From Nematopogon swammerdamellus (lineage: Eukaryota > Arthropoda > Insecta > Lepidoptera > Adelidae), in the NCBI GenBank assembly GCA_946902875.1, contig OX336344.1, positions 19,117,791 to 19,181,790 on the forward strand: a stretch of 64,000 nucleotides of DNA. Direction: 5' to 3'. Below, in pieces: positions 1-64,000 of the stretch. Every line of letters begins with the position of its first letter. Within the stretch, counting starts at the first letter, position 1. The notes beneath the pieces are model-generated. The model worked only from the letters and a program-made list of their open reading frames with translations, searched no databases and was not told where the DNA came from. The position numbers and the translations under genes are program-made.

Positions 1-209
1 TTTATTTGTAATTCTCTTATTAGAAAATTAACTTAGTATTTATTACTGATCTGTTACACGAGCTACATCGTGTCTACCAGCGAACTATATTTATCGCAAG
101 TATAAAACCAGAAAACAAAATACCTTGACTAGTTAGCAAACATTTTTGAACATGTGCCATTTTCTTTTCATACATATAAGTACAAACTTTACTGCAAGGC
201 AACTCTGTC

Positions 210-915
210 AACGTCAACTCGGACGTCCAAATGCGTCCGACTGGGTCTATCCAAATTCCTAAGCCCCGGCTGCGAGTGGTTCACCCTGCATTCCTATGCA
301 CCCGACCCCCTCCCGTTGCCCAACTCGGACGTTCAAAAGCGTCCGACTGGGTCTGTCCAAATTCCTAAGCCCCGGCTGTGATTGGTTCACCCTGCATTCC
401 TATGCACCCCACCCCCTCCAGTTGCCCAACTCGGACGTTCAAAAGCGTCCGACTGGGTCTATCCAAATTCCTAAGCCCCGGCTGCGATTGGTTCACCCTG
501 CATTCCTATGCACCCCACCCCCTCCAGTTGCCCAACTCGGACGTTCAAAAGCGTCCGACTGGGTCTATCCAAATTCCTAAGCCCCAGCTGCGATTGGTTC
601 ACCCAGCATCCCTATGCACCCCGCCCCCTCCCGTTGCCCAAGTCGGACGTTCAAAAGGGCCCGACTGGGTCTATCCAAATTCCTAAACCCCGGCTACGAT
701 TGATTCACCCTGCATTCCTATGCACCCCACCCCCTCCCGTTGCCCAACTCGGACGTTCAAAGGCGTCCGTCTGGGTCTATCCAAATTGGTTCACGCTGCA
801 TTCCTATGCACCCCATCCGCTCCCGTTGCCCAACTCGGACGTCCAAAGGCGTCCGTCTGGGTCTATCCAAACACGCTGCATTCCTATGCACCCCATCCGC
901 TCCCGTTGCCCTTTA
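210..915 (+). repeat. 106-bp minisatellite, about eight copies
   Basis: The TCGGACG motif recurs at 219, 325, 431, 537, 643 and 749, exactly 106 bp apart, then at 835 after a shortened 86-bp unit, with a final shorter unit to about 912. Units hold the pair GGACGTTCAAAAGCGTCC, a small inverted repeat. The unit is open in all plus frames, which gives several meaningless overlapping frames. A related single copy lies inverted at about 42160-42300. Confidence 0.95.
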
Positions 916-1383
916 CCTCAGCTTCCCCCTCCTGTTTTATTTTTGCGATTAGTATGGAGTAGCAATTATGGCGAATTTAGTGATAAATCGATAAACAATA
1001 GCTCTCCCATTCAGTAGGCCTTCAATAAAGCAAGAATCAACCAAATGCTATTGTGGTTCCTAGTTTTAAATGACAGCTATTTTATAATTGTATCGTTCGT
1101 AATTCTAAGTGTAATAATATGTTGTGTAAAATAATCATGCTTTCAAGATAAGAAAAATAAAGTTTAAAGCCAAAAGGAGGGTTGTGTTCAGCCTGAAAGT
1201 GTGTATGTGTACGTATGTTATTTCAACATATCTATGATGTGAAAATAATAATAATAATGCACTTGTTGTGAACCAATCTCACTGTAAGACTGAGACCGCG
1301 CGCTCGCGGCAGCGGAGCGCCGCACATATTTATCTAATTGCTTACAGCGCAGTGCGCTTTATACAATGTCATACAAAGAATAC

Positions 1384-1710
1384 TGTGTGGGGCCGGTACT
1401 TAAAAAGAATAGCCCCACTGAATCTCTCCCCATGCATGTCGTAAAAGGCGACTAAGGACAAGATGCCGTGCTAAAGGGCGATAGGCTCGCCACCTCTCAC
1501 CTTGGCACAGTACTTCCACCGAGTCAAGCAGCAGGTGGGTCTTCGTGCCTTACTTGCTGCTTGATCGATTGAATCTTGTTCGAATACTTTGCGAAAGGTG
1601 GCGGTCGGTGTTGTGCTGCAATTTACCAGAGTTCTTGCAGCACAACACCGATTCCTCTGCTTACCCCGATTGTCGGGATGATTGTGTGTGATATGTATGT
1701 ATGTATGTCA
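1384..1710 (+). repeat. dispersed SINE-like repeat, family C
   Basis: Starts with GTGTGGGGCCGGTACTTAAA, contains TCGTAAAAGGCGACTAAGGA, passes a conserved GTGTTGTGCTGCAATTTACC hairpin and ends in a (TATG)n-like tract. The same body occurs inverted at 15915-16255 and 27975-28262, in part at 33690-33830, and forward at 63855-63990. Confidence 0.8.
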
Positions 1711-1924
1711 CACAAAGAATATTTATGCCGCACCGCTCCGCCGCCGTGCGGTCTCGCTCCAAGTCTTGGAAAATAAAAACATTGTCGAAAAGTATCGAGT
1801 TTTTCAATTTATCTAAAGATTCCCATTGAGTTCTTAAATGTATGACTGTTAAGTTGTCCAAAAACTACTAATATGAACGTATGATGCGAGATGATTGAGA
1901 TCACAGAACCGAGAAACACTGGAT

Positions 1925-2697
1925 ATTGTTTAAATACTTTTATTGCGACAATAATAGCCTAGCTAGGATTAATTGGAGCAAATATCGACATGGAGAGAGG
2001 TGGAATAATGAAAACACGACGAGTACACAGTGCTTCAAGATATGATATTTTAATCTTCATGTACAAGCGAATGTATTAATACACGTTTATATTCCACCTC
2101 CGTTTCACGAGCGTATCATCCGAATCATATCCTATTATGCAATAATCATAATATAGACCTGTAAAGTATGTATAATAAAGTTGAAAAAAGTGTGGCGGAG
2201 TGTCGCGGGGCGCTGGGGGCGGCGGGGAGGCGCCTCAAGGCAACTCAAGACGTCCGGCGGCACTCGGGAATCATATTCCAAGCTACCTACTACACATCGC
2301 TGCGTGTCTACACGGCGCTCGCGGCTCGCGGGCCGAGCTCCGCTCCCTATAACATATCTAAAATTTGTCTAAATATAACTGGGCTGCGGGCCGGCGTCGC
2401 CCGGCCCGCCCGCAGTGAATCGTTAGTGCTCACTCAGTCGTTCGATACAGTAAAACTTCTCTTCTCGTTAGGACATTTTCTATTATGTATATAGATAATC
2501 TGTATATATAATTCTTTCTCACTAATATCTACACCGTTTCCAAGTTATATGCTTTTAATATATATTCTCCATCGTAGGTTTCTATCGTCGTGATAGCGAT
2601 AAAGCCGGTTTGAGATAACGAAATTGTATAAAATTCGACCAAATCATTCAGTATCGTAGTGGCGGTCGTAAGGCAGGTCGTGAGGACTCGGGGGCCC
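1925..2697 (-). other. mask: probable mask 3' UTR
   Basis: Downstream of the TGA on the minus strand there is no further open coding. The first clear AATAAA on this strand is at 1939-1944, which would give a 3' UTR of roughly 770 nt. A GC-rich stretch at 2200-2420 lies inside it. The true end could be farther left, and transcript data are absent. Confidence 0.4.
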
Positions 2698-2724
2698 TCA
2701 GTGCGTCCACTTGCTGGTCCAGCC
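2698..2724 (-). CDS. mask: mask exon 37: terminal coding exon with stop
   Basis: Reads GWTSKWTH then TGA. The acceptor is TGTTGCAG, after a TG-rich tract. The position, phase 0 and Trp-rich end fit the short C-terminus of the family (vertebrates end with a W..TWAPH-like peptide), but with eight residues the call is moderate. An alternative last exon in the 1.6-kb intron cannot be excluded. Confidence 0.65.
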   Translation of the reverse strand, partial: GWTSKWTH

Positions 2725-5700
2725 CTGCAACACACAACACGCCCCGTCTACTTAGTCACATACGCACGCTTGCTCTCATCCTGAGTAAAATCATTTTCAA
2801 GGTTGGTTTATTACCAAAAACTAAAATAAATGCATCTCGGTATTGGGGTCCACTGGTGGGGATATTTTTAAATTGACAGATCTATTCATTCATAGTTGTG
2901 AACATAACAAATAAGACATGTAGGGAGGTGTTTGTTTAACCTGTCGCCTTCCGCGTTATAATATGCCCAAACCGCCTTAATTCCGCATGGGCGTGGCCCG
3001 CGGACGGCGCGCGCGCACATGAGCGCCGACCTCGACATAAACGCAGATATTTCGGAAACTAATAAAGTTAGATCTATAAACTCTTCTGTCCTAGAAAGCC
3101 TAGAAAATTTCCTAAAATCCATGTGAAACAGTGAGGCCTACCTTGTTCAGAAGTACCAGATATTTTAGTTAGAAAAAAAAATCCCAAAAAAAATTTGAAA
3201 AATTCATTATAATATAAATTCAAAACATACCTTTACAATATTTATATTAGAATACTCGTAAAGAAACATACTTTTAGAAATAGTAAAGTATAATATACGT
3301 TTTCTTTACAGAAATCGGCGAAATCGGATGTTCAACATGAACATCCTGAGAGCATCCGCAAAGTCCGAGATGGCACGCGCGTGATATTTTTTACCAATTT
3401 TATAAATATATTATTTGAACTAAACCTTCTTTTATTTTGTAACTGGTCGTATGTTTGTATAATAATGCGAAGAAAATTGGAAAAATAAGCTATATTTCCA
3501 TGAAAAATATGCCCTCAAAGTTATTGTTTACACATTTCATACAAAAATAAACAAACATTTTTGAGCGACGAAAAATATGACTTTTGTCGCCACCCGAACT
3601 CGTAATGCATCTTCTATTGGTAGAATAACTAATAAATAACACTATTTACTAACCTTTAGCTCATAGATGCACTTGAATACACTTATAAACATTATTTTCA
3701 CGGGGCGCTCTTACTTGAAAAATACGCACACGGACAGATTATCAAATTGTCCACTGACGGCTAGTTATTGTTTCCATAGCCAATATTATTGTTTCTTGGA
3801 GACAGGCTCCAAATCCTTTCAAAGAATGCTGCCTGAGTCAAGAGAGGATCAGGGCAAAATAAAGTGAATTTGGTCAAATAGTGCGGCCGTAAATTGCGCA
3901 TTAATTATGGGTCCCAGGTAGCCCGGCGGAAGCCAGAGGATACGCGCGGCGGGCTATCGGAGACCCGCTTGCGAGTCAACAGGGCAAACTGGGCAAGTCA
4001 CCACCTGTGGCCACCACCGTCCGAGTTGCTATAGTATTGCATTCGTTGTGACCACGGAGTTGTTGTGACCTAGACCACGTGGAGTTAGATGGTGCATGAT
4101 TGGTGGACTTATGGCAACAAACACATGGTTCCTATAAATTAGAGCTAGCTAATTTATAGGAAGCGGGCTTGTCCACAACACAGCCACACCCCGATTTTTT
4201 TTATTAAAGATTTAATTAATCAAACAAATAATTGTTCCACGCATGCTGGGGGTTATTGCGTTAAATATAAATGTGATTCGGACCTGCTTCTCGTTGGCGA
4301 GATGCGGCGGCATGTCCCAGTGCGGGCGGGGCTCGTGCGTGGGCGGCGCCGGCGGCAGGTAGTGCAGCGGCAGCGCGTGCATCAGCGACAGCGCCGCCGC
4401 GGTCGCGCCGCTCGCCCCGCCCCCACCTCCGCCCGCCCCGCCGCCGCCCAGCACGCCCGACTCCATGCCTCCGCTCTGCGCGACACAAATTAATATTTTT
4501 TTTATGGGACCTGACACAATTTGGCAAACAACAAACAAACAAATATATTTATTGGCTTTCGCATATTGTCATTGTACATAATAGTCACAGTGTACTTTAA
4601 ATTATCCCTGTTTCCCAAAATAAGATTCCTTGAGCTATGGGAACAAGGGTCTCTCACCCGGTGGTTCACATTTATTAATTAATTTATTTATTTTTTAATG
4701 AACAAGCAGCTCTAGCTGATGTATTCTTATTGATTCAATAAGAAATGCTCTTATCAAAGATTTTAAGACGGATCGATTAAATATATTTTTTGCTATCCAC
4801 AGGGTGTTAGGTGATCCCCTCACGGAAAAATGCAAAATACTCACTACATTTTTCCAAGCATCTCTAACCCTCAGAGGCTAGAGATTGTTTAGCAGTTACG
4901 ATGGGGCTGGCGTAGTCGACAGTCGGCTAAAGCCCTATTTCATAAAGTAGAAAAAAAAAATGTCTGGTAAAAAGTCATATCGAGTTGCTGAGCTGGGAGA
5001 GATGCGGGTATCAGGCGTGCACAATTTGAAGCCGATGCTTAAGTAATAGCCTGTGATTCATTTGGTAGACAGTAGAAGGTGGTTGAAACGTCGGCTCCTG
5101 GTACCTGCACTCCTCAACCAGGTAAACACTCGTTTTACTTTTGGAGTTCAGTCTCACAAACATTTTAATAAATAGGCATAGATAGGCAATTTTTTTTTTA
5201 ATTAATGTCCACCATGCGGCGGTGCTTGCACCTCTAGCAGGTTCGGTGATGTTATTGTTTAATGGCATGTAGGGTGGGTTATCCCTTGAGTATTCCCCTC
5301 TTTACTGAAGATGGCTATTTTTGTAACGATTGCACAGGTCTGCTATTGTTTGATGTTTCAGTCTCCTTATGTCATGTTCGGTGTCGGCCAAAGCGACAGC
5401 AAGTGTGTTTACATGATTGATTAATCGTGAGTGATACTTTTTGCAGTAGTTTGTGCTTCTTCTCTTGTGATAGGCAATGAGATGTAGTGTATATACCGCT
5501 GAAGGCTGGGAGAAATGCAGGAAAATTGGAGAGGCGTATGTCTAAACGATCCCGATACTTAGGCCCAATTGTGGTAAGGAGAATTATCAGTAGAATGGTT
5601 GCACTAATCTTATGATTCAGAGTATAATCCTCCTCCAGCAATTGTACCCTACAATTATTGTGAGGGGCAATCAACTCTATTTTCTCCCACTACACACTCT

Positions 5701-8700
5701 ATCGAAGTTCAAAACCCAATGAAAAACGAAGTGGCTTTCAGGCACGCTACACCGGGTAGGTGCATTATGCTGTATGTTTACCTGGACGGTATCCGGAGCG
5801 GGGCTGTATCTGCTCCTGGACATGGCGGCGAGGTGAGCGGCGGCGGCCTGCTGCGGCCAGTCGTCGGGCGCGGTCAGCTTCCACGCGCGCTCCGTGCCGA
5901 TCGGCTTCGGCTTGCGCTCCTCCTCCTCCACGCCCCAACCGCCGCCGCCGCCGCCCACGCCCCCCACGCCGCGCTCCAGCAGCGACTGTGCACACAAGTC
6001 ATTCATTATAAAACATTCTGAAACACGGTGAAGTTTGTAGAGGTGATGTAGGCAACCATGTCAGGTTAAATAGAGATGATGTAGATAACCATGTCAGATT
6101 ACATAAAGGCTATGTAGGAAACCATGTCAGGTGACATATAGATGATGTCGATAACCACGTCAGATTAGATAAAGGTGATGTAGGCAACCATGTCAGGTGA
6201 CATAAAGATCATGTCGATAACCATATCATATTACATAAAGGTGATGTAGGCAACCATGTCAGGTGGCATAAAGATGATGTCGATAACCATGTCAGATTAG
6301 ATTACATAAAGATTATGTAGGCAAACATGTCATGTGACATAAAGATGATGTAGATAATCATGTCAGATTACAAAAAGATTATGTAGGCAACCATGTTAGG
6401 TGAAATAAATATGATGTAAATAACCATGTCAGATTACATAAAGATTATGTAGGCAACCATGACAGGTGACATAAAGATGATGTCGATAACCATGTCAGAT
6501 TACATAAAGATTATGTAGGGAACCATGTCAGGTGACGATAACCATGTCAGATTACATAAAGATTATGTAGGCAACCATGTCATGTGACATAAATATGATG
6601 TAGATAACCATGTCAGATTACATAAAGATTATGTAGGCAACCATGTTAGGTGACAAAAAACAAACAAACAAAAATACTTAAAAACAATACAAGTGCACTC
6701 ATAAATTAAAAAACAGAATACACGCACCAGCTGTCAGCTGTCAGTGTTTAAAATAAATAAATAAATATGATGTAGATAACCATGTCAGATTACATAAAGA
6801 TTATGTAGGCAACCATGTCAGGTGACATAAAGATGATGTAGATAACGTTACATAAAAGTAAGATGGTGATGCAGACCTGGTAGGGATGGTGTATGGGCTG
6901 CTGCTGGTGCTTGGTGGGCTGTTGCTGGCTCTGCTGCTGGTAGGACATGAGCAGCGTGCCCAGTCCCGCACCGCCGCTGCCGCCCGCAAACAGCTGCACA
7001 CACACACAACATTTATTATTTGTTAATGAACTAGCAGCTTAATACGCTGATGTGTCTCTGATGATCACTGGTGTTGCTATTTGTTATCTTTCTTCCATTT
7101 TTAATACTTGTCAAGCCTATTTTTGAATTTGAAGCGATTTTCTTAGTGAGGAAGTTCTTTCTTGCTTTGGTTTAGAAGCTATTTAAAGTCAAACATATAT
7201 TTGGGAGAGGCCTATGCCCAGCAGTGGAACGATTCAGGCTGATGATGATGATGATGATGATGATGAAAGGTTGACTGAGATAAATCCACTACTAGTGACA
7301 AGTCCGCGTTTGCACACTACCGTTGTTTTTGTTTGTTTACTCTTAACATTATATACAGTGAGTATAGTCAGGCCTCACGCAATCTATGCACTTGCGCGCG
7401 CTAACTACCTACCGCCCGACGGGCCGCCGGCGAGCCAATTCAGTGAAAATTCGACAGCCGCGCGAAGCATACCTACACGCGCGTCCACGCAACTACGCGC
7501 AGCTGCGATGCAATAATTACTTTACACTCGATCGTTAAGGTACATTTTCGCACGCACCGATCGGCGACGTGAAGCATTAGGCTATTAAAGCCGTAGGTAT
7601 GGAACTTTTTCTATGGAGTGATTTATCTGTTACGAAGTAACTATTAGGTAATCTGGTATAGTCACCGGAGCGTTGTGGTTGTGGTGCATCATGGTTGGCT
7701 GGTGGGAGAAGTCGGGCGCGCGTGGGTTGAGTCGCGACACACTCTCCACACCCACGTAGCCCAGACCCACACCGCTGCTCATCGACACCTGCAGCCGTAC
7801 GGTATCGGTAATTAATATTTCAAAAAGTAACCAAATTAAAATAATAAATGACTATTACTAGCGGCGGGTGGCCGAGTGGTTTGGACATCGGTTTCTCATG
7901 CGAGAGGTCCGATGTGGATGCCAACAGTCAAGGATGAAATCAGATACTTCAACAAAAAGTATAAAAAACGACTGGCGACGCATCCCAAGAGACTGGCCTC
8001 CGATCTTTTGATCGAGAGAAGCTACACCAATAGGCTAAAGCGCTATCACATCCTTGCACTGGAGGATAGGACATAAATAAGCATGTAGAGGACCAGACAT
8101 ACGAGGAGGGTAATCAATGGATGACTCGACTCACACGACCAACCTCACACAGAAAATCTGCTTATGGTCACATTCCGATTGCAGATGGTGCAAGCACAAA
8201 AAAAAAAAAAAAGGTCCGAGTTTCGAATCCGGTCGGCGTGTAGCAGTTTTTTCTGATGGAAAAGTTTACGTGCGTACCTACACCTGCTGCTTCACCGCTA
8301 TGAGCCGGTGTAAAACTATACGTCTCTTCCCTTGCCCCTTACTAGGTGGTAGGCTCAAATTGTAGCCGACTGTATTGCTACCACCGTACTGGATGTAAGA
8401 TGGCCGCATAGCAGCCTCGGATGTGTTCTCCTCAGTTCATTGTAGCCGGCACGATCAAAGTAAAACGCTAATGTGGCACCTAATTCCAAGAGGATTGGGC
8501 TGACAACTCCACTCAACCAATAACGTATATATCCATCAATTAATCAATAGTAAAGAAATGTACATATAACAAAAAATGTATAACAAGCTACAAAATAAAG
8601 AATGAACAAATTGTCAAGACAACTTGTACGAATGGATTGAATGTAGTGGCAGGCCTCACGCACTCTAGGTACTTGCGCGCGCTAACTACCTACCGCCCGG

Positions 8701-11700
8701 TGGACCGCCGGCGGTCTAATTCAGTGGAAATTCGTCAGCGCGCGAAACATACTTACACGCTCGCCAAAGCAACTGCGCGAAGCTGCAAAGCAATAATCAC
8801 TCTACACTCGATCGTTTACGTACATTTTCGCACGCAGCGGTAGGCTATTAAAGCTGAAGGTATGGAACTTTTTCTATGGAGTGATTTATCTGTTACGAAG
8901 TAACTATTAAGTAATCTGTGGTAATGGTCTCACCATCATATTGTGTCCGTTTCTTGAGTTGTCTTGATAGATAGGTCCGTTCCTCGTTAGGTTTCCCATC
9001 TCCATCGCGTTCACACCGTTACCTAGAACAACAATGCATTTTATATTTGTTTATTTATAAACAGTCGGCACCGGTGGCTGTACTCAAAATCTCTACGGAT
9101 GATCAGACACAGCCAATAACACCACTCCTCGCGAAGCCACGCTCAGAGAGGCGCCATGCCGGCTATAAAGTGGACAAGAAGAATTTATTTGCACGTCAGC
9201 CTCGGTAGCTCGGTGATGCGGTCGGTCGACTGTCTGCCGTGATCATAAGCACGCCTGGGCGCGGTCAGTGGATGGACGGGTGACCGCTCGATCATTGAAG
9301 GATGAACGTGGTTCGGATTCCACGTAAAATTGAGGGTCCCTTCCCTTCTTACCTTACTAGGTGGTGTGTTTTAACCCGCCCGGGTTGCTACCACCGCACT
9401 GAATGAAAGGTATGTGAATAGTTCGTATTTTCCGCTCAGTTCAGTGTAGCCGGCCGACGTACTGTAGACCGCACCTCGCGAACGCGAGAGGCCGAAGCCC
9501 AGCATAGGGTGCGCTGTAGCGTTTTAAATTACTTATTGTTGAAACAAAAACAAAAAGAAATGATAATAAATAAATAATAAAAAATATTTTTTTTAATGAA
9601 TATAGCGACAGCGCATTAGGTTATAATAATAAAAAAAAATACACAATCAAGTTGGAGTAGTAGACGTGTAGCGCCGAGCTCGTCACCCACCAGCCCTGCA
9701 ACAAGAAAAGTAGAGGGCGTGCGTACCGATGGGCTGCGGTGTGGAGGACGGCGGGCCGATGGGATGTATGATGCCGGGCTGCACCGGCGCCTGCGCCCCG
9801 CTCGTGGACACGGCGCTCGGCCTCTGGATCGCCAGCGTTTGAGATTTTATCACTGCAACAAAACGCCACATTCTCGTCTCAAAACGTTCTCACAATTCAT
9901 GTTCTAAATACTTTTGAGACGCTGTTTTATTTTGGGTGGCTAAAAGCCATGTCGTGATTTCAATAAAAAAAAAGTATACTTACATATTACGGGGCTGTCC
10001 AAGGTTTTTAAATTTCAAACTTAAGACCCATGCGGACATTTAAAAAAAGGCTAAGGCCCTAAATAGGATAGGCTTTGACTTTAAAAATTTTGTTAAAACT
10101 CTAAAAATTCTTTAAAGCATTTATCTAATAATTAGAAAAAAAAATAAAAAAACAAAAATGATTAAAATAAATGCAAGTTCACTCATATATTAACCCTTCA
10201 TCACTGGAGCGGGCAATATTGCCCGCCGAGCATTTATACCGTCATCTATGGAGCGGTCAATATTAACCCGCCACCGCTCCAAACCGCTGCATGGGCCGAA
10301 AAATAATTTTTCCCTACACAATCTACTATGGGAGTATTACTACAAAGAGACATACTATAAAGTTGACAAAATTGATCTACCAACACTATCATTACCGAAG
10401 ATTATAACGAGCCGACAGAGTAGGAAAAAAATATCATATCTGTCGTCATTGTTGTGGGTGTTGTGTTGTGGGTCGGTGTAGTGAATGTTCGTTGAGTTTG
10501 TTCACCAAATACAGAAGAATGGACCGGTAAGTGATGTTTTTCCTCTTTTTCATTATATTCCGGACCTATTGAGTACATTTGTTTGTACTGAGTTGAGATG
10601 CATTTTACGTAAAAAGTCGAAGAAAAGTCCTACTCCATACTGACAATTTTTTCCTGTTTGTTGTTGTTGTCAAAGCTTGTTTCTCAAAATAAATCGGTTT
10701 TTTGGAGAAAGTGAGGTGACAGAAATGTTCATTAGTTCTTCTAGTTGAATAATATATGCCGTTTAGTGCTTACATGTCGTACATTTACGAGCAACAAGCC
10801 ATTTTTGTGACCTAGGTCTCGCGCCATACAAACTTTGCCTGTTTTGAGAAGCTTGTTTCTCAAAATAAATCGTTTTTTTGGAAAAAGTGAGGTGACAGAA
10901 ATGTTCCTTAGTTCTTCTAGTTGAATAATATGTGCCGCTTAGTGCTTGCATGTCGTAAATTTACGAGAAATGAGCCATTTTTGTGACCTAGGTTTCGCCT
11001 AGAAACTTGGTGAAAGTGTTTTTTTTGCCAACATTTTTTGCGAATTCAAAATTTTATTGTGGTTGACACGGGGGCTGCTGATACACAAGAAAGGTATGAT
11101 TAGGTCCGTTATTTATTAGTGTTTATAATAAAAATACTATGTGACCGATTTCCGGTCTAATAAATTTATAAAAATAAAAAATCTGAGACAGGTCGCGATT
11201 TTCATATAACACAACTTTACAAAATAATAATATGCAATATATATAAAAAAATACTATTTATAGCTAGAATATTTATCTGTAAATACAATCCATATGTTAG
11301 TTCATGAAGTTTTATGGAAAAATCTTCCAAAATGATTTTTTTTCGAGAGTAATGCGCCGGCGCCGATCGCGCCCGCCACCTGGTGTAGTAGAAGGATTGT
11401 TTTGGTTAATGCTTCCGTAGAGGACGGGTTAAAAAAACAGAATACACACACCAGCTGTCAGTGTTTAAAATAAATAAATAAAAAATATATACACAAATAT
11501 AGATTTATTCAGGTTTACGTTCTGGATTAATTTCCTCGGAAAATGTGTGCGACAGAAACCTGACCAATTTTAGAAAGGTCTCTGGATTGTAAGGGTGTGG
11601 TGTACCGGTGGGTGTGTGGGAGGTATGCTGCGCGTGGTCGAGCTGCGCGTGCTGGTAGAGCGGGGGCGGGGTGCTCGAGTGCGAGGAGGTGCGCGAGCAC

Positions 11701-14700
11701 GGCGAGCAGCCGCCGCCGCCGCCCGCGCCGCGGTAACCCGGCGCCTTGCTCGCGTCCACCTGCCCACACAACACACAACAGTAGAGATCATCTATTCTAT
11801 AAAAATGAACACCCCTCCACAAATTTTTATTGTTTCAATGTGGGAGAGGAAATAAAGTCAAAAGTCAAAGTCAAATTGGCTGGTCGGAGCATGTGCTTTG
11901 GCCCCTCCGACACAGCCACCCATACCAGATGACATAAAAAAAATGGTACTAAATACAGCAAATTTAAAATTAGCTTCACCCCAGTCCATCAGTGGAGAAT
12001 CGCCATGTTGTAAATCGATAAAATTTGTGAAACTTTCGAAAATCATAAAAAAAAAAACTTTCAGGTGCAGACAATGTTTTCATGTTTCGTAAAGTGATTC
12101 ATGAGGAGTTAATAGAATCAAAAATAAAAGTGGTGCCAGCAATTTACTTTTTTGAGATATGGCCTTTAAAAGAAAACAAATCTACAGAAAGTAACAAATC
12201 TACAGAAAAAATAAAGTCTACAGTCAATGTACGAAAGGAGCACTGAAGAACGTCTTCGCGGTCACTCATTAAAACTAAAATGGCCCACACATAGAACCAA
12301 CCCCAGGAAGCATTTTCTGACGCACCGGGTCTTAAGGTCCTGGAACAAATTATCTGAGGACACCGTCAGCGCCCCCTCGGTTAATTCTTTAAAAAACCAA
12401 TTAGACAAAAAAAAAAAAAACAAAAAACAAACAAACAAAAATACTTAAAAACAATACAAGTGCACTCATAAATTAATAAACAGAATACACGCACCAGCCG
12501 TTAGCTGTCAGTGTTTAAAATAAATAAATAAAATAAAAATAAAATTCCGGAGCTGTATGGGCACGTTATATGGTTAACTCTGACGTGTCGGCGGGACAGC
12601 ATATGTCTCGGCGACTCGGGCGATCTTCGGCATTGCAATACACTCTCTTTTAATATGGGGACAAGGCTCAATTTATACTTCTAAAAAAAGGTGGAGTTAA
12701 GCTCTTCTCGAAATGATTCACTTTGTCGCCAAGCTAGAGCACAGAGCAGAGATCTATTCAGTAAGATTCTATAAGATCTATTCGCAATAGGGAAGCAGTG
12801 CGCGCGCGGCGCCGACATTCGAAGGGTTAAACAAATTGTTCTCACGGAGCGCGCTCGAAGAGTTATGCAGAATTCTGAGATGGCAGATAGTATAATTATT
12901 GCTTTATAAAGAAGAAGAGGTGCGTACCTGCATCTGCGGCGGGTCGGGGTTGTGCTGAGAGTGGTGGTGTTCGCCGGTGGGCGCCGGGCCCCACATCATC
13001 CCCACCGGGTCCTTGAACAGTGAGTACTCCTGCGCTCCGCTCTGTCCAGTGTGAAACAACACTATTAGCAATGATGTCACGCGAGAGAAAGTGATAGTTT
13101 TCTTCTATTAGAGTGTATTTATTTTACGAAGGCACGAGGGGTACGAGGTAGGAAGTGGTGCGAGAGGGGACCGCGCGGAGCTCAGTAGAGAACGAACTCG
13201 GTGCCCGGTCGGTACACATGTTCTTCACGTCTCCGCGTCGCTCCGTCGAACCGAGTCGTCCCCTCCCTACTGAGCTCCGCGCGGTCCCACACCACTTCCT
13301 ACCTCATACCCCTCGTGCCTTCGTAAAATGAAAACACTATGAATTTTGATGAACGAGCAGTCGAAGCTGGTGTGTTCATATCTAGGCTCACTGGTGGTTT
13401 ATTTTATTTTTGTTGTATAGTGCATTGAAATGTTTATCAGGTCTGTTTTTAACCTTCATTAGCAGGTATTGTGTGGGAGAGGTGACGGGTAGGTTAAGTC
13501 CGTCAATTGACGAGTGCTCCTTCATCATTGCGCCATATCACAGTCCGTAGTCAAGTTATTTTTCTGTTAATTATAGAGAACTTTATTACCAGTATTTTTG
13601 TTTGAATTCTACTTCATATCATAGTAGTTGCAGGTAAGAGAACAAACAGGATTGCAAAAAAAAATATATATATATATACATTTTAAAACATTTCTTTTTT
13701 TAATCTGCAGTATAAATGCTGTACAGTCAACTGTATAATGAACAGTGATCCTGTATGAGTGAACTATGAACTCCATTTACACTCATCAGCCTTTGGCCGC
13801 CTGTCAAAAAAAGAAATAAAAAAATTATAGAATAAAGAAATAATAGAAATATAGAGCATATAATATAGACCTGTGCGGTGTTGATGTGCAGAGCGGAGGT
13901 GTGCGTGGTGGGCGTCTCGTCCATGCACCACGATGACACGCTCTCCGGGCTCATCTGTAACAGACGCCACACGTTACCGACAATCCCAATGAGAGGCAAC
14001 TACGACTCATCGTCTACGCGACTGTGGGAACATAGCAACATAGTGAGGAGACACACAATGAACCCAGAAGAAATCGCACCTCAAACGCATTCTATATTTC
14101 CTACAGAGCGCGAACTCTAGAAGGGGAAAACCAAAATGGATCTGAAAACTTTGCATTGACAGTGAAAGCACCAACGCACCATAATCACACCAACCGTGTA
14201 CCGTGTGGGGTCGGTACTTAAAAAGAATAGCCCCACTGCATCTCTCCCCGTCGCATGTCGTAAAAGTCGACTAAGGGATAAGAAAATTCGTCAGCCTCGG
14301 TAGCTCAGTGGCGCGGTTGGTTAGTCAACTGTTATTAAGCAACGCTGAGCGCGGTCAGTGATTGGATGGGTGACCGCTTGACCGTTGGAGGCTGACCGTG
14401 GTTCGGATTCCACGTTAAACTGTAGGTCCCTTCCCTTCTTACCTTACTAGGTGGTAGGGTTTATCCCGGCGGGGTTGGTACCACCGCACTGAACGAAATG
14501 TCGGTCGAAACGGCAATGTAAATAGTTCGTGTTTTCCGTCCAGTTTAGTGTAGCCGACATGAAATGAAGGGAAGCACTGACATGGCACCTAGTTCACCCT
14601 GTGTTATGGGCTGACATCACGGATGTTGTAGGTGATGTAGCCAACCGTGTCAGGTTCCATAAAAAAAAAAAAACCAAAAAAAATATATAATAATTTCTGA

Positions 14701-17700
14701 CCACACGCATCAATTAGACTCGAGGAGAATTAGCCAGTAGCAAACGATCCAAAACGCAATGCAATGAAAAACAACTTGAACACTTAAATATTTGTAGTTT
14801 TTATTCCATGGGTAAACAAGTAAATAAATTTTATATTTGAAGCCACTGGTAACTATATGGATGAATTTATTCATACACATTTCTTGTGGAACACAATTTG
14901 ATCGCAAGTAGAGTAACCAATGTATAAGTCAAGGGAAATGCTCTACAGTGAGACCGTAAAAGGTGTCAACTAAAATCCAAACCGAGTTCATGAGTCATCC
15001 TTTATTTTTTCTTCTTCAAGTTATTCAATCGTTAGGTAGCAGCAACAAAATTTATTATAGGTCGAGACACGCAAATAGAGCTCTCCCCGCCATACAAAAC
15101 GTACGGCGATGAGAAATCTATTTACGTGTCTCAAACTATACTTAACACAATTTCAAGGACAATGAACAATCACAACACACAATCCTCGGTAGCTCAGTGG
15201 TGCCGTCGGTCGACTGTTGTTAAGCACACCTGGGTGCGGTAAGTACTTGAATGGGTGACCGCTAGTCCGTTGGAGGCTGACCGTGTCTCGGATTCCACGT
15301 GAAACTGTAGGTCCCTTCCCTTCTTACCTTTCTAGGTGGTAGGGTTTATCCCGTCCGGGTTGATACCGCCGCACTGACTGAAACGTCGTTCGAAAAGGCT
15401 ATGTAAATTGATCGTGTTTTCCGTCCAGTTCAGTGTAGTCGACATTAAATTAAGGTAACACACTGACGTGGCAACTAGTACACCCGGTGTTATGGGCTGA
15501 CATCACGGATGTTTTAGGTGATGTAGCCAACCGTGTCAGTTTCCATAAAAAAAAAAAACACAAAATGCATTACTTTCACAGTCTCCATTCCTACGTTCAA
15601 TTTATCACTGAGTCTCATGCGCGTCTCTTCATATCAACATTGCATAGTGAGACGTTACAAAATCTCACAGTACGTGCTTTTCTCAATATCTGAACATGCA
15701 GCAGATGTTTATGATATGTCACATTCTGATTGTAAAGAATTTTCCACTATCGACTTAATTAATTAAATGTTTGAAACCTCACGTTCTTTGAACTGATGAT
15801 CTAAGCTTTATATAATCTTCATTCATGTCAACAAGTCTTGATCTGTGTCGACGTTTATCGATTATGTGACACGGCATTATACAGAAGTTTACTGAAGGAG
15901 TAAACAGAACCGTATAGATGCATATCATACATACATATCACACACGCCGAATTCCGACAATCGGGGTAAGCAGAGTAATCGGTGTTGTGCTGCATCGACT
16001 CTGGTAAATTACAGCACAACACCGACCGCCACGTTTCGCAAAGTATTCGAACAAGATTCAATCGATCAAGCAGCAAGTAAGGCACGAAGACCCACCTGCT
16101 GAATGACTCGGTGGAAGCACCGTGCCAAGGTGAGAGGTGCTGAGCCTGTCGCCCTTTAGCACGGCATCTTGTCCTTATCCCCTAGTCGCCTTTTACGACA
16201 TGCATGGGGAGAGATGCAGTGGGGCTATTCTTTTTAAGTACAGGCCCCACACGGTACCATATACTCATAGATTCTAATATAAATCTCCCTGTTCGTATTC
16301 TCCAAGTCCGCCATACTCTCGCATGTGCTCTAGCACTTTAAACTCAGCCACCCACAACAGATTACCTAAAAAGAAATTCGATGTGTACACATAAAAAAAA
16401 AACGGCCAAGTGCGAGTCGGACTCGCGCACCGAGGTTTCCGCACCACAAAAAAAAAACATTGAAAAAAAAAACATGTTTCTTGCATGGGAACCCCCCTTA
16501 ATTTTTCCTTTTAAAATTTTTTTTATTATTTGTTGTTATATCCGCCATAATAACACATATTCTGTGAAAATTTCAATGTGCTACCTATTACGGTTCAAGA
16601 GATACAGCCCTCGGACAGACAGACAGACGGACGGACGGACGGACGGACAGACGTCGTAGGCTTAGTAATAGGCTTCCGTACGGGATGGGGAAACCTAAAA
16701 AAGATCGGGCTGAAGTGAGGTTGCACCTGAGAGTGGTGCGGGGGCACGCGCGGCAGGCTCCGCTCGTCGTCGTGCTTGGGTGCGGGCGGGGCCGAGTGGC
16801 ACGGCGGCGCGGGGGCGGAGGAGGCGGGCGCGACGATCGCCGCCGACTCCGACGCCGCGGCGAGCTTCATCGGCGCCGGCGCGGAGACCAGGCCGCTCGC
16901 GACACTCACGCACGGCTGCAACGCGACGCACGCGTTAAAATGTATTGTGATGAATTTCAGAAGTACCTACGGGAAGTTCTTATGTAGTCTCTTTTTATTT
17001 ATTGCTTATGGAACTCATAACCAACGGAGTTGCCGAAGATTGGAACCAACTTCCGGAGGACATTATCAGTGCAAATACCAATTTTGTACCATGTGGGGCT
17101 GGTACTTTAAAAGAATAGCCCCACTGCATCTCTCCCCGTGTATGTCGTAACAGGCGACTAAGGGATATGACTCCCTTCTTATATTACTAGGTGGTAGGGT
17201 TCAACCCGCCCAGATTGGTACCACCGCACTGAATGAAAGGTCGCTCGAAACGGCTATGTAAATAGTTTGTGTTTTCTGTCCAGTTCAGTGTAGCCGGCAC
17301 GACCTAAGGGATGCACTGACGTGCCACCAAGTTCACCCGGTGTTATGGGCTTGACTTCACGGATGTTGTAGGTGATGTAGCCAACTGTCAGTTTACATAA
17401 AAAAAAACAACGTTAACAAATTAAAAAAACCGTTTGGTCACTCATCTGAATAAAGATTTAACAAAGTAACTAAGTGAAACAAAGTCGAATAAGTGAAAAA
17501 AAATTGATTTTGAGACTAGTCTAAAATAAATAAACAGTGTCGGTGGTCGTCGTCTGTTCGGCTGACGTGCCCAGCCCACTGCCAAATGAGCTTAGCCACT
17601 CGGCGTCCAATATCGACCAGTTTAGTGCGTTTACTTGCATTGCTTTTAACATTTGCTAGAACTTCTAAAATATGTTCGGTCTTTTACAAATTGCTATTTT

Positions 17701-20700
17701 TACATTTTTCCTGAATATCAGACTCAACCTGTTATTCATACTAAGTTTTTTGTAAAGTCACAGGCATTGATTCGCGCTGAAGTCGATTAAAATATCAACA
17801 TAGTTACTACAGGGCTGGCATAGCCAAAAATGGCTAAAGCCTTAAACAAAATAAAGATTTAAACAAAAATAAATCGGTACCTGTGTGGGCGGCACGCGCG
17901 GCTTGGCGTCAGCCGCGGTGGCGGTGAGGGTGGACGCGAAGGTGTGCGATTGCGGCCGCGAACCGACCAGCGCGTACGTGAGCGTGCTCAGCTTGCCGCT
18001 CGCGGCCGCCGTCGCCGCCGCGGCCGCTGCACGCTTCTCCACAGCTGCGGATACAATACAATATTAACTCTTTTGTTGCATACTGAACATGCACAGGGCG
18101 AGGAGTTTGAATTCATACTAAGTTTTTTTGTAAAGTCACAGGCGTTGAATCGTGCTGAAGCACATTAAAATATCAATATAGTTACTATGGGGCTGGCATA
18201 GCCAGGAATGGCTAAAAGCCTTAAACAAAATAAAGATAAAAAAAAAGAACATGCGTAGCGCAGATCGCAGTGGCTTCACTGAACATATCCAATCCAAGCC
18301 CACTGGCAGTAGCGGGAAGGCGCCAACTGAGGACGGGACTAGCGGGTGGCCATCTAGCTAGGGTGGGACTAGCGGGCTTGACATTTCAAGTTCGCATCTT
18401 GTCTTGTCAGCTAGTCTGCGATGACTAGGACGCCACCAGTTCATGTTCAAAAGTAAAACAATTGTGTAGTACCCGGAACTGACGAGCATGTATGAAGAAA
18501 AATATCAGTGTATCAGAATCTTGGCACATGGAGATCCGTTGTTTCTGCCCAATCCCATAGGGAAAGAGGTGTGATATAATTATGCATGTATGTAAAAAAC
18601 CCCTCTGAATAAAACAAAAGAAGGGCAGACTTAGCACTATGGCTGATTTCTTCCTGCCAACTGCCTGTTTTGTATTTCATCATTCTTTCTACTAGACACC
18701 TATGGATGCAATTTGGTTGTTTAGTTGGACGTTTTCCACTACACAAATGATCGCAGAAACATGCATTTTCTGGTGGCAAAATGGGCAAAATCCTTTCCGA
18801 GGCTAAAGCCCAATTGCGGGAAGGAGGGCTACCCCATGATTCAGCTAATCTTAGGATTATGTAAATTTCTTTTTTTCTATGCGTGAGATAAACCTAAATT
18901 TAGTGAATTTAAAACAATCAGGTCCAATTGCGGGAAGCATTGTTGATTGTCTACGATTGCACTAATCTTATGCCTGGTTGACACGATGCGAGTTAACGCA
19001 CGAGAAATGCTTCTAGAACGCATTTACGCACCGTGTAGACAGTTCTCGCAAGCTCGCAAACTGTTCAACGAACACTTCGCGATAGCGAGTTTTCTCGTTC
19101 GAGAAGATGCTCCTCGTGCGTGCAACCTCGCATCGTGTCAACGTACCTTTAGGGTTATATCAAGCATACAGAAGAGATACATTTCAGGGAGATAATCTTA
19201 AGATTAGCCAAATCAGAAGACAATCCTCCTTCCCGCAATTGGGTCCGAGCTCTATACATGTCAGTTAAGTGAAGTGAGATTTGAAGTTCGGTACACATCA
19301 AACCAACTCCGCTTTGGTTTCGTCCACTTGTAAAAATATAGAGAGAGAAGAACGCACCTTGCGTCTGCATGCGCGGAGGGGGCGCACGCGCTGTGGTCGC
19401 GTGCTTGTTCGCCGGCGTGCGAGTGGCGCCCGCCGTGCGACCTCCAGCCGTCGCGCTCACTGCTGCGCCCACCGTCTGCGCGGAACCACCGATGCACTTT
19501 ATACAACAACGATGCGGTAGAAATCAGACCCATTTCTCACGTGTTACTTTTTTATTTATTTTTTGTATAGCGCATATGGATCGTATCACATGTGGCATTG
19601 TTTCACCTACAAGTAGGTGTCTAACGATGCCCATGAACTTTCAGTGATGCACGGGGATTGCGAATGTGATGGCAGCCTGATAGGAGCCTTTTCAAGGCCC
19701 TTTTGAAAAACCCCAGGTCAACCAAAAACCCCTGGGGAGGAAATAGTTTTGTGTATGTACAATGTAAATACCGAGGCTGACAATAATAATGGTGTGTCGT
19801 CGCTCCACAGTAAGTGGATACGGAGCTCTCCGAGATGGGGGTGGTGGTGGTGGCCTACGTGTCTAGTACCACCACTCATCGCTCGAAGGTAGTCTCGCGT
19901 CGTCTCGGAGAGCTCTGTAGCCACGGCCTGCACCCGCCGGCGCGCTTGGAGGCCTGTCTCCCACCGCCGGCAGTAATGCCGTTTTTGTTTTTGATTGTTT
20001 ATATTAATTTTGTATATTTTTATTATTTTATTATGTATGAAGAATTAATATAAATATTGTAAAATGAAAACGTGAAAATAAATAAATAAATTAATAATAA
20101 AACCCTCACTTTAATTCATCCTAGTCCATATTTCTGAATGTAATACAAGCGTGAACCGCAAACGAACCTTAGTGACGGCGGGCTGCTTAGCCGGCTTGGG
20201 CTGTGCGACGGGCGCGGGCGCGGAGGGCAACTTAGCCCGCGGCAGCAGGTGGAAGATGTCCGCGTCGGGATCTCGGATCATTGCGGCTATCAGCGTCGCC
20301 GCCTGCCTCGTCGCCTCAGCGGAGCCCCTGGAGACACACGAGCATGTTCCATTACATTGAACATACAGAAGTCCTAGTCGCTTGTCTTTTTTAGAATAGA
20401 ATAGAATCGACGTGATGGCCCTCTCGCCCTGCCCCTTGCCCTGCTTGTCCACCTCGATGTGGGCGCCGGTGGAGGTGCAGATCGGATGTAGCCAAGCATG
20501 TGAGATTGCATGATGAGAATAGAGTAACTTGATGGTGATGATCCTCTCGCCCTTACCCTTGCCCTGCTTGTCAACCTCGATGTGGGCGCTAGTGGAGGCG
20601 CAGATAGGATGTAGCCAAGAATGTAGAGATGCATAATGAGAAAAGACTAACTTGATGCTGATGATCCTCTCGCCCTGCCCCTTGCCCAGCTTGTCCACAT

Positions 20701-23700
20701 CGATGTGGGCGCCAGTGGAGGCGCAGATCGGATGTAGCCAAGCATAATGAGAATAAACTAACTTGATGGTGATGATCCTCTCGCCCTTACCCTTGCCCTG
20801 CTTGTCAACCTCGATGTGGGCGCCAGTGGAGGCGCAGATCGGATGTAGCTAAGCGTGTCGAGTTGCATAATGAGAATAGACTAACTTGATGGTGATGATC
20901 CTCTCGCCCTGCCCCTTGCCCTGCTTGTCAACCTCGATGTGGGCGCCAGTGGAGGCGCAGATCGGATGTAGCTAAGCGTGTCGAGTTGCATAATGAGAAT
21001 AGACTAACTTGATGGTGATGATCCTCTCGCCCTGCCCCTTGCCCTGCTTGTCCACCTCGATGTGGGCGCCGGTGGAGGCGCGGATCGGATGTAGCCAAGC
21101 GTGTCGAGTTGCATAATGAGAATAGACTAACTTGATGCTGATGATCCTCTCGCCCTGCCCCTTGCCCAGCTTGTACACATCGATGTGGGCGCCAGTGGAG
21201 GCGCAGATCGGATGTAGCCAAGCATAATGAGAATAGACTAACTTGATAGTGATAATCCTCTCGCCCTGCCCCTTGCCCTGCTTGTCCACCTCGATGTGGG
21301 CGCCGGTGGAGGCGCAGATCGGATGTAGCCAAGCATAATGAGAATAGACTAACTTGATGCTGATGATCCTCTCGCCCTGCCCCTTGCCCAGCTTGTCCAC
21401 ATCGATGTGGGCGCCAGTGGAGGCGCAGATCGGATGTAGCCAAGCATAATGAGAATAGACTAACTTGATAGTGATAATCCTCTCGCCCTGCCCCTTGCCC
21501 TGCTTGTCCACCTCGATGTGGGCGCCGGTGGAGGCGCAGATCGGATGTAGCCAAGCATAATGAGAATAGACTAACTTGATGCTGATGATCCTCTCGCCCT
21601 GCCCCTTGCCCAGCTTGTCCACATCGATGTGGGCGCCAGTGGAGGCGCAGATCGGATGTAGCCAAGCATAATGAGAATAGACTAACTTGATGCTGATGAT
21701 CCTCTCGCCCTGCCCCTTGCCCTGCTTGTCCACCTCGATGTGGGCGCCGGTGGAGGCGCAGATCGGATGTAGCCAAGCATAATGAGAATAGACTAACTTG
21801 ATGCTGATGATCCTCTCGCCCTGCCCCTTGCCCAGCTTGTCCACATCGATGTGGGCGCCAGTGGAGGCGCAGATCGGATGTAGTCAAGCATAATGAGAAT
21901 AGACTAACTTGATGGTGATTATCCTCTCGCCCTGCCCCTTGCCCAGCTTGTCCACATCGATGTGGGCGCCAGTGGAGGCGCAGATCGGATGTAGCCAAGC
22001 ATAATGAGAATAGACTAACTTGATGCTGATGATCCTCTCGCCCTGCCCCTTGCCCAGCTTGTCCACATCGATGTGGGCGCCAGTGGAGGCGCAGATCGGA
22101 TGTAGCCAAGCATAATGAGAATAGACTAACTTGATGCTGATGATCCTCTCGCCCTGCCCCTTGCCCAGCTTGTCCACATCGATGTGGGCGCCAGTGGAGG
22201 CGCAGATCGGATGTAGCCAAGCATAATGAGAATAGACTAACTTGATGGTGGTTATCCTCTCGCCCTGCCCCTTGCCCAGCTTGTCCACATCGATGTGGGC
22301 GCCAGTGGAGGCGCAGATCGGATGTAGTCAAGCATAATGAGAATAGACTAACTTGATGGTGATTATCCTCTCGCCCTGCCCCTTGCCCAGCTTGTCCACA
22401 TCGATGTGGGCGCCAGTGGAGGCGCAGATCGGATGTAGTCAAGCATAATGAGAATAGACTAACTTGATGCTGATGATCCTCTCGCCCTGCCCCTTGCCCA
22501 GCTTGTCCACATCGATGTGGGCGCCAGTGGAGGCGCAGATCGGATGTAGCCAAGCATAATGAGAATAGACTAACTTGATGCTGATGATCCTCTCGCCCTG
22601 CCCCTTGCCCAGCTTGTCCACATCGATGTGGGCGCCAGTGGAGGCGCAGATCGGATGTAGCCAAGCATAATGAGAATAGACTAATTTGATGCTGATGATC
22701 CTCTCGCCCTGCACCTTGTCCACATCGATGTGGGCGCCAGTGGAGGCGCAGATCGGATGTAGCCAAGCATAATGAGAATAGACTAACTTGATGGTGATGA
22801 TCCTCTCGCCCTGCCCCTTGCCCTGCTTGTCCACCTCGATGTGGGCGCCGGTGGAGGCGCGGATCGCGTTGATGTTGCTCCCCGCGCGGCCGATCACGCG
22901 CGAGATCGCGTGCGCCGCCACAGACACCTTCTTGCATCTGCCAACGTATGTCTCTTTATAATGGAGTGAATTGGTTTTTATTTTTGGTGTCAAATGTCAA
23001 TTTCTAAGCTTTTTTTTAGTCAGACATTTGAATAGATTTGAGGAGATAGTTCTTTTAATTATTTTTTTTATTTACAGTTTAAAAAATTTGAAAAAAAAAG
23101 GGGTCACTAACATCAACAGTCAAGGCCATCCATGGCTGTTAATGTACATTTGTTTTGTTTGTAGATTAAAAGTCTAACCTTAAATATTAAGGGTGGATCT
23201 GCTCTATAGAAAGAAAGAAAAAAGTAACAGTCAATATTAGAATATTCTGTGGTTTCTACATCATCGATATGCATTTATAATTCAATGCGGATGAATGCAA
23301 TACCACAGTTGTACACAAATAAATCATAATAAGACCTTCATTATAGACATTTTTTCCAAAGTATCAGTAACCTCTGAGGGCTAGAGATGCTTTAAAAAAC
23401 ACATGCACATTACCCAGGCTCGACGGTGGAGAGTGCCTGAACGCTGGACTTGCGAACCACTTCCTTCCAGCCGTCCTCGCGACGGCCCGCGCCCGCGCCA
23501 CTACCCTTGGGGCTCGTGTTCTTGCCGTCCGTCTCCCATCTGTCAACACCACACTCTTTAATGTCACAAATTGTGTCGTAACATTCGTCTTCAGCGCGGC
23601 GTAGTATAGTTAATACTTCATTGAGTAAATGTGCAATATTTACGTGCCGTAATGTATATAACACGTAGACAAATATGTTTCCAGATCAAGCAGAAAAATT

Positions 23701-26700
23701 TTTTTTTTTACTTTTGAGCGCTAGTTCCCTGGCCTATACGTACAAAGTGACGGCGGCATGATATCTCGCTTTGCGCGCCGCGTTTGTGCAAAAAAGCTAA
23801 CGCTTAAAACATCAGTGTTCTTTCTTCCGCACGGCCCGGAAACAGAGTTAACTGACGAGGGCACGACGGGAGCTTAAACGTCTAGCGCGCTGTAAGAAAG
23901 CAAGAGTGGCCACGACACTACTTGCTCTGGCTCTCCCTGCCCACATATTTCGCCCCAAGTAGTCTCGGGTCCTTCAAGAGAGGCGTGAATAGGCACCTGC
24001 CAGGCCGGCATGGCATTCGCAATCCCTCATGCGACCGAATGTCCATGGGCGTCTTTATACACCTTATTGATGTCTCGGCGCCACATGTCGCGCTTACTAT
24101 AAAAAAAACTTGCAATTGGCCCGGATGTGTTAGGTGAAAACATTGAGTGCTGTGTTTGCCGCCCGCTTGTGTTGCTTTTTTTTCTGATCTGTGTTAGGAC
24201 TTTAACAAAAATTTTACTAAAAAGAACACATCATTTTAACAATATTTCATTGACACAAACGCATATTCAGTACGGTGCGTTGTAATTTTTATTGCGTCCC
24301 ATTCAGCCCCATGTATGTTCTGCATTTTTGTAGGTACATATGACAAGGACAGAGATTGGTTTTAGAACTTTACAAATTATTTTAAAATTTGCTTTTAGTC
24401 ACGAACATACATGGTGCACTTTCGTATTGCATACATTGTATGTGCGATGCATACACATGAACCGATGTGGATGGATAGATCGATGCTCCCAGGCCCCCAA
24501 TTCAGAGATTGTGACAAGTGTGAAGATATGAAAGGCAAGGGGTACAGATTTTTTATAAAAGGCTGGGATCAGTGTAATAAAACAAATTAACTTTAACTAA
24601 AGTCGGCTAAAGGGAGCACTGGCATGGTTGCAGGTTAAACAACAAAATATATGATAATTTGCAATTTGAATAAATCTATTATTGAACCATAAGATGAATA
24701 ATTGGATATTACTCTATGGAAAATGAAATATGTAGCAAATCTCTCAAAGACAAATCCTCGCAGAATTGCTTCCATATGTATAAGACAGATCTATGAACAT
24801 TTTAGTCGCCATGCACGAGTTAACACTAAAACAACTTAGGCTCAACGCACACGTACCACATTCCATAGACATCAGAGCAACAAAAAAAGTCGCAGACTAT
24901 GATTTAGTACGAAAACGCTTCGACGGATCCGACTGCAATCTGCAGTACGCGTCAGTGCTATGACGTGTTTTCATATGAATTTGATACTCCCTACACGGTG
25001 CAACTTTCTTGCGATTGCGATGTCCTTGGAATATCATGCGTGTGAGTTAAGCCTAAAGTGCACACAACTATATAACAAAATGTGCAGAAAAATATAAAAT
25101 GCATGCAAGTACTAACTACGTAAATTTTTAGCACCATCGTCCGTTAACTAATAATTGGTTTTAGACACATTTTGATGTAAATACTTTGATAATCGTTTTA
25201 GAAACTGGTTTATATTTCGCCGGGAATACAAATTGTATTTTATGAGCACATTTATACAGTATAAAAGGTGGTCCATTCCATACTTTGGATGATGTAAACA
25301 TTTATAGAATCTGACAAAGAAATTTAATATCGTATTATTTTCTCATATCGTAAAAATATCAGCAAATAGGAGAGGCCATTAAAGATTTATCATAGCCCGA
25401 TTTCTGCGGGGCAAAATGCCCACTGCAGACTAAAGATTGGAAAATTCTACACACACATAAAATTCTTTCCAATGTAAATATTTACGTTAGGCCAAAGTAC
25501 AAAATGGGCGACGCTCACATTTGAAAACACAACTTACTGAAGGGTGCCGTGCGACTTTTTATTTCTATCAAACTCATGTTCATCCAGATTGTGTCTGGTG
25601 GACTCAAAGACGAGGCCCTTTCTCGGAGCTACACCGTATTTGGCTACGCACTGAAGGGCACTCGGTTTAGTTGGGATCTCCTCTTCATATTTTCTGGAAA
25701 AAGAAACGCATCCGTCACTTACCTCGGATGATAGCTCGAAGCATGGATCGCATTTAACCATGGATGGATCGCTATTATTGGTGGTCACTTTTTATTACTA
25801 TTTTAATTTATTTTCATGTACCAATCGATTCTGCAGATCTTTCCTCTACAGAACCGGTAAACTTTGGAACGCTCTCCCTGCCCATATATTTCCCCCCAAG
25901 TACAGTCTCGGGTCCTTCAAGAGGGGCGTGAATGGGCACCTGTCAGGCCGGCATGGCATTCGCAACCCCTGCATACGACCGAATGTCCATGGGCGTCGTT
26001 AGACACCTTATGGGTGGCTCAGCGTCATATGTGGTGCTGTCAATAAAAAAAAATGTAAAAAAATAATTACATCATGAAATGCCCTGCTGCCCTCGGGGCC
26101 CAAAACTTTAAGAAAGGCGAATATTCTAGCATGCATTGCTCCTTTGAGTATCTAGGCTTCGCCGTGGAAACTCTTGGCATTCGGTTGCCCGATGCAAAAT
26201 ACTTTTCTGATCAGCTCAGCAAGCTGTTGATAGAAAAGTCGGGCGACCACCGCGCCAAATCCTTTTTTCTCCAGCGAATAGGGCTGGAGATTCAAAGGGA
26301 CAACACGACTAGTATTTTGGGTATGGCGGGGGAGTCGGCGGAGATGGACTGAATTTATATTATTTAATATTAATATTAGTTTAAGTAATTATAATAAGAA
26401 GCTGTGTAATAAATCAATAATTTTGAATTGTAAATAAGTTACTGCGAGAAATATTTAGTGCAAGTTTGTCGCAGTAGTCTTTTAAGTCTTGCAAGTCTTT
26501 TAGATTTGTGACAGAGATAATTCAAGTCTCCTATATTATAAATAGCCAAACGTGAACAGCTAACAGTTTTGTGACAAGTATGTCGGTCTGTTCCTAGATA
26601 TATGTTTTTGATGAGTATTTTATGATTATTGAGTTGTGTTATTATCTATTGGCTATTGTGTGCAGATACTTCTACAAGGAACGGAGTAATTCATTCACCA

Positions 26701-29700
26701 CAATAAAATAAAATGTAATATCAACCATGCCGACTACCTCACTACTACACCACTACAAAATATTGACTTGAGATCAAACCCTGGGTAATCGGTTCACAAT
26801 ACTATTCGTCCAGGATACATTTTCTACAGAATTTCAAACTCAATGAATTAGATTTTTCATTGTTATGCAGTAAACAAGCGATGCTATAATCTCTTTATAA
26901 TTTTCTGTTTTGTTTTTGATGCTCGATTTGAAATTAATTTAATTAAAAGAACAACAAAATATGAGATGAAGCACTTCCTATAGTTAAGTACTGCCACAGT
27001 ACTTGTGTTAGGTATAAAAACCAGTCAAAATAATTAATATTAAACTGGGATCATTATACAGGGGGTCTACCGGCGTTAACTCACTCGCTAACTACTCGCA
27101 TATTTCAACCAATAGCCGGGCCGGATGCCTCGCCGAACGCCTTCTGATTGGTTGAGTGAGATCGTTTCTCATACTCACATCGGCGAGTGAGTAACGCCGG
27201 TACAGGGGCTGGTTTTATAACCATGAATGTGCTTCCTTTTGATAAATAATTAAATGTACTATTTTGTTTTAACCTTATCAAAATTAATAACAGGCTAAGT
27301 ATACTCAATTTTATCAATAAATAGAAATATTGCCAAAATTATGCATTTTTATGCAATAAAATCATAAATTTTGCACATTGTATGCAAGCCCAAGGTGATC
27401 TATACAAAATTTTAGGCTTTTTCGTCTTGTTCGTTTATCAAAACTTTTTTATAAGTACTTTCCAGAAAGATATATCAACATTTTAAAAATACTACACTAC
27501 GCATTCACAATGAAAAGGAAGCACTTTCACATTATCCTGTAAATTTAATTTGTTTTTGTTTTGTTATAGAGAACCGTTATGGGTGACTGTGCCCAATATT
27601 CCCTCGAATGAAGACAGACACAATCGCCTCACCTCACGAAACCACGCTCAGTGAGGCGCCATACCGACCAATGAGACGTACGTACACAAAGCTCGTTTGC
27701 GGGCGAGGCAATTTGTACCAGTATTATTTTGTCCAACTGCATTAGTACAACGACGCGACACTCACAAAATGTCACAACTACATACATACACTACAGCATT
27801 CCACCATCGAGAGAGAGAGAGAGAGATAGACAGAGAGAGAGAGGAAGAGAGGCTGTAGCATGCAGAGTTCTGGCACCGGATCATCACATTCATCAGATCA
27901 TCACATTTGTACCTACTCTAAAGCCCATATTACATTTATGAAAATACGTACACACGCTATAGCCTGACAATGGAGGGTAAGCAGAGTAATCGGTGTTGTG
28001 CTGCAAGGTCTCTGGTAAATACAGCACAACACCGGCCACCACGTCCAGCAAATCATTCGGACACGATAACTGTCAAGCGGCAAGTAAGGCACGAAGACCT
28101 CTGCTGGACGACTCGGTGGAAGGACCCCGTGTCAAGGTGAGAGGTAGCTACCCTGTCGCCATTTAGCACGCCATCTCGTCCTTATCCCTTAGTCGTCTTT
28201 TACGACATGAACGGAGAGAGATGCAATGGGGCTATTCTTTTTCAGTGCCGGTCACGCACGGTGCGTACGAAAATACGCTTGAGAAAAAACGCCTTGACGA
28301 CTGAACATTAACTGTTAGGAAGGATGTTGAAATTGTGAAACCGCGCCAGACTCCCATTGCCACCTTACTAGGCGGTAGGCTCAAATTGAGGCCGGATTAG
28401 TACCCCCGTACTGGGAGAAAGATGAGCAGCCTCGGCTGTGTACTCATGGTAAGGAGAGGCATCTTTTTTTTTATGGGAAACCGACACGGTTGGCTACATC
28501 ACACCTTGATGAACTAGGTGCCGCGTCAGTGCTTCCCTTCATTTCATGTCGACTACACTGAACTGGACGGAAAACACGAACTATTTAGATAGCCGTTTCG
28601 GCCGACGTTTCATTCAGCGCGGTGGTACCAACCCGAGCGGGATAAACCCTACCACCTAGTAAGGTAAGAAAGGAAGGTTGCATAATCATTAAGTAAAATT
28701 AAACTAAAAACCACATTAAACAAATGCATCTCTCAACAAACTTAATGCGTACTCCTTAAGCCGCGTACAGACCTAGCGAGCGAGAGCCAGCGAGGCCCAG
28801 CGAATGCCCATCGCCGATGGCAAGCGAATCCTCGCTCGCCATCGTTTGCTATCGCTGTTACGGCCACACTGATTCGCAATCGTTCGCGCACTCTCGCGCG
28901 TTAGTGTTCCGGCCAAATGGCAAATACTCCATATTCAATAGGGCATTTAAAACACCGTCCACACTGCGCACGGCCGAACGGCTGATTCCGGAGCACGACC
29001 GAACGCCACCGAACGCAATCGAGCCTTCGCATTCGCTTAGCGTCGCTGTACCGTCCAGACCTGTCTCGCTTGTTGGCCTTCGCGCGCTCTCGCTCGCTAG
29101 GTCTGTATGCGGCTTTACAGGCACATACCATCATGAAAGTGTTACAGTGGTGATTTCCTCGGTACACAACAACCGTTGCCATCGGGAAAGAGAAAATGAT
29201 ACGAAAATAAAGTGTTGCGACAATAATTTAGCTACTTTCATAAATGGTAATTCGGCTTTAGATGTTCAGAACCATCAAGATCCATTTTTGCCTGGATGTT
29301 ATAACTAATTTATTAATTTCTTTTAATTCTGGCAATATCCTATCATTATGGCCATAAAAGTTATTGCTTTCTCATAAACAGTGTTGGGCTATCTGTGATT
29401 GAATGTTATGTTTTTTTTTTCAAACCATAATGGTGCAATTCTGTACATGAAAGAAATATATTTTGTTTTTTTTTCTCTGGTATTCGCCGACACGCACCAC
29501 TCGGTTACGTTCATGCAACCACAAGGTTAGCTAGAATATAAAGCTTCATGTAATTAAAGTCTTCAATAATGTTTTTTTACAATACACAACATTTGGTTGG
29601 GACCAGTGGCGGCTGGTGACCTATGGGACTGGGTGTGCGCTAGCTACTTAGTACTATACCCAAACGTGAATCTAATGGATACCGCGCGGCGGTCTTGACT

Positions 29701-32700
29701 TATTTGCAAAAATTATGTACCCACCCAGCGTCCTAATTGCTCGAAGAACCAAAGCGACACTTCACTGCGCGCGCAGTGGCCACGAGCGAGCCGCGCCTCC
29801 CGCGCACCCGCGCGCGAGGCGTCGCCCGCGCCCGCCCGGCCAGACAGCGTGCGGTACTGATATTAATGTTTGTGTCGCGTCGGTGTCGCGTCCTTGTCCT
29901 TGCCGCGCCGGGCAATGAAGAAAACTTCACAATGTACATGTTAACTGACGAAAAGTCGTTCAAACAGCTAAAAAACGGATTTGCAAAACATCCCGGCGCG
30001 GCGGCGCGGCGATTGTCGGTCGACCGACGCGTCACGCGACGACGGGTCTCGCCCCGAACTGAGAGGCGCGGCGCGCCAAACAACGCCTGCCTAGCTCTTT
30101 GAGTGATTCCATTTTTTGACTTTCGTAACGCATTAATGTTTGTCGTAACATTCGAATATTTTATAAATTACCATTCGAATATGTATCAAATCAATATTCG
30201 AATAATTCAAATATTCAATTGCAAACTCGATCTGTTATATATAATATAAAAATAAAAACGAAAATAAAAAAAAATAAAATAAATATATTATATATAAGAA
30301 ACAACCCATATTCCAAAAATGGACTTGCCTGTCGAGTCGTGCAACAGCGTATAGTGCGCGGGACGGATCTCGGCGTGTCGTCGCCGCAGCGGGCGACCCG
30401 CCACGCGAATACAATATACAAGTACGATGCGGGTGCGAGGGAGAACACTGACGAACCGCTGCGGAGGCGACACGCCGAGATCCGCCCCGCGCATTATACA
30501 TACATGTAGGTACTTAGCGCTTGTGTGTATCTTCGACCCAGAGTTTGGATCGCCCCCGCCGCGCCCGCGCGCTCCCGCCCGCACGTGCCCGCGCTCGGGT
30601 TCACGATCTCGGCTTACTTCGGCTCATCGTCGGCTGGCTCGGTCGCGACGTGTCGCACGCGCGTCTATCCACAATATACTGTCCTTCTTTTTCCGTCGTG
30701 TGTCACACGCAGAACGCAACCTTGTTCCACACATAATCGTATGAAGAGTGTTTTGTTTCACGCGGCGGGGCAGCGGCGTTAGACATTTTCTCATAGTATC
30801 AATACAAGAGACGTTCGCGGTGTTTTCTAATGCACTCGGCGGCGGCGGCGGCGAGCTCGGCGGCGCGGCGATGCGTAGTATGTAGTACGTATTACGTACA
30901 GCAAAATCGTGCCTTGTTGTCTAGGACATAGGAACGAATTCAGTTTGATATTTTTACTTCGATCGGTGATATTCATGGAAATGTTTAATATTTTAATTTG
31001 TTTATTTCTTTCGGGTGAAGGCGCTGTTTTGTGGTAGTGCGGCGCACGAGTGCACTTAAGGGCCAGCCGCCACTGGTTGGGACCCTACTACCAATTTTAA
31101 AACGGTAGATACACAATACACATTTTTTAAATTCCAATTTAATTTTTTATGGTACACAATAAATATTTTTTATTTAACAATCGCTCATAAACTAAAAAGC
31201 TAACCACTAATACAGACAATAACGTTCTCGAGACGGTTCCACTCACGCGATCACACACAGTCCGCGCACCGAAACTCTATCGGGTGGGAACAGGGTATGC
31301 TTCGACCGACACACATTTTTTTCCGGCATGCGCTTTAGCCACCCCGGCTGCCTTGTCACCTTCACGCAGGACATAGGCTGGCTAGGGAAGCCGGTGACAA
31401 AGAGGGGTCTTGCATAAAGGTTCCCCCCGACCACCGCGACAAACAAAAACAAACAACCCCTGTTCCGCACCGGCAGATGTACAGATCGTTCAGTTATTTT
31501 ACCTATGACACATGTCATTGTACCTTTAACTAGTACTACGGTCCTAAAAAGGGTTACTTGCTATTAATATTTTACCCGTGGTAGTGAAAATTATGTATAA
31601 GTACCTGTTGTACTTGTAGTGATGTCACCTTTGCGCCTCCTGCATTTCTTGTTTCTTATCGTGTACTGTTCTTCTTTCAATTTGTGTGCAATAAAGCGTT
31701 TCTATTCTATTCTATTCTAAAAATATATTCAAATATTTCGTACAGGGAAATAGTACGAACCAATTATGGCAGCACAGAGCTCAGGTTATCCAACTTGATG
31801 GCTAGAGGTAAAATAACTGTGAACGGTCTATAGAGTGCGCGGGGGTCTAGAAAGCGTCAACGCGGGCAGTGACTCACTTGTCCTTCTTGTCGATGATCTT
31901 CTTGTCCGGTGCGGGGAGCGCCGCCGGCTCCTTCTTGGCGAGGAGCGAGGGCAGGATGGGCGTCTGCTCCGCCGGCGCAACGTTCTCCTTCTCGAGTTTC
32001 TTCTCCAGTTTGCTCGTCGACACTTCGGATTTGAGCTGAAAATACGAGGGAATGGTTTTATTATTATTATTATTTTATACATTTATTCACACATTAATTT
32101 TTATATAAATTTTATTTTTACAAAATTAAAACCTAAAATTTATATAAAAACAAATGGAGTTTCCACCACCGGCAGCGGGGCGAGCCCAGGCTACCGATCC
32201 GGAGTTTTCTCTCTTTGGGATCCCAAAGAGAGAAAACTCCAGATTATAGGTGCAGTGTCGAGCAGGGCTGCCTTCTGGATCGGGCCCTTGATCCAACCAC
32301 TCGCCACCACCTATCCACCCACTATCAGCCCATGCGCCGATACAATGGGCACAACAATCGTCGAGTCAACGGGACACATTTTCGTAACCTCGTGTTGCAC
32401 GTCCAGATACTTTAACATGTTCTCTGCTTCCCTACTGACGAGGTTACCATCGTGCGGCACGGTGATATCCACTATCTATTCGCGATATATATCTATTCGG
32501 TCTATTCGCGAGAATACCTAGTCCTGATATAGCACTCCAGCTTATATATAAGGTGCTTCGTTATTTATTTGGATACAAAAATTTCGGGAGGGTTACATAG
32601 ACACTCAAATAAACACGTTACACAAAAAAAAAGTTATATGTTTTTAGCATTACTTTTCGAGAAATTTAACAAAACATGTTTCCTACCTAAACATTAACCT

Positions 32701-35700
32701 GTGTGTAACAGTAGGTAACTTGCATTGGACGGGGTCATTGACCGTACTATGTTCAAATGCAGAACAGCTGTTTGTTGTAAGTGAGTCACAAGGTCACTAT
32801 GATTGGTTTTTACAGCTACTTATTTGATTTGATTTTTTTGTTAGGAGAAAAAATGCTCCTATAAACATGTGTGTTTTTCTTACGTAAAGTGTTTATTTGA
32901 GTGTGTATGTAACCCTCCTGAAGTTATTGACATGACTAACGAAACACCTCATATATAAATAATTTCTATTCTATTCTGGTCCGTATTGTATAATGAGATG
33001 AGGTTACCTTATCGGGCTGTTTCTTGGTGGGTGTGGCGTTCTCCGACGGCGAGGCAGGCGGTGAGCCGCTGTCTTTCTTCTTCTTCTTGAGCTTCGAGGA
33101 CTGCGCCGGCGGTGGCTTCACGTCCGACGAGGAGCACGAACCCTGCACAACGCACGTGAGTCAGTGCTACCGCTCCGTGTGGCAAATCCAGTAAACAATT
33201 TTTAAAATATTTTTATGTTTATATGTTAGTACTAAGCATGTACACGCTTTATATATATTTTTAATTAGAAAAATGCAAATCGAAAATTATTGGAAAAAAT
33301 ACATCCCGACCAGGATTCGAACCTGGGTCTCTAGCTTGAGCTGCCAACGCGATAACCAACTACGCAACCGGGCCGTGACGATTATTCCAAAATTTCGCAA
33401 AAATTATGCGACATCATTCATGAAGGTGCAATAAGATCGAAACTTTGGAAATAATACCTCACGGCCCGGTTGCGTAGTTTGTTATCACGTTGCCAGAGAC
33501 CCAGGTTCGAATCCTGGTCGGGATGTATTTTTTTCAATGATTTTCGATTTGCATTTTTCTAATTAAAAATACATAATTTTTTTTCTCTAACTTTTCTCTA
33601 TAATGTAGTGTGATTTTATTTATTTCACAGCAAAATAACCTTCTTAAGCAGTAAAAATTACTTGCAAACACACATACATACACACCACACGCCGCATCCC
33701 GACAATCGGGGTAAGCAGAGTAATCGGTGTTGTGCTACAAGTATTCTGGTAAATTACAACACAACACCGACCACCACGTTCAGCAAAGTATTCGGACAAG
33801 ATAACTCAGATCAGGCAGCAAGTAAGGCCTGCATACATGTCTTGATGATCAAAAGTTTGTTGATAATATGTTTCTACAGTAAAAATTTAGATGCAAACAT
33901 GCGTTGACAGAAAAAAAAATGTAGCAAACATGTTTTGACAGTAAACTGTGTTGCAAACATGTTTTTTGCTAAATGTCTTGACAATAATTAGAAAGCCTGT
34001 TACAAACGTGTCATGACAGTGGAAAATGTGTTGGTAGTATAAAATCGTGCTCCAGCCTTGTACATCCGCTAATACCTGAGAGTTGGCATCGATGCCCGAG
34101 TCGCCCTCCTCCTTGCCGGCCGCGACAGCCTCTTCCTCCCCATCCCCTGGGCCCTCCTCCCCCTCCCCGCCCTCCGAGCACTCCGTCGAGGCCTTCTCCG
34201 AGTACATCGAGTTCTTGTCGTTCTCCTGCAGCAGCTTGCGTCTCTCCTCCTGTGGACGCAAACGTTACGCCGTCACCTGCTGTAATGATACTCAATGCGC
34301 TGAGCTTTAATTACGGATTGCGTAAGCTTTCACTTTAATTAAGGATTGTGTAAGCTTTTACTTTAATTAAGGATTGTGTAAGCTTTTACTTTAATTACGA
34401 ATTGTGTAAGTTTTGACTTTTATTACGGATTGTGTAAGCTTTGACTTTAATTAAGGATTGTGTAAGCTTTTACTTTAATTACGAATTGTGTAAGTTTTGA
34501 CTTTAATTACGGATTGTGTAAGCTTTGGTTTTAATTTCAGATTGTGTAAGCTTTGGCTTTAATTACGGATTGTGTAAACTTTGACTTTAATTACGGATTG
34601 TGTAAGCTTTTACTTTAATTACGGATTGTGTAAGCTTTTACTTTAATTATGGATTGTGTAAGCTTTTACTTTAATTATGGTTTGTGTAAGCTTTGGCTTT
34701 AATTACAGATTGTGTAAGCTTTTACTTTAATTACGGTTTGTGTAAGCTTTGACTTTAATTACAGATTGTGTATGCTTTTACTTTAATTACAGATTGTGCT
34801 AAACTTTGGATCACAGTTCGGGTTGGTACCACCGTACGGAATGTAAGATGGCCGCTGGCAGCCTCGGCTGTGTTCTACTCCAGTATAGCCAGCAATCAAA
34901 AGGGAAGTCTCCGTTGTGGTATCTTCTCCGAGGTGATATTGGCCGGTCGGAGCATGCGCTCTGGCCTCTCTGACTAGTATTACATAAAAAAAACTATTTA
35001 TCACAATTGTGCCAACTCTTTATACAGACTACGTTCACTTATCCACTCACCTGAAGTTGTTTAAGAGTTTGCACTATCTCTTTTCTGCGCCAAGTCTGGT
35101 CTCAAGTCTGGTCTCAAGTCATTGGGCAATTTAAATCTCACTTACCTTCTTCTTGCGTTCACAGAGATTGGCTGCCAGGTCCGGTTGTGACTATTCTCCG
35201 AGGAGTGCGAGCTAATGTTAGTGTCCTAAGTCGCACTCATAAAAATTGTCACTCACCCCTACTTTCTTCTCCATCTTCTTCTTCTTCTTGCGCTCGCGGC
35301 GGCGCGCGGCCGCCTGCCGCTTGCTCTGCTCGCGGCAGCGCTCCGTCTTCAGCTCCTCGAGCAGTATGTCCGCGTTCTGGTTGGCGCGCGCCGCCTGCGT
35401 CTCCTTGGCCGCGCGGATCGCGCGTACGCACTCCTGACACTTTTCAAGTAGTTCCTTGTCAGAGATTGTGTAGATGTACCTGCGAAAGCAAAAGAAAACT
35501 AGTATCATATTCACGCGATTAATGCGCGCCGGTGGGGAAGTGTGAGACGATGCACTCGCACTAGTCGAGAATCCTACGAAGAATACAGTTGGGAATTGTA
35601 CGGAAATTTAGTATGGTCGTAAATTGTTATAACCTTTCCAATAAAGTTATCTATAACTTGTATTACACTAATATTTGTTTTTATTCAAAATTATGAGTTG

Positions 35701-38700
35701 AACATTGCACGAACATCGCTCTCAAAACAAAACCTCACAAAAAAGTTTAAGTTTTGTTTCGATATCACACACTCGCGAATGGATAAAAACCTCCAATAAT
35801 AACCTATTCATTTTAAAAACGTTGCAATCTTTCGAATTTATACACAAACACAACACACTAATCAGTAAAATCATTAAAAAATAATTTTTATATGGGGCGG
35901 GGTCGCACACGAACACACATGTTCATCACCCTGTCTCGAAAACAGTTAGAAAATTCGTAAAATTTATGATCTAGCTAGGCACCCAAGTGAATCAGATCAA
36001 GTAGGGCATATTTACACCTTTTTTATTAGGGTTCCGTATCAGGTACGAGACCTTATTATTAGAAGTATAATTGAGCCTTATCAACATATTGAAAGAGCGT
36101 GTATTTTAAAAGTATTTCCGTAAGAGGATTAATTAAAAGGTAAGCATTAGGCTGTTTGTTTTGTATGGATACTTTTGGAAAAAATGAACTCACCTCGTCA
36201 TCTCCTGGTCCGAGGGGAACTGGGTCACCACACCGACCATCCATTTAACAACCTTCGTGTGTCCTTTCCTGAAGGCTGCCATAAGGCACGACACCTGAAG
36301 AAAATATAAAATAATTTGTAGATTCCTCAAATGTTAGTGGACTTGAACTCTAATAATAATAAAAAAACCGGTCAAGTAAGACGGACGTAATTAGTAAGTT
36401 AGGACGGGTTACGTCCGGATCGGTACAACCGCACTGAACGAAGGTCGATCAAACGAAATGGGAATAAGGTTATGAGAAGTGAAAAATCTATTCGGCAGGT
36501 TGTATTCAGTCTGTGCACTATTTGTTTGCAATTCAGAACCGCACAAAAGATTGCATCTCAAACATGAACATGCCAATTTTACCTCTTCGAAAGAGCTGAC
36601 ACAAAATCACATCATTATAATACTACGCTCTAGATCAGGGGTTTTCAACCGGTGCCGCAAATTCTAAGTAACTCATTAAACATTTTCATGAATACGGCGG
36701 AAGAAAAGAGCAAGCATAATTTTTCATCTACAGATAGATTATCCACAACTACTTTTTCTGACTGATTTGTTTGAACACCTCAATAAATTTAATGCGAGTT
36801 CGCAGGGAAGTAATAACAGAATTATGACATCCTCGAATAAAATGAGAGTTTTCACTGATAAATTACATAAACAGCGTACATTAAGTACTAAGCCGCCAAT
36901 AGTTTTTAGTTGCATAAATTTCATATGCTTTCTGTATGAATGTGGTGTTTTTTTTTTTTTATTGCTACCGAACTGGGTGGCTCTGTCCGAGGTCGCAACC
37001 TCAGGCGCAGCCAATTTCACCCCCGAGGAGGTGCCAGTCCGGCTTGGAGGTGGACTAATGTTGCTGGGGAAAGGCTATTAACCCGCGATTTGAAGATCTG
37101 TGGATTGTAGGAGTGGGGGAAGATATTTCCTGGGAGCCCGTTCCACACCTTTGCAGTGCGGCACAAGAACGATTTAGAGAATCGTGCAGTTCGAAGAACT
37201 CTTCTGTCGACTACAAACGGGTGTTCCGCGAGAGTATGGCGGGTTTGGCGAAGGCGAACAGGAGGAGGAGGGATAAGGGAAGCAAGTTCGTCAGAGCAGC
37301 GGCCATAGTAGTACCGATAAAACAGGCTCAATGACCCAGCGATACGTCCGTGCTGTAGAGGTTGAAGGTCCTTTGTGAGTACGGAGTCACCAATGAGGCG
37401 AATGGCTCGTCGCTGAATAGAATCCAAGGCTGAAAGAACGTACTCAGGGGAACCCTCCCAAAGATGACTGCAATATTCCATCACCGGTCTTAATTGTGCT
37501 TTGTAGAGTGTAAGCAGTTGGACCGGCGTGAAAAATCGCCGACCTTGTGCAGTGAAATTTTCGTAGATGAAAAAGTGTGCCAGAAAGGTTGAAAACCCCC
37601 GCTCTAGGCCGAGACTCACCTTTCTGTTGTCCTGTGAGTCAATGTCCGCGTTGGAAGAGTACAGCATCTCGACGACGCTCAGGTGTCCGCCGTTGGCCGC
37701 CAGCCACAGCGGGGAGTTGCCCTTCTTGTTCTTCACTTCCACCGCCGCGCGTCTGCTCCGCACAACATACATTCTCAACGTACGCTTCACAAAGCCATCC
37801 AACTAAATCTCTAAGGGAAAGTCTGTCTGTATGTATGTATGTACATATGTTTGAGGTAAACTCCGGAACCACTTAACAGATTTTGATGCGGTTAGCATCA
37901 ATGTAAAGAGTAGTTCTTGAGGCTCACTATAGACTATATAACTATATACCACGCTAAATAACCGTACTGTGTGGGGTCGGTACTTAATAAGAATAGCCCC
38001 ACTGCAACTCTCCCCGCGCATGTCGTAAAAGGCGACTAAGGGATAAGCGGCCTGCAGACACCCCGGTCGACTTGTGGCTTTCATGGAAGACATAGGGTGG
38101 CTGGGGTAGCTGGAGACTGCGGGGTTTTGCACGAAGGTCCCCAACCAAGCGGGATTAGTTTGCAGGCCTAGAGCCAACCCCAAACCAAAACAACAACAAC
38201 GCTAAATAACCTTAGGGTTGAGCAGTATTAAAGAAGAGCAGTATTTATGAACGGAATTTAGTGTCGAATGGTCGTAATAGATGGCGTTAGCAGTTTTGTT
38301 CCGTTGCGATGGAGTAGAGGTTAAACTGAGTCAACCGCGAGCGAAGCCGCGGGCAAAAGCTAGTAGAAGATTATCTAATATTAGAGTACAGTGCATCCGT
38401 CCGCAAAACCTTTTCGGAACTGAGATGCACGTGTGCATGATATGAATAAAACTTTTATCCAAAATTAAAACTAACTCGAGGAGCGAAGTGAGAGATGAGA
38501 CTCATCGAAACTTTTGAAATATTAAATGCCCATTATGTGCCTAAACTTAAATCGGTGTACATAATGAACATTAATACGAGACTTTGCGATCATTCGCTAA
38601 AACTCAACCAAGCTATTTTCAATTCAAACCCCAGGAAGTAATTTCTTTCTAACCGAGTAGTGGACTCCTGGAATAAATTGCCCCAAGAAGTGCCCGAAGA

Positions 38701-41700
38701 GTGGTGAACGCCTGGAATAAACTCGCACAGGATGTGATTGACTCCCCAAACACAAACAACTTCAAAAACCGATTAGATAAATACATAAAAAGTGCATCAA
38801 CAAACAAATAGCAACAGTGCCCAGGTACGAAAATAAAAAAAAAAACAAAAAAAACATTATAATCCTTCATTATCTGAAAAAAAAAAAACTGATATGAACA
38901 CATCAGCTAGAGCTGCTCGTTCATTAAAAAAAAACATTAATAAATATTCGTTATTCCACCCTCTGCACAGAGACTGATGAGCTCACCTCTGCAACAGCAG
39001 CTCAACGAAGCGCGCATGCCCCTTGTCCGCCGCGATGGTGAGGGCGGTGTCGCGCGAGGAGGGCACCGGCGGCGCGTTGACGTCCGCGCCCTTGTCGAGC
39101 AGCACGCGGCCAACCTCCACGTAGCCGCCGCTCGCCGCCTCCATCAGCGGCGTGAGGCCGGTCTTCGCTCGGTGCTCCACGTTCGCCTTGCGGTCCAGCA
39201 GAAGGCTCACCACCTCGTGTCGGCCTGAACGCGTTTGTTGTTTGTGAATACAAAATTAAATGAAAGTTTTTTTTTAATATCAGTATTTCACGCTTGATTC
39301 AAAAGCCAAACTAGACGAGAATTTTTTATGGAATCTGACACGGTTGGCTACATCACCTAAAACATCCGTCATGTCAGCCCATAACACCGGGTGAACTTAG
39401 TGCCACGTCAGTGATTCCCTTCGGTCGTGCCGGCTACACTGAACTGGACGGAAAACTCAAACTATTTACATAGCCGTTTCGACCGACCTTTCATTCAGTG
39501 CGGGCGGGTTAAATCCTACCACCTAGTAATATAAGGGAGTCATATCCCTTAGTCGCCTTTTACGACATACACGGGGGGAGATGCAGTGGGGCTATTCTTT
39601 CAAAGTACCGGCCCCACACGGTATGAACAACAGAGGCTCGATCGTGAGGTTTTTTTTGCATTTGTATGGCAATTTTAGTAACAAATGTCCCGCTAGAGTT
39701 GCCGCACTTGAGAACGAAACATGAACACGGCAAAGTGTAACGACTCATGATCACGACTCTGGTCATCATCAGCGATCATCTATCTTCATCGCATTCATAG
39801 ACTGAGAAGTATGAAGAAGGGATTATTTTAGCAAATACATTTTTTTTAAGATGTGTATCAAAATACGATAGGACCTCTAAATTAATTTTTTCTTCGTTCT
39901 TCTGAACATTTTTCGTGCTGACATCTGACAATCAGTAGTTGAGTATTCAAAATAGGTCGTTTATCGTAAATGTCCTTTTACCAGTGTATCAGTCAGTACC
40001 TATCTAACATTCTCTAAGAAAAAACCGGATCAAGGCATAGCTTGAAACTGTCTCGGTTTTAACAAAACAGTTTGCAGGCTCCTCCCATTGTAGAAGAATG
40101 TGAGAATAGCTTGTGTTTTCCGTCCAGTTCAGTGTAGCCGGCACGACCGAAGGGAAGCACTGACGTGGCACCAAGTTCACCCGGTGTTATGGACTGACAT
40201 CACGGATGTTGTAGGTGATGTAGCCAACCGTGTCAGCTTCTATAATAAAAAAAAAAACAAAAAAAGAGGCGTCACCTTGGAAGCAGGCGAGCGTGAGCGC
40301 CGTGTTGCGGTTGGTCTCGATCTGAGCGTTGATGTCCGAGCCGCAGTCGAGCAAGAGCCGCACGGCGGCCGTGTGGCCGTTCATGGCGGCCAGCATGAGC
40401 GGCGAGATGCCCAGCTTTGAGCCGGTGCGCGAGTTGATCTCCGCCTGGTGGTGCAGCAGCAGCCGGATGATGTTGACGTAGCCGCCGGACGCCGCCAGCG
40501 AGAGCGGCGTGTAGTCCGACACGTTACGGTGCTCCTTGTTGGCTCCGCGCGCCAGCACCAGCTCCACCACCTCGTAGCGGCCCCCGCTGCACGCCAGCGA
40601 GAGCGGCGTGTCCTTGAAAAAAGAAAAAAAAAATTGGTTGTCTGTAAAGTCGGTTTACGGACGATAGTTTTACGTGATAACGTCATAAAGAAACACAGCT
40701 ATAAGAATTACCGTATTTTTTCGTACGGCACCCCTATCGCTGCCGTACGCCGTACATTTGTCGATTTTTAGCCTCGATTACCGTACGATACGGCAATTAC
40801 CGTATGTTTGGCAACACTGCCGCTAGGGCCGATTGTGCCTCTCTATCGCTTGTTACGCGCTCTCGCTTGCACGCACAGGCTCAGATGGAACGTGACACGG
40901 CTCAGATGGAACGTGACACTTTTTCGTGTATGCAGCCGGTGATCATCAATTTATTAGATGTTATCACGTCAAAAAGAAAAATATGATTTATTGTCATTAG
41001 TAGGTAAACAAAAAGACAAGAAAACATTACAAAAAACGTGAAATTATACACGTAAAACCTAAATTAATAACACAAGTAATGACAATATGGAGCCATCTCA
41101 GCATGTGCTATAGGTGCACAAGGCGACCTATAGCGCAAAGAAACATAAACATGATACTTTTTTTATCTACTTCTTCTTTTTATCTACTTCTACTTCTTCT
41201 TCTTTTATCTTCTTCGTGTCTTCAAGGGTCGTATTAACGGGCTAGACAGCCTAGCAACAGTCCGCCAATCTGCTGGCATGGCACCTAACTGAGCGTGGTT
41301 TCGCGAGGAGAGGTGATTTTGGCTCTGTCGACTGCACCATTGGTCCCTCGGCACAGCCACCCATGCTGGTTTACATAAAAAAAATAAAAAAATCTATAAA
41401 CAAAAACCTTGGTGCGCTCCGACTGCGCCTCAATGTCCGCGCCGTGGTTCAGGAGGATCTCGACGATCTTCTCGTGGCCGGCGGTCGCCGCGAGTATGAG
41501 TGGAGTGAAGCCCTTCTTGTCGCGGTGCTCGATGTCGGCGCCGCGCGACAGCAGAAGCTCGACCAGCTCCTCGTGGCCGCCGGCGCAGGCCAGCGTGAGC
41601 GCGGTGTCGTGGTTCGAGTCGGTCTCGCCGTCGACGTCCATGGCGGAGTAGGCAGCGGGCGCGGGGTGCGGGGGGTGCGGGTGAGGGTGCGGGTACCCGG

Positions 41701-44700
41701 GCGCCGCGTCCGCCTTGTGCGCCGCGCGCTGCGGCGCGAAGCGGCCCTTCTTCTTGAGCGGGGGCGGGGTGACGGTGTTGGCGGGGGTGGTGGAGGCGTC
41801 GCGCTTGCCGTGCGCCGCCTCCGCGTCCGCCCGCCCCAACGCCAGACCCGCCTGGAACGCATCTATAGTCGTCTGAAAAACAATATTAAATTATTGCATT
41901 TTCAAAAAGTTTACTCATTTATAAAAACATTTTATAGTTCAATAATGTATGCAATAGATTAGTAGCATCTGTACATTATAATTGACATAGAATAACGAAT
42001 ATAGCTTGAGGTGACTTTGTCAAACAATTGAAAATTGGGAATAAGATGTTCATGGTAGTGCATTTCAGATGACGAAATATTTCGAAAAGTGCACAGTTAT
42101 ACTAATCACAAAAATAAAACAGGAGCGGGCACGTTGTGGCAAGGCATGCCTTGCCACAACGTCCCCGCTGCGGGTGCATAGGAGTGCGGTGCGAACCAAT
42201 CACTGCCAGCTGGGGTCAAGTCTGGTTCCTGTGAAGTTTAGGAATTCGGAAAGAGCCAATCACAACACAAGGACGCTTTTGGACGTCGGAGCTGATTGCA
42301 GTAAAGTTTGTACTTCTATGAAAAGAAAATTCCACATGTTCAAAATATTTTCCAAACCAAGTTACAAGGTTACCTCTGCGTTTTCCGGTTTTATTTTTGC
42401 AATTAGTATACATGTAGCTCATACATGGAGAGAGCTTCGAAAACGTCACTGGAAGCATCCTACAGAATATGGATAGGTAGAGAGAGGGAGGTCGGGAGCG
42501 GGACTGGTGGTTTCCCCGCGTCCTAGTCAACGCAGATGTAGCTGACGAGGGCTTGATGCGAGCCGAAACGTGAAGCATGCGCGAGAAATTTAGAGTGGCC
42601 ATTCGCTAGTCCCGACCTCGATCAACACCCTCCACTACTGTCAATAGGCCCGGATATGTTCGGTGAAGCCATCGCAAGCTCAGTTCGACACCTTCCAAAC
42701 GAACAGTAGTTTACCATGAGTTTGGGTTGGGGCAGATGCGCGGGCGCCGCGAAGGTGGGCGGCCGCTCCTCGTCGTAGCCGAGCGCGGGCGGGGGCAGCC
42801 CGGGCGGGGGCTGCAGCCCGGGCGGCGGCAGGCCGGGCAGGGTGGTGAACGGCGCCGGCGGGTTGGGCTCCGGCTCCTCCGAGTCGCCCGCGTCCGCCGG
42901 CGGTACGCGCCACGGCGACATCGCCAGCTCCGCCGCCGACGCAGGGCTCGGCGGTCGAAGGCGGTAGTTGCCGTTCGCCACCTGCGGTCAGGTTGGGTTT
43001 TATAATGGCAGTTGTGTAGCTCATTGTTGTGTTGTGATTAGGGTTGCCAGATGTTCGCGATTAAAAAAACGGACAACCAAAAACTCAATTATTAATTAGA
43101 GAATTATATTTAGATTTTTAAAGTAAAACACATGAAATGTTAACCCGTCCTCTACGGAAGCATTAACCAAAACAATCCTTCTACTACACCAGGTGGCGGG
43201 CGCGATCGGCGCCGGCGCATAACTCTCGAAAAAAAATCATTTTGGAAGATTTTTCCATGAAACTTCATGAACTAACATATGGATTGTATTTACAGATAAA
43301 TATTCTAGCTATAAATAGTATTTTTTTATATATATTGCATATTATTATTTTGTAAAGTTGTGTTATATGAAAATCGCGACCTGTCTCAGATTTTTTATTT
43401 TTATAAATTTATTAGACCGGAAATCGGTCACATAGTATTTTTATTATAAACACTAATAAATAACGGACCTAATCATACCTTTCTTGTGTATCAGCAGCCC
43501 CCGTGTCAACCACAATAAAATTTTGAATTCGCAAAAAATGTTGGCAAAAAAAACACTTTCACCAAGTTTCTAGGCGAAACCTAGGTCACAAAAATGGCTC
43601 ATTTCTCGTAAATTTACGACATGCAAGCACTAAGCGGCACATATTATTCAACTAGAAGAACTAAGGAACATTTCTGTCACCTCACTTTTTCCAAAAAAAC
43701 GATTTATTTTGAGAAACAAGCTTCTCAAAACAGGCAAAGTTTGTATGGCGCGAGACCTAGGTCACAAAAATGGCTTGTTTCTCGTAAATGTACGACATGT
43801 AAGCACTAAACGGCATATATTATTCAACTAGAAGAACTAATGAACATTTCTGTCACCTCACTTTCTCAAAAAAACCGATTTATTTTGAGAAACAAGCTTT
43901 GACAACAACAACAAACAGGAAAAAATTGTCAGTATGGAGTAGGACTTTTCTTCGACTTTTTACGTAAAATGCATCTCAACTCAGTACAAACAAATGTACT
44001 CAATAGGTCCGGAATATAATGAAAAAGAGAAAAAACATCACTTACCGGTCCATTCTTCTGTATTTGGTGAACAAACTCAACGAACATTCACTACACCGAC
44101 CCACAACACAACACCCACAACAATGACGACAGATATGATATTTTTTTCCTACTCTGTCGGCTCGTTATAGTCTTCGGTAATGATAGTGTTGGTAGATCAA
44201 TTTTGTCAACTTTATAGTATGTCTCTTTGTAGTAATACTCCCATAGTAGATTGTGTAGGGAAAAATTATTTTTCGGCCCATGCAGCGGTTTGGAGCGGTG
44301 GCGGGTTAATATTGACCGCTCCATAGATGACGGTATAAATGCTCGGCGGGCAATATTGCCCGCTCCAGTGATGAAGGGTTAAGAAAAAAAGTTTTATTCA
44401 TACTTGGTGCATACCTACACCTGCTGCTTCACCGTTCAGAACTGGCGTAAAACTGTAGTTCCCTCTTCCCTTGCCTCTGACTAGGTGGCTAGTAGGTAGC
44501 TAGGTGGTAGGCTCAAACTGTAGCAGACTGGATTGATACCACAGTAATGGATGTAGGATGTTCCTCTAGTCCAGTATAGCCAGCAATGCAAAGAGAAGTC
44601 GCAGGTACTTTTTCGAAGGTAATATTGACTGGTCGGAGCATGTGTTTTGGTTCCTCTCACTCAGCCACCCCTACCGGATTACACAAAAAAAAAAACATGT

Positions 44701-47700
44701 ACCTCTGCAAAGTTACTTGTGGAAACCTGCTTCCACAAGGGTACAAGACGTGGAACATACCTCCACAAGATTACGACATGTGTACAAACACACCTCCACA
44801 AGGTTATAACATTCGAACACGCACCTCCACAAGGTTACAACATTCGAACACGCACCTCCACAAAGTTACAACATTCGAACACGCACCTCCTCAAGGCTGC
44901 ACTCGTCGAGCTGCCTGGCGACGTCGTGCGCGGGCCAGTCGCAGGTGAGTGCCTCCTGCGCGGCGGCGGCGAGCAGCTGCCTCGCCTGCCGCTCCTCGCC
45001 CGCCGTGTACTGCCCCTCCTCCGCCGCGCCGCCGTCCCCGCGCTCCGCTCGCCCGTCGCCCGCGTCGCCGCCCTTCTGCTGCATGATCTCGTGCGACTTC
45101 TGCTGCATCACCTGAACAAAGCGACTAGAGCATTCTAGCGACCTAAAATTTGCGTTTTGTGTGCCGCAAGCGCCATCTGGTAGGTTTTAGTTTTTTATGG
45201 AAACTGACACGATTGGCTAAAACACCTACAACGTCCGTGATGTCAGCCCATAACACCGGGTGAGCTAGGTGCCATGTCAGTGCTTCCCTTCGGTCGTGCC
45301 GGCTACACAGAACTGGACGGAAAACACGAACTATTTACATAGCCGTTTCGACCGACGTTTCATTCAGTGCGGTGGTACCAACCCGGGCGGGATGAACCCT
45401 ACCACCTAGTAAGGTAAGAAGGGAAGGGACCTATAGTTTTACGTGGAATCGGAACCACGGTCAGCCTCCAACGGTCGAGCGGACACCCATTCAAGAACTG
45501 ACCGTGGCCGAATGAAAGGTCGGTTGAAACGGCTATGTTTCGTGTTGTTTTCCGTCCAGTTGAGTGTATCCGGCACAACCGAAGGGAAGCCCTGACTGGA
45601 ACCTAGTTCACCAATGCGTTATGGGTTGACATCACGGATGTAGTAGGTGATGTAGCCAACCGCAATTAACCTGTTAGCTCCCCTTGGAAACGCGCGTTCT
45701 CGTACTGGGGAAGGTATGTTCCCTAAGGCCTGTCTCATCCTTTTTTTGTTAATTTTTATTTCTGAGCTCCCTCAGGGTTTCCGATGCGGGAAGCGAGTCG
45801 GGGAACGTACGTTCCCTAGGGGAGCTAACAGGTTAAAGCTGTGGCCGTCATAAATAACAGCATCACAGGAAAGTCGGATGAAAGAATGTCATCACCTGGA
45901 GCACGAGCGCGCGCAGCTCGGCGGGCGGGAGGGCGACGAGAGAGGGCACCTCGCGCTGCAGGTACGCCAGCACCGCCCCCAGCTCCCGCGCCTCCACGGC
46001 CCCCCACGCCGTGCCCGCTGTCGCACCGCCCCCGACCACGCCCGTCTGCTGTAAAAGATGTACATAATCAATATTTGAAGTTGAGAATTGCGTGCATTAG
46101 TAGGTCATACTGCTGCGTCTGCTGCTTCAGACAGAGGGACTTGCGCTTGTTCTGCTGCAGCCACAGCTGTTGTGTCATTTGAAAGTAATTACCTGCTGCA
46201 CACAAGCCTGCTGCTGCGCTTCCTGGCCAAACTGCTGCGTCTGCTGCTCCAGACAGAGGGACTTGCGCTTGTTCTGCTGCAGCCACAGCTGTTGTGTGTC
46301 GTTTGAAAGTAATTACCTGCTGCACACAAGTCTGCTGCTGCGCGTCCTGGCCAAACTGCTGCGTCTGCTGCTCCAGACAGAGGACTTGTGCTTCTGCTGC
46401 TCCAGCCACAGCTGTTGTGTGTCGTTTGAAAGTAATTACCTGGTGCACACAAGTCTGCTGCTGCGCGTCCTGGCCAAACTGCTGCGTCTGCTGCTCCAGA
46501 CAGAGGACTTGTGCTTCTGCTGCTCCAGCCACAGCTGTTGTGTGTCGTTTGAAAGTAATTACCTGCTGCACACAAGTCTGCTGCTGCGCGTCCTGGCCAA
46601 ACTGCTGCTTCTGCTGCTCCAGACAGAGGTCTTGTGCTTCTGCTGCTCCAGCCACAGCTGTTGTGTGTCGTTTGAAAGTAATTACCTGCTGCACACAAGT
46701 CTGCTGCTGCGCGTCCTGGCCAAACTGCTGCGTCTGCTGCTCCAGACAGAGGGACTTGTGCTTCTGCTGCTGCAGCCGCAGCTGCTGCAGCTGCTGCTGC
46801 TCCAGCTGCTGCATCTTCTGCTGCTGCAGCTGCTGCTGTTGCAGCTCCAGCATCTGGCTCTGGAGATGAAATAGTGCTTAAAATGAGTCGGTAGCGGTCC
46901 ATACTCTGCATATTGTGCACCCACGCGTTGGCCGCCCCCTTTCGCATTCACAGGTGCAGAAAGCACACTTATTGTGGAATATGTTTTCTTCCAGTCTGCC
47001 TTGGCACAACACCGCATCAACACAATTCACTGTGTGCAGTTATCTATAGAGGCACAATTATAAAGATGATAAAATATTTAATAGGTCACCATAACCATTT
47101 TAACCAAAACCGTTTTAGGCTAATACTGTCAAGTACAAGTTTATTAATATGCATTAACGAGTAACGCAGTGTTACGCCACACCAAAGGTTCATCAATATA
47201 GTAACGAGATCTAACCTACACGGTCAAAGAAAACAAAGGACCCTACTGCGATATCTAACTAGCGCGTCTGACGTAACTTTCATAACCAATGTTGCCCACC
47301 TCGGTAAGGTGTTGACCGAAACGTTGCAATGCCTGGAGCACGACTATCTTGCGGCCGATCTTGCCGTCTTTCTTCGATACCGGCTTAGCCTTCGGCCGAT
47401 CTTGAATCGCCGTGTTCTATAACAAATGTACGTCACACATCAAAAGAGCGAAAAAAAAACCACTCTTACGCACACTCGCACAGACTGTGTTAGTCTCAAG
47501 CCACAGCGTGTTACTGGATTGGTGGGGACGGGGGGCCGTGAAACAAATAAGGGTTCATGCCGTTATACGTACGGATGGATTAAAGACGGTTGGTGTCCCA
47601 TTTTCTTTGACCGTGTTCGGAGCAAACTGTTTACGACGCATGTCACGCAAACGCTTTTGGAACGTCACGATAAGGTTACAACATTGTAACTGAAATACTT

Positions 47701-50700
47701 ACTGTCACACAGAGAGACCGTTGATATTTCGCATCTCGGTGGCGCTAGGTCGAAGAACTTACAACTGAAAAACTCCGTTTTCCAATATTTCATTGTGAAG
47801 ACGCAGATATAGAAATGTATGGAACGGTCGCTCTATGTAATGTGTACCTAGCTCATTACCGGGTAGCCTACTACCATGCAAATGAAGGCGGCAATAACGA
47901 AAAAAAAAGAAGTTTCGTTCTATAGTATGTTACTAGAGCAGGTGAAAAAAGCAGTCCAATGTCCTTTTTTTAGACCCAAGTGACGAGCCCTCTTGCACAC
48001 ACGTAGCAGGGACCTAACACTCAAAGGTAAATGTTAATTTTTCCGCGTGCTCTGGAAACAGTATAGCAGAAACATTCTAGAAAAATAAACTTTCCGTAAG
48101 CAAATCCAGATAACACTGCACACATGTAAAAGTTTTTTAAGAAAAAATCTAACATGCTTATTTATAAAGGTTAGATTCCACTAAATAAAAGTTGTAAAGC
48201 TGGGTTAGTTACATACATGTTCTTGTTAAATCTGGTCCTCTACTATGCTAAATTACTTCCTAGAATGCACACTAGCACAAGACTAATTCATGCAGCGCTT
48301 ATGAGTAGGGTTAATTTGATTCTAATGCAAAGAAAAAAAGTATTCTCAAACAAAATCTTCTTCAACAGACACTTGAGATTAGTTGATTGAAGAGGAACTT
48401 GTATGAAACATCTTGGCAGAATCGAAAAGAGGAAGCATACTAATAAAATCACATATCAGAGAATTAACGGCTAGAAATGGGAACATGTGTATAGCCTTTC
48501 CCCCAAAACTGACTGTAAGGCAGAGGATGTCGACATATTTGCGCGCTGGCTTTGGCTGTAGATCTCGACATGCGATCGTTGAGTGGTCAAAAAGCGTAAA
48601 AGTTGACTGACAGGAATTTTGACGACACCATGTTTCTATACAGGGCACTATTTATCTAGCCATAACTTCTCAGATCTGTGATTAAGACACTAAACAAATT
48701 TCATCACCAGAGTTACGTAAATCGAATTTTAGACATATCATAGACACTTTCAACCATTTTTAAACAGATAGATGCCTCTCTTATTAGGTCCGTATACATA
48801 GAGCGTACTCAAATTGCTTCTTAAGCTCAACTCAGTGAAGTCATTCTCCAATCTTAATCCAATGAGCGCACTCTATCATATTCATAGACAAAATGTTGTC
48901 AAAGTCCTCTTGCTGCCAGTGTTCCATTTTTTTAATCATGTGCCTTGATTATCATGCAAAATATGCGAACTTGAAACACAAAGTTATACTGATCCGTAGG
49001 ATTTTGCTGAGTCGTAATATTTTTAGACTTGGGTTGAACTCAGCTGAGCGGAGATGATTGTGAACAGAAGTTGTGAGTTTAGTATCAAGCATTGTCTATG
49101 TATGCCAAATTACAATTAATTCTTACAAGAACGACTTGAGGCTGAGTTTTTTCTGAGTTAAGACTGAGAATTCTCTATGCATTTGGGCCTTAGTCTCTTA
49201 CATTCGATGTCTCAAGGAATAAAGCAAGCATTGAACGTGTGGTAGACAGGAAGGATACCATACCTGGTTGACGTTAGCTGCTAGCAGGGGCTGCTGAGCG
49301 GTGAAGGGCTGCTGGGGCGGGAACAATGGTGTCGTGGTCACACCTGCACGAACCAAAGCCGTACCTGATCACTCGGTCGATCGCTTCTTACCTCGTTTAT
49401 GGTAACAACATAAGTGTGACAGCCACTGGGAGCTTGGCAAAGTATAAGTTTGCAAGGCAATAAACTTATTACCCCTCAATAAAATAACAACAAAACACAG
49501 CAATATTACTGTAGAATAAATACCTGGTGAAGTTAAACTTGCAGGGAAATTTTGCCCCATTATTATTACCCCTCAATAAAATAACAAGAAACCACAGAAA
49601 TATAACTGAAGTTAAGTTTGCAGCACAATATTACCTCAGTATTATTACCCCTCAATAAAATAACAACAAACCACAGCAATATTACCGAAGAATAATTACC
49701 TGGTATAGATAAGTTTGCAGGGCAATATTACCGCTCAATAAAATAACAACAAATGACAGCAATATTACTGTAGAATAATTACCTGGTGAAGCTTGCAGGG
49801 CAATATTACCCCATTATTATTACCCCTCAATAAAATACTAACAAACCACAGCAATATCACCATAGAATAATTAACTAATGAAGTTATAAGTGCAAACTCA
49901 GTAAATGTATTTAAGAGCATATTCCACGTTTCACCTTCCCATACTAAGCATTATTGAACCATCACCTCAAAATCATTTGGCATTATGGTCATGATTTAAA
50001 GTGTGAGTTAGGGCCTCTAAGCCCTACTGTCACTGTGACCTAGAGAGATCTATTGTGATCTCTCAAACGTTTATAGCTCACTCCCAAGTCATCCGATTTC
50101 CGCTATGAACCTTCTTGGGGTTAAGTTCACCTGTATTTGGCATGGGATAAAAACAAATTTAACCCCCAAGACTGAGCATTGAGTAGAAAATCATGAGTAG
50201 AAGAGTCGATACAAAGTAACATTTGTACCCAATGCAAAATTCTTTATTCTTTATTCATCATCCATAGACAGTAACCCTTGCACTCGGATTCGTCATATAT
50301 TAACATTTAATATTTTGCCAGTTCGATTATCACAGTGAAGAAGAACTGGCAAGGAACTTCAGTGGATACTTTTTTTTGTTTACGTCGACTTAGGTTACTT
50401 TCAAATGGTTTTGAGGTGATCGTTTCGATTACGGTTAGTACGGCAAGCCGAGGCGCAGAGTATACTATTAATAAAAACAGACTAGATAAATACATTAAAG
50501 TTTATTATTCAGGCACTAGATAACTTTTATTTTTTTGTATTAGTCTGACAGCTGTCACGCGTATCTTCCTATAGCGAATGGATTATACAATGAAATTATT
50601 TTGTTTGATATTACGATTATAGACTTTAAAGCAAAAGCACGACAAGCTTTTTACAATACGCTAGCTAGGAAATAAAAAAAACCTTATTGGTATCTGGCTT

Positions 50701-53700
50701 ACTAAGGTTGGAATTTGCGGTCACTTTGGCCGACGTTTCGGACTGGCGCGCGCAGTCCATCCTCAGGGCGAGTGCCTGGCGTGCCGTCTGTTGTTTTGTC
50801 AACAGCAGCCAGGCGGGTGGCCGAGTGGTTTGGGCATCGGTTTCTCATGCGAGAGGTCCGAGATTCCAATCCGGTCGGCGTGTACCAATGAGTTTTTTCT
50901 AACGAAAAAATTTACGTGCTGCTTCACCGTTCGGAACCGGTGTAAAACTGTAGGTCCCTTCCCTTGCCCCTTGCTAGGTGGTAGGCTCAAATAGTAGCCG
51001 ACTGGTTTGGTACCACCGTATTGGATGTAAGATGGCCGCATAGCAGCCTCGGTTGTGTTCTCCTCTAGTCCAGTATAGCAAATTCTCCGGTATGGCACCT
51101 ACCTTCTCGGAGGTGATATCGGCTGGTCGGCATACCGGATTACATACATAAAAAAGGCACTCGCCCTGAGGATGGACTGCACGCGCCAGTCCGAAACGTC
51201 GGCCAAAGTGACCGCAAATTTCAACCATGGTAAGCCAAATACCAATAATATTAACATGGAAAACTAAAAGTATTTATAAAAAAAAGGGTTACTTGGTAGA
51301 TTTTCTCTCAGACTAAGGAAGAGATTCAGTCTCAGGCATATATGAGTATAGGGCAATAAAAAAATAAAAAAACATTGCAAGAATGAGTTATTTTATTTTA
51401 GTATGTCCATCCATCACCATGGTTTTAATTTCCCTTTCTCTGTTAAACCATAATACATAACTGTTATCTTGGAAAATATGCCGAACATAGTACATTGATT
51501 GTATAGTGTTTTAGGACGAAAATTATCAACATTTCGAACATGAACATCGAATATTATGTTTTTGGGTGCAAAGGACCCAACAATGTATTTTTCGAAAATT
51601 TGAAGGATAATCAGTAAATATGTCTCTTTCTTTGATTGGCTGGCTTGCTGGCAAGTATAGATGCATTCAAGACTATTAGAAAAAGTTTATTTGCATAGGA
51701 GATCCTGTGGGATTGTTCTTTTTAATCTTCTCAGTATTTCTTCCCAGAGTTTACGCATATCGATCAGTGTAAATGGACCCGTATATTTTTTTAGAATATA
51801 AACATTTTAAATTACTCTGTTTAATTTTAAACACTCATAGATCAGTTAGCAAGATCAGTACAAACAAAACAAGGACAAAACAATATGAATGACAAATGAA
51901 GAACATATACCGTGCGCATAAGGACGCACCGTGGACCATAACACGCCCCACGGCCCAGGTCATTAGGAGCTAAACATTAGTCATTTTTCCGAGTAGTCTT
52001 TTGTCGCCTAAATCACATTTATGTAGCATATTTCTCTCAGATGTTTTTTTTTTACTTTCATACTAAAGTCAAAACTACCCACAAAATTAATGATTTTGCA
52101 TACAAAATCAATAGTCGGAACATTATGTCTATAGTAAATTTTTTTGCAAGATGAAGGACTGACAGGGTTGTACGCTGCACACAACTAAAGTCTTCCTGGC
52201 CCTTGCGTCACTACAACAAATAGTTTTATGGCTCAGTCCCATTGTCTTCATTAGAAACTGGTACAAGGCTCAGAACGGTTTAACTTCACTACAGTGTTTG
52301 CAACTTTTATCGATTGAATAATCTTTAGTTGTTGAGTTATAATGCGACTTTGAAAGGGACATTAAATAAAGCTAAAGTAAAATTGTTTTATTTCTGGTAT
52401 CACTACTGTGCACACCACAGATTACTAATATACCTACCTTCGGTGCTGCCAACTTAACTTTTTATTACTTATATTTAGCTGAAGATTTTGTCAACCAAAT
52501 CAAACATTTGGTAAATTTGAGTTTACAGCATTTCATTAGTTAATTATTCAATAAAATTATCGATAACCACATGACTATTTCGAAATTTTTGGAAACTGGC
52601 AACACTTCAAACGTCACTTCTTCAGTCTTGCAAAAAAAAAATAGACTATAAAGTATTTGGATTGAGTTTTCTTTATGGAAAGCTCGACATGCGGCATCAC
52701 TTCACCTACAAGTAGGTGTCTAACGATGCCCACAGACATTCTGTGAAGCACGGGGATTGCAAATGCCATGCCGGCCTGACAGAGCCTTTTCACGCTCCCT
52801 TTTGAAAAACACCAGGCTGTACTTGGGGGGAAATAGAAATAGGGTTTATAAAAAAATTACACTAACAATTTTCATATCCAAATAGGCTGGCGAATACGCT
52901 GGTAAAAAGTCCACAGTAAGAGTGACATTCATAGTCGCAACGAGCGTGCTTAGTTCGCCTCTGAGCTCAAACTTTGACGTTTACCACTCTCATAGACAAG
53001 CCGTGCGCGCGCTAAGCATCCATCTTTGAGTCCAAGTCTAGTCTTACGACGACTTTAGCCTCGAAAGCGAACTTACGAGTTTTCTGTCTCTTTCATTTTA
53101 ATACAAATGAGGGAGTAGCGCAGAATAGAATACACAGAGCATTGAAGCACTGGCTGTCCTGTCATCTCACGACAGACAGGTTATCCTATCCTTTGTTTCG
53201 TTTCCTAAGACTGGCAGCGTGCGTTGAGTGTGACAGTCAACTTTGAAGCATACACAAATTGTCTATGAAATGGGGGATCTCTACGAAAAACACCCTATAT
53301 TTCAGTATGAGCAATGGTGCGAACTATGGTGCGTATCCCACCAGACAAAGAAAAAATGTGATGTTTAACTTAGACTACTACTTGGCTTAGCATAGTTCGT
53401 TCTAAGCGTTAGTCTCGCTCGACTATGAAAGTCCTGTACAAAATGTTAGTGAACTTTAATCGGACTCGTGCTTAGCTTAGACAGTGCTAAGCTTCGAACT
53501 TTCGAACGACTATGAACGTCAGCCTAAGTCTTTATATCTTATATTTCACTCTTAGTCTCTTTAGTCAGATTATGTACACCACGAGTTTAACAATTTCCAG
53601 TAAGTTGAATCCAATGTCCAGTAAGTTTCTATCTAACACTATGCCTCAATCCCGACAAAGCAAAAAACAAAATGGCCGCCCAGGTTACAGTTGGACAAAA

Positions 53701-56700
53701 CATAAACAGCGAATGGAATGGATCCCGCAAGCGGGTGTCTGTGCATACAGGCCAACGACGCAGTGATTTGATGTTAGGGTTACGTCGTACGATTAGCGAT
53801 GTGAGCGAAGCGACTGCCCAGGGTTATGTGATGGATAAGCGTGGGCGCTGCAGGGAGGTGTTTCATTCACTGGAGTTTAGTCAGCTATCAACTCTAAAAA
53901 CCGATGAATTGAAAAGGCTGTAATTTTTTCAATGAATTAAAACCAATATAGCTGTTCAAATCAGCCCCACAGTACTTATATTCTCTACTCGGCAACTATT
54001 CGAATTGTTGTCTGCTACCATATAATATGTTGATAATAAACAGGGATCGGAATAGGTAGAGTATAAAATCCTAATGTTGCCGAGAAGACATAAGAGGGAG
54101 TGGTTAAAACCACCTCTTTCGGGAATTCTGAAAAATTCCTGGTAATTTCGAGATATGAAAAATATACCCTGGTAGTGATATAGTTAATAACTTTTTACAC
54201 TCGTAACATGCTGTAATGTAATACCTTATTTAAAAATTCAAAAATTGCTTTGAAATAAATTATTGGAAAGGAAGTGATTTTGACTTGAAAATTATTTATG
54301 AGATTTTTAATAAGGTATTTAGTACGGTAAGGTAACGTACATACATTACAGCATGTTACAAGTTTCAAAAGTTACTAACTTATCACTAGCAGGAAATATT
54401 TTTCAAATACTAGAATTCTCCCTCTTCGGGATTTTTTTTTTGGAATTGCCGAAGAGGTGATTTTAATCACTCCATGTTACGCTATGTGTCATGTCTTCCC
54501 GCCAACATTGGGTATTTATACTCTACCTATTCCAATCCCTAAAAAACAAATAAAGAACCGGAATTTATGAATGTAAAAAGAAGCCACGTGCGAGTCGGAC
54601 TCGCGCACCGAGTTTTCAAAGTTCTTCAGTTTAATGCGTGGTAGGTGTATTTTTGAATGCTTTCCATTCCACTGCAGGAAGTTCTGGGCAAAGGGCTGTT
54701 CTTTGACTTGTATGAAATATCAAAATGGAATGATCGCGTCCCCCTCTTTTACTGTTTCTGTCACAGCAATAAATAAACACTGTAAAATTGTTTTTAACCT
54801 AACCTCAAAAAAAAAAGTATTTTTTCAGTTTTTAACACAATCATAGAACAAAATTAGTTGAGTTATAGCCAATCATCAACTCCGCACGGTGCTGTGCTCA
54901 TTAGTACACCTATAGAATCAATGCTGACTTTTCAATTCCAGTGAAGGAAACGCCCCCCGCGTACATAAAGGTCGCATTATGTCAGGCATGGGGAACTTGC
55001 CTTGCGCGCAGAACGGTTGTAGGTCGAGGGCGTGAAGCGCTGAGGTGGCCAGCGTCGGAGGACCTTCGCAACACAATCATCTTTGTAATTAACCCGCCTC
55101 TTATTAGGGTTATGAACCAAACATTTGTAAAACGGTCCCTCCGCGAGACTCGCTCCTTCAAGAATCTAGGCCTGCCAAGATCGACGTTAAGCTCGATTAT
55201 GGAGAGAGCTGCGAAGTCGGCACTGGACGCATCCAGCAGAACATGGATAGGTAGGTCGAGAGGCGGGACTGGTGATTCTCCGCGTCTTAGTCATCCCAGG
55301 AATTATTATAGGGCGCCAATATATACAGAGTGTATCAGGATAGGTTTGAGAAACATCAGGATAGGTTTGAGAAACGTCAGGAATAGAAAGTACTCATTAT
55401 TAGTAGAAAAAAAAACCTTACCACTCAAATCGAAATTCCGTATTTCTTTTTTCATACAAAAATTGAAAATTGTAATAAAAACCCGATGGACAGTGAGTCT
55501 GGGGGGGGAGATTTGGCAACAGTGCTGTCTAGGTCTAGAGAGTGCAATGACCTGCTCCACTACCATTTTTCTTTTGATGTCATTAAAATTTAAGTGTTTG
55601 GAATTTAATTACATGCTGTTCGATTCTACTAGTTTTGTCAGCCTCGATAGCTCAGTGGTGCAGACAGTCAACTGTCGCTATTGAATGTTAAGCAACGCTG
55701 GGTGCGGTCAGTACTTGGATGGGTGACCGCTGACCGTTGGAGGCTGACCGAGGTTCAGATTCCTCGTAAAACTGTAGGTTCCTTCCCTCCTAATCTTACT
55801 TGGTGGTAGGGTTTAACCCGCCCGGGTTGGTACCACCGCACTGAATGAAACGTCGGTCAAAACGGCTATGTAAATAGTTTGTGTTTTCCGACCAGTTCAC
55901 TGTAGCCGGCACAAACAAAGGGGGAAGCACTGACATGGCACCTAGTTCACCCGGTGTTATGGGCTGACATCATGGTCGTTGTAGGTGATGTAGCCAGGCG
56001 TGTCAGTTTCCATAAAAAAAAAAAAAAAGTTAATCGTGTAAGTTAGTAATTTTATTCCGTCTACCAAATCTCGATAAAACAATTTTCAGCAAAAATGACC
56101 GAATCTGGGAAAACAGTCTCAGAGCTTTTCGTCTTCAAATACGGACCCCTTTCGAACCCTGAAGTTACGAAACCCTATCCTGAAACAGCCTGTATATTGT
56201 TTTAATATAAACATAAAAAAAGATGTTACTGACCGGTCGCGAGGTCCTGCGCCTCCCCCTCGAGCGGTGCGACGTCGCTCCGCACGGCCACCGCCGCCGC
56301 CGCGCTGTCAGCTCTCTGTCAAATGATAAAATGGTTAACATTACAGCCCAACAGCACATTTTTGTACGGTGTGGGGCCGGTACTTTAAAAGAATAGCCCC
56401 ACTGCATCTCTCCCCTTATATGTCGTAAAAGGCGACTAAGGGATATGACTCCCTTCTTATATTACTAGGTGGTTTAACCCGCCCGGGTTGGTAACACCGC
56501 ACTGAATGAAAGGTCGGTCGAAACGGCTATGTAAATAGTTTGTGTTTCCCGTCCAGTTGAGTGTACCCGGCACGACTGAAGGGAAGCACTAACATGGCAC
56601 CAAGTTCACCCGGTGTTATGGGCTGACATCACGGATGTTGTAGGTGATGTAGCCAACCGTGCCAGTCTCAACACGGAGCACCTTGTCCTAATACTTTGCT

Positions 56701-59700
56701 AACTAAGTTTGCTTGTAAGCTACTAAGACCCACCTTCTGAATGACCCGGTGAAAGGGTCGTACCAAGGTGAGAGGTGGCTAACCTGTCGCCCTTTAGCAT
56801 GGCATCTTGTTTTATCTTTATTATTACACCAAATATTATACCAATGAAAAAAACATAACACAATTAACAATTTGGTTTCGTCTCTCGTAAATTGCTTCGT
56901 TGAGAGTGAGATAAAACAAAAATGTTTTCATTTGTTGAACCAATATGCATGACAGGTTAGCAATGGAACCACAAGATCGGGTGACCCAAACAAACAAAAG
57001 GCGTGAAATGTATATACCTTCAACTCTTCCATGGCTCTGGCGACATACAGCATTTGGTGGTCGCGCGACGCGTTCTTTGGAATACCCTCCCTTATGATAT
57101 TCCATTGTTCCACCGTGGGCAGTAGTACCTGCAAATAACGTTTATGTTGTGTGAACAAAAAAGTGTTTGAAAAAATTACATTCCATTCAAATTAGTAGCC
57201 GACATGAAATGAAGGGAAGCACTGACATGACACCTAGTTCACCCGGTTTTATGGGCTGACATCACGGATATTGTAGGTGACGTAAACTCGATTTATTAAA
57301 AAAAATGTTTTTTTTTGTTCACATTTTGGGGTACCCTGAACCCTGTACCTTCCACTAAACTATTCGACCAATTTTATCTATGGCCTGTCTGCAGGCCAAA
57401 ATTATGCGTATTTTGGCATCAGTTCCATCAAAATCCATTCAATAGATCCGTAGATATCTGCGAGTGACCAGACAAACACCAGAGTGGTCCCTTGACCCTA
57501 AACTGTAGCTCTGACAAGGAAATTGCCCTGGAATTCCACCAGCAGCGAGTGGAGTGTTCGGAAGGTGTCAACGGTTTTCTCACCACGTCATCTATGTCCG
57601 GCGGGGGTGGCAGATGGTGGTCGGTGGGCTGGAGGGCGGAGCGCGCCGCCTTGCGCGCGGCGCACTTGTGCTTGCCGCCGCCGCCGCCGCCGACACCCGC
57701 GCCCGCCGCCGCGCTCGCCGCCACGCTCGCCGACATTTTCTCCGCCGTTTTCACTCTAGTCGCTGCGCACAACAACACACGGTCACATCTAAAGCACGGG
57801 TGACCAAAGTGCGGCTCGGCAGCCAATAGAATTGTTTCAGAAGATAGGAGCACAAGGATTGTGAAAATTAAAAGCGATTGAAACTGCTGCAGATATGAAT
57901 GGAATTAATGTTTTTAACAAAAAAACTAACAAAAGTAGTACACAAAATTCTTAATAAATTAATAATCATTCAAAGGTTGGAAGAAATCTTGTGTTAGGGA
58001 GAAGTTTGTCTTTGCTCTGTTGTTTGCGTGCTCGTTTCTGTAAAATGTTTTCGGGGCATAAAGTATTTCTATCATTTTAACTTGAAGGTATCACACAAAC
58101 AAGAGAGCAAATAATTTCCAGAATAAGAAAAAATATGAAAGCATAATAACTGACCTGATAAAAACTGACCTTCTAAGTAGCCCCTAACATAGTCTATGTC
58201 GATAGGTGGCGGTGTGACAGCGGTGTGGATGTCGGTGACGGCCGGGGGCGCGGCGGGGGCGGGCTGCACGGCGGCGGCTGCGTCGGGCGGCGCCACCGGC
58301 ACGAGGGCGCGCGCGTGCGGCGCCCCCGGCGCCGGCACGTGGCCCAGCCCCAGCTGCGCCGCCTGCGCCGCGCTCAGCCCGCCCCCGGCGGCGGCGCCGC
58401 TCGCCGCGCCCGCCTCCTCCGCCCCGCGCGCCATCATCACCGAGTGCGGGTAGTCCAGCAGCAGCTGCACCACCGCCGTGTGCCCGCCCTTGGCCGCCTC
58501 GATGAGCGTCGTCGAGTTGTCCTTGAGCTTGCGGAACGGGTCCGCGTCGCACGCCAGCAGGAACTTGACCACCTCGGCGTGGCCGCCGGCGCACGCCAGC
58601 GACAGCGGCGTGTGGTCGCCGTTGGCCGTCACGCGGTTCACGTCCGCGCCCTTGCCCACGAGGAACTGCACCGTGCAGAGGTGCCCCGCGCGGCACGCCT
58701 TCATCAGCGGCGTGCGGCCACCCTCGCTCTCGTGCTCGAGGTCGGCGCCGTAGCGCAGGAGGTGCGCCGCCACGTCCGTGTGTCCGTTCTCGCACGCGTA
58801 CGTGAGCGCCGTGTCGCCAGTCTGCGTCTGCGCGTGGACGTCCGCGCCCGCGCCCAGCAGGTAGCGCACGAGCTCGATGTGGCCCTCCTGCGACGCCTCC
58901 ATGAGCGGCGTGGAGGCGCCGAGCTCGGCGTCGGCGCCCGCCTTGATGAGAAAGTCGGCGACCTCGAGGAAGCCGCCGCAGCAGGCGAGCGTGAGCGCCG
59001 TCTCCTGCGTCTCGTCGGTCTGCGCGTTGATGGCGGCGCCCTGGCCCAGCAGGAGGGCGACCATCTCCTCGTGTCCCTCGCGCGCGGCCTCCATGAGGGG
59101 CGTGTAGCCCTCGTCGTTGACCTCCTCGATGTTGGCGCCGCGCTCGAGCAGCAGCATGGCGAGCTCGACGTGGCCGCCGCAAGCGGCCAGCGTGAGGGGA
59201 GATTCGAAGCTGTCGGTGGGCATGTTGACCTGCGCGCCCGAGTCGAGGAGCAGCCGCGCGACCTCCACGTGGCCGTCCATGCTGGCCTCCATGAGCGCCG
59301 TGTGCATCTCGTCCGTCTTGTGCTCGCGGTCCGCGCCCGCCGCCAGCAGGAAGCGCACCATGTCCAGGTGTCCCTTGTAGCAGGCGAGCGTGAGCGCCGA
59401 CTCCTTGAATTCATTCGAGTGGGTGTTGATGCCGGCGCCGTGCTCGAGGAGGATCTTGGCGACGCCGACGTGGCCGGCGGAGGCCGCCTCCATGAGCGGC
59501 GTGTGGCCGTTCTCGTTGTGATCCTCGACGTTGGCTCCGGCCTCGAGGAGCGCCTGCACGGCGGTCTCGTGGCCGCCGGCGCAGGCGTACATGAGGGGGG
59601 TGTTGCCGGAGCCCGACTGCGCGTTGACGTCCGCGCCGTGCGCGATCAGGAGCCGCACAATGTCCACGTGTCCCGCGCTCGCCGCCTCCATGAGGGGTGT

Positions 59701-61083: not shown

Positions 61084-61088
61084 CTACA

Positions 61089-61672
61089 TGAGGAGGTTAA
61101 GAACAAAAGGTCACAAATCCACTTTAGGTTTTTTTTTTTCAGAAAACACAAAAAACAAACGGTTCCTAAGCCATTACAGAAATATTTATTTTAATTTCAT
61201 ATAAAAATACTACTAGTAGAGGTCATTCGTATCATACAAAGATTTAAAAAAATTGTGCAGTAGAATAAGGAATACATGGATTTTAATTTTGGATTTGTGC
61301 CTTTTTGTACTGGAGTAATAATTTTTTGTATATGGATTTGTTACTTTTTGTTTGCAAGTATATGTGCCCCACAAAATTACAAAATAATTGAAAATGTTAC
61401 TTTTAGAACCACTGCACCGAAATTGGTTTGGATTTGCTGCCCTTTTGATATAAAGTGATCGAAGAGGATTAAACTTAGTGTCGATTTTTTCGGATTTGTT
61501 ACCTTTTAAACCAAATGTCACCTTTTGGTAGCCAAAATCAATCGGATTTGAGTACATTTTGATAATTACAAGGTGTGGAATAGATGCAATTCAGCATTTT
61601 AAATTAAAAAAAAATGAAAACTGTCTAAAGTGGATTTGTGACCTTTTGTTCTTAACCTCCTCAAATACCATC
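61089..61672 (+). mobile_element. MITE with about 38-bp ends next to exon 1
   Basis: Left TGAGGAGGTTAAGAACAAAA GGTCACAAATCCACTTTA and right TAAAGTGGATTTGTGACCTT TTGTTCTTAACCTCCTCA are perfect inverted repeats. The interior repeats GGATTTGTNCCTTTT several times. The left end is five bases from the exon 1 boundary. Confidence 0.88.
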
Positions 61673-62337
61673 CATCTGTCTTGTACACTTCCATACTTAT
61701 AATTTTAGACGCTGGCTAGCTAAGAGATGGTACTAGTGGCTGTGCCAAATCAGAAGATCAGACGCAGTCGATAACACCAATCTTCGCAAAACCACACTCA
61801 GCGAGGTGTCATGTTGTTATAAATGTCAGCTATAAAGGCAGACAAAAAGGTTGAAGTCTCATCCAGTGATACACCCATGAAGGGATGACCCACAGGGAGA
61901 ATAGATGAATGTGGAGATGTGTGTGTAGGTGGTATGCGTTACATATTATGTATATAACTAAAGATTGAAGATCGCGTGTCCAGGACACGGTAATGTGGGC
62001 AGATTTCCCCATATTAACAATCAAATTGATGCAACGCTCTGGATTGGCAAAAAAATTGCTGGTGTGAATGTGTTCGTATGTGTGAATTGTGATTGTGTGC
62101 GATCGGAAACTGGCGACAGCGTTTCCGATACGAGGGGGCCTTCATTACACATCTTCTCTGCTTCCAAAATCTTTGCATATAACTGTGCGTTCCTATGTCT
62201 GGACACTTTGCAACCTTATTATTGTTTCTAAGAATTTAAGTATGTATGTTGTATGTTTTCAAATGGTGCTGACTGTGTGCACCAAAAGCCCCTATAAAAT
62301 AAACATTTAAAAAATAACTAAATAATAAATATTCTCA

Positions 62338-62482
62338 TGCCGGCACTTCACTTGGCTTAGCGTATTCGTGTATTTGACAAAAAATTCCGTTTCGTCTCCC
62401 TTTAATGGCTCGTTTAGAGCGAGATAAAACTAAAATGTTTGCAACAAACACGAATACGCTAAGCCATGTGAAGTGCCGGCAT
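62338..62482 (+). mobile_element. 145-bp MITE with GCCGGCACTTCAC ends
   Basis: GCCGGCACTTCACTTGGCTT AGCGTATTCGTGT and its mate ACACGAATACGCTAAGCC ATGTGAAGTGCCGGC. Confidence 0.88.
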
Positions 62483-62879
62483 CAAATACAACTACAAGAA
62501 CGTAAATTTGAATGAAATTTTTCTATTAATTTGAAGTTATTCCTATTATTGATTTCCAATTTGCTCACATAGGTAACCTATTGTCAACGAGTGCCTGAGT
62601 CTAGAACACAGGTGGTTGGCTAATTAATTACATAATATACGCTGATTGAATAAGCAAGCTTAAAATTGTACTCTCGAAAAAACATTTCTTTTTCTTTTAT
62701 TAGACATTGTGAACGTAAACTTTCAAACTGAGCATGTAGTCTTATTCTATTGATATTCAATATCATCAATTCTAATCAATACTAATAATAAATCTGTAAG
62801 GGATGGTCATGGAGTAAGTTACTTTGTTTTATGAGATACTGCGTTAGTAGACTCTATGTATGATACTAAAACTAAATTG

Positions 62880-63165
62880 AGAATTTTTAGAAATCTTTCT
62901 CTATGTATGTATGTTCCTCCATAACTCTTAAAATGATCATCCGAATTCGATGAAATTTAGTACAAGCACATTTAACTATACGTGACACAGGATAGGCTAA
63001 ATAAAATTCAGTTCCGGCCGCGCTATGTGGCTCTCATATCCGATCTCGAAATTGATCCGCGCGCCGAAATAAAGGTATGGTAGCGGGCTTACTTCTTTAT
63101 AAATACGAACTTCACACAAAGGAAGCAGTGGGCAATAGCTGGTCCATTAAACATATGTGCTGAAT
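62880..63165 (+). mobile_element. Helitron-like fragment
   Basis: CTCTATGTATGTATGTTCCTC CATAAC, ATCCGAATTCGATGAAATTT and an end GGGCAATAGCTGGT are the usual style of lepidopteran Helitron ends. Degenerate. Confidence 0.45.
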
Positions 63166-63572
63166 GTCGTCCCCACCTTAAATGACTTTAAAAAATCATA
63201 ATGATAAAAAGATTGAGAAGCTGATGCTGTTATAAATCAATCACAAAAGATGATTAAAGAAAAAAAAAACTCATTCAGCCAAATGAACATTGCTCCAACT
63301 GAATGATGTCATTATATTTAATTGCACATTCATAACTCACGGTTTCTTTTGCCAAATGATTGCTAATCTGAACATTGTCTGAGGGGATCGTGTTGCAAGT
63401 CCAGTAAGGGGTATGGAATGTACTCTGCGGCCGTGTTTGGGTTATGTACAGTTTGTTATTGCAAATCTTTATTCATTTCATTTTAGACAGGCGCCTGGGC
63501 CGATGCATCTAAATCAAGTTGATATAGTTCATAGTTCATTGGTGTGGTTATAATTTGTTTGGTTTTTTTCAC

Positions 63573-63832
63573 TTAATCGATTTTTGTTAACTTAGTTACT
63601 TTTTTATCTTTATTCAGATGAGTGTCCAAATGGTTTTGAAATTGGTTTACGTTGTTTGCAATGATAATGTCCCCGAAGTCAGTTCCAATCTTCGAAAACT
63701 CTTGTTGGTTATGAAGTGCTCGCGAGTGTTGGTTTGTGCTGTTTTGATTAAGGGTGAACATTTCTTTGATTGCTTAACAGTCACATTTCTCAGTAAGCCT
63801 TTTATACACCTCAATCAGATCGCCCCGTAATA
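63573..63832 (-). pseudogene. non-LTR (CR1-like) reverse-transcriptase fragment
   Basis: Minus strand reads RGDLIEVYKRLTEK, a CR1-type motif, then in another frame HNQQEFSKIGTDFGDIIIAN and NQFQNHLDTHLNK. Frameshifted or stop-broken and truncated. Confidence 0.6.
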
Positions 63833-63854
63833 CGGAATGCTCAGGATTTCTAGG

Positions 63855-63990
63855 AATATTTTGCAAAGCGTGGTGGTCCGAGTTGTGCTGTGATTCGCCA
63901 GAGTTCTTGCAGCGCAAGCACAGATTACTCTGCTTAACCCGATTGTTGGGATACAGCGTGGTGGTGTGTGCGTAGCGTATGTATGTATAT
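63855..63990 (+). repeat. family-C SINE-like repeat, partial
   Basis: GAGTTGTGCTGTGATTCGCC, GATTACTCTGCTTAACCCGA and a GTATGTATGTATA end. Confidence 0.65.
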
Positions 63991-64000
63991 TTTTGCGGTT

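Follow-up and report, generated by a model that had tools for sequence, protein, structure and literature searches.

Mirage Minisatellites and Related Systems

Mirage minisatellites are tandem repeats whose unit lies across an exon-intron boundary. They have been described in amphioxus, in Adh3, troponin C, the globins BflGb6 and BflGb9, and PGBD5 (PMC3902484). According to these reports, length variation and somatic instability occur, and regular splicing is not disturbed (PMC3087553; PMC3902484). Among the literature matches listed, as far as titles and abstract starts tell, the relevant work on mirage minisatellites and introns comes from amphioxus only, and no comparable array from an arthropod appears. 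A related process is intron gain by tandem duplication. In the Rogers model, for which potato RdRp has been discussed, an exon segment bearing AGGT is duplicated (PMC4974935), and about five cases of intron gain by tandem duplication reported in Drosophila provide an arthropod example (PMC2891723). A third system is found in minigenes in which identical 5' splice sites compete (PMC9225289).

The array described here, from the moth Nematopogon swammerdamellus, is probably of the mirage type, and the amphioxus mirage is its closest known system. Its unit crosses an exon-intron boundary, its 111 bp with 21 extra copies fall inside the 10-160 bp reported for amphioxus, and its centre is homogenised, with divergent edges. 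It differs in belonging to a set of arrays found in an insect, in six genes and with up to 21 extra copies. Like intron gain of that kind, it involves a short segment, spanning a splice or proto-splice site, that is duplicated in tandem. In the cases reported, however, the copies are part of the coding sequence or bring an acceptor with them, and the result is a new intron, whereas the copies described here are without a good acceptor and lengthen an existing one; by an approximate matrix, they do not provide the GT and usable AG that intron gain calls for. The minigenes resemble it in presenting identical donors to one acceptor (PMC9225289), but this array is natural, is found in an insect and offers up to 19 identical donors.

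The KH Array of the Mask Gene

The window, that is, the whole 64,000-nucleotide stretch analysed, contains on its minus strand a gene of the Mask/ANKRD17/ANKHD1 type, the host of the array. Searches with lepidopteran orthologs (tblastn) place its KH exon, 150 nt long and ending in ..ATC AA, at 22788..22937, and the next exon (GSAEATRQAATLIAAMIRDPDADI), with the second half of the KH domain, at 20168..20327. The ortholog proteins read ..EPG-CKKVSV..IITIK-GSAEATK and join at the real donor AA|GTTAGT (22786..22787; G at 22787, T at 22786). Since the donor G is at 22787 and the next exon starts at 20327, the array-bearing intron (20328..22787) measures 2460 nt (3 x 820). All donor and acceptor scores given here are from the approximate matrix, by which the real donor reaches 2.4 and the acceptor of the KH exon is weak (-3.7). 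The sole acceptor scoring above 1 in this intron is that at 20327, which is common to all donor copies; the best within the array scores 0.5.

Repeat analysis finds the array at 20402..22755, also on the minus strand, with 21 copies (22 if the real exon tail is included) of about 78 nt of exon tail, the donor and about 33 nt of intron start. Successive copies are spaced by 111 (15 times), 123 (5 times) and 102 bp (once), each divisible by three. The repeat reported by TRF at 20631-22866 has a period of 111, 19.9 copies, 93% matches and a score of 3721, which far exceeds chance. The exact donor octamer AAGTTAGT occurs 19 times with the real donor, i.e., in 18 of the 21 array copies. Of the three exceptions, unit 1 has A for G at +1, unit 20 has C for G at +5, and in unit 21 the donor is gone. 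An earlier note had described about 21-fold copying of the KH exon tail and its donor into the next intron, units of this make-up, spacings in multiples of three and some donor loss, and in all of this it is borne out. A search of the assembly, 699 Mb in 39 contigs, gave at least 10 matches to the query, none of them outside the KH locus, repeat counts in that search being lower bounds.

Units 2, 6, 7, 9, 11 and 13 are identical, unit 4 equals unit 8, units 11-12 equal units 13-14, and the exact tail of the real exon recurs in unit 16. Divergence is greatest in units 20 and 21; apart from its dead donor and a deletion of 9 bp, unit 1 is little changed. The dead donors are exactly those of units 1, 20 and 21, a set expected once in 1330, the pattern having been picked post hoc; it could be explained either by selection or by the usual divergence at array edges. 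Two new donor-like sites, GG|GTAAGG, lie in unit 18 (20789..20790) and in unit 20 (20555..20556, 229 nt from the acceptor). Both are on the minus strand and out of phase with the acceptor, and by the approximate matrix both, at 4.5, outscore the real donor (2.4). In RNA structure, z was about 0 for two array units and -0.7 for the KH exon.

Sister Arrays in Mask and Other Genes

Nine arrays of the same anatomy were found in this genome, in six genes on six contigs. Two further ones belong to the Mask gene, on the same strand. The parent of the second array is a Q-rich exon (46686..46859, from tblastn of lepidopteran orthologs), and the array itself (46109..46685), recognised by TRF and from the sequence, repeats a 123 bp unit of exon tail, CAG|GTAATT and intron start. 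It has four extra intact donors (46562, 46439, 46316, 46192), three of which are open and would add 41, 82 and 123 residues; when its frame was used in a protein search, 7995 candidates were scored and none passed. The third array (44759..44886), identified in the same way, has a 31 bp unit with GGAG|GTGCGTG from the end of the VMQQKSHEI exon, and both of its extra intact donors lead to a stop or frameshift.

In the other five genes, the real exon end is included in the copy numbers, the exception being the 91 bp array of MAPKAPK2; by eye, unrelated sequence has been inserted between that array and its exon. Extra intact donors lead to a stop or frameshift in PASK (196 bp x5; 4 of 4), PLK1 (118 bp x13; 11 of 11), the first MAPKAPK2 array (91 bp x6; 2 of 2), CDKL2 (146 bp x4; 2 of 2) and PUF60 (145 bp x6; 5 of 5); MAPKAPK2 has a second array (165 bp x3). 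The PASK unit and the second MAPKAPK2 unit exceed the 10-160 bp reported for amphioxus. Among these six arrays the unit is not a multiple of three in five, and 24 of the 26 extra intact donors end in a stop or frameshift. Because later donors have this outcome, the genes would hardly be workable unless the first donor were used. Other arrays, in L066, L067 and L073, were set aside by eye as non-exonic, as were the A+T-rich array in L073 and fifteen more, two of which (L020, L032) have long open frames.

Possible Roles of the KH Array

A coding exon duplication or a ladder of alternative donors would be expected to keep both frame and coding constraint. If the array donors were sometimes used, they would lengthen the KH domain by 71 or 108 residues, or give stop-containing transcripts that lower Mask output. 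The 18 intact decoys, with octamers identical to the real donor, speak for such a use, and so do the two decoys at which the frame is open (+213 nt, 71 aa; +324 nt, 108 aa), together with the open donors of the second Mask array. The KH frame does run on past the real donor, as the earlier note had stated, into the first units as far as a TGA at 22439..22441 (minus strand). With the donor of the first unit inactive, the two open decoys would add cumulative stretches and not the single blocks of 34-37 residues proposed there. The remaining 16 of the 18 intact decoys run into a stop, in agreement with the suggestion that the array is mostly non-coding; KH-frame stops arise at a single TGG codon in 5 of the 21 units (TGA in three, TAG in two). 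An insertion would also probably break the KH domain ahead of its last helix, and array peptide motifs were present in none of the 187 retrieved proteins, among which the source species may not be represented. Exon-derived columns, with 0.19 changes per column against 0.22 in the remaining unit, are conserved no better than the rest, so no coding constraint is seen. Synonymous changes make up 7 of 15 in the exon part, a mild excess with P from 0.04 to 0.10 according to the transition bias assumed, and a weak coding constraint is therefore conceivable. The units of 111, 102 and 123 bp, with the 123 bp of the second Mask array, looked like telling signs of selection for frame, yet only three of the nine arrays have a unit divisible by three, which is the chance level, and frame-keeping thus looks accidental. 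These results make a functional donor ladder very unlikely. With the missing good acceptor, they give no support to the coding extension proposed earlier, nor to its companion proposal of a length-variable regulator, although a regulatory effect is possible. A different frame of the array can be read for 675 aa before a stop; this was dropped as a candidate, being a consequence of the 111 bp unit, which is stop-free in that frame.

The array could alternatively be a landing place for U1, its uncut copies recruiting U1 snRNP downstream of a weakly marked exon, either to strengthen the definition of that exon or to shield the intron from early polyadenylation. The identity of the donor copies and the weak KH acceptor are consistent with such a role, and an engineered U1 placed downstream of a donor is reported to rescue exon inclusion (PMC4822034). 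Nevertheless, better preservation of the donors than of the remaining unit is not apparent, with two changes in the eight donor columns, and a role of this kind is considered unlikely. That copy number has been inflated or invented by mis-assembly is scarcely credible: the data come from one assembly, but the copies differ by private changes, include a higher-order repeat of two units and come in lengths of 102, 111 and 123 bp. The insert beside the MAPKAPK2 array and the spread of nine arrays over six contigs also argue against it.

Splicing of Mirage-Type Arrays

The KH array is probably a passive minisatellite of the mirage type, tolerated by the gene and ignored by splicing. It probably started as a tandem duplication from inside the KH exon to just past its donor, an event of a kind that would have recurred in this genome, and unequal exchange or slippage would then have expanded it, homogenising much of the array and leaving the far end divergent. 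The array lies wholly downstream of the intact exon. The spliceosome is proposed to use the first donor, which is transcribed before the others and lies closest to the acceptor of the exon itself, and to remove the array with the intron. The protein would be affected little if at all, and the array would be tolerated because splicing takes the first among many identical donors. PLK1, PASK, PUF60 and others, with their ruinous later donors, suggest that regular splicing is undisturbed at such arrays.

Under exon definition, five minigenes studied in human cells, each offering a pair of identical strong 5' splice sites, are reported to be spliced exclusively at the upstream site (PMC9225289). 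In the same work, short introns favour the downstream donor, weakened identical donors cause exon skipping in larger constructs, and the switch to exon definition is put near 250 nt. With 324 nt between the acceptor and the last intact decoy, the margin for exon definition is small. The upstream-donor rule rests on human cells, and intron definition has been called typical of Drosophila (PMC2891723). With approximate scores of 2.4 for the real donor, 4.5 for the new sites and -3.7 for the KH acceptor, donor competition could matter here.

If the later donors are never used, up to 18 perfect copies of the octamer are ignored despite a near-identical exon context; sequence alone could therefore not explain the choice of donor, and position must decide. 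The old question of choice among identical donors could then be put to the test in natural genes, including conserved ones whose arrays would wreck the protein if used.

Possible Polarity of the Arrays

Eight of the nine arrays, a small and partly ascertained sample, cover a donor only, one covers a donor and an acceptor, and none an acceptor only, whereas amphioxus mirages are reported with both boundaries. TRF arrays in the window contain 3 of the 28 listed donors and none of the 30 listed acceptors, several of these sites being approximate. Enrichment of arrays at donors was rejected, as TRF coverage is 10.5% and the probability of three or more such donors is 0.57; by that test arrays are therefore not drawn to donors, and the contrast between donors and acceptors alone remains. 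It is tentatively proposed that mirage-type arrays are common and polar in this genome: tandem duplications would persist over donors, but hardly ever where an acceptor alone is covered, because splicing is committed once it meets a first donor. If so, the genome would offer a large natural experiment on how one of many identical donors is selected, with the polarity as a footprint of co-transcriptional, exon-defined splicing. The arrays would extend mirages, reported from amphioxus only among the matches listed, to insects. Such loci may be handled wrongly by gene predictors and in short-read assemblies.

The KH array and its gene

The KH exon lies on the minus strand at 22937-22788; its last bases are ..ATC AA, and the donor GTTAGT comes next. 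The tail of this exon and its donor, which the earlier note had described as amplified in the next intron, are indeed repeated there, at 20402-22755, within an intron of 2460 nt. The count of 21 units agrees with the about 21 proposed; each comprises ~78 exon nt, the donor and 33 intron nt, the spacings are those reported (111 in 15 cases, 102 in one and 123 in five), and the TRF score is 3721. Counting the real donor, there are 19 exact copies of the octamer AAGTTAGT; units 1, 20 and 21 no longer have it, in line with the earlier remark that at least one donor is lost. A search of the 699 Mb assembly, in which repeats are counted as lower bounds, gave 10 matches to the array, and all 10 fell at this locus.

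A protein search with the KH region matched 91 proteins. Twelve butterfly and moth proteins (P0002 to P0011, P0013 and P0015) showed 81-91% identity over 72-92% of the region. Judged by sequence similarity, the array-bearing gene is Mask/ANKRD17/ANKHD1-like, and its source is presumably a lepidopteran. In the lepidopteran orthologs ..GQGERIITIK is directly joined to GS.EAT.., a direct read-through that marks the first donor as ancestral. Peptide motifs of the array appeared in none of the 91 + 96 retrieved proteins, a set in which the source species is possibly not represented. P0001, a predicted Diabrotica ANKRD17-like protein, has two separate KH-type stretches, perhaps through a gene-model or assembly error.

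The KH frame is kept across all copies, and one tryptophan codon is a stop in 5 of the 21 units. The array is probably mostly non-coding, as had been suggested: 16 of 18 intact decoy donors, i.e., intact donor copies downstream of the real one, lead to a stop. The other two are open and would add +71 and +108 residues instead of the ~34-37 predicted; a coding extension by array donors is not supported. Distinct changes per column reach 0.19 in the exon-derived part versus 0.22 in the rest (a 12 bp block left out). Among the exon-part changes 7/15 are synonymous, against an expected fraction of ~0.24-0.28 (P 0.04 to 0.10), an excess that gives a hint and no more. The donor columns, with 2 changes in 8 columns, were not found to be better preserved than others. 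Splice sites were scored with an approximate matrix of our own. On this scale the real KH donor has 2.4, units 18 and 20 each contain a new donor-like site with 4.5, the acceptor of the KH exon itself has -3.7, and the sole acceptor above 1 in the intron is the real one, at 20327.

Other arrays in the Mask gene

The Q array (46109-46685) follows the Q-rich exon and has a 123 bp unit, the donor CAG/GTAATT and four extra intact donors, from three of which the frame remains open (+41, +82 and +123 residues). Real isoforms are more likely to come from this array than from the KH array, and its matches in the assembly are restricted to this locus. A span of 46109-46784 was also noted for the Q-rich exon tail and CAG/GTAATT repeat. 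A third array, with a 31 bp unit and GGAG/GTGCGTG, lies two exons past the Q-rich exon at 44759-44886 (also noted to 44896). Given the share of the window that arrays cover, they show no enrichment at its donors.

Arrays in other genes

Whether such arrays are peculiar to Mask was tested by a genome search with the protein kinase family. Among the 135 matches listed, one group with tandem hits was seen by eye, in the PASK gene (196 bp unit x5, a donor in every copy). A further 38 kinase stretches of the genome (L040-L077) were chosen from the match list blind to repeats; together with 30 stretches returned by the search (L009-L038), they cover 82 of the 135 listed matches. Exon arrays were present in 3 of the 38: PLK1 (118 bp x13), CDKL2 (146 bp x4) and MAPKAPK2, which has a donor array with a 91 bp unit (L046:568-1546) and a whole-exon array with a 165 bp unit (L046:2798-3300). 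None was recognisable in the 30 best-match stretches L009-L038, mostly long uninterrupted frames. TRF arrays with a period of at least 20 make up 4.7% of the 39 stretches L039-L077. In an RRM family search, the 125 matches listed included a single tandem group recognised by eye, in PUF60 (145 bp unit x6). Names of the non-Mask genes derive from best matches to solved structures, and their exon ends were read by eye.

Between the 91 bp array of MAPKAPK2 and the real exon lies an insert of ~400 bp with ends resembling inverted repeats by eye; the sequence suggests that a mobile element inserted next to the first unit. In the 165 bp array, three exon copies include acceptor and donor, with introns of only ~27 nt and the frame kept.

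Polarity and reading frame

Eight of the nine arrays contain a donor without an acceptor, one contains both (MAPKAPK2, 165 bp) and none an acceptor alone. This 8:0 polarity gives a sign test of 0.008 in a small sample, a value that overstates the case because one gene has three arrays, the KH array was the starting point, and tandem hits were what revealed PASK and PUF60. Leaving out the latter two yields 6:0 (0.031), and leaving out the KH array as well yields 5:0 (0.06, not significant). The unit length is divisible by three in 3/9 arrays. Extra intact donors were counted as exact donor motifs. Six arrays (those of PLK1, PASK, PUF60 and CDKL2, the donor array of MAPKAPK2 and the third one of Mask) have 26 of them, every one of which would lead to a stop or frameshift; if these genes are functional, the first donor must be used nearly always. 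In the remaining three arrays (KH, Q and whole-exon) 7/24 are open.

Proposed origin and splicing

Tandem repeats over exon-intron boundaries, named mirages, are described in the Adh3, globin, troponin C and PGBD5 genes of amphioxus, where splicing is reported as undisturbed (PMC3087553, PMC3902484). The KH array fits their described structure and, on the tested structural features, is filed as a mirage. No arthropod mirage appeared among the literature matches listed, which does not exclude that one exists. Intron gain via tandem duplication is published for Drosophila, where the copies are reported to create new introns in coding sequence, in contrast with the arrays here (PMC2891723).

Each array appears to have arisen by a tandem duplication starting inside an exon and ending just past its donor, with the real exon left intact upstream. 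In PASK, the final copy ends ..ATTGAGTATATAT and the unit starts GAGTACC, a short match that may have seeded the duplication. Expansion and homogenisation would have followed. Units 11-12 of the KH array recur as 13-14, unit 4 equals unit 8, unit 16 has the exact tail of the real exon, and the far edge is divergent.

In the results of Carranza et al., five minigenes with two identical strong donors used the upstream donor exclusively under exon definition, short introns favoured the downstream donor, weakened donors caused exon skipping in larger constructs, and the switch to exon definition was placed at 250 nt (PMC9225289). Exon definition is plausible for the KH exon, since both flanking introns (~476 nt before, 2460 nt after) exceed this length. 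The case is tempered by the final intact decoy, which leaves no more than 324 nt to the acceptor, and intron definition is treated as typical for Drosophila (PMC2891723). Upstream 5' sites are described as remaining tied to RNA polymerase while the intron is synthesised (PMC8316553). Taken together, the minigene, intron-length and tether data predict that the first donor would win and the array be removed unseen with the intron. Recurrent, passive duplication of the mirage type with use of the first donor is our probable reading, held with a little less confidence in view of the small margin to intron definition and of the new donor-like sites that outscore the real donor.

Further repeats

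A 33/66 bp tandem array at 6044-6846 starts ~30 nt past donor 6876; it occupies most of its intron and stops short of the donor. Two arrays end close upstream of seemingly unrepeated acceptors: 28 bp x18 at 34305-34808 (acceptor 34249) and 21 bp x20 at L071:2880-3305 (acceptor apparent by eye). The frame continuing from the ankyrin exon near 37620 resembles, at 37017-37602, the final part of a polymerase from a non-LTR retrotransposon. The repeats at 10673-10998 and 43574-43899 have a common 176 bp period, with 1.9 copies each, and are apparently mutual reverse complements.
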